A stretch of 64,000 nt of DNA from an uncultured Brevundimonas sp. (GTDB lineage Bacteria; Pseudomonadota; Alphaproteobacteria; Caulobacterales; Caulobacteraceae). Made by a program: the position numbers and the translations under genes. How positions within the stretch are numbered: the first letter of the stretch is position 1; each line of letters opens with the position of its first letter. Under the pieces are notes generated by a model. The model searched no databases and was not told the origin of the DNA. It was given only the letters and a program-made list of their open reading frames with translations. The DNA lies in contig NZ_CAMZFB010000012.1 of NCBI RefSeq assembly GCF_947305955.1, positions 1 through 64,000 of the forward strand. Reading direction: 5' to 3'. This document shows, one piece after another, positions 1 through 64,000 of the stretch.

Positions 1-276
1 GGTGTCGCCGTAGATAATCTGGGCGCTTTCGCCGTTCGCGAGCGGGCGATAATGCGCTTGGACGACATAACCACCCGGGCTGTTGCACGCTTCGGTCACG
101 GTACCGGACGCGCCGTTCTGGGCGATAACGGTCGTGTCAGGTCGTACCCAGCATGCCACCGGCACACGGGCGCGAATACGGAAGGTGGTCCCAGCCGTAT
201 CCTTGGCTTCGACGATACCGGGTGCGGCGATCATGGCCACTGCGGCCGTAAGGCTGGCCAAAACGAAATTCTTCAT
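1..276 (-). CDS. Secreted hypothetical protein, 3' end cut by the window
   Basis: The frame is open from an ATG at 276 down to the window edge, giving 92 codons with the C-terminus missing. Residues 1-24 form a Sec signal peptide: a short basic start (MKN), a hydrophobic core and Ala-rich end before KDTAG. The mature part is Thr/Val/Ala-rich with alternating polar and apolar residues, as in a beta-sandwich, and has two cysteines (in VACWV and EACNS) that could form a disulphide. I do not recognise the family. It resembles in style the small secreted beta-proteins of pili or surface layers, but that is a guess. The coding sequence is convincing because the signal peptide is clean and no competing frame gives a sensible protein. 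Confidence 0.7.
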   Translation of the reverse strand, partial: MKNFVLASLTAAVAMIAAPGIVEAKDTAGTTFRIRARVPVACWVRPDTTVIAQNGASGTVTEACNSPGGYVVQAHYRPLANGESAQIIYGDT

Positions 277-527
277 TCTTACAGACCCCGTCATGACGCT
301 CTCTGTCATTGCATTCTTGAGTCTGGTTCTAGCGGGCAGCTGTTAACTCTAGGCGATCAGACAGGCTTAGCGGGCGCTTAAATCTTAGGGTGAACAGCCA
401 CTTAACCGCGTTCCTAGTGACGGGATTCAAACGTCATTCGTGGTCAACGGCGGTTAACCATGTTCTTCACAACCAAAAAAAATCCGAGCAAAATCAGCCA
501 ATGATTCGTGTTCGGGAGTGCTGAGAC

Positions 528-653
528 ATGCCGCTGCAGGTCTATAAGGGTAAGGGTCGTCATGCCCGCCGCGTCGTGCACAAGCGCAGCGGTGGCCTGT
601 TGTTTCGCCTGTTCACCCAATGGCTGCGCAACGGCGTGATGTCTGTCCGCTAG
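528..653 (+). CDS. 41-residue basic mini-protein
   Basis: An ATG at 528 opens a 41-codon frame ending in TAG at 651-653. A good Shine-Dalgarno (GGAG, 515-518) lies nine bases upstream. The product starts MPLQVYKGKGRHARR, carries ten Lys/Arg residues and has an amphipathic or hydrophobic segment (LLFRLFTQWL) near residues 24-33. Its stop is separated by one base from the ATG of the aminotransferase at 655, so the two are probably co-transcribed and translationally coupled. No family is recognised. It could be a genuine microprotein or a leader that sets translation of the downstream gene; the strong RBS argues for real translation. Confidence 0.55.
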   Translation: MPLQVYKGKGRHARRVVHKRSGGLLFRLFTQWLRNGVMSVR

Positions 654-654
654 G

Positions 655-1821
655 ATGGAGCCTGATCCCCGCTACGCCGATGCGTCGGTCACCATCTTTG
701 AGGTGATGTCCGGATTGGCGCGTGAGTATGGGGCGATCAATCTGGGGCAGGGGTTCCCTGAAGATCCCGGCCCGCTGGAAATCCGACAGTTTGCTGCCGA
801 CGCCGCCGTTCATGGCTGGAACCAGTATGCGCCGTCGCGTGGCCTGCCCGAATTACGCGCGGCGGTGGCCGAGCATTACGGCAGGCTGCACCATCTGGAA
901 CTGACGCCTGAAGAGGTGCTGATCACCTCGGGCGCAACCGAGGCGCTGGCTGCGTCCATTGCTGCTTGGGTTCTTCCGAGCGACGAGGTGGTGATTTTCG
1001 AGCCGGCCTATGACGCCTATCGCCCCTTGGTCGAGCGGGCAGGGGGCGTGGTCAAATCCGTCACCCTGTCACCGCCCGATTGGCGGATTACCGCCGAGGC
1101 GCTGGATGCCGTGGTCGGCGCAAAGACCCGCGCGGTCATCTTCAACAACCCGATGAACCCTGCCGCACGCATGGTGCCACCCTCCGAGCTTGAGTTGCTG
1201 TCAGATGTCTGCGTGCGCCACGACCTGCTGGTGATCAGTGACGAGGTCTGGGAGCATGTGCGGCTGGGCGAGCAACGGCATCTACCCCTGCCTGCCGTGG
1301 CCCGCATGCGCGAGCGCACCATCAAGATCGGCTCGGCGGGCAAGATGTTTGGTCTGACGGGGTGGAAGATCGGCTTTGTCTGCGGGCCGCAGAACCTGAT
1401 CGATCCGGTGGCGCGGGCGCACCAGTTCATCACCTTTGCCACGCCGCCCCTGCTGCAGACGGCGGTGGCCAAGGGCTTGGCCTATGACGCCGCATGGTTC
1501 GATGCCGCTGCGGACGAGATGGCGCGTCGGTACCAGTTGTTGAAACAGGCCCTGACCGCGCAGGGTTTCCACTGTCTGGACAGCGACGGCACCTATTTCC
1601 TGAATGTCGATCTGTCGGCATCCGGCATTGAAACGTCGGACGTGGATTTCTGTGACCTGTGCGTGCGCGAGTTCGGCGTAGCGGCCATTCCGGTCTCGGC
1701 CTTCGTGTCCGCGAATACGGACTGGAGCGTGATCCGCCTGTGCTTTGCCAAGCCGGATGAAGTCTTGAGAGAGGCGGCGGATCGGCTGGGCCGTGCGCGT
1801 AAAAAACTCGAGAACCGTTGA
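655..1821 (+). CDS. Class I/II PLP-dependent aminotransferase
   Basis: This is a fold-type I pyridoxal-phosphate aminotransferase of 388 residues, the usual length for the class I/II (AspC/YbdL/kynurenine aminotransferase) group. It shows the N-terminal INLGQGFPE substrate loop (about residues 29-37), the ITSGATEAL cofactor segment (about 90-98), the NNPMNP motif, the ISDEVWEH aspartate segment and the Schiff-base lysine K230 in GSAGKMFGLTGWK. The LGQGFPE loop and overall layout fit methionine/glutamine-type transaminases such as YbdL, but substrate cannot be fixed from sequence. ATG 655 follows the stop of the mini-gene at 653 by one base, so translation is probably coupled to it. It is cytoplasmic. 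Confidence 0.9.
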   Translation: MEPDPRYADASVTIFEVMSGLAREYGAINLGQGFPEDPGPLEIRQFAADAAVHGWNQYAPSRGLPELRAAVAEHYGRLHHLELTPEEVLITSGATEALAASIAAWVLPSDEVVIFEPAYDAYRPLVERAGGVVKSVTLSPPDWRITAEALDAVVGAKTRAVIFNNPMNPAARMVPPSELELLSDVCVRHDLLVISDEVWEHVRLGEQRHLPLPAVARMRERTIKIGSAGKMFGLTGWKIGFVCGPQNLIDPVARAHQFITFATPPLLQTAVAKGLAYDAAWFDAAADEMARRYQLLKQALTAQGFHCLDSDGTYFLNVDLSASGIETSDVDFCDLCVREFGVAAIPVSAFVSANTDWSVIRLCFAKPDEVLREAADRLGRARKKLENR

Positions 1822-1872
1822 CCTGCGGAGCCTGATCGCACACTTAACGACCAGTAAAGAGTAGCAGGTGAT

Positions 1873-4455
1873 ATGGCCCGCACAGTTGTTAAGTGTAGCT
1901 ACGCCGCCCTGGCTGCGGCGTCTGTGTTGCTATTTGCCCCCTATAGTCCTGCGGCTCCCAGTGGCGACACCATGCCCACGGAGGGACCGTCGGTCAGCGC
2001 GGGCCTGCACAGTGACGTTCGCGATTATACCTTGACCGTAAGGCGGCGGGTGCTGGCAACCAGCCCGCAAAGCCTGCAGGAGTTTGGTCAAAGGGCGCTT
2101 GGTAATCCGTCGGAAGAAAGCCTGAGGCACCTGCACCATGTGGCAATCGTCAGCATGGGCGAGCGCGCCTTCCCCGAGGCGGAGGCGTGGAATGCCCGCA
2201 TGCTGGCCATGGCGCAGCAGCTGAACAACCGCACCTATATCAATCTGGCGGCCCTCAATACGCTGACGATCCAGCAACTGCGCGATCAATCGGTGACGCA
2301 GGAGCAGGCCGACGCCGCCGTGGCGCGCTATCGTAGTGGTGTGCCTATGCTGATGGCGCGCACGCTTCAGGCGCGGGTGCTGATCGACAATCAGCAGGCA
2401 CCGGCCGCCATAAAGGTTCTTGGCGATGTCCTTCGGCGCCTGCCGCGCGTCGAAGGCGAGGGGCCGGCGGACGAGGTGATGATCTGGCGCGCGGTCGGTC
2501 TGGCCCATGGCCAGTTGGACGATGTTGCCGGCTATCTGGCGGCCATGCGCACGGTCGAGGAGAAGATGGCCGAGACCGGCTATCCTTGGCCAGATTATGA
2601 GGGCACCTACCACCTCGCCCTGACGCTGGGCTACATCGGCCAGTATGATGACGCGGACTATGTGGCGGGCGTCTATCAGGAGCTGGCCCAGCGTAATGGA
2701 CAGCCGCTGCGGCTGGCGATGGCGGGCAGTCTCTGCGGCTATATCGCGGCGGCCAAGGATGACTGGGCCAAGGTGCTGGAATGTTATGCGCCGTTCGGTC
2801 CGAACCTGGATGTGCCGGAGCGCATCTATAACGTGATGCTGCCGAGGCGGGCGGTCGGCTATGCGCGGACGGGGCAGCTTGCCTTGGCACGCCGCGATCT
2901 GACGACGCTGCGCAACCGGCTGGATGCGGGCAAGATCGAGTTCACGCCGGCCATCCATCGTGCCGAAGCCGAGGTGATGATCGCCTCGGGCGACTACAAG
3001 CGCGGGGTGAAGGCTCTGCGCGACTATCACCTGCGCCAGTTCCGCACGGCCAGCGAGCTGTCCGGTTCGGTGATGGGCGAAGTCGTAGGCGATATGGACA
3101 AGCAACTGCGCGAGGTGCAGGCGCAGAGCCAAAATCGCGCAACGACCATCGCGACCTTGTCGTGGCTGGTGGCCATGGTGGTCCTGCTGGCGCTGATCAC
3201 GATGGCCCTGCTGTTCAAACAGCGCCGACTGAGCAAGGCGCTGACCGCCGCCAATGCCCGTGAACGCGAGGAGTTGGAGCGCCGAGGCCAGTTCTTTGCC
3301 GACATCAGCCATGAAATCCGCACGCCCCTGAACGGGGTGGTGGCCTTGGCCGATGCTCTGGAAAAGGAAGACCTGCCGCCCGAGATCGCCGAGAAGGTGC
3401 GCCTGATCAACAGCTCCAGCGAGCTGCTGAACCGTCTGCTGTCCGATGTTCTGGACAATGCCAAAATGCAGGCGGGCCAGCTGTCGGTGGAGCCGACGGT
3501 CTTTAACCTGACCCGTCTGATCCGCGACACGACGGCCCTGTGGCGTCCCAAGGCCGAGAGCAAGGGTCTTAAGCTGGAGCTTCAGAGCGATTTCAGCGAC
3601 GACGTCTGGGTCATGGGCGATGGCATGCGTCTGGCGCAGGTGATCAACAACCTGATCAGCAACTCGCTGAAGTTCACGCCCGAAGGCCGCATCCTGATCA
3701 ATGTCGTGGACCTTCCTGCAGAACGGGTTCTGTTTGTGGTCACCGATACGGGCATCGGCTTCGACGTGCCGGACGCCGGGTCGATCTTCGAGCGCTATCG
3801 TCAAGCGGACCGCTCTATCTCGCGTACCTTCGGCGGGACTGGGCTGGGGCTGGCCATCAGCCAGAAGCTGATCTCGCTGATGGGAGGACAGCTTCAGGCG
3901 AAGAGTGCGCCGAACGAAGGGGCGCAATTCTGGTTCGATCTGCCTCTGCCGGTCCAGCAGGCCCCCGAGGCCGAGGCCGCTCCAGTGACGCAAGTGCCGC
4001 GCGATCCGTCTGGTCCGATGCGTGTGCTGATCGTTGACGACAACCAGACCAACCGAACCATTGTGGGGATGTTGCTGGCTGACCGTGACTATCAGCTGCA
4101 CTATGCCGTCAATGGTCAGGAGGCGGTCGAAGCGGCCGCCGCCATGCGGTTCGACGTGATCCTGATGGATATCCAGATGCCGGTGATGGACGGACTGGAA
4201 GCCATCCGCCGTATCCGTCACGCCGAGGTCCAATGCGGTACCGAGCTGGCGGCCATCGTGATCTTTTCGGCCAATGACAGCGCCGACGATTACCGCACGG
4301 GCGTTGAAGCCGGTGCCGACACCCAGCTGTCCAAGCCGGTGGTTCTGGACCGCCTGCTGGAAGCCATAGATAGCGCGATCCAGATCCGCTCCAACTTGAG
4401 CCAGAAATCGGCCGAGGCGGATTTCGACATCATGTCGGCGTCCATCAACCCATAG
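1873..4455 (+). CDS. Hybrid sensor histidine kinase with receiver domain
   Basis: The 860-residue protein starts with a signal-anchor or signal peptide (hydrophobic about residues 8-28). A long, helical, TPR-like periplasmic sensor region follows to about 425, then a transmembrane helix (about 427-448, ending FKQRRLSK). The cytoplasmic part has a HisKA domain with phospho-acceptor H480 (FADISHEIRTPLNG), an ATPase domain with N-box (NNLISNSLKF), DTGIGF and GGTGLGL motifs, and a C-terminal receiver domain (MRVLIVDDNQTN) with phospho-acceptor D766 (LMDIQMPVMDG). No output domain is present, so the phosphate must pass to an Hpt protein; a free Hpt protein is encoded at 6378-6731. The input signal is unknown. 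Confidence 0.93.
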   Translation: MARTVVKCSYAALAAASVLLFAPYSPAAPSGDTMPTEGPSVSAGLHSDVRDYTLTVRRRVLATSPQSLQEFGQRALGNPSEESLRHLHHVAIVSMGERAFPEAEAWNARMLAMAQQLNNRTYINLAALNTLTIQQLRDQSVTQEQADAAVARYRSGVPMLMARTLQARVLIDNQQAPAAIKVLGDVLRRLPRVEGEGPADEVMIWRAVGLAHGQLDDVAGYLAAMRTVEEKMAETGYPWPDYEGTYHLALTLGYIGQYDDADYVAGVYQELAQRNGQPLRLAMAGSLCGYIAAAKDDWAKVLECYAPFGPNLDVPERIYNVMLPRRAVGYARTGQLALARRDLTTLRNRLDAGKIEFTPAIHRAEAEVMIASGDYKRGVKALRDYHLRQFRTASELSGSVMGEVVGDMDKQLREVQAQSQNRATTIATLSWLVAMVVLLALITMALLFKQRRLSKALTAANAREREELERRGQFFADISHEIRTPLNGVVALADALEKEDLPPEIAEKVRLINSSSELLNRLLSDVLDNAKMQAGQLSVEPTVFNLTRLIRDTTALWRPKAESKGLKLELQSDFSDDVWVMGDGMRLAQVINNLISNSLKFTPEGRILINVVDLPAERVLFVVTDTGIGFDVPDAGSIFERYRQADRSISRTFGGTGLGLAISQKLISLMGGQLQAKSAPNEGAQFWFDLPLPVQQAPEAEAAPVTQVPRDPSGPMRVLIVDDNQTNRTIVGMLLADRDYQLHYAVNGQEAVEAAAAMRFDVILMDIQMPVMDGLEAIRRIRHAEVQCGTELAAIVIFSANDSADDYRTGVEAGADTQLSKPVVLDRLLEAIDSAIQIRSNLSQKSAEADFDIMSASINP

Positions 4456-4469
4456 GCGACAAGCGGCGG

Positions 4470-4514
4470 CGAAGGTTCAAACAGCCTTCGTCGTCGGACC
4501 GCTTGGCGAAGCGG
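4470..4514. other. Two short hairpins after the kinase gene
   Basis: Two inverted repeats follow the kinase stop: CGAAGG (4470-4475) with CCTTCG (4485-4490), and CCGCTT (4499-4504) with AAGCGG (4509-4514) around a GGCG loop. Neither is followed by a U-tract on the plus strand. They may cause weak or Rho-assisted termination between the convergent kinase gene and tRNA genes. Confidence 0.3.
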
Positions 4515-4551
4515 CTGTCAGATGGATTATGAAGGAAGAGGAGGGAAACGA

Positions 4552-4627
<76 letters not shown>

Positions 4628-4701
4628 ATGCCGTCGTTCAGGCCCTAAAGCCTGTGTCATCTCTTTGCGGTGCTGTGAACAGTATCGCTAAGAAGAAATG
4701 A

Positions 4702-4777
<76 letters not shown>

Positions 4778-4880
4778 GTACCGTCATTTGAGCCCTTGGT
4801 GAGGCTCCGGCGTCCCGCAGAAACGCAGTGCGTCGCGGCGAGGTGGGCTTAATACTGATGGGGTCGGATTCATGCAAGTG

Positions 4881-4905
4881 GAAAATTTCCGGCGTGGAAA
4901 TTTTC
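4881..4905. promoter_or_regulatory. Perfect 10-bp inverted repeat upstream of the permease
   Basis: GAAAATTTCC (4881-4890) and GGAAATTTTC (4896-4905) are exact inverted repeats around a five-base spacer GGCGT, 63 bases before the permease ATG. This is an AT-rich symmetrical site in an otherwise GC-rich region. It could be a repressor operator or an mRNA hairpin. The rest of 4778-4968 holds no gene I can see. Confidence 0.5.
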
Positions 4906-4968
4906 TCAACACTGATAACGTGATACCGAGAGTCTCTAACCAATTTTACAAGAGTCGGGGAGTGAGGC

Positions 4969-6378
4969 ATGGCCTTCTGGAGCCGCCGAAGATCAATCGA
5001 TGCAATGCTGGCTCCGCAAGAAGGGCCCGCGCTTAAAAAGACCCTTGGATGGCCGCACCTGATGGCCCTCGGCATCGGGGCCATTGTCGGCACCGGTATC
5101 CTGACCCTGATCGGGGTTGGGGCAGGGCTGGCAGGGCCCGCCGTTCTCATCAGTTTCGCTTTGGCCGGTCTGGTCTGTGCCTGTGCGGCACTGTCCTATG
5201 CCGAGCTCTCGACCATCATGCCCGCCTCGGGCAGCGCCTATGCCTATTCTTATGCGGCGCTGGGCGAGATTCTGGCTTGGATCGTGGGCTGGAGCCTGAT
5301 CCTCGAATACTCGCTGGTGGTATCCGCCGTGGCCGTGGGCTGGGCGGGCTATGCCGCGCCCTTCCTTCAGGAATGGGGTGTTCCGGCAGCGCTGCTGACG
5401 GGGCCGCACGTTGAGGGCGGCATCGTCAACCTGCCGGCTATCGGCATCATTGGCGTGGTGACCGGCCTGCTGCTGCTGGGCACCAAGGAAAGCGCCACGC
5501 TGAATGCCATTCTGGTGCTGATCAAGATCGCTGCGTTGGTGCTGTTTGTGGCCCTGTCGCTGCCGCACTTCGACAACGCCAACTTTACTCCGTTCATGCC
5601 GAACGGCTTTGGTGCGCCCTTTGTCCAGACGGGCGTGATGGCCGCTGCCTCGATCATCTTCTTCGCCTTCTACGGTTTTGACGCCATCGCCACCGCCGCC
5701 GAGGACACCAAGAAGCCCGAGCGAGATCTGGCCATCGGTATCGTCGGCTCCATGCTGATCTGCACCGTGCTGTATATCCTCGTGGCCGCCGCCGCGATCG
5801 GTGCGGCTCCGGTCGCCCGCTTCGCCGAAAGCCCCGAGCCGCTGGCCCTGATCCTGCGTGATCTGGGGCAGGGTGCCGCCGCCAAGTGGATCGGTGCCGC
5901 TGCCGTCATCGCCTTGCCGACGGTGCTGCTGGCCTTCCTGTTCGGTCAGTCGCGTATCTTCCTGGGGATGGCACGTGATGGTCTGCTGCCGACCGGCCTG
6001 GCCAAGATTTCCAACCGTGGCGTGCCGGTCGTGGTGACGGTGTTCACCGCCATCGTCGTCGCCTTCCTGGCGGGCGTGATGCGTCTGGACGAGCTGGCCT
6101 CGCTCGCCAATGCCGGTACGCTGACGGCCTTCTGCGCCGTGGGTGTCAGCCTGATCGTGCTGCGCCTGCGCGAGCCGGGCCGCGAGCGCAAGTTCAAGGC
6201 CCCGCTGTGGCCGGTGGTCGGCGCGATCACCATCATCGGCTGTCTGTTCTTCTTCACCAGCCTGAAGGCTTCGACCCAACTGTGGTTCCTGCTGTGGAAC
6301 GTGGCGGGTCTGGTCATCTACTTCGTCTGGTCGTCGCGTCACTCGCGTCTGGCCAAGGGCGAGGAAGAAGCCGCCTGA
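4969..6378 (+). CDS. APC-family amino acid permease (cationic amino acid transporter type)
   Basis: This inner-membrane permease of 469 residues has about twelve hydrophobic helices. The conserved APC segment GIGAIVGTGILTLIG (about residues 36-50) is the helix-1 breaking region that binds the amino-acid backbone. FAFYGFDAIATAAEDTKKPERDL (about 228 on) is the typical helix-6/7 signature of the CAT/YfnA subgroup, which lacks the 14-helix architecture of larger CATs. A Shine-Dalgarno-like GGGGAG lies before ATG 4969. Its stop overlaps the start of the Hpt gene (TGATG), so the two are co-translated. Likely substrates are cationic or branched neutral amino acids; the exact substrate is not readable from sequence. 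Confidence 0.9.
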   Translation: MAFWSRRRSIDAMLAPQEGPALKKTLGWPHLMALGIGAIVGTGILTLIGVGAGLAGPAVLISFALAGLVCACAALSYAELSTIMPASGSAYAYSYAALGEILAWIVGWSLILEYSLVVSAVAVGWAGYAAPFLQEWGVPAALLTGPHVEGGIVNLPAIGIIGVVTGLLLLGTKESATLNAILVLIKIAALVLFVALSLPHFDNANFTPFMPNGFGAPFVQTGVMAAASIIFFAFYGFDAIATAAEDTKKPERDLAIGIVGSMLICTVLYILVAAAAIGAAPVARFAESPEPLALILRDLGQGAAAKWIGAAAVIALPTVLLAFLFGQSRIFLGMARDGLLPTGLAKISNRGVPVVVTVFTAIVVAFLAGVMRLDELASLANAGTLTAFCAVGVSLIVLRLREPGRERKFKAPLWPVVGAITIIGCLFFFTSLKASTQLWFLLWNVAGLVIYFVWSSRHSRLAKGEEEAA

Positions 6379-6731
6379 TGGCGCGTCGCGATCTGACAGG
6401 CGCGGTGGACTTTTCCGTTCTGGAACGGGCCACCGCCGGTGCGGATGACATCAGCGATGAAATCCTCGGCCTGTTTGTGCATCAGGCCTCCATCTGGGGG
6501 CCGATGCTGACCACGGCGCAGGAAGGCTGGCGCGACGCGGCCCACACCCTTCGCGGATCGGCGGGCGGTATCGGTGCTGGCGAACTGGCTGAACTGTGCG
6601 GAACGGCAGAAGGTGCCGATGAGGCAGTAGCCGAGGGGCATCTGGTCCGCGTCCGCGACGCGCTGGATCGGGCTTTGGCCGATGTGGCGGCCTACCGCCA
6701 CGAACTGGCGCTCAGAAGCCTAAAAGGCTGA
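6378..6731 (+). CDS. Stand-alone Hpt histidine phosphotransfer protein
   Basis: The ATG at 6378 overlaps the permease stop. The 117-residue product has the four-helix Hpt pattern with the phospho-accepting H56 in DAAHTLRGSAGGIGA, the usual HTLKGSA motif with K replaced by R. There is no kinase, ATPase or receiver domain. It is the obvious candidate to take phosphate from the receiver domain of the hybrid kinase at 1873-4455, which has no output of its own; the partnership is inferred from proximity. Co-translation with an amino-acid permease is unusual and could mean that transport and signalling are linked. Confidence 0.85.
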   Translation: MARRDLTGAVDFSVLERATAGADDISDEILGLFVHQASIWGPMLTTAQEGWRDAAHTLRGSAGGIGAGELAELCGTAEGADEAVAEGHLVRVRDALDRALADVAAYRHELALRSLKG

Positions 6732-6751
6732 GGCGATAGACCTTAAAGACC

Positions 6752-6780
6752 AAGGGCGGTTCGGTTGAGCCGCCCTTTTT
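6752..6780 (+). terminator. Intrinsic terminator after the Hpt gene
   Basis: AAGGGCGG (6752-6759) pairs with CCGCCCTT (6770-6777) and the run of T continues to 6780. It ends the permease-Hpt unit. Confidence 0.85.
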
Positions 6781-6876
6781 CATGGCGCGCGATTATCGTT
6801 TAAAGTGTTGAGCTTGCACGATTTTCAACCGGCAAGGTTGTATTGTTGTTCAGTCCTCATGGAAATCGGGCCGATG

Positions 6877-6922
6877 TAAGACTCCGGAAAGTCTTATGTT
6901 CGTAGCGAGCCCTGAACTCGGG
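6877..6922 (+). promoter_or_regulatory. Structured 5' leader of the autotransporter
   Basis: TAAGACT (6877-6883) and AGTCTTA (6890-6896) form an exact hairpin around CCGGAA. A second, imperfect stem (GAGCCC with GGGGACTC) follows and contains the GGGGA ribosome-binding site just before ATG 6930. The arrangement could hide or expose the ribosome-binding site; no known riboswitch family is recognised. Confidence 0.35.
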
Positions 6923-6929
6923 GACTCCT

Positions 6930-9203
6930 ATGAACAAATTTTCGAACCTGCGCACGGCGATGCGCACGGCCTTGCTGTCGACGACCGGCCTTTGTGTGGC
7001 GGGGCTGATGGTGCCGTCCACGGCGTGGGCTGAACCGGATTACAGCCATATTCGCGACGGGCAGGTAGTCAACGTTGGCGATTATACGTTCGGCTATGAC
7101 GTACTGGTCGAGGGGCCGGTTACCACGCTGGTCGGCCACACTGTCGCGCTCATCGACGACGCCGAACTCACTATCGACGATCGGGCGGTGGCCGAGTTCC
7201 AGGACCTGTTTGTCGGGGAGAACCACAGTTCCGGCGCGGTATCCGTTACCAACGGTGGGCGGCTGTTTATCAATGCCGATCTCGCTCTCCCCGGTGGGGG
7301 GACGAAATATGGTTCGGTCAGGATTGATGGTGCCGGATCGCTGCTCGATGTGGGCCGCAACCTGATCATCAGCGGCGACGGTGGCATTTTTGACGACAGC
7401 ACGTTGGTCATTTCTAACGGCGCGGTTGTGAATGTCGGCAGCGAGATCATCTTGGAGTCGCGTGCAAGCCGTGCGGTCATCTGGATCGGCGGCACTGGGT
7501 GGGCGGCACCGGAAGCTGCGGGCGTTGTGAATGCGCCCAGTATTCTTCTTAACAATCAGTCCAGCATCAATCTCAACCACAGCGGGACCTTCACCTATTC
7601 CGGTGAGATTGCGGGCGAGGGCGTCGTCAATGTTATGGCGGGCCACACGATCCTGACGGGCGATAGTTCGCAGTTCGACGGGTACACTTACGCGTCTTAC
7701 GAAGCAGGGACGCTGGAGGTTAACGGCAGGCTGGGCGGTGCCCTTTATCTGGGTGACTCCCACCTGACCGGAACGGGTGTCGTTGACTTTGTGCGGCTGA
7801 ACCCCGCCTTGAGCGGAACCATCCGGCCTGAAGCCACGACCCCGACGATCGGCGAACTCGATATCGGCGTCTATTCCACCCTGTACGTGGTTGTGGACCC
7901 TGAAACCGGCAAGTCGGGGACGCTGCGTGTCGCAGGCCGCGCAACCATCGGCGAGGGGGCTGAACTGCACCACATCGGGGGATCGAATACCAATTTCCGT
8001 CGTTCGGCCAGCTTCGTGATCATCGACGCCGCGGGCGGGGTCGATGGCCAGTTCGACATCGTGCAGTCGGAGTTCGCCTTCCTCGATGTAAGCATGGATT
8101 ACACCGCCACCCAGGTCATCATGAACCTGGATCGCAATGACATCCGCTTCGTCGACATCGCCGAGACCGCGAACCAGCGGGCGGTGGCGAATGCCATCGA
8201 AGGTATTACGGATAATCTGGACCTGTCGGATCTGGTTATTGGTCTGAATGACCAGAATGCGCGTCTGGGCTTCACGCAGATGGCGGGCGAACTGCACGCC
8301 TCGGCGCGTTCGGCCATGCTGCTGGATGCGGCCAATCTGCGCCGTACCGTGATCAGTTCGGTCGGAGCGCGCGACGAGAACGGTTATGGCGTGTGGGGCC
8401 GCGCCCTGACGTCATCGACGCGGATGGAGGCGCTGGGCGAGAATGCCGGACTGAAGGCCGAAACGACGGGCTTCGTCGGCGGTATCGACAAGTCGTTTGG
8501 TGAAGCGATCCGTGCGGGCGTCGTGGTCGGCTTCGAAAAGGGTGAGCTGAAGTCGAATGGCCTTGGCCAGATCGACCGCGATACCCAGCATCTGGGCGTT
8601 TACGGTCGTGGTGACTGGGGCGCACTGAACGTTCAGGCCGGTGCCATCGCCTCTTGGCATGAACTGTCGTCGCGCCGCGATCTAGCCTTTGGCGATACGG
8701 CACAGACCCTCAAGGGCGATTATGACGCCACCTCGCAGCAGGCCTATGTCGAGGCTGCATGGTCGGTGCCGATGGCGTGGGCCACGGTGTCGCCCTATGC
8801 TTCGCTGGCGGTCAACACGCTCGATGTTGATGCCGTGTCGGAAAAGGGTGGCGTGGCCGCTCTGGAGATCGGCGACAACGCGCAGGATCTGACCACGGCG
8901 GGTCTGGGCATCGGTGCCGAGCGTCGCTGGAGCTTATCGAACGGCCGTGCGGCCAGTGTCTCGGCCCGCGTGGGCTGGGAAAGCTATTCCGGTGATCTGG
9001 AAGCCATCCAGACGGCGGCCTTTGCCGACAGCGCAGCCTTCGACATCGTGGGCCTGCCGATGGGCGACGAGGCGGTCGTGGCCAGCGTCAATGTGGCCGT
9101 TCCGGTGGGCCAATCCGGCCAACTGGGTCTGTACTGGAGCGGGGCCAAGGGTTCCGACCACATCCGCAACAGTCTGGCCCTCAGCTATCGCCTGAGCTTC
9201 TAA
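6930..9203 (+). CDS. Autotransporter (type Va) with beta-helix passenger
   Basis: The protein has 757 residues. A long signal peptide (about 1-35, ending STAWAEP) is followed by a Gly/Asn/Val-rich passenger with autotransporter-associated repeats (VVNVGDYTF, LTIDDRAVAEF, NGAVVNVGS) typical of a right-handed beta-helix (about 36-410). The C-terminal 260-270 residues form a twelve-strand barrel ending in an aromatic residue (LSYRLSF), the signal for the BAM machinery. No protease, lipase or RGD motif is visible in the passenger, so adhesion or surface-layer function is the most that can be suggested. It is monocistronic, with its own leader and a strong terminator. Confidence 0.88.
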   Translation: MNKFSNLRTAMRTALLSTTGLCVAGLMVPSTAWAEPDYSHIRDGQVVNVGDYTFGYDVLVEGPVTTLVGHTVALIDDAELTIDDRAVAEFQDLFVGENHSSGAVSVTNGGRLFINADLALPGGGTKYGSVRIDGAGSLLDVGRNLIISGDGGIFDDSTLVISNGAVVNVGSEIILESRASRAVIWIGGTGWAAPEAAGVVNAPSILLNNQSSINLNHSGTFTYSGEIAGEGVVNVMAGHTILTGDSSQFDGYTYASYEAGTLEVNGRLGGALYLGDSHLTGTGVVDFVRLNPALSGTIRPEATTPTIGELDIGVYSTLYVVVDPETGKSGTLRVAGRATIGEGAELHHIGGSNTNFRRSASFVIIDAAGGVDGQFDIVQSEFAFLDVSMDYTATQVIMNLDRNDIRFVDIAETANQRAVANAIEGITDNLDLSDLVIGLNDQNARLGFTQMAGELHASARSAMLLDAANLRRTVISSVGARDENGYGVWGRALTSSTRMEALGENAGLKAETTGFVGGIDKSFGEAIRAGVVVGFEKGELKSNGLGQIDRDTQHLGVYGRGDWGALNVQAGAIASWHELSSRRDLAFGDTAQTLKGDYDATSQQAYVEAAWSVPMAWATVSPYASLAVNTLDVDAVSEKGGVAALEIGDNAQDLTTAGLGIGAERRWSLSNGRAASVSARVGWESYSGDLEAIQTAAFADSAAFDIVGLPMGDEAVVASVNVAVPVGQSGQLGLYWSGAKGSDHIRNSLALSYRLSF

Positions 9204-9216
9204 GGCAGATACGAGA

Positions 9217-9244
9217 AAGGCGGCCCGTCGGGGCCGCCTTTTTT
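9217..9244 (+). terminator. Intrinsic terminator after the autotransporter
   Basis: AAGGCGGCCC (9217-9226) and GGGCCGCCTT (9231-9240) form a perfect 10-bp stem with a GTCG loop, followed by TTTT. AAs on the other side make it usable for the convergent chorismate mutase gene too. Confidence 0.92.
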
Positions 9245-9253
9245 GTATCCGGT

Positions 9254-9622
9254 TCAACCGCGGTTGCGGTCGTAACTGCCGAACTCGTGCGCGATGCAGC
9301 GGTCGATCAACAGACGCCAGACAGGCTCGGCGATGTCGGGCGACAGTCCGGCCTTCTCAGAGGCGGCCAGCACCTTGGCCACCACATCGTCGATACGGGC
9401 CTGATCGAACACGGCGTCGCGGTTGGGTTTGATGCGGGCGGCGGCGTCCATGTACCGCTGGCGCTCGGCCAGCAGGGTGACAAGGGCGCGGTCCAGCGCA
9501 TCGACGCCCTGACGCACGTCCGCCATCGTCTCGCAGGCTTCGGGGGTCTTGCGTTCGTCGATGGCGACCGACAGCGGGGATTTTACATCAGCCGACAAAG
9601 GCGCGCTCCAGCACATAGTCAC
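9254..9622 (-). CDS. Chorismate mutase type II, PchB-like
   Basis: The frame codes for 122 residues, but the conserved domain begins only at about residue 25 (KTPEACETMADVRQGVDALD). This matches the opening of the all-helical AroQ/PchB family, which has KTPEDC..LADIR. The basic substrate-binding residues are in ALVTLLAERQRYMDAAARIK, and the family usually runs about 90-105 residues. It probably converts chorismate to prephenate; isochorismate pyruvate-lyase activity of the PchB type cannot be excluded. The start is uncertain: ATG 9622 and 9616 lie inside the end of fpr, while the next ATG (MADVR) would cut the domain. I favour an overlapping or TTG start, translationally coupled to fpr. Confidence 0.78.
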   Translation of the reverse strand: MTMCWSAPLSADVKSPLSVAIDERKTPEACETMADVRQGVDALDRALVTLLAERQRYMDAAARIKPNRDAVFDQARIDDVVAKVLAASEKAGLSPDIAEPVWRLLIDRCIAHEFGSYDRNRG

Positions 9623-10391
9623 CCGGTTCGGCGTTCGAGCCTTCCTTCAGGCCGTAGGATTCCAGCAGTTCCGCCGTCTCCTTGATCATGGCCATCGAGC
9701 CGCACAGCATGACGCGGTCGGTGTTGGGCGAGAAGCCGATGGGCAGTTGCAGGTCGGCGAACAGGTCGCCCGACTTGATGCGGTCGGTGATACGGCCCGG
9801 CGTCTCGAACTTCTCGCGCGTGACGGTGGGATAGTAGGTCAGCTGGGCCTTGGCTTCTTCCCCGATCAGCGGGTCATCGTGGATGCCCTTGGTGAAGAAG
9901 TCGCGATAGGCGAGGTCCTGCACATTGCGGACCGTGTGGCAGACGATCACTTCCTTGAAGCGCGAATAGGTTTCCGGCTCACGCGCGACCGACAGCCACG
10001 GGGCCAGACCCGTACCTGTACCGATCAGCCACAGGCGCTCGCCACCCGTCAGGGCGTCGAGGACCAGCGTGCCGGTCGGCTTCTTGCCCATCAGCACGGT
10101 GTCACCGGCAACGATCTTCTGCAGGCGCGAGGTGAGGGGACCGTCCGGCACCTTGATCGAGAAGAACTCGAGCTCTTCGGCCCAGAACGGGCTGGCAATC
10201 GAATAGGCGCGCAGGACCGGCTTGCCGCCGTCTTCGCCCGGCAGGCCGATCATGACGAATTCACCCGAACGGAAACGGAAATCCTCGGGGCGTTTCACAC
10301 CGAAGCTGAACAGCTGGTCGGTCCAGTGGCGGACCCACAAGACTTCCAGTTCGTGGAACGGGCTGGGCTTTGCAGGGGAGGCGTCTGTCAT
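9588..10391 (-). CDS. fpr: Ferredoxin--NADP+ reductase
   Basis: The product has 267 residues, the normal size for bacterial subclass FNRs. The FAD-binding motif RAYSIASP lies at about 62-69, the NADP-binding motif GTGTGLAPWLS at about 124-134, and CGSMAMI near 230. The C-terminus ends ERAFVG with the aromatic residue near the end typical of bacterial Fpr. It transfers electrons between NADPH and ferredoxin or flavodoxin in the cytoplasm. The 3' end overlaps the chorismate mutase frame. ATG 10391 is the first start with conserved protein directly after it. Confidence 0.95.
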   Translation of the reverse strand: MTDASPAKPSPFHELEVLWVRHWTDQLFSFGVKRPEDFRFRSGEFVMIGLPGEDGGKPVLRAYSIASPFWAEELEFFSIKVPDGPLTSRLQKIVAGDTVLMGKKPTGTLVLDALTGGERLWLIGTGTGLAPWLSVAREPETYSRFKEVIVCHTVRNVQDLAYRDFFTKGIHDDPLIGEEAKAQLTYYPTVTREKFETPGRITDRIKSGDLFADLQLPIGFSPNTDRVMLCGSMAMIKETAELLESYGLKEGSNAEPGDYVLERAFVG

Positions 10392-10502
10392 GCGCCCTAA
10401 CTAGGGCGTTCGAACGATTTGCGAAAGGTGGTGGCACCAACAGAGACGCCGTTGCGATGTTTTCCGAGTGACGGGGCGCATTTCGGCCATTAACCTGACA
10501 TC

Positions 10503-12782
10503 ATGCGCACACTTCTTCTCGCTTCGACGATCCTGATGGCCGCAGTTGCAACGCCTGTCATGGCCCAGAACGCCGCCGCGCCTGCCGCGGCCACCGCTCC
10601 CGCTTCCAATATCCTGACGGTGGAGCGGGTTTTCGCGAATCCCTCGCTGGCCGGACCTGTCGCCCGTGGCGTCAGCCTGTCGCCCGATGGCGAGCTGGTC
10701 GCCTTCCTCCGCTCGCGCGAGGATGACGTGGATGTGCTGGACCTGTGGGCTGCGCCTGTTTCGGGCGGCGATGCCTTCAAACTGATCGATGCCCGCGCTC
10801 TGGTGCCTGATGCCGGTGAGCTGTCGGAGGCCGAAAAGGCCCGCCGCGAGCGCATGCGTATTTCCCAGCGTGGCGTGGTGGAATACAGCTGGGACGAACA
10901 GGGCCGCTATATCCTTGCCCCGCTGGAAGGTGACATCTTCCTGGCCAACCGCGCCGATGGCTCGGTGCGCCGTCTGACCGAGACCGCCGCTGACGAGATC
11001 GACGCCAAGGTCTCGCCCAAGGGCTCGTTCGTCAGCTTCGTGCGTGACCAGAACCTTGTGATCCTGAACCTCGAGACGGGGGCCGAACAGGCCATCACGA
11101 CCGACGGCAAGGACCTGATCACCTGGGCGACGGCAGAGTTCATCGCGCAGGAAGAGCTGGACCGCGACACCGGCTATTGGTGGTCGCCGGACGAGAAATA
11201 CATTGCCCTGCAACGCACTGATGAATCGACGGTCGATATCATTCCGCGCCTCGATATCTCGGGCGGCGGTGCGTCTGTGGTCTCGCAACGCTATCCACGT
11301 GCGGGTCGTCCCAATGCCGTGGTCGAACTGTTCATCCAGGACGTGACGACGGGCAACCGCGTTCAGGTCGATCTGGGCGCGAACAAGGACATCTATCTGG
11401 GTCGTGTGAACTGGGCCGCCGACGGCTCGGTCGCCTATGTGCAGCGCCTGTCGCGTGACCAGAAGACGCTGGACCTGCTGAGCGTCGATCCGGCCACGGG
11501 CCGCAGCCGCGTGATCGCCACCCAGACCTCGAACGCATGGGTGCCGCTGACGCACAATTTCAAGGCGCTGAAGGACGGCAACTTCATCTGGTCGTCGGAA
11601 GAGACCGGCTGGCAGCACCTGTACCTCTATAACAAGGACGGCCGTCGCATCCGCGCCATCACGCGCGGCGAATATCCGGTGAAGTCGCTGGATGGCGTCA
11701 ATCAGGATACGGGCGAGGTCTTCTTCACCGCCTCCATGCGTGACGGCAAGGAACTGCCGATCGAGCAGCAACTGTTCAAGGCGTCGCTGAAGCGTACCGT
11801 GACCCCGACCGAGATCACCCCGCGTGGCGGCTGGTGGTCGGCATCGGTCAACGGCACGGGCACGGCCTATGTCGGCAACTATTCGGACCTCGACACCCCG
11901 TCGCAGTCGGCGCTTTACCGCATCGACGGCACCCGCGTGCGCTGGATCGAAGAGAACAAGCTGCAACCGGGCCATCCGTTCTGGCCGTTCGCAGAGCGCC
12001 AGCAGAAGCCGACCTTCGGCACGCTGGAAAGCCACGGCGAGACGCTGGTGTGGCAGATGACCACCCCGCCGGACTTTGACCCGAGCAAGAAATATCCGGT
12101 CGTGATGCAGGTCTATGGCGGCCCGTCGGGCGGCGGCGTAAAACGGGCTTGGCAGCCAGCCACGACCCAGCTGCTGACCGAGGCGGGCTATATCGTCTTC
12201 CGTCTCGACAACCGTGGCGAGGGCGACCGTTCGGCAGCCTTCAAACAGGCGCTCTATCTGAAGATGGGACAGCCCGAGATCGAGGATCAGGTGCTGGGTG
12301 CCAACTATCTGCGCAGCCTGCCGTATGTCGATGCTGACCGCATCGCCATCATGGGCTGGTCCTATGGCGGGTTCATGAGCCTGATGGCGCTGACCGAGCC
12401 GCAGATGGGTCTGGCCGCTGCTATTTCGGGCGCGCCGCCCACGGAATGGAGCCTGTACGACACCGCCTATACCGAGCGTTACATGTCGACGCCGCAGGGC
12501 AATGTGGCCGGTTACGCCGCGTCGGACGTTCTGGAGCGCCTGGATAATATGACGGGCCGTCTGCTGCTCATGCACGGCATGGCGGACGACAATGTGATCT
12601 TCGAGAACACCACCCGCGTGCTGAATGCTCTGCAGGAAAAGAGCATTCCGTTCGAGACCATGCTCTATCCGGGGCAGCGCCACGGCATCCGTGGCAATGA
12701 CCGCCAACTGCACCAGTGGCGCACCTATCTGGACTTCCTCGACCGCACCATCGGCACCCGCGCCGAAACGGGCGAGCAGTAA
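10503..12782 (+). CDS. Dipeptidyl peptidase IV (S9 family), secreted
   Basis: This is a 759-residue S9B prolyl dipeptidyl peptidase. A signal peptide (about 1-21, ending PVMAQ) sends it to the periplasm. An eight-blade beta-propeller covers about 45-490, and the alpha/beta-hydrolase catalytic domain follows. The nucleophile is S620 in GWSYGGF and the catalytic His is H727 (RHGIRG); the acid is in MADDNV. The propeller motif EFIAQEELDRDTGYWWSPD holds the paired Glu residues that anchor the substrate N-terminus. It removes X-Pro dipeptides and so fits a peptide-consuming bacterium, in line with the peptide importer and M14 carboxypeptidase elsewhere in the window. Confidence 0.95.
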   Translation: MRTLLLASTILMAAVATPVMAQNAAAPAAATAPASNILTVERVFANPSLAGPVARGVSLSPDGELVAFLRSREDDVDVLDLWAAPVSGGDAFKLIDARALVPDAGELSEAEKARRERMRISQRGVVEYSWDEQGRYILAPLEGDIFLANRADGSVRRLTETAADEIDAKVSPKGSFVSFVRDQNLVILNLETGAEQAITTDGKDLITWATAEFIAQEELDRDTGYWWSPDEKYIALQRTDESTVDIIPRLDISGGGASVVSQRYPRAGRPNAVVELFIQDVTTGNRVQVDLGANKDIYLGRVNWAADGSVAYVQRLSRDQKTLDLLSVDPATGRSRVIATQTSNAWVPLTHNFKALKDGNFIWSSEETGWQHLYLYNKDGRRIRAITRGEYPVKSLDGVNQDTGEVFFTASMRDGKELPIEQQLFKASLKRTVTPTEITPRGGWWSASVNGTGTAYVGNYSDLDTPSQSALYRIDGTRVRWIEENKLQPGHPFWPFAERQQKPTFGTLESHGETLVWQMTTPPDFDPSKKYPVVMQVYGGPSGGGVKRAWQPATTQLLTEAGYIVFRLDNRGEGDRSAAFKQALYLKMGQPEIEDQVLGANYLRSLPYVDADRIAIMGWSYGGFMSLMALTEPQMGLAAAISGAPPTEWSLYDTAYTERYMSTPQGNVAGYAASDVLERLDNMTGRLLLMHGMADDNVIFENTTRVLNALQEKSIPFETMLYPGQRHGIRGNDRQLHQWRTYLDFLDRTIGTRAETGEQ

Positions 12783-12791
12783 GGTCGAATC

Positions 12792-12830
12792 GAAAGGGCA
12801 GGGACTTCACGGTCTCTGCCCCTTTCTTTT
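12792..12830 (+). terminator. Terminator after dipeptidyl peptidase
   Basis: GAAAGGGCAG and CTGCCCCTTTC form a stem with one bulged C, followed by TTTT. It ends the DPP IV transcript. Confidence 0.7.
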
Positions 12831-12845
12831 GGGGGAATAGGGGGA

Positions 12846-13343
12846 ATGGATAATCGGCCAATATGGGATCGACGTCCGGAATATAAATCGCCCTCAACGG
12901 CGATGGCCGACCACATCTTTCTGTCGTTCCGAAAGATCGATGAGGACTGGAAGGCGCGCAACCTGTGGGAGCGAGGTGAGCAGGCTTGGCTTATGGTCGC
13001 CGTCGCGCATTTTGTGTCCGGGATCTACCATCATTTTCACGCGGATATCCTTGGCTATGACGCGCGATGGACCAATGAGCCCATGGTCATTCTCAATGGC
13101 AGCTTGGCCGTTCTCGCCATTGCCATGAACCGCGTTTCCAAGCTGCACCAAAAGGCTTGGTTGCCTGTGTTCTGCCTGCTTTGGATTGGGTTGGGCTTCT
13201 ACTATAATTTTACGACCCAGATCGCTGACAAAATCAGCATGCTGTTTGCGTTCTTTGCAGCAGGGCTATCAGTCGGTGCTGTCCGGGCCGCCCTCTATAT
13301 GACTCGTCAGAAATCGGTGGATCAGACGCGGAACGCAGCTTAA
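12846..13343 (+). CDS. Four-helix inner-membrane protein of unknown function
   Basis: A 165-residue protein with a polar N-terminus of about 50 residues (MDNRPIWDRRPEYKSP...) and four predicted membrane helices (about 46-62, 80-98, 106-124, 130-150). GGGGGA at 12831-12836 is a plausible ribosome-binding site. An internal ATG (MADHIF, residue 20) is an alternative start. I do not recognise the family and no catalytic motif is visible. The next gene is another small membrane protein 39 bases downstream, so the two may form a unit. Confidence 0.6.
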   Translation: MDNRPIWDRRPEYKSPSTAMADHIFLSFRKIDEDWKARNLWERGEQAWLMVAVAHFVSGIYHHFHADILGYDARWTNEPMVILNGSLAVLAIAMNRVSKLHQKAWLPVFCLLWIGLGFYYNFTTQIADKISMLFAFFAAGLSVGAVRAALYMTRQKSVDQTRNAA

Positions 13344-13382
13344 CGAACGGGTGCATGTGAACATGCTCCTGTGGAGGGGAAT

Positions 13383-13574
13383 ATGAAGTTGAAGATGTGG
13401 GCGCTCGTCGCCGCTGCGGTTGCCGTATCTACTCCGGCACTTGCGGCCAGTGATGGCGGAAAAGGTAGTCCAGCCGTGTGGATCGCTTTGGGGACCGTGT
13501 TCATGGGCGTCTTTACGACCCTCATCGCCGTGCTGGTCGCCGCGAAAGCGAAGAAGAAGCCATCAGGCGAGTAA
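13383..13574 (+). CDS. Small membrane protein with signal peptide
   Basis: The product has 63 residues: a signal peptide (MKLKMWALVAAAVAVST, cleavage near ALAASD), a short GGKG linker and one membrane helix (about 30-50), then a basic tail (AKAKKKPSGE). I chose ATG 13383 rather than the upstream in-frame ATG at 13371 because GGAGGGG (13373-13379) is a strong ribosome-binding site placed for it. No family is recognised. A GC hairpin (CAGCGG/CCGCTG) follows the stop without a U-tract. Confidence 0.6.
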   Translation: MKLKMWALVAAAVAVSTPALAASDGGKGSPAVWIALGTVFMGVFTTLIAVLVAAKAKKKPSGE

Positions 13575-13659
13575 GAAGCGGCAGCGGTTCGGGCCGCTGT
13601 CACATCAGTTGAGTCGATCCGGTGTGGCGCCAGCCATGCCGCAGCGTTGAGGGACGCCA

Positions 13660-14364
13660 ATGCCCGACACCAAAAAGCCCGGTGAGGATCTGGCCGAAGA
13701 CATTCTGGGCTTCGGTCGGCAAGAGGTGGTCACGGCCAGGGACTTGTTGGTGAAACCATCGCAGGTTCTGGCAGCATGGATGGAGCAGGGAGCCGAGGGC
13801 GGAGGTCGCTATGCCCGCCCCTTGCGGCTTTATCTGGCGCTGAATGCGATACTGATGCTGCTGCTGTTTCTGCGGGGCGGCGCGGGTTTCATGCTCGACG
13901 GTATTCCGGACGACGTCATGGGCAAGCTGCTGGAGCGTACCGGCAAGTCCAGGGACGGATTTGTGGCCGACGCCGAGGGTTGGATGACCCTGGTCATGGT
14001 GCCGGTTCTCTCTGTCTTTTATTCGGTGGCCGTCACGCCCCTGCTGCGGTGGTGGGACAAGGCTGATCTGGGCTGGCGTCGGGGTTTCCGCGCCAGCTTT
14101 GCGTGGCTGAATGCCTGGACCGTACCGATGTTGCCGCTGGCGTGGTGGTCCTATGGAAACGGGACGCTGCAGGTCTGGATGGGGCTTGCGATCACCCTGC
14201 TGGGCATGGTGGCCTTTCTACGCATGGGGCGTGGACGTTGGTATCAGTCCAACGCGGGCGGGATCGCCAAGGCTATCGTCTTGATGTTCGTTCTCGGTAT
14301 CTCCGCGCAAATCGGCGGGATGTTGGTGGGCGCTATCGGTCTTCTGGGCGGGGTATTCGCCTAA
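13660..14364 (+). CDS. Membrane protein, DUF3667/Yip1-like
   Basis: The 234-residue protein has a 45-residue acidic N-terminal segment, then a YARPLRLYLALNAILML-type helix and four further helices (about 105-125, 145-163, 168-188, 200-232). The PLRLY...NAI pattern and helix layout recall the DUF3667 family of inner-membrane proteins, but I am not sure of that placement. Function is unknown. It ends 33 bases before the next gene on the same strand. Confidence 0.6.
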   Translation: MPDTKKPGEDLAEDILGFGRQEVVTARDLLVKPSQVLAAWMEQGAEGGGRYARPLRLYLALNAILMLLLFLRGGAGFMLDGIPDDVMGKLLERTGKSRDGFVADAEGWMTLVMVPVLSVFYSVAVTPLLRWWDKADLGWRRGFRASFAWLNAWTVPMLPLAWWSYGNGTLQVWMGLAITLLGMVAFLRMGRGRWYQSNAGGIAKAIVLMFVLGISAQIGGMLVGAIGLLGGVFA

Positions 14365-14397
14365 GGAACCGCCTATTGGGCGGGCCGTTCAGCGAGA

Positions 14398-14820
14398 ATG
14401 GAAAAGCTGTTCAGCGCCTTTTCGACCGCAACTTCCCGTCTGGCCGGAATGCCTTGGACCTTCAATATCTTCCTGCTTCTGGTGGTGGTTTGGGCGGTGA
14501 CGGGGCCGCTGTTCCACTTCAGCCAGACGTGGCAGCTGGTGATCAATACCGGCACCACCATCGTCACCTTCCTGATGGTGTTCCTGATCCAGAATTCCCA
14601 AAACCGCGACAGCGCGGCCATGCACGCCAAGCTGGATGAGTTGATCTTCGCCATCCGTCACGCCGATGCGGGCTTTATCGGCATCGAGCATCTGACCGAT
14701 CATGAACTGGCCGCCATTCTGGCCGAAGTCGAAAAGCGCGCCAGTGCCATCCATGCCGGACACTCGGCCCGTCCGGTACGCGCCCGTCCGGCCAAGCGAG
14801 TTGATGATTTGACGACTTGA
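14398..14820 (+). CDS. Low-affinity iron permease family protein
   Basis: The 140-residue product has two membrane helices (about 20-40 and 46-64) and the family hallmark FLIQNSQNRDSAAMHAKLDELI. This corresponds to the low-affinity Fe/Cu permease domain (PF04120) common in alphaproteobacteria. In bacteria the proteins are much smaller than yeast Fet4 and actual iron transport is unproven. A basic tail (RPVRARPAKR) follows. The stop lies three bases from the stop of the convergent gene at 14824. Confidence 0.8.
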   Translation: MEKLFSAFSTATSRLAGMPWTFNIFLLLVVVWAVTGPLFHFSQTWQLVINTGTTIVTFLMVFLIQNSQNRDSAAMHAKLDELIFAIRHADAGFIGIEHLTDHELAAILAEVEKRASAIHAGHSARPVRARPAKRVDDLTT

Positions 14821-14823
14821 GGC

Positions 14824-15378
14824 TCAGCTTTTGGGACGGAACTTCTCGACCGCGTCCAGTGCCTGATCAAGAGTCCGGTCTGTGCCCAGCATGGATAGAC
14901 CGATCTCACCGCCCGACAAGCCGCTGTTCATACTGTCGAACATCCGTTTCCACGGTGCCCGAGGATAGCGTGACGGATCACACAACTTGATCACCAGCGC
15001 TTTTTGTCCTCGGTGGGACCAGGTACCGATATGTTCAATCTGGTCCCACGGGATCGGATGCTCGGTGTAGGACGGCACCAGAACGCCCATACGGTCGATC
15101 CGCAGATGCTCAGAAGGGCTGGTGATCCGTTTCGCGCCGACCAGAGCCACCCCGCCGAAGAAAACTATGGATACCCATCCCCCCGTTTTGATCAGCCAGT
15201 CGGGGTATCGGGATGGACTTTGGGGCAGGGGGTGGATGATCAAGTCGTCTACGGGTGCCGACGTGACCGGCTTGTCCAGTATGCCGGTCATCCATACGCC
15301 GACAGCCACGAAGATCAGGGCGATGATGATGCCGATGATCATCTTGAGAGGCTGCGTTCTTGCAACAAAGGCGTTCAT
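14824..15378 (-). CDS. STM3941-family membrane protein
   Basis: The protein has 184 residues with two membrane helices (about 12-32 and 63-82) separated by a periplasmic loop. A cytoplasmic C-terminal domain of about 100 residues has the pattern LRIDRMGVLVPSY...IPWDQIEHI, a PH-like fold found in STM3941-type proteins. No enzyme motif is seen. The gene lies 14 bases downstream of the CaiB-type CoA-transferase on the same strand, so they are likely co-transcribed. Confidence 0.65.
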   Translation of the reverse strand: MNAFVARTQPLKMIIGIIIALIFVAVGVWMTGILDKPVTSAPVDDLIIHPLPQSPSRYPDWLIKTGGWVSIVFFGGVALVGAKRITSPSEHLRIDRMGVLVPSYTEHPIPWDQIEHIGTWSHRGQKALVIKLCDPSRYPRAPWKRMFDSMNSGLSGGEIGLSMLGTDRTLDQALDAVEKFRPKS

Positions 15379-15392
15379 CGGCAGGGCTTCCG

Positions 15393-16592
15393 TTAGTCTT
15401 TCAGACGTGAAAGCACGTCGTGATTATCGGCACCCAGCGCAGGCGGCGGGCGGTCGTAACGAACGGGAGTCTTCGACATCCGGATCGGCGATGCGACGGT
15501 TTTGACGGGCGCTGACAGGTCGTCCCGCGATTGCTCGACCATCAGGGCGCGATGCAGGGCCTGCGGTTCGTTGAACACCTGATCGATGCGGTTGATCGGG
15601 CCGCAGGGGACACCGTGATCTTCCAGCCGCTGCATCAGATCGGTCATGGTGTGGACCTGCGTCAGCGTTTTTAGGATGGGGATCAGAAGCTCGCGGTTGG
15701 CGACGCGGTCGGCATTCTTGGCAAAGCGTTCGTCTGTGCCCAGTTCGGGCTGGCCCAGCGCCTCGCACAGTTTGCGGAACTGGCTGTCATTGCCCACGGC
15801 AATGATGATCATGCCGTCAGAGCAGGGGAAGGGCTGATACGGTGACAGGTTCGGGTGGGCATTGCCCATGCGGGTCGGCACCTTGCCCGAGACAAACCAG
15901 TTGGTTGCCTGATTGGCCAGTACGGCGGCCTGAACATCGAACAGGGCGATATCGATATGCTGGCCCTCACCGGTAGCGCGGGCGTGCATCAGGGCGGCAA
16001 GGATGGCATTGGAGGCATAAAGGCCGGTGAACACATCAACGACGGCCACGCCGACCTTCATCGGCTCGGCTCCTTCGGCCCCGTCGGGCTGGCCGGTAAC
16101 GGACATCAGGCCGCCCATGGCCTGGATCATATAGTCATAACCCGCGCGGTGGGCGTCCGGTCCCGTCTGGCCAAAGCCCGTGATCGAGCAATAGACGAGG
16201 CGAGGATTGATGGCCGACAGGCTGTCGTAATCGAGGCCGTATTTCTTCAGGCCGCCGACCTTGAAGTTTTCGACCACCACATCGCACTCAAGGGCCAGTT
16301 TGCGGATGGTGTCGGCTCCCTCGGGCGAAGCCATGTCCAGCTCGACCGACTTCTTGCCGCGGTTGGCGCACATGAAATAGGCGGCGTCCCCGCGCCCACC
16401 ATCCTTGGTGGTCGTGAAAGGCGGGCCCCATTGGCGGGTGTCGTCACCCACATCGGGCCGTTCGACCTTGATAACCTCGGCACCCATGTCGGCAAGGGTC
16501 TGGGTGGCCCACGGTCCCGCGAGAACGCGGGACAGGTCCAAAACCTTGACCCCGTGAAGCGGGCCGTTAGAGCGGGGATGGTGCGAGGTCAT
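15393..16592 (-). CDS. CaiB/BaiF (family III) CoA-transferase
   Basis: The product has 399 residues, the normal length for class III CoA-transferases (formyl-CoA transferase, carnitine CoA-transferase). The N-terminal GVKVLDLSRVLAGPWATQTLADMGAEVIKVE signature is intact, and D153 in RAGYDYMIQAMGG corresponds to the catalytic Asp that forms the acyl-anhydride. It moves CoA between a donor thioester and a carboxylic acid in the cytoplasm. The substrate is unknown, but the catabolic genes that follow make an aromatic or short-chain acid plausible. ATG 16592 has only a weak ribosome-binding site (GATAGGC). Confidence 0.92.
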   Translation of the reverse strand: MTSHHPRSNGPLHGVKVLDLSRVLAGPWATQTLADMGAEVIKVERPDVGDDTRQWGPPFTTTKDGGRGDAAYFMCANRGKKSVELDMASPEGADTIRKLALECDVVVENFKVGGLKKYGLDYDSLSAINPRLVYCSITGFGQTGPDAHRAGYDYMIQAMGGLMSVTGQPDGAEGAEPMKVGVAVVDVFTGLYASNAILAALMHARATGEGQHIDIALFDVQAAVLANQATNWFVSGKVPTRMGNAHPNLSPYQPFPCSDGMIIIAVGNDSQFRKLCEALGQPELGTDERFAKNADRVANRELLIPILKTLTQVHTMTDLMQRLEDHGVPCGPINRIDQVFNEPQALHRALMVEQSRDDLSAPVKTVASPIRMSKTPVRYDRPPPALGADNHDVLSRLKD

Positions 16593-16696
16593 GCCTATCA
16601 GATACAGGACTCTGCAATTGCAGGCGATAGGCAGCGCACAGATGCATCGACCTTGGTCTGCCTTTTTTTGGCTTTGGTTGGTCTATATTATCAATG

Positions 16697-16939
16697 ATGA
16701 GTAACCGACCCCGCGCGTACGCTCGCGTAGCTTTTGAGCAGTGGGGTCGGCAGTAAGCCGTCGGTGAGGCGTACGTATTTTCACTGATGGTCCGGGAGCA
16801 CACCGCTGGGCCAACTTGTTTTCAAGTCGATACCTCTCGGTGTGATGCCCGCAGTAGGCGTGCTAGTGCATCTATCTGTAAGTGTACCTAGTAAGCGTAG
16901 CGTTTTCCAAGGGCAACGGGTCATTCCGTCGCCCTTTTT
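16697..16939 (+). ncRNA. Candidate structured small RNA
   Basis: The gene-free interval 16593-17173 contains a plus-strand segment that reads as an RNA of about 240 bases. A -10-like TATATT (16684-16689) precedes it. Stems are: CCGACCCC (16705-16712) with GGGGTCGG (16743-16750); TCGGTGA (16761-16767) with TCACTGA (16781-16787, one G-U pair); CACACCG (16799-16805) with CGGTGTG (16838-16844) enclosing an exact ACTTG-TTTT-CAAGT hairpin (16814-16827). An intrinsic terminator closes it (16909-16939). No frame in it codes for a sensible protein. I could not match it to tmRNA, SRP RNA, RNase P or a riboswitch; 6S RNA is possible but not shown. The remaining 17 kb-side stretch (16940-17173) is AT-rich promoter DNA. 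Confidence 0.5.
16909..16939 (+). terminator. Intrinsic terminator with no upstream gene
   Basis: AAGGGC-A-ACGG (16909-16919) pairs with CCGT-C-GCCCTT (16926-16936) apart from one A/C mismatch, and TTTTT runs to 16939. No plus-strand coding sequence precedes it for over 2 kb, so it most likely ends a small RNA. Confidence 0.8.
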
Positions 16940-17173
16940 ACGTCTGATCATATGAAGATTGCTATTTCCAGTGTCGATCTAAAAGACCGGCCGCTTCGCA
17001 TTGAAGCCTCTGCTCATCGCCATCGCGGTTAGCGATAGATATATAACAATATTATTTATATTTGCGCATAGTCGGAGACATGCGATATGCGCTCAAAACG
17101 CAATTTCTTCGGCCGCGTGCTTGCACTGATGGACCGTCGAGATCTTAGGGGCGCGACTTGAAAGGGTGGCAAT

Positions 17174-17995
17174 TTGCAGCGTTCAGCTGAAAGCGGGAAT
17201 GGTGGATCGCGCCGTAGTCTTAAGGCGCAAGGGACGGGCAGCAGCCTGCCGGTGTACCATCAGCTCAGTTCTATCCTGCGGCAGCAAATCAAGGATGGTG
17301 TCTTCTCTTCGGGGAAAGCCATGCCCTCCGAGATGCAGTTGTCTCAGACCTATGACGTTTCGCGCGTGACCGTTCGTCGGGCACTGGAAACTCTGGAAAA
17401 TGAAGGCTTCATCGTGCGCCGCCATGGCGTTGGCACGTTTGCGGCCCCTCGACCGGAAACGGCGGCTAGCACCATCAACCGCGTTTCGGGGCTGGTCGAA
17501 AATCTTATCACCTTGGGCCTGGAGACGACGGCGCAGTTGCTGTCCTACGTTCCTGATGCGCCCACGCCGCCGGTGGTATCGCAAGCCTTACGTCTTGAGC
17601 CGGGCGACACCACACTGCGGATTGAGCGTCTGCGCTTCTACAAGGATAAGCCGCTGTCGCTGTCGCTGGTGTACGTACCGCACGACTTCGCACACATGGC
17701 AGCCGAGCATCTGATTGATGATCGTCCGATTATTCGTTTGCTGGAAGACGGTGGTCTGCGCCCGGATCGCGCAGAACAGACCATCAGCGCTGTGCCAGCC
17801 GACGATGAAGCCGCTGCGCGCCTGAATGTCGGGATCAGCATGCCGCTGCTGCGCATGCGCCGCACGGTATACAGCGTCGATGGTCATCCGCTGGAGCATC
17901 AGATCGGTCTGTATAACCCCGACCAGTACGAGTACCACATGATGCTGACCCGCGATAACAGTTCGGCCCGCCCGCAGTGGCGCCACATCGGCTGA
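17174..17995 (+). CDS. GntR-family (HutC subfamily) transcriptional regulator
   Basis: The 273-residue regulator has an N-terminal extension of about 25 residues, a GntR winged-helix domain (VYHQLSSILRQQIKDGVF...MPSEMQLSQTYDVSRVTVRRALETLENEGFIVRR, about 27-90) and a UTRA effector domain (about 110-260) as in HutC, NagR and PhnF. The start is TTG 17174: an in-frame stop lies just upstream, AAAGGGTGG (17161-17169) is a good ribosome-binding site, and the next Met would remove half the DNA-binding domain. It is the only regulator beside the 18-33 kb catabolic genes and therefore the prime candidate to read the shared YGTATT-N6-AATACR sites; no such site is seen before its own gene. Confidence 0.88.
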   Translation: MQRSAESGNGGSRRSLKAQGTGSSLPVYHQLSSILRQQIKDGVFSSGKAMPSEMQLSQTYDVSRVTVRRALETLENEGFIVRRHGVGTFAAPRPETAASTINRVSGLVENLITLGLETTAQLLSYVPDAPTPPVVSQALRLEPGDTTLRIERLRFYKDKPLSLSLVYVPHDFAHMAAEHLIDDRPIIRLLEDGGLRPDRAEQTISAVPADDEAAARLNVGISMPLLRMRRTVYSVDGHPLEHQIGLYNPDQYEYHMMLTRDNSSARPQWRHIG

Positions 17996-18021
17996 TTATC
18001 GGGTAGCAGGACAGAACGAAT

Positions 18022-18054
18022 AAGGGGCGATCCTGTGGATCGCCCCTTTGTTTT
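18022..18054. terminator. Bidirectional terminator between regulator and aldehyde dehydrogenase
   Basis: AAGGGGCGATC (18022-18032) and GATCGCCCCTT (18038-18048) form an 11-bp stem with loop CTGTG. The plus side continues TGTTTT. It separates the convergent regulator and dehydrogenase genes. Confidence 0.88.
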
Positions 18055-18055
18055 A

Positions 18056-19555
18056 TCAGGCACCGAACTTGCGGAGCGGCACGTCTGCGATTGGGATGGT
18101 GGTGGTCTTTTCTTCGGTGAAGAAGGCCATCGATGAGGTCGCACCATCGCGGCCAAGACCGGAATCCTTCACGCCACCGAACGGGGCACGCAGTTCGCGC
18201 ACCATCGGGGTGTTCACCCACATCAGTCCGGTGCGGATGGCCTGGCTGACGCGCAGGGCCTTGTCGACGCTCTGGGTCCACAGATAGCCGACCAGACCGA
18301 ACTGGCTTTCATTGGCCATGCGGATGGCATCTTCGGCGTCCGAAAACTTCACGAAGGCTGCGAACGGGCCGAAGATTTCTTCTTGGCACACGCGGTCTCC
18401 GTTGCTGGGGGCCAGGACAGCGGTTGGCTCGATAAAATAGCCGTCGCGATCCAGTGCCTTGCCACCGGTCAGCAGGGTTGCGCCCTGCGACTGTGCGATG
18501 TCGACGTAGGACAGGATGTGCTGGCGGTGACGCGCCGAGGCAATCGGTCCGATCTCGGTTTCGTCCGACAGGGGGTCGCCGACCTTGATTTTGCGGGCAC
18601 GCTCTACGAAGCGACCGACGAAATCGTCAAAGATCGAATCCTGAACCAGAATGCGCGATCCGGCGAGGCACTGCTGGCCGTTGTTCGAGAAGATAGAAAC
18701 GAGCGCGCCGTCCAGAGCGCGTTCCTGATCGGCGTCGGCAAAGATGATATTGGCCGACTTGCCGCCCAGTTCGACGGCGGCGGGTTTCAGGCGGCGGCCT
18801 GCGGCCTGCATGATGGTACGGCCGGTCTCGGTGCCGCCGGTAAAGGCGATCAGATCGACGTCGGCGTGGTCCACGAGTGCCGAGCCGGTGGTCTGCCCGC
18901 GGCCGTTCACGAGGTTCACCACACCGGGCGGCGTGATGCCGTTGATGATCTCGACCATACGCGCCAGTGACAGCGGCGTTTGCTCAGACGGCTTCAGTAC
19001 ACAGGTGTTGCCATAGGCAATTGCCGCCGCGACCTTCATCGAGGCCAGCGCCAGCGGGGAATTCCACGGCGCGATCAGGGCGGCCACACCGACCGGATGG
19101 CGGGTGACGAAGGTCAGATAGTCTTTGTTCTGTTGCCAGACCTGACCCGGTTGCTGGCTGATGACCTCGGCAAAGAAGCGGAAATTATAGGCGGCGCGCA
19201 CCACCTGACGGCCCAGCACGTCGCGGCGTACGATGCCGGCGTTCAGGGTCTCCAGCGTGGCCAGTTCATAGGCGTTGGCATCGATCGCATCGGCGATGCG
19301 GCACAGGATGGCCTGACGCTCCTCGATGGCCATGCCTGCCCATTCGGGATCGTTGAAGGCGCGGCGGGCAGAGCGGACGGCGCGGTCTACTTCGTTGGCG
19401 TCGGCTTCCTGAAGCTCGGAAATGATCTGGCCGTTGCCGGGGTAGAATGTCGGGATACGGTAACCGCCCTGATCGCCGACCCAAGCGCCGTCGATAAAGC
19501 TGGTCACAAGTTTGGGGGCGAGCTCGAACGGGTTGGACGTGCCGGTAGCCATCAC
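18056..19555 (-). CDS. NAD(P)+-dependent aldehyde dehydrogenase
   Basis: This 499-residue enzyme is of usual ALDH length. It carries the NAD-binding NPW-type motif IAPWNSPLAL, KPSEQTPL, FTGGTETGR, the general base E262 in VELGGKS and the catalytic C296 in NNGQQCLAGSR. The closest subfamily by pattern is that of 5-carboxymethyl-2-hydroxymuconate semialdehyde dehydrogenase (HpaE/HpcC) and betaine-aldehyde-type enzymes. It probably oxidises a semialdehyde made by the neighbouring catabolic enzymes. A weaker copy of the shared operator lies 40 bases before its ATG (19596-19613). Confidence 0.92.
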   Translation of the reverse strand: MMATGTSNPFELAPKLVTSFIDGAWVGDQGGYRIPTFYPGNGQIISELQEADANEVDRAVRSARRAFNDPEWAGMAIEERQAILCRIADAIDANAYELATLETLNAGIVRRDVLGRQVVRAAYNFRFFAEVISQQPGQVWQQNKDYLTFVTRHPVGVAALIAPWNSPLALASMKVAAAIAYGNTCVLKPSEQTPLSLARMVEIINGITPPGVVNLVNGRGQTTGSALVDHADVDLIAFTGGTETGRTIMQAAGRRLKPAAVELGGKSANIIFADADQERALDGALVSIFSNNGQQCLAGSRILVQDSIFDDFVGRFVERARKIKVGDPLSDETEIGPIASARHRQHILSYVDIAQSQGATLLTGGKALDRDGYFIEPTAVLAPSNGDRVCQEEIFGPFAAFVKFSDAEDAIRMANESQFGLVGYLWTQSVDKALRVSQAIRTGLMWVNTPMVRELRAPFGGVKDSGLGRDGATSSMAFFTEEKTTTIPIADVPLRKFGA

Positions 19556-19595
19556 TCAGATCCTGTACATGGGCCGACGAGCGGCATATTTGACT

Positions 19596-19613
19596 CGTCT
19601 TTAACCTAATACG
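19596..19613. promoter_or_regulatory. Imperfect regulon operator before aldehyde dehydrogenase
   Basis: CGTCTT-N6-AATACG matches the YGTATT-N6-AATACR pattern with one mismatch in the left arm. It lies 40 bases upstream of the aldehyde dehydrogenase ATG. It is the weakest of the five copies. Confidence 0.4.
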
Positions 19614-19744
19614 TCTTAAGCGTGGCAGGCAAGACCAAGAGTGGCGTTATCAAAACCGCCTTCCAGATCAAAGCTCAAATCTGGACCAATGTTACGCGGT
19701 TCGGTCGATCCCCGTGGAAATGGGGTTGTCGGCAGCGAACTTAA

Positions 19745-19762
19745 TGTATTAGATCGAATACA
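19745..19762. promoter_or_regulatory. Regulon operator before flavin monooxygenase
   Basis: TGTATTAGATCGAATACA is an 18-bp palindrome with one mismatched pair. It ends 21 bases before the monooxygenase ATG at 19784, a position suited to repression. Confidence 0.65.
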
Positions 19763-19783
19763 AGTTAGATTTCGGGGTGAGTC

Positions 19784-20983
19784 ATGGGGCAGTTCGACGC
19801 GCAAGTCGTGATCGTGGGGGCAGGGCCGGTCGGCCTGACTGCCGCCTTGCGTCTGGAAGGATTTGGAATTTCCGCTCTTGTCCTGGAACAGGAACAAGTG
19901 CTGCCCGAAGATTTGCGTGCGTCCACCTTCCATCCGCCGACGCTGGATATGCTGGCTCAGTATGATGTTGCGGACGAACTGATCGCGCAGGGTCTACGCT
20001 GTGACCACTGGCAGATCCGCAATCATGATACGGGCGAACGGGCCGTGTTCGACCTGTCCTATCTGAAGGGTGAAACAGACCATCCTTTCCGCCTTCAATG
20101 CGAACAGTTCAGACTGTGCCGCATTCTGGAAGCGCGTTTGGCCAAGGCCCGGCACGTTGAAACCCGTATGGGGGCCAAGGTTGTCCGCATCGAGCAGGAT
20201 GAAGCATCTGTTCGCGTCTTCTATGAAAGCAACGGCACGGAACAGGTCGTCACGGCGCGCTATGTGATCGCGGCAGACGGTGCCCGCAGCACGGTGCGCG
20301 GCCTTATGGGATGGGAGCTGGAAGGCAAGACGTATCCGGAAACCACCATCCTTGCGATCACGCCTTTCGCGTTCGACGAGCATCTGGAAGGCCTGTCGAA
20401 CGTCAACTATTGCTGGACCGACGGCGGCACCTTCTCGCTGCTGAAGCTCAAGGAATTCTGGCGTTGCAGCCTGTATCCGCGCGGCGACGAAACGATCGAG
20501 GACGCGCTTGATCCTGCGTCTATCGAGACGAAACTTCAGGGTATCGTGCCCCGCGACGTGCCTTATGATGTCCTCGAAATCCGCCCTTACCGCGTGCACA
20601 TGCGCATTGCGCCGGACTATCGCAAAGGTCGGGTGATTCTGGCGGGTGATGCCGCCCACATCAACAGTCCCTCGGGCGGCATGGGCATGAATGGAGGCGT
20701 GCACGACGCCTTCAATCTGACGGACAAGTTGAACCGGATCCTGAACGGTGCCGACGACAGTCTGCTGGACCTGTACACCCGTCAGCGCCGCCCGGTCGCG
20801 GAACAGGAAATCCTTGCGCAGGCCGACCGCAACCGCGGCCGGATGCAGGAGCGTGACGCCGAACGGCGCAAGGTGATGATGGCCGAAATGCAGGCCATGC
20901 TGGCCGATCCGGTACAGCACAAGGCCTATGTCATGCGCTCTTCCATGATCGATGGTCTGCGCAAGGCCGACGCGATCCTCTGA
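19784..20983 (+). CDS. FAD-dependent aromatic-ring-type monooxygenase
   Basis: The 399-residue protein is a class A flavoprotein monooxygenase (PHBH/PheA/MhpA-like). The dinucleotide motif VIVGAGPVGLTAALRL is at residues 9-24, the YVIAADGARSTVR (DG) motif near 160-172, and RVILAGDAAHINSPSGGMGMNGGVHDAFNL (GD motif) near 283-312. It lacks the C-terminal thioredoxin-like domain of PheA/MhpA. It likely hydroxylates an aromatic or polyketide-like ring using NAD(P)H and oxygen. GGGGTGAG precedes the ATG. It stands alone on the plus strand, with a regulon operator in front and a terminator behind. Confidence 0.9.
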   Translation: MGQFDAQVVIVGAGPVGLTAALRLEGFGISALVLEQEQVLPEDLRASTFHPPTLDMLAQYDVADELIAQGLRCDHWQIRNHDTGERAVFDLSYLKGETDHPFRLQCEQFRLCRILEARLAKARHVETRMGAKVVRIEQDEASVRVFYESNGTEQVVTARYVIAADGARSTVRGLMGWELEGKTYPETTILAITPFAFDEHLEGLSNVNYCWTDGGTFSLLKLKEFWRCSLYPRGDETIEDALDPASIETKLQGIVPRDVPYDVLEIRPYRVHMRIAPDYRKGRVILAGDAAHINSPSGGMGMNGGVHDAFNLTDKLNRILNGADDSLLDLYTRQRRPVAEQEILAQADRNRGRMQERDAERRKVMMAEMQAMLADPVQHKAYVMRSSMIDGLRKADAIL

Positions 20984-21004
20984 TCAGCGTGGTAGCAGAT
21001 ATAG

Positions 21005-21033
21005 AAAAGGCCGGGTTCCCCCCGGCCTTTTTT
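21005..21033. terminator. Bidirectional terminator after the monooxygenase
   Basis: AAAGGCCGGG (21006-21015) and CCCGGCCTTT (21021-21030) form a perfect stem followed by TTT; AAAA on the left serves the convergent minus-strand gene ending at 21055. Confidence 0.92.
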
Positions 21034-21054
21034 GTGGCTGGAGCCGAGGCGGGA

Positions 21055-21354
21055 TCAGCTGCCGGTTTTGGGCGTGTCCTTAAGGGCGTCGATCTCTTCC
21101 TGCAGCACGTAGAAAACGCGCTGTGTGAAGGCGGCGTGGCGCTGGCGGCGCTCTTCCATGTCTTCCGGTGTCGGCTGATAGGTTTCAATGGCGTCCTTGG
21201 CCATAACCCCGCTTTGGGCCAGCACGGATTCCAGCGTGACAACGCGGTCGCAAAGGGTGGCCACTTCTGCCGTCAGGGCCGTGATGATGGCCGTCAGGCG
21301 ATCGTTGGCGGTGTCCTCGAAAAAAGTCGGGCGAGGGTGTTTGGGAGAAGCCAT
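21055..21354 (-). CDS. Small helical protein of unknown function
   Basis: The 99-residue product is charged and almost wholly helical, with a heptad-like segment (about 15-45, ITALTAEVATLCDRVVTLESVL) that looks like a coiled coil. No signal peptide, membrane helix or enzyme motif is seen. It lies 33 bases downstream of the racemase-superfamily gene on the same strand and ends at a shared terminator, so it is the second gene of a two-gene unit controlled from 22254-22271. It may be an oligomerisation partner or accessory subunit of a neighbouring enzyme. Confidence 0.7.
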   Translation of the reverse strand: MASPKHPRPTFFEDTANDRLTAIITALTAEVATLCDRVVTLESVLAQSGVMAKDAIETYQPTPEDMEERRQRHAAFTQRVFYVLQEEIDALKDTPKTGS

Positions 21355-21387
21355 TTGAACTCCGGTAAGAGATTAGGCGAAAGGAAA

Positions 21388-22203
21388 TCAGGCCATGCCC
21401 AGACGGGCAAGTGATGCGGGGAAGCGGGCGGCCAGGCGCGCACGCCACGGGGCGTCGGCGGCCAGCCAGTCGGTAATGGAATCTGTGTGGCCCAAATCCT
21501 GACAGAGCGCCCAGGCTGTGGCCAGATTGGACGACAGTATCGGCATATCCGCCCGCAGGGATGCGACAGCCAGGGCGGGCAGGCTGGGCGCCCCCGTTCC
21601 CGTGGCGACGACGGCATCTATGCCGCGCTGCCGGACCGCTGTTTCCAGTACCGCCAGCAGGTCTGACGAGGTCTGGGTATAGATCGGGTGTCCCGCCACT
21701 TTCGAAGGCGGGGCCTGCAGGACGAAATCGGGCTCGAACCCGCGCGAGGCCCAATAGGCGGTCGCCGGTTGCGTCAGGGCCGGTGGATAGGGGCTGACCA
21801 AGGCTATACGCCTGGCACCCAGGGCCTTCAGGGCACGCTCCACGGCATTGGCCGCGCCAATCAATGGACACGGCCCCTTGCCGCGCAGGATCCGGTCGCT
21901 GCACCTTTGTTCGGGCGCCAGCAGATAGGTCGATCCGGTGCAGGCGAAGGCCACCGCATCCAGCGGCGCGTCCCCGAACGGTTCAAGCCATCGCGACATC
22001 TGCAGCTCATAGGCGCGCAGACGTTCGTGCATATCCTCGAATGGCGCATACATGCGGGCCGTCAGCACGTTGAAGTCCGGCGTCAGTAGGGTGGAGATTT
22101 CCGGCTCTGCAGTCGGGTTCTCCGCAGGGGTGAGAAGGGCCACGACGGCCGATGCGCCCAGATCGGGGCGCGGGCTGGCTATGGGTGGTGAACCGGTGTT
22201 CAT
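21388..22203 (-). CDS. Asp/Glu racemase-superfamily protein (maleate isomerase / arylmalonate decarboxylase type)
   Basis: The 271-residue protein has the two-domain fold of the Asp/Glu racemase, maleate cis-trans isomerase and arylmalonate decarboxylase group. The first catalytic Cys is present (C88 in AFACTGSTYLLAP). The second site, normally a Cys four residues before the conserved PSLPA, is replaced by Gly (VVATGTGAPSLPA, G202). A single-Cys enzyme of this fold cannot do two-base racemisation, so isomerisation, hydration or decarboxylation of a dicarboxylate is more likely. It is divergent from the methyltransferase, with a regulon operator between them. Confidence 0.8.
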   Translation of the reverse strand: MNTGSPPIASPRPDLGASAVVALLTPAENPTAEPEISTLLTPDFNVLTARMYAPFEDMHERLRAYELQMSRWLEPFGDAPLDAVAFACTGSTYLLAPEQRCSDRILRGKGPCPLIGAANAVERALKALGARRIALVSPYPPALTQPATAYWASRGFEPDFVLQAPPSKVAGHPIYTQTSSDLLAVLETAVRQRGIDAVVATGTGAPSLPALAVASLRADMPILSSNLATAWALCQDLGHTDSITDWLAADAPWRARLAARFPASLARLGMA

Positions 22204-22253
22204 TATCTCGTATGGCCTGCCTTAAAGGGCGAAAGAGACGCTTTCGGATAGCT

Positions 22254-22271
22254 TGTATTTGATATAATACA
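22254..22271. promoter_or_regulatory. Regulon operator between racemase-type and methyltransferase genes
   Basis: TGTATTTGATATAATACA has exact TGTATT/AATACA arms with a six-base spacer. It lies almost midway between the divergent ATGs (22203 and 22324) and so can control both. Confidence 0.65.
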
Positions 22272-22323
22272 TCCTAAAGCGCTTTCGTCATGCTAGAAAG
22301 TGCAATCCAAGAAGGGGACGTGC

Positions 22324-23448
22324 ATGATCATCGACCGTACCGCCACGCACGAGATGCTGGCCCGCCCGACACATGACGAGGCGGCCCGGACCCAATATAT
22401 CGTTCAGTTGAAGAACCATCTGCGCCGTTTCGAGGCGGGCAATCAGGTGGCGCTGGAACATCGTGCAGGACCGGCTTTTCAGCAGGCGCATGGCCGCTTT
22501 CCGCAGACGGTCGAAGACATTACCCGCGCCATGAAGGGCGATCCCTTCTACCAGATCTGGAGCGCGTTCAGCCGCAGCGCCCAGGACGTCATGTGGAACT
22601 CGGTCGGCACGACCATCCACCGCGAACTGCCGCGCATGGGCGAGGTGGCCAAACGTCTGGCCAATGCGCCTGCGGGCGGCACCTGCGAGACGAGTCCTGA
22701 GTTCAAGGCACCGGCCGATGCCTATGCCGCGCACATCCACGGCCAGCCGGGCGGCTATATGCTGGGCGAGGAATCCGCAACCGATTTCGTAGCGGGTGCC
22801 TTCTACGAGAGCGGCGGCAACGCCTATTCACTCGGTACCGGCATCGGTATCCGCGACTCCAAGTCGGCCGCCATCATCGAGTTCCTCAAAGAGCGCTATC
22901 CCGACTTCAAGCCGCGCCGCATCCTTGATCTGGCGTGCTCGTCGGGCGGTGCAACCGTTGGCTATTCAGCCGCCTTCCCTGAAGCAGAGGTCTATGGCGT
23001 GGACGTGGCTCCGGGCCTGCTGCGTTATGCCCACTTGCGCGCAGAGGCCATGGGTCTGAAGGCGCACTTCCGTCAGATGGATGCGGGCGCGCTCGACTTC
23101 GAAGACGATAGCTTCGATCTCGTGATCTCCCACAACATGATGCACGAAGTCTCGCGCGAAGCTCTGGGACGGATCTTCTCGGAGGCCCGCCGTGTCGTGA
23201 AGCCCGGCGGTATCGTGGTCCATCAGGACGTGCCGGTGAAGGGCGCTGACTTCACCCCGTTCGAGAACTTCATCTTCTCTTGGCAGACCAAGAACAACGA
23301 TGAACCCTTCTGGGATGACTTCACCGAGGCGCATGTTCCGTCGGTGATGTTGGAGGCCGGCTTCAGCGAGGATGAAGTGCTCGAGACAACGGTGAAGATG
23401 CGTGACGGCCCTCGCGCCTGGTACGTGGTGTTGGGGCGAAAAGCGTAA
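22324..23448 (+). CDS. Class I SAM-dependent methyltransferase with N-terminal extension
   Basis: The start is ATG 22324, with AGGGG at 22313-22317. Of 374 residues, the first 195 or so form a helical domain without a recognised family. A Rossmann methyltransferase domain follows: motif I ILDLACSSGGATVGYS (about 207-222), acidic loop VYGVDVAPG, motif III-like MDAGALDFEDDSFDLVISHNMMHEV and RVVKPGGIVV. The methyl acceptor is unknown. Such large-N-domain methyltransferases often act on O or C positions of natural products. It sits alone between a regulon operator and a strong terminator. Confidence 0.88.
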   Translation: MIIDRTATHEMLARPTHDEAARTQYIVQLKNHLRRFEAGNQVALEHRAGPAFQQAHGRFPQTVEDITRAMKGDPFYQIWSAFSRSAQDVMWNSVGTTIHRELPRMGEVAKRLANAPAGGTCETSPEFKAPADAYAAHIHGQPGGYMLGEESATDFVAGAFYESGGNAYSLGTGIGIRDSKSAAIIEFLKERYPDFKPRRILDLACSSGGATVGYSAAFPEAEVYGVDVAPGLLRYAHLRAEAMGLKAHFRQMDAGALDFEDDSFDLVISHNMMHEVSREALGRIFSEARRVVKPGGIVVHQDVPVKGADFTPFENFIFSWQTKNNDEPFWDDFTEAHVPSVMLEAGFSEDEVLETTVKMRDGPRAWYVVLGRKA

Positions 23449-23542
23449 GCCACGAACCTCTTCCTTGCGGAAAGGCTCTGCTCCTAGCGGATCAGGACCT
23501 TTTTGCTGGCCGGTGGTGGGCGCGGTCCGAGACGGGGCAAAA

Positions 23543-23572
23543 AAAAGCCCGCAGCGGGTGCTGCGGGCTTTT
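23543..23572. terminator. Bidirectional terminator between methyltransferase and TonB receptor
   Basis: AAAAGCCCGCAGC (23543-23555) and GCTGCGGGCTTTT (23560-23572) form a 13-bp perfect stem with loop GGGT, symmetrical for both convergent genes. Confidence 0.93.
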
Positions 23573-23593
23573 AGTTTGCTCACCGTCTAAGGT

Positions 23594-25768
23594 TTAGAAG
23601 TTCGCTTCATAGGTCAGGCCGAACTGGCGACCGCGCGGCAGCGAGCCCACGAAGCCGCGTTTCGGGCTGGCAGCGAAGTCCGAGTAACGGACGATGCCGA
23701 CCGGATCGATGTTGTCGAAGATGTTGCGGCCGAACAGGAGCACGCGGTGCGGACCACGTTCCCAGCCCAGTTGGACGTTGGCGGTGTCGCGACCATCAAC
23801 CCATGCGAGGTTGGCGACCTGATCATACTTCTTGGAACGGAAGGCGTAGGTGGCGTCCGCGAAGAAGCGGTTCTCGCCGATGTGCCAAGCGTAGTTGGTG
23901 CCCAGCGAGTACTGGATCTTCGGAGCGTTCGGGATGGCATTGCCCGAGATGTCCGAGCTGCCACCGGTCAGGGCCGGAAGATCCGGATCGAAGGCTTTGG
24001 TGTATTCACTGTCGGCATAGGCGAAGGTGCCGCGGACCAGCCAGTCAGCGCTGATCTTGCCCTGGGCCTCGACCTCGATACCCTTCACCTCGACTTCACC
24101 CACGTTGCGGATGAAGGATACGGTCTCGGTCGAGGAGAGCTGGGCGACCTGCGTCATCTGCTGGTTGGTCCAGTCGATGAAGTAGCCAGCCACGTTCAGG
24201 CGAACACGACGGTCGAACAGGTCGCTCTTGAAGCCGACTTCGTAGTTCCAGGCTGTTTCTTCGCCATAGGTACGATCGGCAGGAGCCAGACGCACGTCGG
24301 TGTTGAAGCCGCCGGGCTTGTTGCCCTTCGCGACAAGGCCGTACAGCATGAAGTTTTCGCTTTGCTTGTACGACAGGGTGACGCGCGGATTTGTCGAGCG
24401 GTAGGTGGCACCCATGTTGAAGTTGGAGTCGCCACCGGTCAGCGTCAGTTCTTCTTCGGCGACGCGCAGTTCAGCCGTACCCGACAGCTTGTCGGTGAAG
24501 TCGTAACCGATCAGGCCGAAGGCAGCCAGGTTGGTGGTGCCGATGGTGCCGTTGTTTTGTAGCGCATTGGTCACGTAGCGGAAACGGCCGTCCCAGCGGT
24601 CGCTGTTGAAGTAATAGGCACCGGCCATCCAGCGGAGGCGCTCGCCTTGCGGGGAGGTGATGCGGAACTCCTGGCTGACGCCTTCGATGTCGATCTGGTC
24701 GTTGATGTGCAGCGAACCTGCCAGCAGGCGGGTCGGCTGATAATCGAGGTCGGCCTTACGGTCCTCTTCGGAGTTGTTGTAGGCCGTGATCGAGGTGAGG
24801 GTGTAGCCGTTCAGATCGTATTCGGTCGTCAGGCTCAGACGGCCCGTCTTGCGTTCGACGCCACCGCCGTCGACTTCATCCAGATTGAAGCCGATCATGT
24901 CCGGCGTCACATTGATGGCACCGCAATAGTACTGGGTGCGTGACGACAGATAGCAGTTGTTGGCCGTGGCGCGCTGCATCGCCATCGGCTCGTGGCCGTC
25001 GTCATTGTGGGCGTAGGAGGCACGCAGCAGGAAGCTGAGGTTCGGGGTCGGGGTGTAGTTCAGTGCCAGCGTACCGCCGACGGTCTTTTCTTGACCCAGC
25101 ATACGGCCGTCGGAAGAGTCGCCCGGCGCGTTGTTACGGTACTCACCGCCATAGGTGTAGTAGTTGAACGAGGCCTGGGCTGACAGCTTGTCTTCGACGA
25201 TCGGGCCGGAGATACCGGCCAGCAGATTGTACTCGTCGTGCTGTGCGGCCGTGGCACGCAGCAGCAGCTCGCGGTCGTTCGACGGGCGACGGGTGGTGTA
25301 GCTGATGGCACCCGAGAAGGTCTGGCGGCCGTACAGAGCCGACTGCGGGCCCTTGATGACTTCGATCTGGTCCACGAAGGCCAGCTCGGTCGCGAACAGC
25401 GAGTCCGGAATATAGACGCCATCGATGAAGGAGGCCGCGTTCGGCGAGCCGAACACGTTGGCCTGACCGCGGATCACAGGGCGCTCGAAGCGACGGCCCT
25501 GATCCTTCTCGATGTTCAGGCCCGGTGCGACCGATGAAAGGTCGGCTACTTCGCGCACGCCGCGACGCTGCATCTCCTGTGCGTTCATGGCCGTGATGGC
25601 CAGCGGGACTTCCTGCAATCTTTCGCTGGTTTTGCGGGCGGTGACGATGATCTCGTCAACCTGTACCGCCAGTTCACCACCGGCAGACTGGGCCATTGCA
25701 GGCATTGCTGCACCAGCCAAAATTGCAGCGATGCTGGTCCCCGCCAGCGTCATTGCACGAATAGCCAT
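23594..25768 (-). CDS. TonB-dependent outer-membrane receptor
   Basis: The 724-residue protein has a signal peptide (about 1-26, AMPAMAQ), a TonB box region (DEIIVTARKTSERLQEVPLAITA), a plug domain (RGVREVADLSSVAPGLNI...VIRGQ...IEVIKGPQSALYGRQTFSGAI) and a 22-strand barrel ending in an aromatic residue (YEANF). The sequence style is of the large alphaproteobacterial receptors for carbohydrates, aromatics and peptides, not siderophore-specific. Its regulon operator (25799-25816) starts 31 bases before the ATG. It is likely to import the substrate of the surrounding catabolic genes into the periplasm. Confidence 0.93.
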   Translation of the reverse strand: MAIRAMTLAGTSIAAILAGAAMPAMAQSAGGELAVQVDEIIVTARKTSERLQEVPLAITAMNAQEMQRRGVREVADLSSVAPGLNIEKDQGRRFERPVIRGQANVFGSPNAASFIDGVYIPDSLFATELAFVDQIEVIKGPQSALYGRQTFSGAISYTTRRPSNDRELLLRATAAQHDEYNLLAGISGPIVEDKLSAQASFNYYTYGGEYRNNAPGDSSDGRMLGQEKTVGGTLALNYTPTPNLSFLLRASYAHNDDGHEPMAMQRATANNCYLSSRTQYYCGAINVTPDMIGFNLDEVDGGGVERKTGRLSLTTEYDLNGYTLTSITAYNNSEEDRKADLDYQPTRLLAGSLHINDQIDIEGVSQEFRITSPQGERLRWMAGAYYFNSDRWDGRFRYVTNALQNNGTIGTTNLAAFGLIGYDFTDKLSGTAELRVAEEELTLTGGDSNFNMGATYRSTNPRVTLSYKQSENFMLYGLVAKGNKPGGFNTDVRLAPADRTYGEETAWNYEVGFKSDLFDRRVRLNVAGYFIDWTNQQMTQVAQLSSTETVSFIRNVGEVEVKGIEVEAQGKISADWLVRGTFAYADSEYTKAFDPDLPALTGGSSDISGNAIPNAPKIQYSLGTNYAWHIGENRFFADATYAFRSKKYDQVANLAWVDGRDTANVQLGWERGPHRVLLFGRNIFDNIDPVGIVRYSDFAASPKRGFVGSLPRGRQFGLTYEANF

Positions 25769-25798
25769 ACTTCTTCCCCTCGATGCGTCGAGCGCACA

Positions 25799-25816
25799 CG
25801 TATTATATTCAATACG
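25799..25816. promoter_or_regulatory. Regulon operator before the TonB receptor
   Basis: CGTATTATATTCAATACG: exact CGTATT/AATACG arms with a six-base spacer, 31 bases upstream of the receptor ATG on the minus strand. Confidence 0.65.
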
Positions 25817-25989
25817 TTTGAAGACTGTACGCCCATCCGCGCTCTGTCAATCACGTAAGAGCGTTCGGTAAAAGACGAAATCAGCGATTTACCACGTGAG
25901 GCATTGGCACCACACCCATTGTAATCAAAGGGAATGATGAGAGGAGGACTGCAATTCAATACCTTAAGGGCCTTTAGGAGTCATAATGC

Positions 25990-26799
25990 CTAAGCTGGAA
26001 GGGTTCTGAGGTAGGAAAGGCATGCCTCTGACCAGATTTCAGGCTGCTCGAGAATATTTGCGGAGCCACCGCCCATATGGACGAGATTCCAGTGCGGATG
26101 CAGGTTCTGGAACCTCTCGGCGTGACCGGAGACAGGATCAAGCCGACTCGAAAGCAATAGCGCAGGAGCCGAAACCAGCGGCAGCAGCGCCGCCAGATCG
26201 AAGCGATAGGCTGCCGAATGCCCGTGATCGGCGCGAATATCGTTCAAATAATAGGCCAGGTTCGCCAGATGCAGGTTCTCGACCGACAGGTTCGGATCGG
26301 CAAAATCGCGCATAAACGCCCAGCGATCGACAAAGTGGCTGCCGCCTTCGACCGGAGCGAAGGCGCGGTGCGGCATGGACTGTCGCTGTTCGCGTTCGCT
26401 GGCGGAATAGAGGGGCGGATTGTCCAGAACCAACCCCCGCACCATAGCCGGACTGAGGGCGGCAAAGGCCGAGGCGATCAGGGCTCCGGTGTGATGGCCG
26501 CCGATGATCGCCCTTTCTATGCCCAGTGCGTGCAGCGTGACTTCCAGACTGGCGGCATAGTCTTCGATATCCGGAGGCGAGGGGGACGGTTCGGACAGGC
26601 CGTAACCCGGTGTGTCGGGGGCGATGACACGCCAGCCTGCCGCGGCCAGATGCGGGGCCAGTCTGTGGAACTGGATGCCGTTCCACGGCGTCTGGTGCAG
26701 CAGGACCAGCGGCGGCCCTTCGCCCCATTCCCTGATGTGGACTTGACCCCACAGGCCGTTCACATAGGTGCGGCGTCCGCAGAGCAGGGGCGTGGTCAT
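25990..26799 (-). CDS. Alpha/beta-hydrolase-fold protein with altered catalytic residues
   Basis: The ATG at 26799 overlaps the flavoprotein stop (ATGA), giving 269 residues. The fold is clear: the HQTPWNG oxyanion region (about 35-41), DTPGYGLSEPS, a strand-elbow-helix at 97-110, and a C-terminal LDPVSGH segment. However, the nucleophile elbow reads G101-H-H103-T-G, so the expected Ser/Asp/Cys is His. The region that normally supplies the catalytic His before EQPE reads GGGSAN. The protein is therefore probably not a classical hydrolase. It may be a cofactor-free lyase or oxygenase, or a non-catalytic member. It is the last gene of the ABC transporter operon. Confidence 0.82.
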   Translation of the reverse strand: MTTPLLCGRRTYVNGLWGQVHIREWGEGPPLVLLHQTPWNGIQFHRLAPHLAAAGWRVIAPDTPGYGLSEPSPSPPDIEDYAASLEVTLHALGIERAIIGGHHTGALIASAFAALSPAMVRGLVLDNPPLYSASEREQRQSMPHRAFAPVEGGSHFVDRWAFMRDFADPNLSVENLHLANLAYYLNDIRADHGHSAAYRFDLAALLPLVSAPALLLSSRLDPVSGHAERFQNLHPHWNLVHMGGGSANILEQPEIWSEACLSYLRTLPA

Positions 26800-28244
26800 T
26801 GCGGATCGCCCAACGCGATCAGTTTCTGACCCAGCAGACGCCCGAACGTCAGCGCCGGTGTTGCCATCATGCCACCGCAGACGGCACGGCCCATCGTCTG
26901 GCTGGCGCCGATGATCTCTCCGGCAGCCCAAAGACCGCTGACGGGTTGTCCATCGGCGCGGATGACACGCAGCTTGTTGTCTACTGACAGGCCCACTGCG
27001 CTTGATACGGCCGCGCCTTGGACGCGAATGGCATAGAATGGTCCATTGGCGATGGGGGCAGGCAGATGTCTGCGACCGAAGAAGTCGTTGCCGGAAGCGA
27101 CGCCGAAATTATAGCCGCGAACCGCGCTGAGTAGCCCTTCGGCACCGACGCCAGCTTTCTGGGCGAGTTCTTCCAGCGTGTCGGCCTTGTAGAAGAAGGG
27201 GCGTCCCTGCTCGAACAGGGCAGCGAAGCCTTCACTGTCAAAGCCCGCGACCAGCGGCGGTGCCGTTTCCAGAATGGTCTGGTCGAAGATGGCCCAATAT
27301 CTCTGGTCCGGCTGTTCCAGCAGAGCGTTTTCGCGGGCGTCAACCGATTCCATATCCTCGCGGACGAAGCGGTTTCCGTGGACATTCACATAGATTTCCC
27401 ACGGCAACCGCTTTTGCGGATAGGTGTTCAGCCGCCCGACCATGCCCGGCTTGGGCTGTTCGCCGTCCAGCAGGAAGCCGAAATTGCAGAAGAAGTTCTC
27501 CTGTCCACGCAACACGCCGCCGACCGATTGGCCCAGCGTATAGCCGTCACCCTGTGAATGGCGGTAGGGCAGGTTGGTATAGAGGGGGCGGCCGTTCAGG
27601 GCCGCGTACATCTCGGGATTGGCGGTATAGCCACCGCACGCCAGCACGGTGTTGAGCGACCTGAAGCAGTGGACAGTGCCTCGGGCATCGGTCGCCTCGA
27701 CACCAATGACTGCGCCCGTGTCATCGGTCAGCAGACGCGTCGCGCGATGCTGTAGACGCACTTGCAGGCGACCTTCCGACAGCGCTTTTTCCACGGCACC
27801 GACCAGCACCTTTCGCACCGATGCGCCGCCTTGCAGGCCCCAATAATAGCGGGCGCGGCTATAGGGTTCGTGTCCCACGCCATCCACCGGACAAGCCGGA
27901 TCGACGTCAAAGCCCTGATCCATCAGCCAGTCGAAGGTATCGGCGGCATTCCACACGGCCAGACGCACCAACTCCTCGTTCCCCGTGCCACGGCTGAGGC
28001 GCATGATGTCGTCGAAATGGTCCTGCGGGCTGTCCTCGATGCCGCGTTCTTTTTGCAGGCGGGTGCCTGCGGCGCTGAGCTGGCCGTTGGCGACCCAAAG
28101 AGTGCCGCCCAGAGCCTCTGCCGTGTCCAGCAACAGGACCCTGCTGGAACGTGCGCTGGCAAAGATGGCGGTGGACAGGCCCGCCGTGCCGCCTCCGATA
28201 ATGATCAGGTCCCAAACGTCAGTGGAAGCGGTCGTATCGGTCAT
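26796..28244 (-). CDS. FAD-dependent oxidoreductase, fumarate reductase/ketosteroid dehydrogenase type
   Basis: The 482-residue flavoprotein begins with the dinucleotide fold LIIIGGGTAGLSTAIFAS (about 13-30) and contains the second FAD motif TVLACGGYTANPEMY (about 208-222). The C-terminal GLWAAGEIIGASQTMGRAVCGGMMATPALTFGRLLG closes the FAD site. This domain order is that of the fumarate reductase, KstD, urocanate reductase and tricarballylate dehydrogenase superfamily. Without haem or CoB/FeS domains it is presumably soluble and acts on a C-C single or double bond of the imported compound. It has no signal peptide, so it is cytoplasmic. It lies 43 bases after the binding-protein gene. Confidence 0.87.
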   Translation of the reverse strand: MTDTTASTDVWDLIIIGGGTAGLSTAIFASARSSRVLLLDTAEALGGTLWVANGQLSAAGTRLQKERGIEDSPQDHFDDIMRLSRGTGNEELVRLAVWNAADTFDWLMDQGFDVDPACPVDGVGHEPYSRARYYWGLQGGASVRKVLVGAVEKALSEGRLQVRLQHRATRLLTDDTGAVIGVEATDARGTVHCFRSLNTVLACGGYTANPEMYAALNGRPLYTNLPYRHSQGDGYTLGQSVGGVLRGQENFFCNFGFLLDGEQPKPGMVGRLNTYPQKRLPWEIYVNVHGNRFVREDMESVDARENALLEQPDQRYWAIFDQTILETAPPLVAGFDSEGFAALFEQGRPFFYKADTLEELAQKAGVGAEGLLSAVRGYNFGVASGNDFFGRRHLPAPIANGPFYAIRVQGAAVSSAVGLSVDNKLRVIRADGQPVSGLWAAGEIIGASQTMGRAVCGGMMATPALTFGRLLGQKLIALGDPQ

Positions 28245-28287
28245 CAGGCGGCTCGGCGGTAGACGAAGGAATGCGAAATGATGGGCC

Positions 28288-29820
28288 TTAGCGGGCCAGC
28301 GTCATCTCTTCATAGACGGGGACGCGGTGCCGGATTTTCACATTGCCGACGCGCGGGCTGTAGGCGAACAGGTCGCGGTGTTCGAGCAGGAACACCGAGG
28401 GGGCGGCCTCGTGATACATGCGGCCCAGCTTCCGGTAGGCGACCAGCCGTTGGTCGGTGTCCATGATCTGGCGGGCCTTATCCAGTTCGGTGGTGATGGC
28501 TTCATCACAGAAAAAGGGCACACGGCGCCCGCAGGAGAAGTCCTCCATCGCGCGGGTCGTGTCGTAGTACTGGAAGCTGTTCCATGACAGGGCCAGTGCC
28601 TCGCCCGCCCAGCTATTGGCCTGATATTTGGCCAAAAAGTCGGGCATGGTCATGACCTTCAGCTTGGTGTTCACGCCCACGCTGCGCCAATATTCGGCGA
28701 CCGCCTGCGAGATCAGGTCATCACCCGGCGCGGCGTCCACCATGACTTCCATCGTCAGGTCGAACCCGTCCGGATAGCCTGCCTCGGCCAACAGCCGTTT
28801 CGCCTTGGCCGGATCGTAGGGATAGGGGCTGATGGTCGGATCATAGCCGAACACGCCTTCGGCGGCGGGCTGGCCCGAAGCCTTGGCGCCTTCCGGCATC
28901 AGGGCGACGATCGCGTCCTTGTCTACGGCATAGTTCAGGGCCTGACGGACGCGGACATCTTTGAGCGGGCTGTCCTCGGCCCCGCCCACATTGCGGAAGC
29001 TGTAGGCTTTGACCTGTGCGGAGGGTGACGACAGGACGTGGTAGCCCTTGCGGTGCAGGCGTTCCAACTCTTCCAGATCGACCAGCGAGAAGTCGATATC
29101 ACCCGACAGCAACGACTGGGTGCGTCCTGCCGCGCTGGGCAGTTCGTAGAAAACCACGCCCTCGATATTGGATCGACGCCAGGACCTGTCGTTTCGAACC
29201 AGCGTCAGCTGGCGAGAGCGTTGATCCCAGCCTGTCATGGTGAAAGCGCCGGTGCCGACAGGCTGGCGGGCAAAGGCATCCATGCCCATCGATTTGACCG
29301 CCTCAGCATCGACCATCATTACAGCCGCCAGACGACGCGGCAGCACCGGGTCGGGCCGGGCTGTGACGATTTCCAGTTCAAGCAGGCCGACAACGCGGGT
29401 CGAGGCAATGCCGCGGTTCTCGGCACCGATCAGGGTGCGCTTGCCCTCCTCGGAAGCTAGATAGTCAAACACGCCCTTGGCCGCCGCGGCATCGAAGACG
29501 CGGCCGTTGGAATAGCGGACACCCTCGCGGATTCTGAAACGCCAGACGGTCGGCTCGATCAGTGTCCATTCCGTCGCGAGGCCGGGTTTCAGTTGACCGT
29601 CGTCGTCGATGGCTGTCAGCCCGTCATAGATGGCCAGCCAGATCAGCGAACCGGGGCGGCTGTTGCCACGGAAAGGGTTGCCGAGACTGGAGGGCAGGGA
29701 GCCCGCTGCCACGCGCAACACCTGGTCATTCTGCGGGGCGGTGGGGCCGCAGGCGGCGACACCCAGCGCAGCTGCACAGGCCATACCGGCCAACAGGGAT
29801 TTGAACGAGGTCATCTTCAT
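28288..29820 (-). CDS. Oligopeptide/dipeptide ABC transporter substrate-binding lipoprotein
   Basis: The start is ATG 29820, one base after the stop of the upstream ATPase gene. The 510-residue product has a lipoprotein signal (GVAAC, acylated Cys near 24) and the SBP family 5 (OppA/DppA) architecture: GLATEWTLIEPTVWRFRIREGVRYSNG (about 75-100), PVGTGAFTMTGWD, and KDVRVRQALNYAVDKDAI near 290-310. In a Gram-negative cell it is anchored to the periplasmic face of a membrane. It binds peptides or other small molecules such as glutathione or nickel chelates. It delivers them to the permease pair encoded upstream. Confidence 0.92.
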   Translation of the reverse strand: MKMTSFKSLLAGMACAAALGVAACGPTAPQNDQVLRVAAGSLPSSLGNPFRGNSRPGSLIWLAIYDGLTAIDDDGQLKPGLATEWTLIEPTVWRFRIREGVRYSNGRVFDAAAAKGVFDYLASEEGKRTLIGAENRGIASTRVVGLLELEIVTARPDPVLPRRLAAVMMVDAEAVKSMGMDAFARQPVGTGAFTMTGWDQRSRQLTLVRNDRSWRRSNIEGVVFYELPSAAGRTQSLLSGDIDFSLVDLEELERLHRKGYHVLSSPSAQVKAYSFRNVGGAEDSPLKDVRVRQALNYAVDKDAIVALMPEGAKASGQPAAEGVFGYDPTISPYPYDPAKAKRLLAEAGYPDGFDLTMEVMVDAAPGDDLISQAVAEYWRSVGVNTKLKVMTMPDFLAKYQANSWAGEALALSWNSFQYYDTTRAMEDFSCGRRVPFFCDEAITTELDKARQIMDTDQRLVAYRKLGRMYHEAAPSVFLLEHRDLFAYSPRVGNVKIRHRVPVYEEMTLAR

Positions 29821-29821
29821 C

Positions 29822-30715
29822 TCAGGCCATCCCCTCACCGGAAGGGGGCATTCGGGCATCGCTGCGGATAATCTCCATCACCCCGGCCAGAACGCCGTCA
29901 TCGATCGCCGCGCCGTCTTCCAGCAGGGCGGACAGGCGTGGATCGGCCAAGGCCGCCGTGGGGTTGAGTGCCGCAGCCAGCAACAACTGGGTATAGGCCG
30001 TGCTCGGATGGTACAGCACCTGTGTGACCGGCCCCTGTTCGATGATCCGGCCGTTCTGGATGACACACACCTGATCGGCCATGCGGCGCACGCTGCGCAT
30101 GTCGTGCGATACGAACAGCATGGCCAGACCCAGTTCCTCCGTCAGCGACTGAAGCAGGGTGGAAATCTTGTCCTGATTGGCAAAGTCGAGCGCCGACAGC
30201 GCCTCGTCGGCGATCAGGATTTGCGGCTCCATCGCTAAGGCGCGGGCAATGGCGAGGCGCTGCTTCTGTCCACCCGAAAGGGCGGCGGGCCGAAGACCGG
30301 CAAGGCGTTCGTCTAGATGCACCAGTGCCAGAAGTTCTGCCGTGCGGCTCTTTCGCTGGGCGGCGGTTCGACCGCCCTTGACCAGCAGGGCCTCGTCCAG
30401 AATCTGTCCCGCGGTGTGGCGCGGGTTCAAACTGGCACCCGGGTCCTGAAACACCATCTGGATTGCGTGCAGGGTCGCCTTGTCGCGTTTGCGCAGCGGC
30501 AGCAGCTTTTGCCCGTTCAGCAGGATTTCACCCGCCGACGGATCGACCAGACCGGCAACGGCACGCACCAGACTGGACTTGCCAGAACCGGACTCGCCCA
30601 CGATGGCGGCAACCTGTCCGGCTTCGAGTGTCAAAGAGGCATCGGCCAGCACCGTCTTCGTTGACGGGCCGTCGCCGTAGGAAACGCTGATGTCACGGAT
30701 GTGGAGCAGGCTCAT
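29822..30715 (-). CDS. Oligopeptide ABC transporter ATPase, OppF/DppF type
   Basis: The 297-residue ATPase has Walker A GESGSGKSS (about 40-48), Q-loop MVFQDPGASLNPR, signature LSGGQKQRLAIARAL, Walker B ILIADEALSALD and H-loop FVSHDM. The C-terminal extension, with the YTQLLLAA segment, is typical of the OppD/OppF group, though it lacks the usual Cys-rich FeS motif. Its ATG overlaps the stop of the preceding ATPase gene by the ATGA arrangement. Confidence 0.93.
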   Translation of the reverse strand: MSLLHIRDISVSYGDGPSTKTVLADASLTLEAGQVAAIVGESGSGKSSLVRAVAGLVDPSAGEILLNGQKLLPLRKRDKATLHAIQMVFQDPGASLNPRHTAGQILDEALLVKGGRTAAQRKSRTAELLALVHLDERLAGLRPAALSGGQKQRLAIARALAMEPQILIADEALSALDFANQDKISTLLQSLTEELGLAMLFVSHDMRSVRRMADQVCVIQNGRIIEQGPVTQVLYHPSTAYTQLLLAAALNPTAALADPRLSALLEDGAAIDDGVLAGVMEIIRSDARMPPSGEGMA

Positions 30716-31527
30716 CGGTCGTCTCCGCGTGTCACTGTGCCGATAGGGGCGGCGGCCAGAAGCTGGCGGGTAAAGTCGTGCTGCGGGGCCGACAGTATGG
30801 CGCGCGTCGGGCCTTCCTCGATGATCCAGCCTTCCAGCATCACGGCCAGCCGGTCGCAGATGGCGGCGGCGGCGGCAATGTCGTGGGTGACCATCAGACC
30901 TGCGCTGTTCGACACCTTGCGGCGCATCAGGGCGAGGATCTGCAGTTGAACGGTCGGATCCAGCGCTGTGGTCGGCTCATCCGCCAGCAGCAGGGCAGGG
31001 TTGTTGATCATCGCCAGACCAATCATTGCGCGCTGTCGCTGGCCACCGGAAAGCTGGTGCGGATAGGCATCCACACAGGCATTGCTGCCCGGCAGGTGCA
31101 TCGACTTCAGAATATCGATGGCAAGGGCGCGGGCATCGGCCTTTGACAGGTTCTGATGGCGACGGGCCGATTCAATCAGGATCGCGCCGATGGTCTTGAC
31201 CGGATTGAACGACGACAGCGGGTCCTGGAAGATCATGCCGATCTGGCCGCCACGGATGGAGCGCCATTCCTTTTCGGAGCGGTTGTCGATGCGCTGGCCG
31301 TCGAGGACGATCTCGCCTGCGGTCATGCGCACGCCGGACGGCAGCAGCCCTGCGATACCGAAACAGGTCAGGGTCTTGCCCGAGCCGGACTCGCCCACAA
31401 GGCCCAGTATCTCGCCACGGCGGATCTGCAGGTCCAGAGAAGGCACCAGAATGCGGCCACCCTCGACGGCTTCCAGCCGCAGGCCTTTGACGTCGAGCGC
31501 GATATCGGAATGGGTGACGGCGCTCAT
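30712..31527 (-). CDS. Oligopeptide ABC transporter ATPase, OppD/DppD type
   Basis: The start is ATG 31527, overlapping the permease stop (ATGA), giving 271 residues; the frame is open further upstream but that part is nonsense antisense to the permease. Walker A is GESGSGKT (about 41-48), Q-loop [12 protein letters not shown], signature [15 protein letters not shown], Walker [14 protein letters not shown] and H-loop MVTHDI. It pairs with the following ATPase as a heterodimer. Confidence 0.93.
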
Positions 31528-32336
31528 CGGGTGATGTTCCGCAGATACTGGCCCAGACGGTGGGCGGATACGATGATGATGACCATTGCCAAAGCAGGGG
31601 CGAGGGTCAGCCACGGCGCTTCGAGCATATAGCCACGGCCTTCGCTGAGCATGGCCCCCCATGTCGCGGCACCCAGCGGCGCACCGATGCCGAGGAAGGA
31701 AAGCGCGCCTTCGGCCACGATCATTTCGGCAAAGTGGAACACAACCAGCACCGACAGGGTGGGGATGAGCGCGGGCAGAACATGATGTAGATACAGGCGC
31801 ATCTTGGACATGCCGGTCATTTCGGCGGCCTGGACATACTCGCGCTGGAACAGGCTGCGGGCCTCCGCATAGACGACGCGCGAGAACACCGGCCACGTCA
31901 CAAGACCCAAGGTTAGGGTCAGGGCCACAAAGCCGCTGTCGCCTAGTATTGCGATGACGGTGACGGCCATGACGAAGGAAGGAAAGGACTGGGTGAAGGT
32001 GGTCAGCAGGCGCAGGGACGATCCCAGCAGACCGCCTTTGTGCGCGGCCAGAATCCCGAAGGTCGAACCGATGCAGAAGGCGATGACCGTGGCGCAGAAT
32101 GCCGCTCCGACAGACCAGCGCAGGCCGGTCAGCAGGCGGGCCAACTGGTCACGTCCCAGTTCGTCGGTGCCCAGAAGATGGCCGGGCGACAGAGGCGGCA
32201 ACAGGCGCGCCGTCAGGTCGATGGCCCGATGGTCGTGCCCTGAAAGCATATCGCCGAGCAGCATGCTGAGCGCGCAGACAAGGCCGACAATACCAAGCGG
32301 CAGCAGCGGCGAGCGGATGATCTTTGCGGGGCTCAT
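31524..32336 (-). CDS. ABC transporter permease, OppC/DppC type
   Basis: The start is ATG 32336, overlapping the first permease gene (ATGA), giving 270 residues. An N-terminal membrane helix is followed by HLLGTDELGRDQLARLL, the OppC/DppC signature, and five further helices. The EAA loop (AAEMTGMSKMRLYLHHVLPALIPTL) contacts the ATPases. It forms the inner-membrane channel with the product of 32333-33268. Confidence 0.92.
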   Translation of the reverse strand: MSPAKIIRSPLLPLGIVGLVCALSMLLGDMLSGHDHRAIDLTARLLPPLSPGHLLGTDELGRDQLARLLTGLRWSVGAAFCATVIAFCIGSTFGILAAHKGGLLGSSLRLLTTFTQSFPSFVMAVTVIAILGDSGFVALTLTLGLVTWPVFSRVVYAEARSLFQREYVQAAEMTGMSKMRLYLHHVLPALIPTLSVLVVFHFAEMIVAEGALSFLGIGAPLGAATWGAMLSEGRGYMLEAPWLTLAPALAMVIIIVSAHRLGQYLRNITR

Positions 32337-33268
32337 TTGTCTGCCCTCGCGCCGACACGGATGCGGGGGTCCAGCATCACCTGTACCGCTTCGGTCAGGG
32401 CATTGCTGAGGAAGACCGACACCACCATCGCGATCACCACGGCCTGAACCACAGGGAAATCGAGGTTCAGCGTGGATTGTACCAGCAACCAGCCGATACC
32501 GGGCCAGGCGAAAATCGTCTCGATGACCACCAGACCGGTCAGCATGAAGGCGATCTCGGCACCGATCAGGGCTACAGCCCCGAGCAGCGAGTTGGGCAGG
32601 ACATGACGCCACAGGATCACGCTATCGGATGCGCCGATCGAGCGGGCGGTGCGAACGAAATTGGCGTTCAGAGCGGCCCAGGTATTGGCCTCGACCACGC
32701 GGATCAGTTTTGGCGCAAGGAAGCAGACCACCGACACGACGGGCAAAATCCACGTTGCCGGCCCCGAAAAGCCGATAGATGGCAACCATTCGAGACTGGC
32801 GGCAAACAGATTGATTAGCAGCAGGGCGATAACAAAGCCCGGAAAGCCCTGAATCACCGACAGGAAGGCGCGCACCGCCTTGCATGATTTCGATGTCTGG
32901 CTTTGGCCCAGCCATGCCCCCAGAGGCAGTGACACGATCAGGTTCAGTGTAATGGCCATTGCCGCCAGCATCAGGGTAGCGGGCAGGGCGGCCAGTACTT
33001 TTTCCATTGCGGGGGTACCATCCAGCAGCGACTTGCCGAAATCCCCCTGGGCCAGACGTGCGACCGTGTGCAGATATTGGATGGGCAAGGGCTTATCAAA
33101 GCCGTTCTCGACGCGGATGGCTTCGATCTGGTCTGCGGTGGCACCTTCACCCGCCAGTACGACGGCGGGGTCGCCGGTTAGGCGAAGCAGGAAGAACAGA
33201 ACGGTGACTGTAGCAACCAGGACGAACGCAAAATCGCGCAGTCCGGCAAAAAGTTTGCGAAAGGCCAC
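32333..33268 (-). CDS. ABC transporter permease, OppB/DppB type
   Basis: The 311-residue protein has an N-terminal membrane helix, the FFLLRLTGDPAVVL segment typical of OppB/DppB, a periplasmic domain (DKPLPIQYLHTVARLAQGDFGKSL) and five more helices. The EAA loop is RTARSIGASDSVILWRHVLPNSL. It is the first gene of a seven-gene operon running to 25990 (permease B, permease C, ATPase D, ATPase F, binding protein, flavoprotein, alpha/beta protein). The operator at 33394-33411 lies about 126 bases upstream. Confidence 0.93.
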   Translation of the reverse strand: MAFRKLFAGLRDFAFVLVATVTVLFFLLRLTGDPAVVLAGEGATADQIEAIRVENGFDKPLPIQYLHTVARLAQGDFGKSLLDGTPAMEKVLAALPATLMLAAMAITLNLIVSLPLGAWLGQSQTSKSCKAVRAFLSVIQGFPGFVIALLLINLFAASLEWLPSIGFSGPATWILPVVSVVCFLAPKLIRVVEANTWAALNANFVRTARSIGASDSVILWRHVLPNSLLGAVALIGAEIAFMLTGLVVIETIFAWPGIGWLLVQSTLNLDFPVVQAVVIAMVVSVFLSNALTEAVQVMLDPRIRVGARADK

Positions 33269-33393
33269 TGGGTCAGATGCCCTTGTCCGGAAATCTGGCG
33301 TCTGCCCGCCCGAATCTGTTGCTCATTGCTCCCCCACTAAGCTTGGCGTTCGTAGAACCTACCTCGACCAACCTTGGTAGGGTAGTGCTAGCA

Positions 33394-33411
33394 CGTATTC
33401 AAATAAATACA
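33394..33411. promoter_or_regulatory. Regulon operator between ABC operon and M14 peptidase
   Basis: CGTATTCAAATAAATACA: CGTATT/AATACA arms with a six-base spacer. It lies in the divergent promoter region, 126 bases from the permease ATG and 100 from the peptidase ATG, so it can control both units. Confidence 0.65.
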
Positions 33412-33510
33412 ACATGCGCTTTTCCCTCTAAAATCGCGGGATAAAGAGGGTTCTCTTCACCGTCGCTATTGAATACCAAGGGCTGGCTCAGTGAAGCGTG
33501 TGAGGGGAAA

Positions 33511-36324
33511 ATGAAGCGCATCAAACCATCTGCGGGCCTGACGGCCCTGCTTCTCGCCGGGACCTGCCTGACGGCACCCCTCTTTATGCCTCATATGGCC
33601 GTGGCAGAGGTGGCTGCGGAAGCGTCATCGCCTGTAGCCGGTCCGCTTAGCCCCGCCGTGGCCGGCGTGACCGCGCCCAAGGACTTTTTCCCGCAGGAGC
33701 CGGGGTCGGACTATTATCTGGCCAACTACAGCCAGTACGAAGCCTATCTGAAGCTGCTGGCCGAGCAGTCGGACCGGATGAAGCTGGAAAGCTTCGGCAC
33801 GACGGAGGAGGGGCGCACCCAGTGGATGGCGATTGTTTCCACGCCGGAAAACCTCGCCAATCTGGACCGCTATAAGGATATTGCCCGCCGTCTGGCCAAG
33901 GCCGAGGGCGTAACCGAAGAAGAGGCCCGCCAACTGGCCGCCGAGGGCAAGTCGGTGGTCTGGATCGATGCCGGTCTGCACGCCACCGAAACGGTGACGA
34001 CCCAAGGCCAGATCCACGTCCTTTACCGTTTGCTGACGGGTCAGGATGCAGAGACCCTGCGCACGCTGGATGACACCATCCTGCTGTTCGGCCACGTCAA
34101 TCCGGATGGTCTGGAGCTGGTCGCCGACTGGTACATGCGCAAGGAAAACCCGCAGGAGCGTTCGTTCCGCGACCTGCCGCGCCTGTACCAGAAGTACACC
34201 GGTCACGATAACAACCGCGATTCCTACATGGTCTCGCAGGCCGAGACCGAGAACGTGAACCGCATCCACTATCGCGAGTGGTTCCCGCAGATCGTCTATA
34301 ACCAGCACCAGACCGGCCCGCGTGGTATGGTGGTGTACATCCCGCCGTTCCGCGATCCTTTCAACTACAACCTCGACAGTCTGGTGATGAACCTGACCAG
34401 CGAGCTGGGCACCACCATGCACAGCCGTCTGGTCTCGGAAGGCAAGGCGGGTTCGGGCTCGAACTCGGTCGGGGCCTATTCGACGTGGCACAACGGCATG
34501 GTCCGCTCCACGCCCTACTACCACAACACCATCGGCATCCTGACCGAGATCATCGGTGGTCCGACGCCGGAACAGATCGCTCTGGTTCCCGAGCATCAGC
34601 TGGCCCGCAATGATGTGCCGCTGCCGATCACGCCGCGCACATGGCATCTGCGGGATACGGTGGAATATCAGTGGAGCTTGAACCGCGCGATCATCGACTA
34701 TGCGTCGCGCAACAAGGAACGCCTGCTGTTCAACATCTGGCGCATGGGCCAGAACGCCATCGAGCGCGGCTCGACCGACACCTGGCAGGTGACGCCGACC
34801 TTGGTGGACCAGATGAAGGCCGCCGCGGGCGAGAACGCCCGTACCGCCGATCCGGCATTGCTGGACACCATTGTCCGCACCGCCGAAAACCGCATGCCGC
34901 GCGGCTATATCATCAACCCTCAGACCCAGCGCGACCTGCCGGCCACGGTGGCCTTCCTCAACACGCTGATCAAGAACGGCGTGGACGTGGAGGTGGCCGA
35001 GCGCCCGTTCACCGTCAACGGCACCCGCTATCCGGCGGGCAGCTATGTGGTGAAGACGGCGCAGTCCTATCGCCCGCACGTGCTGGACATGTTCGAGCCG
35101 CAGGATCACCCCCACAACACCGAATATCCGGGCGGCCCGCCCAAGCTGCCGTATGACGTGGCGGGCTATACGCTGGCCTTCCAGATGGGCGTGAGCTTCG
35201 ACCGCATTCAGGACGGCTTTGAAGCTCCGACCGTCAAGGCTGCAGACGTTCTGGCTCCGCCGCCGGGACGTGTGATCGGCAATGGCCGTGCAGGCTTTGT
35301 GATCGGCCACGAAGAGAACAACAGCTTCATCCTGACCAACCGCCTGCTGGCGGCGGGCATCCAGCCGGAATGGATCGAACAGTCGGTCCGTGCCAATGGC
35401 GAGACGCTGGGCGCAGGTGCCATCTGGGTTCCGGCTTCGGAACAGGCTGCGGCCATCATCCGCGAGGCGGTCGGCCCGCTGGGTATTGACGCCCATGCCG
35501 TGTCGCGCCGTCCGGCCGGTGAGGGCATGGCCCTGAAGCCTGTTCGTGTCGGTCTGGTGGACCGTTACGGCGGTGTGATGTCGTCGGGTTGGACCCGCTT
35601 CCTGCTGGAACGCTACGAGTTCCCGTTCGAGGTCGTCTATCCGCAGGCGCTGGATACCGAGGACCTGAACGCCAAATACGACGTGTTGGTTTTCACCGAC
35701 ACGGTCGCGCCCGCGCTGGACCATCCGGCCTATCGCCAGACCAACCCCTATCCGCAGCCCAAGCCTGAAACCGTCCCCGCCGAAATGCGCGGCTGGCTGG
35801 GCGAGGTGACGGCAGAGACGACCGTGCCCCGCATCGCCGAGTTCGCCCGCAAGGGTGGCACGGTGGTGACCATCGGCAACTCCAACCGTCTGGCACACCT
35901 GTTGGGCGCGCCGATCGAGCCGGCTCTGGTCAAGACCGAGGGCGAGCGTGTGCGTCCGCTGCCGAACACCGAGTTCTTCCTTCCGGGGTCGATCCTGTCG
36001 GCCAAGGTCGAGACGGCCAGCCCGCTGGCCTATGGCATGCCGGAACGGGCCGATGTTTTCTTCAACAACGGCCAGACCTTCCGCGTGACGGGTGAGGGCG
36101 CACGCACCGTCGTCAGCTTCGACAGCGATGCGCCGCTGCGCAGCGGCTGGGCCCACAATCAGGAAATCCTGAAGGACACCAGCGCCGTGGTCGAAGTCGA
36201 TCTGGGTGAGGGCAAGCTGTTCGCTTATGGCGCGGAGGTCATCCAGCGCGCCCAGCCGCACGGCACCTTCCGCCTGTTCTTCAACGGCCTGCTGTACGGT
36301 CCGGCCAGCGCCAACCGCGACTGA
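33511..36324 (+). CDS. Secreted M14-family metallocarboxypeptidase
   Basis: I chose ATG 33511, preceded by GAGGGG, over the in-frame ATG at 33469. The 937-residue protein has a signal peptide (about 1-32, ending MAVAEV). An M14 zinc carboxypeptidase domain follows with zinc ligands H157 and E160 (GLHATET), third His H266 (NQHQTG) and catalytic Glu E346 (ILTEIIG). A long C-terminal region of about 500 residues, including a class-I-glutamine-amidotransferase-like segment, is characteristic of large bacterial M14 proteins. It works in the periplasm and probably trims peptides before the ABC importer encoded divergently takes them up. Confidence 0.9.
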   Translation: MKRIKPSAGLTALLLAGTCLTAPLFMPHMAVAEVAAEASSPVAGPLSPAVAGVTAPKDFFPQEPGSDYYLANYSQYEAYLKLLAEQSDRMKLESFGTTEEGRTQWMAIVSTPENLANLDRYKDIARRLAKAEGVTEEEARQLAAEGKSVVWIDAGLHATETVTTQGQIHVLYRLLTGQDAETLRTLDDTILLFGHVNPDGLELVADWYMRKENPQERSFRDLPRLYQKYTGHDNNRDSYMVSQAETENVNRIHYREWFPQIVYNQHQTGPRGMVVYIPPFRDPFNYNLDSLVMNLTSELGTTMHSRLVSEGKAGSGSNSVGAYSTWHNGMVRSTPYYHNTIGILTEIIGGPTPEQIALVPEHQLARNDVPLPITPRTWHLRDTVEYQWSLNRAIIDYASRNKERLLFNIWRMGQNAIERGSTDTWQVTPTLVDQMKAAAGENARTADPALLDTIVRTAENRMPRGYIINPQTQRDLPATVAFLNTLIKNGVDVEVAERPFTVNGTRYPAGSYVVKTAQSYRPHVLDMFEPQDHPHNTEYPGGPPKLPYDVAGYTLAFQMGVSFDRIQDGFEAPTVKAADVLAPPPGRVIGNGRAGFVIGHEENNSFILTNRLLAAGIQPEWIEQSVRANGETLGAGAIWVPASEQAAAIIREAVGPLGIDAHAVSRRPAGEGMALKPVRVGLVDRYGGVMSSGWTRFLLERYEFPFEVVYPQALDTEDLNAKYDVLVFTDTVAPALDHPAYRQTNPYPQPKPETVPAEMRGWLGEVTAETTVPRIAEFARKGGTVVTIGNSNRLAHLLGAPIEPALVKTEGERVRPLPNTEFFLPGSILSAKVETASPLAYGMPERADVFFNNGQTFRVTGEGARTVVSFDSDAPLRSGWAHNQEILKDTSAVVEVDLGEGKLFAYGAEVIQRAQPHGTFRLFFNGLLYGPASANRD

Positions 36325-36349
36325 TCCGTCCGTTTGCACGATGGATTTA

Positions 36350-36376
36350 GGGGGCTGCTTCGGTGGCCCCCTTTTT
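36350..36376 (+). terminator. Intrinsic terminator after the M14 peptidase
   Basis: GGGGGC (36350-36355) and GCCCCC (36366-36371) enclose a C-TTCG-G tetraloop extension and are followed by TTTTT (36372-36376). Confidence 0.9.
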
Positions 36377-36463
36377 CGTGTGGTGCCGCCCTCAAATAGA
36401 AGCTTGCTTTACAAGACTGACTATCGCACTCTTTCGTTTGAATAACGGTGGAGGATTGGCGTC

Positions 36464-37684
36464 ATGGTCTATGTTCTGGGCGGATGGCAGAGCGATTTCT
36501 CGCGCAACTGGGCGCGGGAAGGGATGGAAGTCTCGGACGGTTTTGCCGAGGCACTGAACCACGGACTGGACGCCGCCAAACTGGACCCAACAGAGATCGA
36601 AGTGGGCCACGTCGGCAATTTCGTCGGCGAGCTGTTCTGCCACCAGGGCATGATGGGGGGCCTGTTCGCCCAGACGGACCGTCGTTTTGACGGCATGCCG
36701 ACCGCCCGTCACGAAGCGGCCTGTGCATCGGGTTCCTTGGCCATCATGGCTGCAATGGCCGATATCGAGGCCGGACGCTATGACGTGGCCTGCGCCATCG
36801 GTCTGGAGATGATGCGGAACGTGCCGGGCAAGCTGGCTGCCGAGCATCTGGGGGCGGCCGCATGGCATGGCCACGAGTTTCAGGATGCCGCCTATGTGTG
36901 GCCGCGCGCCTTCTCGGACGTCGGCGACGTCTATCAGGAACGGTTCGGCATCAAACGCGAGCATCTGGCTGAGATCGCGCGGATCAATTTCGGCAATGCC
37001 AAGCGCAACCCCAACGCCCAGACGCGCGGCTGGGCCTTTACGGATGCCAGTTTCACCGATGACGATGAAGCCAATCCGGTAATCGAGGGCAATATCCGCC
37101 GTCAGGACTGCGGTCAGGTGACGGATGGCGCGGCTGTGGTCTTCCTCGCCTCGGAGCGCAAGGCTGCCGAGTATGCCCGCAAGCACGGGCTGCGCCTTGA
37201 AGACCTGCCGCGCATCAAGGGCTGGGGCCATACGGGCGCGCCGATGAGCCTTCGCTCCAAGCTGGAAGTTCAGGACGAAGAGGGCTGGATCTTCCCGCAC
37301 GTGAAGAAGGCGGGCGAGGATGCCCGTCGCCGTGCGGGTATTGCCGATGTGTGGGGAATCGATGCCGTCGAGACGCACGACTGCTTCACCACCACCGAAT
37401 ACATGGCCATCGAACACCTGGGCCTGACCAAGGCGGGCGAGGCGTGGAAGGCCATCGAGGACGGCACGATCGATTTTGACGGCAAGCTGCCGTTCAACCC
37501 GTCCGGCGGTCTGATCGGTCTTGGCCACCCCGTCGGCGCGACCGGCGTGCGCATGGTTCTGGATGCCGCCAAACAGGTGACGGGCACTGCCGGAGACTAT
37601 CAGGTCGAGGGCGCGAAGAACGTCCAGACCCTGAACATCGGCGGATCGACCACCACTACGGTCAGCTTCGTTGTCGGAACCTGA
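36464..37684 (+). CDS. SCP2-type thiolase / acetyl-CoA acetyltransferase family protein
   Basis: The 406-residue protein belongs to the SCP-x/SCP2 thiolase branch. The acyl-accepting C87 is in RHEAACASGSLAIM, and the C-terminal motifs are ETHDCFTTTEYMA (with the HDCF replacing NEAF), GGLIGLGHPVGATGVRM and a closing GGSTTTTVSFV. It should cleave or form a 3-ketoacyl-CoA in the cytoplasm. GGTGGAGG just before ATG 36464 is a strong ribosome-binding site. It is followed by an acyl-CoA synthetase, suggesting CoA-dependent side-chain or ring-cleavage-product degradation. Confidence 0.88.
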   Translation: MVYVLGGWQSDFSRNWAREGMEVSDGFAEALNHGLDAAKLDPTEIEVGHVGNFVGELFCHQGMMGGLFAQTDRRFDGMPTARHEAACASGSLAIMAAMADIEAGRYDVACAIGLEMMRNVPGKLAAEHLGAAAWHGHEFQDAAYVWPRAFSDVGDVYQERFGIKREHLAEIARINFGNAKRNPNAQTRGWAFTDASFTDDDEANPVIEGNIRRQDCGQVTDGAAVVFLASERKAAEYARKHGLRLEDLPRIKGWGHTGAPMSLRSKLEVQDEEGWIFPHVKKAGEDARRRAGIADVWGIDAVETHDCFTTTEYMAIEHLGLTKAGEAWKAIEDGTIDFDGKLPFNPSGGLIGLGHPVGATGVRMVLDAAKQVTGTAGDYQVEGAKNVQTLNIGGSTTTTVSFVVGT

Positions 37685-37762
37685 AGCCCCACAGCAGGGG
37701 CGTTTGAAAAGTGAACCTGACATCGCTCGCTTAACGAAGCGTTGCAGGGTGGGGAGGAAAGA

Positions 37763-37819
37763 ATGAGAACGATTTCGAGGGTTGTCACGGGTTTTGAGAC
37801 AAACGGGGAGGGCGCGTGA
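37763..37819 (+). CDS. 18-residue leader peptide coupled to the acyl-CoA synthetase
   Basis: An ATG at 37763, preceded by an excellent Shine-Dalgarno (GGGGAGGAAAG), opens an 18-codon frame coding MRTISRVVTGFETNGEGA. Its TGA (37817-37819) shares the A with the synthetase ATG (37819). The peptide has no run of one regulatory amino acid, so classical attenuation is unlikely; translational coupling is the simplest role. Confidence 0.4.
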   Translation: MRTISRVVTGFETNGEGA

Positions 37820-39618
37820 TGGGCGTCGTTTCGCCTCTGGGATTGACCGCCGAAGACATCGCCAAGGCACCGCTGCGCGATGCCGCGCTGCTGCCGGTCG
37901 ATCTGGATGTGCGCAAGGAAGCCGACGGGACTATCTATCTGAAGTCGCGCATTCCGGTTGTGCCCTATGACTTCAACATGCCGCGTCTGTTCGCCCGTAT
38001 GGCAGAACAACAGGGCGACAAACCGGCCCTGATGCGCCGCGCGGCGGGGGGCGGCGACTGGCAGGCGATAAGCTATCGACAGCTCAAGCGCGACTGCGAC
38101 GGCTTTACCCAGTGGCTTTTGGATCAGGGCGGCGATGGCACGGTGTTTCTGGTGTCGTCCAACTCACCTTTATTCTCGACCGTGACCTACGGCGGGTGGG
38201 CGTCGGGGCGGGCAGTTTGTCCGGCCAGCCCGATGATGGTGGCGCTGGGCGGCGATCTGGGTCGTCTGCGCCATGTGATCGGCAAGGCCAAGCCGTCCGT
38301 CATCCTGGCCGAAACCGCAGGCATCGCCGCGGCGATCTCGTCGGTGGATATCGGTGATGCGGTGCTGATCTGCGGCGAGCCGTTCGAGGGCGCGCAGTTG
38401 CTGGCCGATGTGGTGGCTACAGAACCTACGCCTGCCGTCGAGGCTTCCATTGAAGGGCTGAAGGAAGACGGGGTGGCGGCCTATATGCTGACCTCCGGCT
38501 CAACCGGATTGCCCAAGCTGACGGTGCTCACGCTGGGCGCGCTGGCGGCAAATACCGCCGAGTGCAAACAGACGGTTGGTAAGGCTGCGGGCTGGAACGA
38601 GGTCATGCTGGACTGGCTGCCTTGGCACCACGCGGCGGGGGCCTATGTGATGCGGACCACCCTGATGGAGGGCGGGACCTTCTACATCGATGACGGTAAG
38701 CCCATGCCCGGCCTGTTCGACACCTCGATCCGGAACCTGACCGAGATCAGCGTTGGCTATTACAACAATGTGCCGCTGGGTTACGTCATGCTGGCCGATG
38801 CGCTGGAAACCCATCCGGAGATGCGCAGGAACTTCTTCTCGCGCATGAAGATGATGCTGTTTGGCGGAGCGGGGCTGTCCCAGGCTGTGTTCGATCGTCT
38901 TCAGGCCTGTGCGGTTGAGGCTTGCGGCTACCGTGTCATGCTGACCAGCGGCTATGGCTCCACCGAAACGGGATCGGCCATTACCGTCACCCACTATGAG
39001 ACTGACAAGGTGGGTTTGGGCCTGCCGGTGCCGGGGGTGACGATCAAGCTGGTGCCACAGGGCGACCGCTATGAGCTGCGCGCCAAGGGCAAGAGCCTCG
39101 CGCTCGGCTATCTGGACGAGCCCCAAAAAACCGCCGAAGCCTTTGACGAGGAAGGTTATTATCGCTCTGGCGATCTGTGCGTTTTTCATGATCCGAACAA
39201 GCCCGAACTGGGGCTGGCTTTTGCGGGCCGCGCCGCCGAGGAGTTCAAGCTACTGAGCGGGGCTTGGGTCTATGGCGGGCACATGCGCGAGCAGATCATC
39301 CGCCACCTTGATCCGCTGGCGCTGGATTTGGTGCTGTGTGACGAAAATCGGCCCTATCTGACGGCGATGATTTGGACCAAGGCCCCGAACGCCGAAGTCG
39401 AGATTGTCGAACGGCTGAAACAGTTCAACGCGACACAGTCGGCGGGCAACCGTATCCGACGCGTGCTGTTCCCGTCCGCGCCGCCTAATCCGAACGCGCA
39501 CGAGCTGTCGGACAAGGGCACGGTCAACCGCCGCGCTGTGATGGATAACCGTCCCGATCTGGTCGAGCGTCTGTTCGCCGAGCAACCGGACGAGGGCGTC
39601 CATATTCTGGAGGCCTGA
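37819..39618 (+). CDS. Acyl-CoA synthetase, feruloyl-CoA synthase type
   Basis: This is a 599-residue adenylate-forming enzyme. Phosphate loop YMLTSGSTGLPKLTV lies at about 218-232, a second motif YGSTETGSAIT near 379-389 and the YRSGDLC hinge-region Asp near 450. The C-terminus departs from the usual acyl-CoA synthetase lysine motif, as in feruloyl-CoA synthase relatives. It makes a CoA thioester from a carboxylic acid and ATP. ATG 37819 is preferred over GTG 37816 because GGGGAGGG lies at a good distance and the leader stop overlaps it. A ferulate-like or other aromatic acid is the best guess for substrate. Confidence 0.87.
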   Translation: MGVVSPLGLTAEDIAKAPLRDAALLPVDLDVRKEADGTIYLKSRIPVVPYDFNMPRLFARMAEQQGDKPALMRRAAGGGDWQAISYRQLKRDCDGFTQWLLDQGGDGTVFLVSSNSPLFSTVTYGGWASGRAVCPASPMMVALGGDLGRLRHVIGKAKPSVILAETAGIAAAISSVDIGDAVLICGEPFEGAQLLADVVATEPTPAVEASIEGLKEDGVAAYMLTSGSTGLPKLTVLTLGALAANTAECKQTVGKAAGWNEVMLDWLPWHHAAGAYVMRTTLMEGGTFYIDDGKPMPGLFDTSIRNLTEISVGYYNNVPLGYVMLADALETHPEMRRNFFSRMKMMLFGGAGLSQAVFDRLQACAVEACGYRVMLTSGYGSTETGSAITVTHYETDKVGLGLPVPGVTIKLVPQGDRYELRAKGKSLALGYLDEPQKTAEAFDEEGYYRSGDLCVFHDPNKPELGLAFAGRAAEEFKLLSGAWVYGGHMREQIIRHLDPLALDLVLCDENRPYLTAMIWTKAPNAEVEIVERLKQFNATQSAGNRIRRVLFPSAPPNPNAHELSDKGTVNRRAVMDNRPDLVERLFAEQPDEGVHILEA

Positions 39619-39676
39619 CGGCCTTTCCTGAAAAACTGTCAAACATATCTGGCCGTGACGCGGCCAAGGGGGAGTG

Positions 39677-40483
39677 ATGCTGCCTGAAGTTCTGAGGATA
39701 CTTCTGATCAATGTCGGTGTAGCGGTGGCGGGTTTCGCGCTGGTCTGGACCATTTCTTTGAAGTTGAAAGACCCGACCATTGTGGACGCTTATTGGGGAC
39801 TGGGTACAGTGGTGCTGGCTATTTCCACCTTTATCCAGTCGGATGGGCCTCTGTTGCGAAATGCCTTGCTGACGGGGATTTGCGCGGCGTGGGGTGTGCG
39901 CCTGTTCGGCTATATGATCTGGCGCTGGCGGGTGCATGGTGCCGACCGCCGCTATGAGCGACTTTATGAAAAGGTGAAGGAAACCAAGGGTTGGAGCTTT
40001 GGCTTTTTCACTCTGGTGTCCATCTGCGTGACGCAGGCACCGCTACAGTTCCTGATGTCGCTTCCGGTCCAACTGGGCCAGATCAACCGCACACCGGATG
40101 TGGGCGTGATCGGATGGATCGGCGTTGCCATCGCGGTATTTGGCTTGATCTTCGAGATCATTGCCGACGGGCAACTGGCCAGGTTCAAGCTGAAGCCAGA
40201 GAACAAGGGCAAGGTCATGCAGTCGGGACTGTGGCGCTATAGCCGTCACCCCAACTATTTCGGCGAGAGCCTTTTCTGGTGGGGGCTGTTCCTGATCGCG
40301 GCGGAAACCACGACAGGCCTGTTCGCCATTGTCGGTCCGGCCTTCCTGACGTGGACCCTGATGAAGTGGTCGGGCGCACCGACGATGGAATACCGTATGC
40401 GTAAGACCAAGCCGGAGTATGCCGACTATATCGCGCGCACCTCCGGCTTTGTGCCGATGCCGCCCAAGAAGGTGGAAGCCTGA
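39677..40483 (+). CDS. DUF1295 family membrane protein (steroid 5-alpha-reductase-like)
   Basis: The 268-residue integral membrane protein has about six to seven helices and the C-terminal signature LWRYSRHPNYFGESLFWWG, shared by DUF1295, isoprenylcysteine methyltransferases and steroid 5-alpha-reductases. Bacterial DUF1295 proteins are uncharacterised, though the fold binds NADPH or SAM at the C-terminal motif. AAGGGGGAG lies just before ATG 39677. It follows the synthetase by 58 bases and probably shares its transcript. Confidence 0.85.
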   Translation: MLPEVLRILLINVGVAVAGFALVWTISLKLKDPTIVDAYWGLGTVVLAISTFIQSDGPLLRNALLTGICAAWGVRLFGYMIWRWRVHGADRRYERLYEKVKETKGWSFGFFTLVSICVTQAPLQFLMSLPVQLGQINRTPDVGVIGWIGVAIAVFGLIFEIIADGQLARFKLKPENKGKVMQSGLWRYSRHPNYFGESLFWWGLFLIAAETTTGLFAIVGPAFLTWTLMKWSGAPTMEYRMRKTKPEYADYIARTSGFVPMPPKKVEA

Positions 40484-40491
40484 TACGAAAA

Positions 40492-40519
40492 GGGGGCGGC
40501 CTTCCCCAAGGCCGCCCCC
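40492..40519. terminator. Bidirectional terminator
   Basis: GGGGGCGGCCTT (40492-40503) and AAGGCCGCCCCC (40508-40519) form a perfect 12-bp stem with loop CCCC. AAAA at 40488-40491 gives a U-tract for the minus-strand dioxygenase transcript; the plus side has none. Confidence 0.85.
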
Positions 40520-40544
40520 GTTCGCCCCTGTGTGGTTCAGCCCG

Positions 40545-42026
40545 TCAGGCCGAGACCACACCATCGCGGATATAGGCCCGATCGGCCCAGCAGGCGTGGG
40601 TGCCGCTGGAGATCTTGTGCGGCAGGGCAATGCGGCACACGGGACCTTCCTCGAACTTCTTGCAGTCCACGAGGATGCATTCGGACGTGCCGGCATTCTC
40701 GTCGATGATGAAGCTAATCAGATAGCCATCATCCTCGTCCTTGGCGTTGATGCGCGGGACAAAGGGGCTTTCGCTTGCATAGCGACCATCCGGCAGGGTG
40801 ATCTGCCAGCTTTCGCCGGTTTCCAGATCGTGTTTGACGAAGCCGTTGAACAGGAACCAGCCCGGCTTGGTCGTCGTCGAATAGCAATAGCGGTTCTTGC
40901 GACCGGCATAGCGGTTGTTGATGACGCCGAACTCCAGCACGCGGTCGTCGAGGTGCCCCTCGGTCGTCTCGCTGGTCTTCAGGTTGAAGCGCCAGCGGTG
41001 CAGTTTGGATTTGAAGCTGTGCTCGTCCAGATAGGCCATCATCCGGTCCATACCCTTGGGCGCGCCTTCCAGCGGCTCGGGCATGGGCACTTCCTGGAAG
41101 TAGCCGTCCATGACGATCTCGTCGCCTTCCTCATAGGCATTGAGGAAGTGCAGCACATAGGTCGGGTCCGCCTCGAACCAGCGGATGTCCTTTTCGGTGC
41201 CATAGCGCGGGATGACGGCAAAGCGCGACGGCAGGTCGTGCATGCGGGCCGCGTGATAGCCCTTCTCCAGCAGGCCTTCGTCCCAGAACAACGGGAAGTC
41301 GTTCAGGATCGAATAGTTCTCCGAGAAGATCATGTCGTGCGGCAGGCGCGGACCGGGCAGGGGGATCGGGGTGTAGTGGACCTGCTTCCCGTCCTTGTTG
41401 ATCACGCCATAGTGCATGTAGGGCGCGTGCTTCGAATAGTTGAAGAACAGCATCTCGCCGGTGCGTTCATCGGTCTTGGGGTGGGCCGATACGCCGTCCA
41501 GCGGAACCCACGGAGCGGTACCCAGCTGTTCCATGGTTTCGGGGTCCAGCATGTAGGCTTCGCCGCACTGGTAGAAGGTCGAGATGGCCTTGCCGTTGTG
41601 GATCACCACGTCGGTGGAGGATGAGTCCTTCAGGCTTTCGTGCGCACCGAAGCCGGGGCGCTTGGACGTGCCCGGACCATCCTGGATGCCGCCCCACAGC
41701 GACCCCTCGGCGATCTGTTCGGCCACAAAGCCGCGGGTGCGGACAAAGCGGTTGCGATAGTCGGCCTTACCGTTCTGGATGCTGATCTGGTGCAGCATGC
41801 CGTCACCGTCGAACGGGTGATAGCGGCCCAGCGGCTGGTGTACGGGGTTTTCGGTATTACGCAGATAGACCCCGTCGATATCGGTCGGGATCTCGCCCTC
41901 GATCACATCAAGATCAAGCGCGGTGACTTCCTCCCACTGCGGGGTCCACGGGCCCGTCATATACGGGTGGTTCGTGGGCTGAAGCGTGGTTTTAACAGGT
42001 TCCAGACGCGTGACTTTCATATCCAT
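40545..42026 (-). CDS. Carotenoid-cleavage-dioxygenase family protein (lignostilbene dioxygenase-like)
   Basis: The 493-residue enzyme matches the retinal pigment epithelium/carotenoid oxygenase family. The four iron-binding histidines are identifiable: H182 (VSAHPKTD), H230 (LPHDMIF), H293 (YVLHFLNAYEEGDEIV) and H477 (GTHACWAD). The start MDMKVTRLEP, the GVYLRNTENP segment and GRYHPFDGDGMLH are typical. In sphingomonads and caulobacters such enzymes cleave lignostilbenes or apocarotenoids to aldehydes. It lies directly downstream of the tandem-HxlR regulator, with a palindrome between them. ATG at residue 3 is an alternative start. Confidence 0.92.
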   Translation of the reverse strand: MDMKVTRLEPVKTTLQPTNHPYMTGPWTPQWEEVTALDLDVIEGEIPTDIDGVYLRNTENPVHQPLGRYHPFDGDGMLHQISIQNGKADYRNRFVRTRGFVAEQIAEGSLWGGIQDGPGTSKRPGFGAHESLKDSSSTDVVIHNGKAISTFYQCGEAYMLDPETMEQLGTAPWVPLDGVSAHPKTDERTGEMLFFNYSKHAPYMHYGVINKDGKQVHYTPIPLPGPRLPHDMIFSENYSILNDFPLFWDEGLLEKGYHAARMHDLPSRFAVIPRYGTEKDIRWFEADPTYVLHFLNAYEEGDEIVMDGYFQEVPMPEPLEGAPKGMDRMMAYLDEHSFKSKLHRWRFNLKTSETTEGHLDDRVLEFGVINNRYAGRKNRYCYSTTTKPGWFLFNGFVKHDLETGESWQITLPDGRYASESPFVPRINAKDEDDGYLISFIIDENAGTSECILVDCKKFEEGPVCRIALPHKISSGTHACWADRAYIRDGVVSA

Positions 42027-42048
42027 TCCCCATTGGTATGGATATCAG

Positions 42049-42061
42049 CTAACACTGTTAG
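42049..42061. promoter_or_regulatory. 13-bp palindrome before the carotenoid-type dioxygenase
   Basis: CTAACACTGTTAG is a perfect CTAACA/TGTTAG inverted repeat around a central C, 22 bases upstream of the dioxygenase ATG. It is a candidate operator for the tandem-HxlR regulator encoded just upstream. Confidence 0.5.
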
Positions 42062-42079
42062 TCTGTTTATGCAAGCGAC

Positions 42080-43039
42080 CTAGGCGAGGCCCGAAGAGCT
42101 GCCGCGTGTGACTTCTTCATGGCAGTGGCCGCAGACCACTTTCGTACGCAACGTCGCGCCGCAACTGTGGATCAGGGTCTCAGGCGCACCTTCCGGGCCG
42201 GACAACCATTTGGCCCCCCAGTTGATTAGTTCGACCACCAGCGGAAACAGGTCCAGACCCTTTTCCGTCAGGCGATATTCCATACGTAGAGGTTGGGTCT
42301 GATAGGGCCGCTGTTCGAGGATGCCGAGGGTAACAAGGCGTGCCAGTCGCTCCGACAGGATGTTGGTGGCGATGCCCAGTTGCTGCTGAAATTCCCCAAA
42401 ACGGCGGGCACCAAAGAAGGCGGCGGCAATGGTGTGCGAGATCCAGCGATCCCCCAGAACAGCGATGGCCCGCTCGATCATCGCGTCGGTGCTGTTGCGG
42501 ATTTCGACGATGGAGCGGCGCTGGGCGCGTGCCTTGAGGGCAGGGTCGAACCCTGCACCGGGCCCCGCCTTGGAACGGACGTCGCGGGCGACCACTTCCT
42601 TGTCGCAGTGGCTGCAACGGCATTGCGCCTCCAGCGGGTGGCCGCAGCTGTGGGTCAGGTTGTGGGCGCGAACCTTGGCGTCATAGTGCCAGTGGCGCTC
42701 CCAGCGCAGGATCATCAGCGCGGTCTTGAACAGGTCCTCGCCAGCTTCCGTCAGACGATATTCGTCGCGGGGAGGGCGGGCCTGATACTGATGGCGTGCC
42801 AGAACGCCTACGCTTTCGAGGCGACGCAGACGGTCTGTCAGCAGGCTACGGGCAATGCCGATGCGCGACTGGAATTCTTCAAACCGTGACGTGCCGACGA
42901 AGGCTTGGGTACAGATCATCAGCACCCAGCGATCGCCCAGAATGTTCAGGGCGCGCGCCGCAGAGTTGGCAGGCATCAAACGGTTTTCAGCACCCTCGCT
43001 GGCCCTCGCGGCAGCGGTCGTATTCTGGGACAGGCTCAT
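42080..43039 (-). CDS. Tandem-HxlR transcriptional regulator with two zinc-ribbon-like modules
   Basis: The 319-residue protein is an internal duplication. Each half has an HxlR winged-helix domain: residues 27-115 (ALNILGDRWVLMICTQAF...FEEFQSRIGIARSLLTDRLRRLESVGVL) and 187-275 (AIAVLGDRWISHTIAAAFFG...FGEFQQQLGIATNILSERLARLVTLGIL). Each is followed by a cysteine module, HSCG-x6-C-x-C-x2-C (C132, C140/C142, C145) and HSCG-x9-C-x2-C (C293, C303, C306), likely to bind zinc. Normal HxlR proteins have one domain and bind as dimers, so this is a covalent dimer. Its likely target is the adjacent dioxygenase. Confidence 0.88.
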   Translation of the reverse strand: MSLSQNTTAAARASEGAENRLMPANSAARALNILGDRWVLMICTQAFVGTSRFEEFQSRIGIARSLLTDRLRRLESVGVLARHQYQARPPRDEYRLTEAGEDLFKTALMILRWERHWHYDAKVRAHNLTHSCGHPLEAQCRCSHCDKEVVARDVRSKAGPGAGFDPALKARAQRRSIVEIRNSTDAMIERAIAVLGDRWISHTIAAAFFGARRFGEFQQQLGIATNILSERLARLVTLGILEQRPYQTQPLRMEYRLTEKGLDLFPLVVELINWGAKWLSGPEGAPETLIHSCGATLRTKVVCGHCHEEVTRGSSSGLA

Positions 43040-43103
43040 GGGGGCGGAGACTCGTCGGCTGGGCCACTCAAGTCAATCGCAATGGCGCGGCCGACAAAGA
43101 AAA

Positions 43104-43132
43104 CGCCCCGCTACTTTCGGCGTAGCGGGGCG
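43104..43132 (-). terminator. Intrinsic terminator after the hemerythrin gene
   Basis: On the minus strand CGCCCCGCTAC pairs with GTAGCGGGGCG (11 bp) and is followed by TTTTCTTT. It ends the katE-hemerythrin unit. Confidence 0.9.
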
Positions 43133-43152
43133 ATATGGCGCAAAATGCCGGT

Positions 43153-43812
43153 TTAATTCTTCAACCTGATCTTCTTTTCGATCTTCAAGGTCGCCTTCTC
43201 TTCCTTTTTGCGACGCTCGAACACCTTGCGCATGTATTTCAGGTCGCTGCTTGAGAGGATTTTCTCGGCAGCGGCGAACTGTTCCTGCTCCTCCTCGGCG
43301 ATGTGGTGCAGGTATTCTTCCTTCAGCGCGGCAAAGCGGCGAAGCCAGCCGGGGTTGCCATAGTCACGCGCCGCAAGGTCCGCCATCAGCTTGTCCAGTT
43401 CCTTGTGCTCGGCCACGGCATGGCGGGCGTCGTCGGTGGTGGACGGCTCGCGCAGGACCGTGGACCACAGGGCCTGATCCTCGGCGTTGGCGTGGGCCTG
43501 AACCTCCTTGCAGAAAGCCTCGAACAGCTTCTTGCGCTGTTCGGGCTGTCCGCTGGTGGTCTCCTCGATCATGGCGATCAGGGCGCGGTGCTTGTCGTGG
43601 TCCTCGACCAGACGCCCAAAGATGTCCGGATTGCCCCGGAACTTGGTCTTGGGCGTCGAGCCGATGCGGACGGACAGCTCGGGCGCAAAGGATTTGGCCT
43701 CGGCGATGGCATCGGCCTTGGCCTTCTTCGGGTCCTTCTTGGCGTCCTTTGCGGCAGCCTTGTCAGCCTTTGCCGATTTGGACTTTGTCGCCGTAGTGGT
43801 TTGTGTGGCCAT
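43153..43812 (-). CDS. Hemerythrin HHE domain protein
   Basis: The 219-residue protein starts with a Lys/Ala-rich tail of about 35 residues (KADKAAAKDAKKDPKKAKAD) resembling a nucleoid- or anion-binding extension. A hemerythrin-like four-helix bundle follows with ligands in LVEDHDKHRALI, QAHANAEDQALW, AEHKELDKLM and YLHHIAEEEQEQF. Such proteins bind a di-iron centre and sense or scavenge oxygen, NO or iron. It is 12 bases downstream of katE, and both end at one terminator, so it likely works in oxidative-stress defence. The last 30 residues are again basic. Confidence 0.87.
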   Translation of the reverse strand: MATQTTTATKSKSAKADKAAAKDAKKDPKKAKADAIAEAKSFAPELSVRIGSTPKTKFRGNPDIFGRLVEDHDKHRALIAMIEETTSGQPEQRKKLFEAFCKEVQAHANAEDQALWSTVLREPSTTDDARHAVAEHKELDKLMADLAARDYGNPGWLRRFAALKEEYLHHIAEEEQEQFAAAEKILSSSDLKYMRKVFERRKKEEKATLKIEKKIRLKN

Positions 43813-43824
43813 TCTCGTGCCTCC

Positions 43825-45975
43825 TTACGGCAGGTCGCGGACTTTGGGTTCGCGCGCCCAGTGACGGACGGGGCCGACGCCAACCATTTCCTCCCACGGC
43901 ACCACGCCTTCGTCCTTTTCGACATTGGCCTTGTCGAGCAGGATTTGCGTGCCCTTGCAGTGACCGATGGTCTTGCAGTGGGCATAGGCGTCGGCGAACC
44001 ACTGGATGGCGGCAGCGTTCTTCGTCAGCTTTTCTGCGGCGTCCGGCATCAGGACCGAGGCCACGGCGTCGAACACGACCGACGGCGCGCCTTCCAACTT
44101 TTCATCGGCCTTCAGTTCGCCACCCTTGACCGGAATGCCACCGACCTTGGGCGCGACCAGTTTGACGGTACCGCCCGCCTTTTCAATGTCGCCCTTCAGC
44201 TTGTCGATGCTGGCCTTGTCCGATCCTTCGGCGAACAGCAGGCCGACGGTGCGGCCCTTGAACGTCTTCTTCGCCTGTTTCTGGATCGACAGGGCGTCCG
44301 ACGGCTTCATATCGACCGGTTCCTTGGCGGCCGGAGCCTTGGCCGGCAGGTCCATGGCCAGACCGTCGGCAATGCGCTTGGCCATGTCCTCGTCGATATT
44401 CCGCAGGCGCGACAGAACACGTTCGCGGACGTGCTCGAGGTTCACCTTCGACAGTTCGAAGACGATGGCATCACGGATGTGGGCCTGTTCGTTCTCGGTC
44501 TGCGAGCGGTAGAAGAGGCGCGCTTGCGAATAGTGGTCCGCGAAGGTTTCCGCGCGCACGCGCAGCAGCTCGCTGCCGTCATTGCGCTCGCCGTTTTCGC
44601 GGAACGAGGTGAAGCCGGTTTCGGGGCAGGCGCGGGGGCCTGCATCCTCGCCCGCTTCATTCAGGCTGTTCGGCTCATAGTTGGCGCGGCCCGTCGGGAT
44701 CAGCGTCTGCATCAGCCCGTCGCGCTGGAAATTGTGGAACGGGCATTTGGGCGCATTGATCGGGATCTGGTGGAAGTTGGTCGTGCCAAGGCGCGACTTC
44801 TGCGTGTCCAGATAGGAGAACAGGCGGCCCTGCAGCAGCGGGTCGTTGGTGAAGTCGATGCCCGGAATGATGTTGGAGGGCAGGAAGGCGGCCTGTTCGG
44901 TCTCGGCGAAGAAGTTGTCGACGTTCCGGTTCAGGGTCATGCGACCGATGATCTGGACCGGAATTTCTTCCTCGGGGATCAGCTTGGTGGCGTCGAGGAC
45001 GTCATAGGGCTGTTTGGCGGCCCAGGCCTCGTCGAACACCTGAATGCCGAAATCCCACTCGGGGAAGTCACCCGCGTCGATGGATTCGAACAGGTCGCGG
45101 CGGTGGAAGTCGGGATCGGCACCGGCGATCTTGACCGCCTCGTCCCAGGTGGTGCTTTCAATGCCCAGCACCGGCTTCCAGTGGAATTTCACGAACTTGC
45201 CTTCGCCCTTGGCGTTGACGAAGCGGAAGGTGTGAACGCCAAAGCCCTCGATGTTGCGCAGGGTGCGCGGGATGCCGCGGTCCGACATCGCCCACATGAT
45301 CATGTGCATGGTCTCGGGCATCAGGGAGACGAAGTCCCAGAAGGTGTCATGCGCCGAGGCGGCTTGCGGATAGCCGCGGTCGGCCTCCATCTTCACCGAA
45401 TGGACGAGATCGGGGAACTTCATCGCATCCTGGATGAAGAAGACCGGAATGTTGTTGCCCACGAGGTCCCAGTTGCCCTCGTCGGTGTAGAGCTTGACCG
45501 CAAAGCCGCGCACGTCGCGCGGCGTGTCGATGGATCCCGCGCCGCCCGCGACGGTCGAGAAGCGCACGAAGACGGGGCACTCATTGTCTTCCTTTTGGAA
45601 CAGACCGGCCTTGGTCAGTTCCGGGATGGCCTTGGTGACCTTGAACACGCCATGCGCGCCCGAGCCGCGCGCGTGTACGATGCGCTCGGGGATGCGTTCG
45701 TGGTCGAAGTGGAAAATCTTCTCGCGCAGGACAAAGTCCTCAAGCAGCGTCGGGCCGCGAGCGCCTGCGCGAAGGCTGTTCTGGTTGTCGGAGATACGGT
45801 GACCGAAATTGTCGGTCAGATGGGCCACGCCATCCTTGTGGTCGCCATCATGCTTGATGTGCTGCTGGGTCTCGCCAGCGTTGCCGGTATCGGTCTTGAA
45901 CTCGCCCTTGCCTGCGCCGGGAGCATGGTGGTGCAGGCTGTTATCCAAACTGGGGGAGGTTTTGGAGGGTTTCAT
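43825..45975 (-). CDS. katE: Large-subunit catalase HPII
   Basis: The start is ATG 45975, with GGAGA upstream; an in-frame extension to 46047 lacks a ribosome-binding site. The 716-residue protein has the long N-terminal arm of HPII, the catalase core with the haem pocket ([45 protein letters not shown]; proximal [14 protein letters not shown]) and a C-terminal DJ-1/glutamine-amidotransferase-like domain ([13 protein letters not shown]..., about 565-716). It disproportionates hydrogen peroxide in the cytoplasm. It heads a two-gene unit with the hemerythrin protein. Confidence 0.96.
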
Positions 45976-46236
45976 AAAGGCAGTCTCCGTAAGCCGTTGC
46001 AGGCATGCGGGTCCGTGGACACGGACCGGACCTGTGCGGTTTGACAACCCCGCGTTCGGCCACTGGTTCCTGAATGTTTTTTACGTTGGGGAGGGGGCAG
46101 GATCGCTGCTTCAAGTTTCGCACATGAAAACAATGGGCTTGGGGCCGGTGCGGATGACTGAAGAGTTTGTGATCCTTGCCCGTGGCGAGGATGGCCGCCC
46201 AAGGCTAGTGTGGGCCGGAATGGAGAGGGATTTGCC

Positions 46237-47886
46237 GTGAAGCGTGCGCTTTTCGTGAGTATGGGGGTTCTTGCCCTTGCTGGATGCGCCAGTGGCGGAA
46301 GCTCCGCGTGGGATTTCCTGAGGGGGCATATCTCCGCACGCTCGGCGGTTCTGGAGAATTGGCAGCCCTCGGATGATGCTGTGGCGCGCGGTGCCATGCA
46401 GTTTGCCTTCGGGGATTTCGGTGGGCTGAATTCGGATGCCATGAACACCGTGGCCCTGCCGTGGAAGCTGACGTCCGCGGCGCTGGTCCTGCATCAGTCG
46501 CCGGACGATCTCTCGCAGGCGGCCTTGCGCCGGATCATGCAGGGCTATGGCTTCCAGTATCCCGAGACCATCGCCAACTGGCCTGAAGGCGCGGGGGCGG
46601 CTCCGCGACCGGAGGCGGCCATGGGGCTGGTTCTGGGTACCGGCACGCGCTCCATCCCGCAGATCGAACTGCAGATCGCCAGCACCGGATGCGCGGCCTG
46701 TCACGCCGCCCCGACCTATGACGCGCAGGGCAGGCCCGAGCCGAACCGCGTCTGGCTGGGCGCGCCCAATCCGTCGCTTGATCTGGAACGCTATACGCAG
46801 GACATCTACCGCGCACTGGTTGCGACATCAGGGGATGTGGATCGCCTGTTGGCTGCCGCTCGCGCCCTCTATCCGGGCATGACGGCCCGCGAGGAAAAGA
46901 CCCTGCGCGATTTCGTCATGCCGCGCATGACCGACCGTCTGCAGTATCTGGTGCGCGCGGGCAACGGCCCGCTGCCGTTCCACAGTGGCCATGCGGGTGT
47001 AACCAATGGGGTGGCGGCCCTGAAGATGCAGCACGGGATGCTGGCGGGGGACGAGGGCGCGTTCGAGCGCGAGCGGGGCTTCACGTCTGTGCCGCATCTG
47101 GCTGACCGGACTTTCCGCACCATGCTGCTGTGGGACGGGGCCTATGCGCCCAATGACGGTCGCGAGCGCCGCCGCATGATGCCTGCCGATGCGATTGATC
47201 CGGCCCACATCAATGCGCTGGCGGGGATCACGGCCTATTTCACTGTGCCCACCATGGGCATGAGTGACGAGGCCGCTGTCCGCGCCGTTCCGCAGGTCCG
47301 CGAAGCCTTTGCCTTTGTCGGTACGGTGCGGCCACAACCCTTTCCGGGGACCATCGACATGGCGCGGGCCAGACGGGGAGAGCGGCTGTTTGCGGAAGCC
47401 TGTTCCTCATGTCACGGCAGCTATGAGGACAGTGGGCAAGGGCCGCGACTGGTGCGCTTCCCCAACACCCTGCGGTCGGTCGGGACCGATCCTGTCCGTG
47501 CGGAGACGATGGACGAGGCGCTGGCCGACAAGGTGAACGCCAGCCCGATCCGCCGTCACATCAGGGCCGAGAGCACGGGCCAGTATGCGCCGCCACCGCT
47601 GACCGGCATCTGGCAGAGCGCGCCCTATCTGCACAACGGCTCGGTACCGTCGCTGGCGGCACTGCTGGGACTGGAGGAACGTCCCGTGACCTTCCGTGTC
47701 GGCGGCCATGCGATGGATCTCGACAAGGTAGGCGTGGCCTATCCCGAGGGCTATGTGCCCTATAGCCACCCGTCTGAAGTGGACACCCGCCAGCGCGGCA
47801 TGGGCAACGGTGGTCACACGCGCATGTTCGGCGGCCTGTCGGACAGCGAAAAGCGCGATCTGCTGGAATATCTGAAGCGGCTCTAG
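46237..47886 (+). CDS. Lipoprotein with two c-type haem motifs (RoxA/MauG-like)
   Basis: The start is GTG 46237, six bases after GGAGAGGGA. The 549-residue product has a lipoprotein signal (VLALAGC, lipid Cys near 17), so it is membrane-anchored and faces the periplasm. Two CXXCH motifs are present: CAACH (near 150) and CSSCH (near 390). The C-terminal PPLTGIWQSAPYLHNGSVPSL segment is characteristic of dihaem enzymes of the MauG/RoxA/cytochrome c peroxidase group. Peroxidase, dioxygenase or electron-transfer function all remain possible. Its stop overlaps the stop of the convergent nitroreductase gene. Confidence 0.85.
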   Translation: MKRALFVSMGVLALAGCASGGSSAWDFLRGHISARSAVLENWQPSDDAVARGAMQFAFGDFGGLNSDAMNTVALPWKLTSAALVLHQSPDDLSQAALRRIMQGYGFQYPETIANWPEGAGAAPRPEAAMGLVLGTGTRSIPQIELQIASTGCAACHAAPTYDAQGRPEPNRVWLGAPNPSLDLERYTQDIYRALVATSGDVDRLLAAARALYPGMTAREEKTLRDFVMPRMTDRLQYLVRAGNGPLPFHSGHAGVTNGVAALKMQHGMLAGDEGAFERERGFTSVPHLADRTFRTMLLWDGAYAPNDGRERRRMMPADAIDPAHINALAGITAYFTVPTMGMSDEAAVRAVPQVREAFAFVGTVRPQPFPGTIDMARARRGERLFAEACSSCHGSYEDSGQGPRLVRFPNTLRSVGTDPVRAETMDEALADKVNASPIRRHIRAESTGQYAPPPLTGIWQSAPYLHNGSVPSLAALLGLEERPVTFRVGGHAMDLDKVGVAYPEGYVPYSHPSEVDTRQRGMGNGGHTRMFGGLSDSEKRDLLEYLKRL

Positions 47887-48854
47887 GGGACGATCAGTTC
47901 GTCTACCGAAAGGCGTGCGGGGGCGGGCAATCTGGCGGCGTCCACCATCCCTGCACGCAGGACCGTGACCACGCGGCGGTGCGACGGCACTGAAAGACGT
48001 TCGGCCATTTCATCAGCAGCCATCGGATCGTCGCCCAATATGGTCAGGGGTGAGGCGGCAAGGCCCCGCGCCGTCAGTTCCAGCCACAGGCGGTGCCAGA
48101 GGCGTCCGGTTTCAAACGGCGGCGCATCGCGGTCCTGCACCAAGGCAACCAGCGCGGCGGCCGTGTTGGTCGTTGCGGCCTCGCCGGTCAGGGGGGCGGC
48201 GAGTTTTACCGCATCCAGCGCCTCGAACACCGGATGGGACATCACCACGCCCGCCGCCACGGCAACGGGGGTGGACATGGCCATGGCTTGGGCGTTCAGG
48301 CCATCCACGCTCCATCGCGGATGGCGCGGGGTCAGCCGCATCCATGACGTCAACTCGGTGCGGTAGGGACGATTGCGGAAAGCTCGCATGGTCGCCTGAT
48401 CGGTCAGGCGGGCGATCTGTTCGATCTCGGCGCGGTCTGTGATCAGGCGGGCGTCGGGATGGCTGAAGGTTTCGAGCGCGGCCAAGGCGTCGTCGGTACG
48501 GCGGCGGTCGAACTTGCCGCGATAGGTCCGCCGCCTTGTCAGGCGCGCGGCCAGTGGATCGGCAGTGGTGCTCCCCGTCACCGCCAAGCGGGCGACCTCG
48601 CCTTGGGCAGGGGCGGTCAGCGACAGGGCGATGCCCCTGAGGCTGGCGGCGAGGATCATGCCCTCTGCGGCGGCACCGTGGCTGGCGGCGGCGTCGCGCC
48701 CCGTCGGATCGCCGACGGGCAGGGTGCGGCCCGGCGACGCGATCAGGGCGATGGTGTCCCCGTCGATCCGTCGCCATTGGGTCGGCTGGATGTTGTGCAC
48801 ATTGGGCGACAGCGCCGCCTCGGCCACCAGTTCGCGGAACAGTTCGGGCGTCAT
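47883..48854 (-). CDS. Nitroreductase-fold protein (Acg/Rv3131-like), fifth gene of cassette
   Basis: The ATG at 48854 overlaps the preceding gene (ATGA), giving 323 residues. The pattern AALSPNVHNIQPTQWR near the start is the FMN-binding nitroreductase signature (usually SP.S.NTQPW), and RRTYRGKF, AMSTPVAVAAG and AGRLWHRLWLELTARGLAASPL follow the Acg-type nitroreductase layout. These proteins often have an incomplete FMN site and unknown substrates. It lies at the end of a five-gene operon with a ThiF-like enzyme, matching the domain pair fused in mycobacterial MoeY (Rv1355c). The 3' ends of this gene and the dihaem lipoprotein gene overlap by two bases with no terminator. Confidence 0.82.
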   Translation of the reverse strand: MTPELFRELVAEAALSPNVHNIQPTQWRRIDGDTIALIASPGRTLPVGDPTGRDAAASHGAAAEGMILAASLRGIALSLTAPAQGEVARLAVTGSTTADPLAARLTRRRTYRGKFDRRRTDDALAALETFSHPDARLITDRAEIEQIARLTDQATMRAFRNRPYRTELTSWMRLTPRHPRWSVDGLNAQAMAMSTPVAVAAGVVMSHPVFEALDAVKLAAPLTGEAATTNTAAALVALVQDRDAPPFETGRLWHRLWLELTARGLAASPLTILGDDPMAADEMAERLSVPSHRRVVTVLRAGMVDAARLPAPARLSVDELIVP

Positions 48855-49963
48855 GCCACGGCCTTGCGGAACAGGTGGGTGCGATGAAGGCGCTCGGCCC
48901 CCAGACGGTTGACGTAGCTGAGGCTGGGGCCGTTGACGTCGGCGATCCATGTGCCGCCGCAGTATTGGTATTTGCCCTTCTTCAGCGCTTCCACCACGCG
49001 GTGCAGCATGGCGGCATTCACCCCCTTGCCGTGGTGTTCGGGGCGTACCGAATAGAGGATGATGACGGCGCGCTTGGGCGCGAACAGACCGCGTAGCCAC
49101 GACCAGATCATCCGCACTCCATAGCGTGCACCCGCATGGCGCACGAAAGGATTTAGGTCGGGAATACAGATGACTACGCCCGCTGGTTCACCTTTATGAT
49201 GAATGATGGCAGACAGGGTCGGGTCCATCACCCACATCATCTCGCCCGCCTGAAACTGGAACTCCTCTGCGGTCAGGGGGACGAACATGGGGTTTTGGTC
49301 AAAGCCTGCATTCAGGCACAGACGGCCTTCCTCCATGCGGACCTTGAAGTCGCGGCGGGTGATGGGGGCAAAGGTCCAGTCGGGCGAGTTCAGGATGTCC
49401 CGCGCACCGCCGCGCAGCAGCCTGTTCTCGTCCACTTCGTCAGGACGGAAGCCCCAGGTCATCATCGGAAACTCTGCCGCAAAGCCCAGCCGCTCCAGAT
49501 GCTTCGGCAACCACGGCGGGTTCCACATCATGTCGGTGGTCGGGGCGTGTTCGAACCCCTCGGTCACCATACCGACCATCTGCATGGCCGTCAGGTTGAA
49601 GGGGCCGACGATCTCGGTGTCGCCGTGGCGGCGGGCAAAGTCGGTGATGGCCGCGAACAGCAGGTCGATGGCGTCCGCATCGTCCGCCGCGTCGAAATAG
49701 CCGAAGCAGGTCCGCGCCCAGCCGTGGCGTTCATTCGATTGCCGATGGCGGTGGGCGGTCGCGCGGGCCACGGGCCTGCCGTCGCGTTTGACGACATAGA
49801 ACTCCAGCGCGCCGCCGGATTTCAGCATCGGGTTCTGCTTGGGGTCGAGGTACTTTTTCAGGTCCGACCGCATGGGCGAAACATAGGGGCTGTCGGACGG
49901 ATAGACCTCGAACGGGACGCGGAAGAAGGCGTTGAAATCACCCTTTACCAGCTCAAGGGTCAT
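48851..49963 (-). CDS. Large GNAT-fold N-acetyltransferase-like protein, fourth gene of cassette
   Basis: The 370-residue protein resembles the long GNAT-type proteins starting with a F..VPFEVY..D..YV.PMRSDLKKYLDPKQNP segment. An N-terminal acyltransferase half (FYVVKRDGRPVARATAHRH...GYFDAADD) is followed by a C-terminal GNAT half with an acetyl-CoA-loop-like SVRPEHHGKGVNAAML (about 316-331). Substrate is unknown. ATGA overlaps connect it to the genes on both sides. Confidence 0.8.
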   Translation of the reverse strand: MTLELVKGDFNAFFRVPFEVYPSDSPYVSPMRSDLKKYLDPKQNPMLKSGGALEFYVVKRDGRPVARATAHRHRQSNERHGWARTCFGYFDAADDADAIDLLFAAITDFARRHGDTEIVGPFNLTAMQMVGMVTEGFEHAPTTDMMWNPPWLPKHLERLGFAAEFPMMTWGFRPDEVDENRLLRGGARDILNSPDWTFAPITRRDFKVRMEEGRLCLNAGFDQNPMFVPLTAEEFQFQAGEMMWVMDPTLSAIIHHKGEPAGVVICIPDLNPFVRHAGARYGVRMIWSWLRGLFAPKRAVIILYSVRPEHHGKGVNAAMLHRVVEALKKGKYQYCGGTWIADVNGPSLSYVNRLGAERLHRTHLFRKAVA

Positions 49964-51165
49964 GCGGCTTCTCCGGTACTGTGTGCGGCCAAGAGGGCGG
50001 CCGTCTTCTGGAACAGGGCCATGGCCCGCTCGTCCTCGTCCAGCAGGGCCGATCCGCCCAGCGCGACAAGCCCGATCCGCAGCGGCTGGTCCGAGATCAG
50101 GATGGCGTGCGTCGAGTTGTGCCGCAGCAGCAGGTCACGCAGCTGTTCGCGGGCATCGGCCAGCGGATGCTCGGCCCACAGGCTGGACAGGTGGACCACA
50201 GGGCGGCCCTCGAACGCGGCGGGCAGCAGGGCGGGGTCGTAATCGGTCAGGTCGTTGCCTTGGGCGAGGATCAGCCCTTCCAGCGGAGCGACGCGGGACG
50301 CATCGGCGATAAAGGCACCCAGCGATGCGGTGTCGGCATTGGCCAGCGTATGGTCGAACAGGCGGCGCTGTTGGTCATTGCCGCCCGAGCGCAGGCGCAG
50401 CAGCACCGACAGAGCCAACAGGGCGGCTACCGTCACCGCCAGCACCGAGCCTGCCTCCAGCCAGCTTTGCGGGCGGTTGAGCAGCATCAGCGCCCCCGCC
50501 AGCAGGATGGCCGTCGCGAAGGTGAGTGACAGCTCCTTGATCGTGTCCAGCCACCCCTTGGGCGCATTGGCTCCGGCAGCGGCGGCATAGGCGAGGCCCA
50601 GCAGACCCAGTGCGGACAGGCCGACGGGCAGGCCGATACGGAAATCCGTCAGCGCCAACAGGCCCGTCGCCAGAAGGGCGCGGGCATAGGCGTTGAGGGT
50701 GGAGTTCTCCATCGGCGACAGGCTGTCACGGCGGCGGAATACGATCAGGCCCAAAACCAGCAGTAGGGCGCACGGCACATAGATCGCCAGATTGAAGGCC
50801 CGCTCAATGCCGCTTCCGGCCAGAAGGGCGGCGAGGATGCCAAGGATGGTGCCGCCGCCGATGACGATCTTCATCCACAGCGGTGAATGCCGCCGCAGCA
50901 GGATTTCCGCGAGGATCAGCGCCGCCGTCGGCAGGGCGCAGGCCAGCACCAGCGTCAGGGCCCCAAATGCCCCCACACCCGTGGCCATGCTGAGCGCGCG
51001 GCAGAGATAGAAAAGGCCCGACAGGCCGAACACGAGCAGCAGCACGTTCTGGACGGTCGAGCGGCGGCGACGTCGCCACAGGACGAGCGCCACCGCCAAT
51101 GCGCCGATCGCCCCGAACCCGTCCACGAGCATGCGCGTGGTTTCTGCCAGCGACAGATCGCTCAT
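49960..51165 (-). CDS. Multispanning membrane protein with GAF-like tail, third gene of cassette
   Basis: The ATG at 51165 overlaps the ThiF-type gene stop. The 401-residue protein has about eight to nine membrane helices in the first 275 residues, arranged like the 7TM sensor part of some histidine kinases. A soluble C-terminal domain of about 120 residues (VAPLEGLILAQGNDLTDYDPALL...GLVALGGSALLDEDERAM) looks GAF-like. There is no kinase, cyclase or receiver domain. It could be the sensor, exporter or membrane anchor of the cassette. Confidence 0.72.
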   Translation of the reverse strand: MSDLSLAETTRMLVDGFGAIGALAVALVLWRRRRRSTVQNVLLLVFGLSGLFYLCRALSMATGVGAFGALTLVLACALPTAALILAEILLRRHSPLWMKIVIGGGTILGILAALLAGSGIERAFNLAIYVPCALLLVLGLIVFRRRDSLSPMENSTLNAYARALLATGLLALTDFRIGLPVGLSALGLLGLAYAAAAGANAPKGWLDTIKELSLTFATAILLAGALMLLNRPQSWLEAGSVLAVTVAALLALSVLLRLRSGGNDQQRRLFDHTLANADTASLGAFIADASRVAPLEGLILAQGNDLTDYDPALLPAAFEGRPVVHLSSLWAEHPLADAREQLRDLLLRHNSTHAILISDQPLRIGLVALGGSALLDEDERAMALFQKTAALLAAHSTGEAA

Positions 51166-52034
51166 CCGGCCAGAAGCCTTTGCATGAAGCGACGCACGAT
51201 GACCGCCTTCAACGCGCCGATGGGGGCGGGCAGGGGGCGCTCGCATTTCGCGTCACGCGTGTTCATGAACCAGCCACGGCAGTCGGTCTTTGTCTTGCGC
51301 CCCATCAAAAGGGCCAGCGCTTCGCCCGCCATCAGGCATCCGGCGGTGGTGACCATGGGGGCGAAGCTCATGCGCTTGCGCTTTCCGGCGGCCATTTCGG
51401 CGGCGGCAGTCAGGTCCACATGGCTGTGGCTGGACGAATGGGTCATCACCCATTCCAGTTCCTTCATGAAACAGGCGGCGGCCTGTTCCTCGGTGATGGC
51501 CTTCCAGTCCGTGCCCTTGATCGGATAGCCGAGGCGTTCTTCGGGGCGGGGATCGGTGGGGCGCACCACAATGACAGAGGGCAGCGGCGAGGCATAGGCG
51601 TCGATCACCGTCGCGCCATGCTGCTTGGCCTTGCGGTACAGTTGGGCGGTGGCGGGAATGTCGTCACAGCCGTTGATGATGACGCTGTACTCCGCGCACA
51701 GCTCGTCCAGCTTTTCGGTCCATTCCGCCCCCAGAACCGTCAGCGCCAGATCGAGATTGATGCGCTTCAGACCCTCTGCCGTCACCTCGGCCTTGGGGCG
51801 ATCCACGGTGTCAGTGAACGCGAAGAGTTGGCGATTAAGGTTTGAAATTTCGAAACTATCGAGATCGGCGATGGCGATCTTGCCTACGCCCGCTCGCACC
51901 AGCATCTGGACCGCCGCGCCGCCCATGCCGCCCACGCCTGCGACAAAGACCGCGCCGTCTTTCAGGCACTGTTGCTCGGCCTCGGTAATGAAGCCGATGT
52001 TGCGGGTGGTCATCTCGGAATAGAAATCGGTCAT
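51162..52034 (-). CDS. ThiF/E1-like adenylyltransferase, second gene of cassette
   Basis: The ATG at 52034 overlaps the stop of the upstream gene (ATGA). The 290-residue protein has the E1-type Rossmann ATP site (VFVAGVGGMGGAAVQMLVRAGVGKIAIADLDSFEISNLNRQ, about 30-70, with the finger Arg in NLNRQ), the NGCDD aspartate segment and the FAPMVTTAGCLMAGEAL helix of the ThiF/MoeB/HesA family. The paired CXXC zinc motifs of MoeB are absent. E1-like proteins adenylate the C-terminus of a small protein or amino acid. No ubiquitin-like partner is visible next to it, so the target is probably a small molecule or encoded elsewhere. Confidence 0.88.
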   Translation of the reverse strand: MTDFYSEMTTRNIGFITEAEQQCLKDGAVFVAGVGGMGGAAVQMLVRAGVGKIAIADLDSFEISNLNRQLFAFTDTVDRPKAEVTAEGLKRINLDLALTVLGAEWTEKLDELCAEYSVIINGCDDIPATAQLYRKAKQHGATVIDAYASPLPSVIVVRPTDPRPEERLGYPIKGTDWKAITEEQAAACFMKELEWVMTHSSSHSHVDLTAAAEMAAGKRKRMSFAPMVTTAGCLMAGEALALLMGRKTKTDCRGWFMNTRDAKCERPLPAPIGALKAVIVRRFMQRLLAG

Positions 52035-52963
52035 TTGCTCATCTTTGCGGGGCGCAGCACGCCCCATGCGCGGTCAGGCGACAGCCAGTGGATCAGGGGC
52101 AGGACCGCCATGCGCGCCCCCATCAAAAGGACGAGGCCCGTCAGCCCCATGGCGGTGGTCGGTGGGGCGACCTTTCGCAGGTATTGGCCGGCTGCCGCCA
52201 TGTCGATGCGACCGATCTGGATCAGGTCGTCGCCTCGGTCATAGTCCAGCTGTTGCTGGCAAAAATCGTTGTATTTCTGTTTTCTATGCGGCGTTGCTTG
52301 TTCGAAGGTTTTCTTCAGGGCGTCGCTGCCGCCGGTATAGGCATTGGTGATGACGAAGCGCGCCTCGTCGAAACCGGCTTCTTCGCCGACGCCAAAGGCC
52401 GCGCGGTGGCGAGCCATGATCTGGCGGCCCAGTGACAGGTGGTCGAAGCTGCGGCGCGCATCGGGACGGGGCGAGGGAAAAACGTCGGAAAACGTCTCCG
52501 CCACCATGCCTGCGACGGCCGGTACCTGTGTGACGTTGGAAATCCACATCGGGCGACCCTGACCCGTCAGGAACATCAGCACGCAGGTTAGGCCATAGAG
52601 GGTGGCCGACAGGCCGCGCCCGCGTGCCGTCGGGTCCACCATGACAAGGCCAAGGTGCATCACCTGCGTCGGTCGGTCTGCCAGTTCCACATCCAGAAGC
52701 GACAGCACATTGAACGCCACCGGACGGCGCGGACCTTTAGAATTTTCAGACTGATAGACGACAGTGATGACGCAGTTGTTCAACCGCTCTGCATCGCCAC
52801 CCAGCACGCCGTATTCCAGATCCTCGCCCTTCAGGGTCAGGCTGGCGATGGAGCGCATGTCGTTGACCAAGGCGCGCGTCTGATCCACCGATAGGGTCAG
52901 GCCGGGGCGCTCGACGATGCGCGTCCACATATTGCGACCGGATCGCCATGTCAGATTGATCAT
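52031..52963 (-). CDS. GNAT-fold acyltransferase-like protein, first gene of cassette
   Basis: I chose ATG 52963, with GGGGGAG 12 bases upstream; a TTG at 52987 is the alternative. The 310-residue protein contains a GNAT core: LGLVMVDPTARGRGLSATLYGLTCVLMFL (about 105-133), with the acetyl-CoA loop RGRGLS, flanked by a beta-rich N-terminal part and a helical C-terminal part that includes one hydrophobic segment (about 277-297). It is the first gene of a five-gene unit in which each start overlaps the previous stop. Family-level function is unknown. Confidence 0.75.
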   Translation of the reverse strand: MINLTWRSGRNMWTRIVERPGLTLSVDQTRALVNDMRSIASLTLKGEDLEYGVLGGDAERLNNCVITVVYQSENSKGPRRPVAFNVLSLLDVELADRPTQVMHLGLVMVDPTARGRGLSATLYGLTCVLMFLTGQGRPMWISNVTQVPAVAGMVAETFSDVFPSPRPDARRSFDHLSLGRQIMARHRAAFGVGEEAGFDEARFVITNAYTGGSDALKKTFEQATPHRKQKYNDFCQQQLDYDRGDDLIQIGRIDMAAAGQYLRKVAPPTTAMGLTGLVLLMGARMAVLPLIHWLSPDRAWGVLRPAKMSK

Positions 52964-53049
52964 CGGGTCCGGCGACTCCCCCGCCAAAAACTACACCCAA
53001 GGGTGCCCACCGAGGGAGGGGGAGGTCAAGCGGTGGATATATCCGGGTA

Positions 53050-53361
53050 TTAGTTGCCACCGTTTTTGCGGCGACGGGTTTCCCAACCCTTCTTGGCTGC
53101 GGCTGATCGGTCGGCTTTAGTGCGCGAGGCCGATGTTTGCCCGCCTTTCTTGCCGCCCTTTTTCGCGGCGGGATGGCCTGTGGACTTGCCGCGTCCGGAA
53201 CCACCGGGGTTCTTGCCGCCGCCATCGTCTTTATTGACGGTGGCCCAGGCGCGGGCTTCGGCCTCCTTCTTGGACACGCCACGGGACTCATAGCTTTCGG
53301 CGATATGGTCCGCCTTGCGTTCCTGTTTGTCGGTGTATTTGGATTTGTCTCCACGGGGCAT
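53050..53361 (-). CDS. Small Lys/Gly-rich protein (plasmid-stabilization-like)
   Basis: The 103-residue protein is very basic. Its N-terminal half (MPRGDKSKYTDKQERKADHI, then ESRGVSKKEAEARAWATVNK) matches a small family often labelled plasmid stabilization protein. The second half is a disordered Gly/Lys/Ser linker (GGGKNPGGSGRGKSTGHPAAKKGG) followed by a basic AAKKGWETRRRK tail. These proteins are widespread on alphaproteobacterial chromosomes. Nucleic-acid binding is likely from composition but the true role is unknown. It is transcribed as its own unit. Confidence 0.8.
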   Translation of the reverse strand: MPRGDKSKYTDKQERKADHIAESYESRGVSKKEAEARAWATVNKDDGGGKNPGGSGRGKSTGHPAAKKGGKKGGQTSASRTKADRSAAAKKGWETRRRKNGGN

Positions 53362-53447
53362 GGCTGTTCTCCTCTGGGGAGAAAGTGACCGAAGGACAAA
53401 GCCTGTTCCGTGCGTCGCATAGGAGACACAGGCGGGCGGAAGACAAA

Positions 53448-53479
53448 GGGCGCAACCCTTTCGGATCGCGCCCCAAGGT
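53448..53479 (-). terminator. Possible terminator after the ClpP-like autotransporter
   Basis: On the minus strand GGGCGC and GCGCCC (6 bp, 53473-53468 and 53453-53448) are followed by TTTGTCTT. The short stem and long loop make it a moderate candidate. Confidence 0.5.
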
Positions 53480-53496
53480 TGGAAGTCAGTCGCTGA

Positions 53497-56400
53497 TTAA
53501 AAGCGGTACTGGATGGCCGCTTGCAGGCCGTGGGCGGTTTCGCCGCCGATGGCTTGGCCCTGATACTCAACCGAGATGTTCACATTCTCCGAACGGGTCG
53601 AGCTGCGCAGGCCGATGTTCCAGTCCACCGCGTCACGCCCCAGTTGGCGTGATGCCGCGTCGAACGCCAGTTCCGGTGCCAGTGCAAAGTGGTTGACCGA
53701 GATCGCATCGCGATCCTGCAACTCGCGCTGCCAGACGACGCGGGCATAGGGGGTGACGCGCCAGTCGTCCTTGATGACTTCCTTCTGGAATTGCAGGCCG
53801 ATACCGGCACGCAGGCTCTCAACGTCCTTCAGATCGCCTTCAAGGGCCGTTGGGTTGTTGCCCTGATCCTTAAAGGTCGTGCCGGACATGTTCACATAGT
53901 CCACCACGGGGGCGAGCAGGGTCACGCTGGCGTTGTCCTTGGACCCCAGCTGGAAGCCATGCTCGAAGCGGGCGAAGAAGGCGTTGCTGTCGTATTCAGA
54001 GCGGGTGCTGCCATCCAGGCCGTCGATACCGCTGATGACGCGGCGGGTATCGCTTTCCAGATTGGTATAGCCGATCTGGCCCGACACATATCCGCGACGG
54101 TAGTTGGCATCGCCGTACACCGCGACCGACAGGGCATCGATCTCGCCATTGAAGTTGTTGTTGGGGCGAGTGTTGGCGTTCAGCGTGCCATAGCCAAAGG
54201 CGGCACCCAGGCGGAATCGGTCCGACAGTTCGCGGTGGGCACCCATCAGAACGCCATAGCCGTTGTATTCGACCTTGCCGATGTCCTCATAGGCCTTGAT
54301 GGCCCCGCTGCGGCCAAAGCCGCTGGCCCAGAAGGTGGTGGGGCGCGACAGGTCGTAAGGGCTGCGTACAGTGGGGGCGGGCGCTGCGACAACCATGGAG
54401 CCATTGTCGCCGCCGCCAATGCCGATGCGGCCTTCCTGATACATCAGGTCGGTCGTGGCAGAGGCCATCGGCGTGCCCACGCTCATGGAGCGGGCGACCG
54501 GATTGCGGGTCGCGGTGTGCAGAGCTTCGGAGAAGTTGTCGATGAAGCTGCGTCCGGCTAGCCGCAGGGTCGAATGTCCGTCACCGCGCAGGGCACCGGA
54601 TTGGCGGCGGGCGATATCGCGATCGGCAAACTGCAGATAACCTAGCAGCGGGGCCAGCGTCGTGTTCGGATCGTGCGAGGCATCGCGCAGCGCAATGCCC
54701 AGACCGTCACCGGAGCGGGAGTTGCCGAACAGGGCCACATCCTCGAACGCCGGATTAGCTTCCAGTGAAATGCCGTCACCCGATTGCAGGATGTTGAAGG
54801 TCAGCAGCGAGTTATTGCGCGCGTGGAAGACCGCGCCGTCCTTGGTCAGGTCCACCTCATAACCATCGTCGCCGATGCGCTTGGCGGTCAGGAACTTGCC
54901 CTGAACGAACGGAATGTCCGGAGCCTCCATTTCAAGGTCTTCGTCGGCAAAGCCGCAATAGACACCGTTATAGCCGCGATAGCCTTGAGGGGAATCGGTG
55001 CACGGCTCGACAGGGAGTTGCAGCGGGCTGCTGTCCACGATGCCGCTCACCAGCGGGATGATGTGGCCGCTGGCGTAATATCCCTGCTGGATATCCAGCG
55101 CGAGCGCCGCCTTCTCCCCGATCGCCAGTTGGGCCTTGTTGTGGTTCGAATAGATGTTGAAGTCGCCGTAGAAGGCGTCTTCTTCGATCAGGAAGTAGCG
55201 CGCCTGTTCCAGCGTCAGCGGGGATTGGGTGGTCTGGTTCGAGACGCTGAAGGCGAGGGTACCGCCATCCAGCACGTTGAGAATACGGCCCTGACCGATC
55301 CGCATCTTCTCGGTGCGGAGATTCTCCGAAAAGCCGAACGGGGCGATGGGCGCGAAATCATAGGGTCGCATGACCAACCCGTCCGCGATCAAGGTGCCGC
55401 CGTCGCGGATCACCATGGTGGCACCAAGGGTCCCGTTGCCGGCCAGAACGCCGCCATTGAACACCTCGGTCAGGGTATTCAGCTCGCCGCCGTTCATGCG
55501 GATCATGCCGCCGTTATAGGCAAAGATCGCTTCGGCCAGTTCGACGCGCGAATTGGACAACATCTCCAGCTCGCCGCCGTCCACCATCACCAGTTCGGCG
55601 GCTGCGGCGGTATCCAAGGACCATTTTCCGCCCGGTAGAACCGTCACGGAGCTGTATTTGTCGGTAAAGTCGAACTCCGGGAAGTCGACGTGGAACTGGG
55701 CCAAGCCTTCCAGATTCGACGAATAACGGACGCCCTTGTCCCAGTTGGTTTCGATATTGCCCGAGACATTGTTGGTCACGAACAGCCGGTCGTTGACGGT
55801 CACATATTCGCCCGAGGTGGCGATGGTGTCCGAGGTCATTGTGACGTCGGGATAGGCAGTACAGTTACCGTCCTCGCCTAGATTGGCGGTCGGGCAGAAA
55901 CGGGTCGCGATATCGGTCTTGTTGGGATCGAAATAGCGCAGGAAACCTGACTGCTGGGTCAGTTCATAGTGCGCCTGAATGATCCGGTCGCCCGCGATGG
56001 CAAAGCCTTCATCGCCCAGCATTTCGCGGTAGTAGTCGATGTAGATCTCTTGCTGGGGGTAGGGCAGGGGCTGGCCGCCGGATGCGGCGCCGTGGATGCC
56101 CAGTTCTGTCCCTTTCCACAGGCTGTAGGCCGGAATGTTGTAGTCCGTATAGTAGCGGTTCACCCCGCCGACAAAGGCATCGGCACAGGCCGAAAAACAG
56201 CCGCCGTCCAGCACGGTATCCAGGCCATAGGCGCGGATGACCGTGCCCATGCCGACACCGCCCGAAGCTGCGCCACCCGGAGAGTTTCGGAACACCACCG
56301 TATTGATCGTTACGCCTTGTTCCTCGGCGCTCGAGAGAATGCCGAGCAGCTCATAGGGGTCATCCCGCGAGACGCCGCCGGTATAGTAGAGCGTGTTGCC

Positions 56401-56541
56401 ATTGATATGCCATTGGCCGGCCATGGCTTCGCTGGTGAAGCAGGCGAGAGCGCCGATAGAGGCCGTCGTCGCGAGTGCCAGCTTTCTCAAGCTGCCGTTA
56501 CTGCTGCGTTTGTGTTGAATAATCTTTGAAGATGGAAACAT
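53497..56541 (-). CDS. Autotransporter with ClpP/COG3904-like protease domain
   Basis: The 1014-residue protein has an extended signal peptide (about 1-41, ending SEAMAG). Residues 43-210 look like the ClpP-type COG3904 periplasmic proteases: NSPGG (86-90), candidate nucleophile S117 in GGCFSACADAFVGGVNRYY and candidate base H150 in LGIHGA. Residues 220-640 form a repetitive beta-helix passenger with autotransporter-associated repeats (GGELEMLSNSRVELAEA, NGGMIRMNGGELNTLTEV). The last 270 residues are a barrel ending in Phe (AIQYRF). I know type Va autotransporters with subtilisin- or chymotrypsin-like proteases, but not with a ClpP-like one. It would act at the cell surface or be released. 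Confidence 0.85.
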   Translation of the reverse strand: MFPSSKIIQHKRSSNGSLRKLALATTASIGALACFTSEAMAGQWHINGNTLYYTGGVSRDDPYELLGILSSAEEQGVTINTVVFRNSPGGAASGGVGMGTVIRAYGLDTVLDGGCFSACADAFVGGVNRYYTDYNIPAYSLWKGTELGIHGAASGGQPLPYPQQEIYIDYYREMLGDEGFAIAGDRIIQAHYELTQQSGFLRYFDPNKTDIATRFCPTANLGEDGNCTAYPDVTMTSDTIATSGEYVTVNDRLFVTNNVSGNIETNWDKGVRYSSNLEGLAQFHVDFPEFDFTDKYSSVTVLPGGKWSLDTAAAAELVMVDGGELEMLSNSRVELAEAIFAYNGGMIRMNGGELNTLTEVFNGGVLAGNGTLGATMVIRDGGTLIADGLVMRPYDFAPIAPFGFSENLRTEKMRIGQGRILNVLDGGTLAFSVSNQTTQSPLTLEQARYFLIEEDAFYGDFNIYSNHNKAQLAIGEKAALALDIQQGYYASGHIIPLVSGIVDSSPLQLPVEPCTDSPQGYRGYNGVYCGFADEDLEMEAPDIPFVQGKFLTAKRIGDDGYEVDLTKDGAVFHARNNSLLTFNILQSGDGISLEANPAFEDVALFGNSRSGDGLGIALRDASHDPNTTLAPLLGYLQFADRDIARRQSGALRGDGHSTLRLAGRSFIDNFSEALHTATRNPVARSMSVGTPMASATTDLMYQEGRIGIGGGDNGSMVVAAPAPTVRSPYDLSRPTTFWASGFGRSGAIKAYEDIGKVEYNGYGVLMGAHRELSDRFRLGAAFGYGTLNANTRPNNNFNGEIDALSVAVYGDANYRRGYVSGQIGYTNLESDTRRVISGIDGLDGSTRSEYDSNAFFARFEHGFQLGSKDNASVTLLAPVVDYVNMSGTTFKDQGNNPTALEGDLKDVESLRAGIGLQFQKEVIKDDWRVTPYARVVWQRELQDRDAISVNHFALAPELAFDAASRQLGRDAVDWNIGLRSSTRSENVNISVEYQGQAIGGETAHGLQAAIQYRF

Positions 56542-56849
56542 GCGTTCAATACCGTCACTCGTTACCGATGAACAACGATTGTAACAATGTTATTCATGTA
56601 CAAGCTGAGCGGTTTTTCAATTTAGTAAATTCATCTGGATAGCATCATTATTGTGATCAATTAGCCGCATTTTTGTAAGCGTGGCCGAATGTATTCAGGA
56701 CAAAATGAATATAACTTCGGTATTATTGCACCTTGCGTTCAGTATTATTATGAAAGCTAATGTCTTCTGCGGTGTGAGGTTGCGGACACAAAAAGAGCCG
56801 CAACGCCTGTAGGACGTGCGGCTCTTCTGATGTTTGGATGCCGTTCCCG
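56542..56849. other. Gene-free stretch before the ClpP-like autotransporter
   Basis: This 308-base AT-rich interval lies between the autotransporter start and the hutH stop. The left half must hold the autotransporter promoter, possibly with TTGAAA at 56615-56620 on the minus strand, but I see no clear -10. The right half holds the hutH terminator. No open frame in it looks like a protein. Confidence 0.6.
56794..56825 (-). terminator. Intrinsic terminator after hutH
   Basis: On the minus strand AGAGCCGCA pairs with TGCGGCTCT and is followed by TTTTTG. It ends the hutUH transcript. Confidence 0.88.
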
Positions 56850-58382
56850 TCAGGCTGACGGCAGCAGCTCGCCCGCGAATGGACGGTAGCGGCCTTCGCG
56901 CACGCCCTTGGTGGCGCGGGCGATATCGGGGGCGAAATAGTGGTCGCTGGTGTAGGGGGCAGCCGCCTCGCGAACGATGGCATAGGCCTGTTCCAGTTCG
57001 GGTGAACTGGTCAGCGGGCGGTGGAAGTCGATGCCCTGGGCCGCGGCCAACAGTTCGATGCCGACGACATTGGCGGTGTTCTCGGCCATATCCAGCAGGC
57101 GGCGTGCGCCGTGGGTGGCCATTGAGACATGGTCTTCCTGATTGGCGCTGGTCGGCACGGTGTCGATCACGCACGGATGGGCCATCATGCGGTTTTCCGC
57201 GACCAATGCCGCCGCCGTGACCTGTGCGATCATAAAGCCCGAGTTCAGGCCGCTTTCCTTGACGAGGAAGGCAGGCAGTTCGCTCATCTTCGGATCGACG
57301 AGGATGGATGTGCGGCGCTCGCTGATATTGCCGATCTCGCACAGAACCATCGCGATCTGGTCGGCGGCATAGGCGACTGGCTCGGCGTGGAAGTTGCCGC
57401 CGGAGATCACGTCGCCGTCCTCGATGAACACCAAGGGGTTGTCGGTGACGGCATTGGCCTCGCGCTCCAGCATGGCGGCGGCGTTGCGCAGGACATCCAG
57501 CGTCGCGCCCATGACCTGAGGCTGGCAGCGCAGGGAATAGGGGTCCTGCACCTTGGAACAGTCGTGGCGGTGGCTTTCGCGGATGGCGCTGCCCGACAGG
57601 ATTTCGCGTAGGCGTTTTGCCACGTCGATCTGGCCCGGCTGACCGCGTAAGGCATGGATGCGGTGGTCGAACGGCGCGTCGGAGCCTTTCAGTGCATCGA
57701 CCGACAGTCCGCCCGCAGCGATGGTGGCGGCGAACACATCCTCGGTCGCGAACAGTCCGGCCAGAGCCAGAGCGGTCGAACATTGGGTGCCGTTCAGCAG
57801 GGCCAAGCCTTCCTTGGGGCCAAGCACGATCGGCTCAAGTCCGGCTTTCGACAGGGCGGTGACGGCATCCATCACCTGACCCTGATAGCGGGCCTCACCC
57901 ACGCCGATCAGGACGCTGGACATGTGCGCCAACGGAGCCAGATCACCCGAGGCACCGACCGAGCCCTTGGACGGGATCAGCGGCAGTACGCCTGAGTTGA
58001 CCATGCCGATCAAGGTTTCCAGCGTGCGGCGGCGGACGCCCGATGCGCCCTTGGACAGGCTGGCGATCTTCAGCACCATCAACAGACGGGTGATGTCTTC
58101 GCTCAGCGGCTCGCCCACGCCGCAGGCATGGCTGAGGACGAGGTTCTTTTGCAGGGTTTCTAGGTCGTCCGCAGCGATGGAGGTGTTGGCCAGAAGGCCG
58201 AACCCCGTATTGATGCCATAGACCGTGCGCCCTTCCTTCAGGATGGCCTCGACCGTCGCGGCACCTTTCTCGACATTGCCCCATGCGGCATCCGTCAGGG
58301 ACACGCGGACCGGCCCGTTCATCGCGGCGCGCAGTTGCGACAGGGTGAGGGGCGCGGCCCCGATTTCGATTGCGGTGGTCAT
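56850..58382 (-). CDS. hutH: Histidine ammonia-lyase
   Basis: The 510-residue enzyme carries the MIO-forming A144-S145-G146 in [14 protein letters not shown], with YGINTGFG and the later QEDHVSM motif of the ammonia-lyase family. It converts L-histidine to urocanate and ammonia, the first step of histidine degradation. It lies four bases downstream of hutU and is transcribed with it. The length is normal for HutH. Confidence 0.97.
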
Positions 58383-58386
58383 GGTC

Positions 58387-60051
<1,665 letters not shown>

Positions 60052-60111
60052 CGGTAACGCTCCATGCAACATCGCTGTTTGACGAGCGGAGTTCTGCACG
60101 GGTTTTCCATT

Positions 60112-60123
60112 ATGTCTAGACAT
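60112..60123. promoter_or_regulatory. HutC operator between hutU and hutC
   Basis: ATGTCTAGACAT is a perfect 12-bp palindrome between the divergent hutU (ATG 60051) and hutC (ATG 60152) genes. The HutC subfamily binds short palindromes of this sort, so the site probably controls both units. Confidence 0.6.
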
Positions 60124-60151
60124 TATTGTTGTCGCGATGCAGGGTCGGCCC

Positions 60152-60850
60152 ATGGATATTGAGCCGCTGCACAGACGCATCGCCGGTGACATCGAGCGCC
60201 GGATCGCCTCGGGCGAGTGGGAGCCGGGGTTCCGCATCCCGACCGAGGCCGAGCTGATGGCCGAATACGGCTGTGCGCGCATGACGGTGTCGCGGGCGAT
60301 TACCGATCTGGCGGCCCGTTCGCTGGTGGTGCGCCGTCGCCGGGCGGGCACGGTGGTCGCCCATCCTCCGGTGCATTCCTCGGCGCTGGTCGCCATTCCC
60401 GACATCCAGTCCGAGGTCGAGGGTAGGGGACTGGCCTACAGTCACACCCTGCTGGCGCGGATCGTGCGGCCCGCGACGGTGGGCGAGGATATGGGCAGCC
60501 GCGTGATCGAACTGGCGACACTGCACCTGTCGGACGGGCTGCCCTTCGTGTTCGAGCGGCGTCTGATCTCTCTGGATGCCGCGCCCGATGCGGAAGCGGC
60601 GGATTTCGCGGCCCAGCCCCCCGGCGGATGGTTGCTCGCCAATATGCCCTGGACCGAGGCCGAGCACCGCATTTCCGCCGTCGCCGCCGACAGCGAGACG
60701 GCCAGCCATCTGGGCCTTGCCGACGGCACGGCCTGTCTGCGGCTGGAGCGCCGGACATGGCGCGACGGTCAGGGCGTGACCCGCGCCACCCAGATTTTCC
60801 CCGGCACGGCCTATGATCTGGTCGCGCGCTTTTCCCCCACGAAAGGATGA
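60152..60850 (+). CDS. hutC: Histidine utilization repressor, GntR/HutC family
   Basis: The 232-residue regulator has a GntR winged-helix domain ([19 protein letters not shown]...[35 protein letters not shown]) followed by a UTRA effector domain (about 90-228), as in HutC, which uses urocanate as inducer. ATG 60152 has AGGG seven bases upstream; an ATG at 60137 would add five residues. It is divergent from hutUH and overlaps the following hutG-type gene (ATGA), so it is autoregulated with hutGI. Confidence 0.93.
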
Positions 60851-61746
60851 CCGCCATGAGTGAACAGTCCGAAGCCTTGGGTTGGCGTTCCGTCGGGGAC
60901 TTGGTCGGAGATTATCCCTATGCGCGCGTGGCCTTGGTGGGGGCACCGCTGAACGAGCGGTCGCTGACGCCGGGGCGGTGCGATCTGGGACCAAAGGCGC
61001 TGAGGGGCGTTCTGCCACGCCTTTCGACCTATGATGTCGAGACGGGTCTGGAACTGGACATCCGCGTGCATGATGCGGGCGATGTGCCGTTGAAGGCTGT
61101 CTCGCCCGCGGACGCATTCGAGCCGGTGCGCGATGCGGTGAAGGAACACGAGCATCGCGACCTGACCATCCTTGTCGGCGGCAATAACGCGATCACTCGC
61201 GCGGGGGTGCACGCACTGGGGCTGGATCGCGTGGGCGTTCTCACTCTGGATGCCCATTTCGACCTGCGCGACACCGATCAGGGCCTGACCAACGGTAACC
61301 CCATTCAGGCCCTGCTGGATGACGGCCTGGACGGACGCCGCATCAGTCAGGTGGGCTTGGCCCCCTTTGCCAACACCCGCCGCGCCCATGAAAAGGCCAA
61401 GGCGGCGGGCATCAGTGTGCGCACAGTCCGCGAATGCCGCGAGCAGGGATTGGCCGCTGTGGTGGCCGATGAACTGGAGCGCCTGTCGGCCCTTTGCGTA
61501 GCCATCTACGTCGATTTCGACATCGACGTGATCGACCGCAGCCAGTGGCCCGCCTCACCGGGAGCAAGGCCGGGCGGCGTATCGGTGCATGAGTTCTTCG
61601 ACGCCGCCCGCGTGGTCGGTGCGCATCCCAAGGTGCGCGTGGTGGACCTGACGGAATACGATCCGTCGCTCGAGGTCGGTGATCTGGGCTCGCTGACGGC
61701 GGGGCGGTGGTTCTGCGAGATCCTGAGCGGAGTTTCGGCGCGATGA
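60847..61746 (+). CDS. hutG: Arginase-family formimidoylglutamase
   Basis: The 299-residue protein is a ureohydrolase-fold enzyme. The metal motif DAHFD is intact (D135, H137, D139), and [10 protein letters not shown] gives D223, D225 and D227. The first metal motif, usually GGDHS, reads GGNNA (111-115), so one His ligand is absent. Position between hutC and hutI, with ATGA overlaps on both sides, assigns it to formiminoglutamate hydrolysis to glutamate plus formamide. The altered ligand set means either a modified or single-metal site or a shifted specificity. Confidence 0.85.
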
Positions 61747-62957
61747 TCGAGGCGGACCTGCTCATTACCGAATGCAGACTGGCCACCATGACCGAAGGGG
61801 GCGCGCCCTATGGAGCCATCGAGGATGGCGCGATCCTGATCCGCGACGGGGTGATCGTCTGGATCGGGGCGCGGCACGACCTGCCCGATTATACTGCCGT
61901 CCGCACGGACAGGCTGGAAGGCCGCTGGGTCACGCCCGGGTTGATCGACTGCCACACCCATCTGGTGTTTGGCGGCGACCGCTCGGGCGAGTTCGAGCAG
62001 CGGTTGGAAGGCGTCAGCTATGAGGATATCGCCCGCTCAGGAGGCGGTATCGTCTCTTCGGTTCGGGCGACCCGCGAGGAGAGTGAAGACCAGCTTTTCG
62101 CCTCGGCCATGAAGCGTTTGCTGGGGCTGAAAGACACTGGCGTCACCACAGTGGAGATCAAGTCCGGCTATGGCTTGGAACGCGACAGCGAGCTGAAGAT
62201 GCTGCGCGTCGCCCGCCGGATCGGGCGCGAAGGCGGGGTGCGAGTTCGCACCTCCTATCTGGGTCTGCACGCCCTGCCGCCGGAGCACAAATCCGACCGC
62301 GTCGCCTATGTGGATAAGGCTGTGGATGACATCCTGCCCGCCGCCCATGCCGAAGGCTTGGTCGATGCGGTGGATGCCTATTGCGAGCCGATTGCCTTTT
62401 CGGTCGATGAGGTCAGCCGCCTGTTCGACAAGGCGAAATCGCTGGGCCTTCCGGTAAAGCTTCACGCGGACCAGTTGTCTGACAGCGACGGCGCGGCATT
62501 GGCGGCCCGCTATGGTGCCCTGTCGGCGGACCATATCGAATATGCCAACGCGGCCGGCATCCGCGCCATGGCCGATGCGGGGACGGTCGGGGTTCTGCTG
62601 CCCGGCGCCTTCCTGATGCTGCGTGAGACGAAGACGCCGCCCGTGGAACTAATGCGTCGCCATGGGGTGAGGATGGCGGTGGCGACAGATTGCAACCCCG
62701 GCACGTCTCCCGTGGCGTCCATGACGGCGACGCTCAATCTGGCCTGCGTGCAGTTCCGCCTGACCCCTGAAGAGGCCTTGGCTGGTGCCACACGAAATGC
62801 GGCGCACGCGCTTGGAATCAACGATGACGTGGGAACGATAGAAGTCGGCAAACGGGCCGATCTGGCGGTGTGGGACATCCAGCGTCCGGCAGAGCTAAGT
62901 TACTGGCTGGGCGCACCGTTGCTCGCCGTCGTCTACGTCAACGGCGTGCTTCTGTAA
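61743..62957 (+). CDS. hutI: Imidazolonepropionase
   Basis: The ATG at 61743 overlaps the hutG stop, giving 404 residues, normal for HutI. The amidohydrolase metal motif [20 protein letters not shown], the later LHADQLSD segment and [10 protein letters not shown] (Asp ligand) are present. It opens the imidazolone ring to give N-formiminoglutamate. It completes a hutUH / hutCGI locus able to take histidine to glutamate. Confidence 0.96.
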
Positions 62958-63070
62958 AACGTGCGCAGAATCCGAACAGGTGGGATGGATGTCAAGAGAA
63001 AAACTGTTGTTGTGGTTGCAATTTGGTAAAATGACGGATCGTATATTCAATAATATCAGTGATAAAAAAT

Positions 63071-63107
63071 AGCCGCGCTCAATAGTTTGAAGCTATCAAG
63101 CGCGGCT
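63071..63107 (-). terminator. Intrinsic terminator after the last gene
   Basis: AGCCGCGCT (63071-63079) pairs with AGCGCGGCT (63099-63107), with an inner ATAG/CTAT stem. On the minus strand it is followed by ATTTTTTATC, so it ends the gene at 63184-63990. Confidence 0.85.
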
Positions 63108-63183
63108 CGTGATTAAACAATACTTATATTGTTCAATCGGTCAGGTATATTTCAATCTAAAACTTTCATACTGTTTGCTATGA

Positions 63184-63990
63184 TTATTGGCCTTGTAGGG
63201 ATTTGATCTCCTCAAGGTCGCGAGGAGGAGCGAGCCACAATGGTTGCTCATTGGTGACGAAATCTCGAATTGATGCGGGCAGGTCCTCGAACCTGCTGAA
63301 GCGCCAACCAACCTGGTGCAGGTAGGCTGTGCCAGTGCCAAGAGCAGGCGGCGTTGGAACCGATGAGACGAAGCTAATCATCTCATGGTGCTCCAGCTCA
63401 GCGGTCTCTGGCATGACAAAGAAATCGTAGGTCTCGAACATCTGCAAACGCTGACCGTTGGGCAGAGGTCTGTCGCGATATACCGGGACCGTAAAGTTCA
63501 CCATGTCGCCAATTCTGCGGGCTGTGATGACCTCGTGGGGGCCCGTAGTACTGACTCGATCACCCGTGCCCATCACGGAAATGGTTTGCAGGCGGTCACC
63601 CACCAATCGGTAGTGGATTTTCTGATACGTAAAGAGGATTGGATCGAGGGCTACGCCGTTGACCTCGGTCAGTATCTTCTTAGTCGTCGGGTCGCGATAG
63701 ATGTATACCTTTCGAGACAACTGTATGTATCCGCCAGGATAGTCAGGATCTGGAATTAGTCGCGCTGTATCGAAACCTTCTACGATGGCTAGGACCTTGC
63801 CGGTTGGAAACTCTGTGATCTCTCCGGTCGAGTACCAATAGACCGCCGAGGCCTCCAAACCGCCAGTTCTAACCTCCAGCCAGGTTTTGAACAGTTGCTC
63901 GTCAAAGCCGTTAGCGGCTGCAGGTAGCGGTGCCAGAATGGCGGCCAAGGCTACGCTCGCGGCACAAAAAATACCCCGTACGATTTTCAT
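63184..63990 (-). CDS. Secreted DUF1838-like protein
   Basis: The 268-residue protein has a signal peptide (about 1-26, ending PAAANG). The mature part contains the pattern GFDTARLIPDPD...LSRKVYIYRDPTTKKILTEVNG...FTYQKIHYRL, which resembles DUF1838 proteins of proteobacteria; the assignment is tentative. No catalytic residues can be named. AGGGG lies eight bases before the ATG. The surrounding intergenic DNA is AT-rich compared with the rest of the window. The gene runs to within ten bases of the window edge but is complete. Confidence 0.75.
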   Translation of the reverse strand: MKIVRGIFCAASVALAAILAPLPAAANGFDEQLFKTWLEVRTGGLEASAVYWYSTGEITEFPTGKVLAIVEGFDTARLIPDPDYPGGYIQLSRKVYIYRDPTTKKILTEVNGVALDPILFTYQKIHYRLVGDRLQTISVMGTGDRVSTTGPHEVITARRIGDMVNFTVPVYRDRPLPNGQRLQMFETYDFFVMPETAELEHHEMISFVSSVPTPPALGTGTAYLHQVGWRFSRFEDLPASIRDFVTNEQPLWLAPPRDLEEIKSLQGQ

Positions 63991-64000
63991 ACTAACCCCT

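What the first reader, a model, noticed from the sequence alone, without database searches (positions are those of the whole stretch)
53497..56541. Autotransporter whose passenger begins with a ClpP/COG3904-like protease domain
Residues 43-210 show NSPGG, a candidate nucleophile S117 in CFSACADAF and a candidate base H150 in LGIH, in the order and spacing of periplasmic ClpP-like (COG3904) proteases. The C-terminal 270 residues are a clear autotransporter barrel. Known protease autotransporters use subtilisin-like or chymotrypsin-like folds; a ClpP-like passenger would be a new type of self-secreted surface protease.
Basis: partly seen in the sequence, partly recalled or inferred. Interest (0 to 1): 0.82.

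Follow-up and report, generated by a model that had tools for sequence, protein, structure and literature searches.

The report
ClpP-fold enzyme carried by an autotransporter
This gene encodes an autotransporter-type protein that begins with a domain predicted to fold like the protease ClpP and keeps ClpP's serine and histidine, so it likely shows an undescribed kind of serine enzyme, probably a protease, on the cell surface.

The parts
53497..56541 (-). autotransporter gene, 1014 aa; start codon uncertain (997 aa in the database copy)
56419..56541 (-). signal peptide region, residues 1-41, cut read by eye at A-M-A41/G42 (no signal-peptide program on hand)
   Evidence: sequence
55894..56415 (-). 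ClpP-fold passenger domain, residues 43-216
56272..56286 (-). NSPGG (86-90), aligned with ClpP's NSPGG; likely oxyanion side (inference)
56191..56193 (-). S117, candidate nucleophile, aligned with ClpP catalytic Ser
56092..56094 (-). H150, candidate base, aligned with ClpP catalytic His at a lowered alignment threshold
56185..56199 (-). C115-x-S117-x-C119, cysteine pair either side of the candidate nucleophile (disulphide is inference)
54742..55650 (-). beta-helix-like stem, residues 298-600
54508..54582 (-). helix 654-678 ahead of the barrel, pore-helix candidate
54352..54501 (-). low-confidence linker 681-730
   Evidence: pLDDT under 50; mean identity 0.26, as low as the signal region
53500..54339 (-). 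translocator beta-barrel, residues 735-1014 (PF03797 on 737-994), ends in F

Best explanation
The gene encodes an autotransporter-type protein whose N-terminal passenger domain is predicted to have the ClpP fold and keeps ClpP's serine and histidine, so it likely works as a surface-displayed Ser-His hydrolase, most probably a protease or peptidase. Proposed course: the Sec signal is removed near A41 (predicted), the barrel inserts and the passenger is threaded out (inferred from the family), the beta-helix stem folds and holds the ClpP-like domain at the outer tip (inferred), and there S117, activated by H150 and with the G89-G90 loop and the peptide NH after S117 as oxyanion hole, would attack a peptide bond. 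No acidic third residue is conserved across the wider family, so a dyad is the reading I commit to. It would act without an AAA+ unfoldase, so substrates are likely exposed or unfolded segments of surface or environmental proteins (inference). Shown: the sequence, the barrel match, the conservation, the profile relation to ClpP. Predicted: the fold and stem. Inferred: surface location, catalysis, substrate class.
Against: No activity data. Pfam's ClpP model hits neither the window protein nor any of 11 domain pieces. Compared directly, the 11 autotransporter pieces and ClpP give only probability 17; the 60-row profile gives 81. No acidic column after H150 reaches 90% in the 60-row alignment. 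TM-scores to the 50 listed rows are moderate, 0.39-0.51 by query length. Invariance is partly ascertainment, since relatives were found by similarity. The S117-H150 distance was not measured. Known ClpP works as a 14-mer with an unfoldase (recalled), which an exported tethered domain would lack.
Confidence: 0.6

Rival explanations
1. The domain is a serine hydrolase of another kind (esterase, thioesterase or deacylase acting on lipid or polysaccharide substituents) rather than a protease.
For: A Ser-His pair in a crotonase-type fold fits both; three of the 50 listed Foldseek rows are a crotonase entry (3gkb); GDSL esterases are an established autotransporter enzyme group (passages of PMC9289746).
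Against: The other 47 of 50 listed Foldseek rows are peptidases, ClpP and 1510-N, as are all 50 listed VIA rows; NSPGG and the Ser align with ClpP's.
Confidence: 0.22
2. The domain is a catalytically dead ClpP-fold scaffold used for binding (adhesin or receptor), the Ser and His being structural.
For: No conserved acidic third residue across the wider family; no activity known.
Against: Ser and His are invariant in a 60-row alignment whose rows are 22-75% identical to the query and in 130 of 130 rows of another; L078, without the cysteines, still has both.
Confidence: 0.13
3. The key residues are the cysteines: C115 and C119 with H150 form a redox or metal site rather than a Ser-His centre.
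For: C115 and C119 are present in 130 of 130 rows and sit two residues either side of S117.
Against: L078 lacks both cysteines and has Ser and His; the mature cysteines of the window protein come as three close pairs, 115/119, 216/227, 514/529, which fits small disulphide loops that could pass an autotransporter pore (recalled principle); the ClpP alignment accounts for Ser and His.
Confidence: 0.04

Closest known systems
Stand-alone secreted-looking ClpP-like proteins (recalled name COG3904); e.g. L006 ORF 3048-3764, many of P0018-P0146
   Same: Same C-x-S-x-C...H set and S-x-G-G loop; profile match of A2 with A3 at probability 99.6; in the tree the 22 fused rows form one side of a branch, support 89/78, beside the L006-like rows
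   Different: About 210-350 aa in those listed, no barrel
ClpP (MEROPS S14, PF00574)
   Same: Fold, NSPGG, Ser and His register
   Different: No Pfam ClpP hit; C-x-S-x-C where the ClpP rows printed have A-A-S-M-G; Ser to His 33 residues here, 25 in those rows; exported and tethered; no conserved Asp identified
Subtilisin-like (S8) and chymotrypsin-like (S6, SPATE) protease autotransporters
   Same: N-terminal catalytic domain on a beta-helix stem ahead of a barrel, the 'Type 2' layout (passages of PMC9289746); stem matches Ssp
   Different: Catalytic fold differs; no S6 or S8 Pfam match in the passenger
EstA/EstP GDSL esterase autotransporters
   Different: Passenger fold differs; here there is a beta-helix stem
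1510-N stomatin-specific membrane protease
   Same: Foldseek E 1.2e-5
   Different: Ser-Lys dyad (recalled); here His at the base position

Membership tests
Classical (type Va) autotransporter | C-terminal PF03797 barrel over the curated cut-off | tested here: met
   140.2 bits, cut-off 26
Classical (type Va) autotransporter | beta-helix passenger stem | tested here: met
Classical (type Va) autotransporter | N-terminal Sec signal peptide | tested here: inconclusive
   read by eye, A-M-A site; no predictor on hand, start codon uncertain
Classical (type Va) autotransporter | passenger reaches the cell surface | not testable with these tools
   needs surface labelling or protease shaving
ClpP family S14 / PF00574 | ClpP fold | tested here: met
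   by prediction:
ClpP family S14 / PF00574 | PF00574 match over the cut-off | tested here: not met
   no hit for the window protein or for any of 11 domain pieces (where only five unrelated families appear, best E 0.025); sub-threshold hits in 2 of 5 stand-alone relatives, best 16.2 bits against 20.2
ClpP family S14 / PF00574 | catalytic Ser and His in register | tested here: met
   profile alignment; Ser at the default threshold, His only at a lowered one; both for the stand-alone profile
ClpP family S14 / PF00574 | catalytic Asp | tested here: inconclusive
   no acidic column after H150 at 90% or more in A5; D205 is invariant in the 14 full-length autotransporters but His in 81, Asp in 21 of 130 mostly stand-alone rows
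ClpP family S14 / PF00574 | 14-mer with AAA+ unfoldase | not testable with these tools
   an exported passenger would have no ATP (inference)
COG3904-like secreted ClpP-like proteins | profile similarity to stand-alone members | tested here: met
COG3904-like secreted ClpP-like proteins | C-x-S-x-C...H | tested here: met
COG3904-like secreted ClpP-like proteins | match to the COG3904 profile itself | not testable with these tools
   no COG/CDD library
S6 (SPATE) or S8 (subtilisin) protease autotransporters | S6 or S8 peptidase domain | tested here: not met
   only barrel families in Pfam at E up to 1; the NCBIfam EprS match covers 733-1014, the barrel, 52.5 bits against 1700

The most novel reading that the evidence does not exclude
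A new enzymatic class of autotransporter: a ClpP-fold Ser-His protease, recruited once from secreted COG3904-type proteins, that works outside the cell as a tethered domain without ATP or an unfoldase, and is common but unrecognised in Stenotrophomonas.
Probability: 0.5. Interest if true: 0.8.

Novelty: new variant of a known kind. Interest (0 to 1): 0.62.

Why it matters
A 2022 review divides characterised autotransporter enzymes into chymotrypsin-like, subtilisin-like and GDSL-esterase groups (passages of PMC9289746), and a 2008 survey found only 3 of 121 ClpP homologues with extra domains, all archaeal (passages of PMC2605481). A ClpP-fold passenger would add another enzyme fold to the type V pathway, show that fold working outside the cell without an unfoldase, and give the little-studied COG3904-type family a first handle: a surface-displayed copy whose activity could be assayed on whole cells. 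One 50%-identical relative stands for a cluster of 425 member sequences and is named by its source as from Stenotrophomonas maltophilia (P0004), so it may be common in an organism of medical interest.

Tried and rejected
Direct Pfam, NCBIfam and PDB phmmer searches of the whole protein gave only barrel families or nothing. The full-length model (14 rows) was too weak at the N-terminus (block means 30-86 over residues 41-190, H150 loop under 50), and its fold search was filled by barrels, hence the separate 60-row domain model. Direct profile comparison of the 11 autotransporter pieces with ClpP was weak, probability 17; with 60 rows 81. The first ClpP extraction script used a wrong motif and found 0; redone, 28 of 30 loci gave a ClpP row.

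Mobile carrier: 11 plasmid records match, and the 8 rows shown cover only residues 720-1014, the barrel end; 3 rows were not shown. In viral contigs 44 stretches matched a pattern, none encodes a relative. A second copy in the own genome: none. Promoter and terminator patterns were no more frequent than in shuffles. Model coordinates were not in the Python box, so no Ser-His distance. A Ser-Lys (SppA-type) centre was considered and set aside because His is invariant and aligned; Lys columns were not tested.

Literature (open-licence library only): 'COG3904' 1 paper, a Vibrio genome paper, listing only; autotransporter + ClpP-like + passenger 0; autotransporter + Stenotrophomonas maltophilia + passenger domain 13, 10 listed; four of six Clp/crotonase/autotransporter terms 12, 10 listed; two of ClpP-like, periplasmic protein, crotonase 12, 10 listed; five phrases such as 'secreted ClpP' 0; autotransporter + Brevundimonas + passenger 3. 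Only two of these papers were opened, for passages.

Full report
What is there. The ORF lies at 53497-56541 on the minus strand, 1014 aa. The finding did not give the strand; the plus-strand translation has 8 stops. Residue numbers in the finding are right: N86-S-P-G-G90, C115-F-S117-A-C119, L-G-I-H150. The start codon is not certain, because the database copy of the same protein is 997 aa long (P0001). A signal peptide ending A-M-A41 is read by eye.

The passenger domain. 13 proteins besides the window's own were found with the first 460 residues. Over all 14, N86, P88, G89, G90, C115, S117, C119, R129 and H150 are invariant. Mean pairwise identity is 0.59 for residues 43-216, 0.36 for the stem, 0.44 for the barrel and 0.60 for residues 578-660 ahead of the barrel (P0010 left out). 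A profile of 11 domain pieces against PDB sequences gave 5 hits at E up to 5, 4 of them ClpP, best E 0.0096; a 60-row profile gave 34 hits at E up to 1, all ClpP, best E 0.019. These E-values are weak one by one; that the hits are of one kind is the point.

Stand-alone relatives. A profile search found 12 proteins, among them short ones with the same motif and some fragments; a wider profile found 790 at E up to 1e-3 among 7998 scored candidates, 120 listed. Domain against stand-alone profile: probability 99.6, E 1.3e-23 for the single pair. Stand-alone profile against 28 ClpP sequences: probability 94, S on the catalytic S and H on the catalytic H. The 11 autotransporter pieces against ClpP directly: probability 17 only. 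The 60-row domain profile against ClpP: probability 81, score 40.6, while 60 column shuffles gave at most 19.4 and the reversed profile 13.4; S117 aligns with ClpP's Ser at the default threshold, H150 with ClpP's His at a lowered one. The label COG3904 for these proteins is recalled; no COG library was available.

Catalytic residues. Of 130 rows (window plus P0018-P0146) all 130 have C115, S117, C119, R129 and H150. Over loci L001-L100 and proteins P0001-P0146, 56 of 61 distinct locus frames and 142 of 144 distinct proteins that match the A4 profile have C, S, C, H complete. The locus exceptions are one fragment without this part (L080), two matches that end before the His (L016, L019), one alignment slip (L098, whose sequence reads G-I-H) and one relative, L078, that lacks both cysteines yet has Ser and His; the two proteins are fragments. 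This invariance is partly due to how the rows were found, by similarity. No acidic column after H150 reaches 90% in A5. D205 is invariant in the 14 autotransporters, but at that place the 130 rows have H 81, D 21, N 7. I therefore propose a Ser-His dyad, or a triad with a lineage-specific third residue. Outside the signal region, cysteines come as three close pairs in the window protein (115/119, 216/227, 514/529) and in the 13 other aligned members, with extra C-terminal ones in P0004 and P0010. The 216/227 pair is both present in 51 and both absent in 7 of 60 rows, 2 discordant, as a disulphide would be.

Distribution. Own genome: one copy. Of 150 genomes (own included) 13 have a match at E up to 0.01; only the own one covers the whole model, the other 12 cover 44-89 positions. 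In 395 genomes of the family around Stenotrophomonas maltophilia PC315, 27 match at 1e-5; by my reading of the table 17 of these carry at least one open frame of 970 aa or more matched over 170 or more model positions, 1 a 525-aa frame, and 9 only short matches (at most 8 candidates per genome were scored, so counts are lower bounds, and the barrel was not tested in each frame). A second, diverged subtype (TSNGG, C-V-S-S-C, E-I-H) has PF03797 too (L004, E 3.4e-37), and its domain starts 4.4 kb from that of the first type in that genome. A phylum-wide draw gave 19 of 398 at 1e-8 (own included), among them one further distant 1060-aa frame (L082). Named sources of the 14 include Brevundimonas, Luteimonas, Stenotrophomonas and Pseudomonas; named loci add Dyella. 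In a tree of 48 chosen rows (22 fused: 17 with a barrel match, 5 judged by frame length; 13 L006-like stand-alone rows; 13 other stand-alone rows) the fused domains form one side of a branch, support 89/78, not starred, next to the L006-like rows; long branches meet, so this is tentative. One fusion is the simplest reading.

Setting. Upstream on the same strand are hutU (named by eye) and hutH (PF00221). In the nearest genus member (HutH 95% identical) the hut side aligns, and part of the stretch holding the small downstream gene aligns, but what lies between is unrelated; in the next one only the hut side aligns within the 9.7 kb fetched. In 19 other hutH loci of the genus the autotransporter is not found within the fetched flanks, about 1.5 kb. 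So the gene sits at a variable spot, and transfer between this lineage and a Stenotrophomonas-type one is likely, direction unsettled; the nearest relative is named as unclassified Brevundimonas (P0002, 66%).

How it likely works, and what is not shown. Shown: ORF, barrel match, conservation, profile relation to ClpP. Predicted: fold and stem. Inferred: export, surface position, Ser-His catalysis, protease rather than esterase. As an exported domain it would have no ATP-driven unfoldase, so exposed or unfolded segments are the likely substrates.

Comparison and novelty. Reviewed autotransporter enzymes fall into chymotrypsin-like, subtilisin-like and GDSL groups (passages of PMC9289746), and a survey found ClpP homologues nearly always single-domain, 3 of 121 exceptions, all archaeal (passages of PMC2605481). 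Searches worded for a ClpP-like autotransporter returned no paper; the wider ones were seen as listings, apart from the two papers opened for passages, and no listed title or abstract opening describes one. It is an autotransporter by barrel and predicted stem; it is like ClpP by predicted fold and Ser-His but fails the PF00574 cut-off, so it is not filed under S14. I rate it a new variant of a known kind.

Noticed in passing
window 51162-52987, minus strand: A ThiF/E1-like adenylyltransferase (PF00899, E 8.5e-37; below every NCBIfam cut-off listed) overlaps the end of a 318-aa ORF with no Pfam or NCBIfam match that looks by eye like an arginine-succinyltransferase-type acyltransferase: a possible uncharacterised pair.
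   Followed up: partly
L004 5555-8530 and 9728 onward: Two diverged autotransporters with ClpP-like passengers lie close together in S. maltophilia IAM 12423; the second subtype lacks the C216/C227 pair but has Ser and His.
   Followed up: partly
L078 (stand-alone relative): Relative without the two cysteines around the candidate nucleophile, Ser and His present.
   Followed up: partly
L057 and L080 (genome G458): The first-type gene is broken in this genome; its two parts lie about 38 kb apart on the same contig and strand.
   Followed up: no
window 53435-56852: Variable spot beside hutH: a close genus member has other genes there (transglutaminase-like, circularly-permuted-ATP-grasp-like and LysR-like by eye).
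   Followed up: partly
window 56000-57499: G+C falls to 0.555-0.564 around the 5' end of the gene and the hutH end, against 0.597-0.668 in the neighbouring windows from 55000 to 59500.
   Followed up: no
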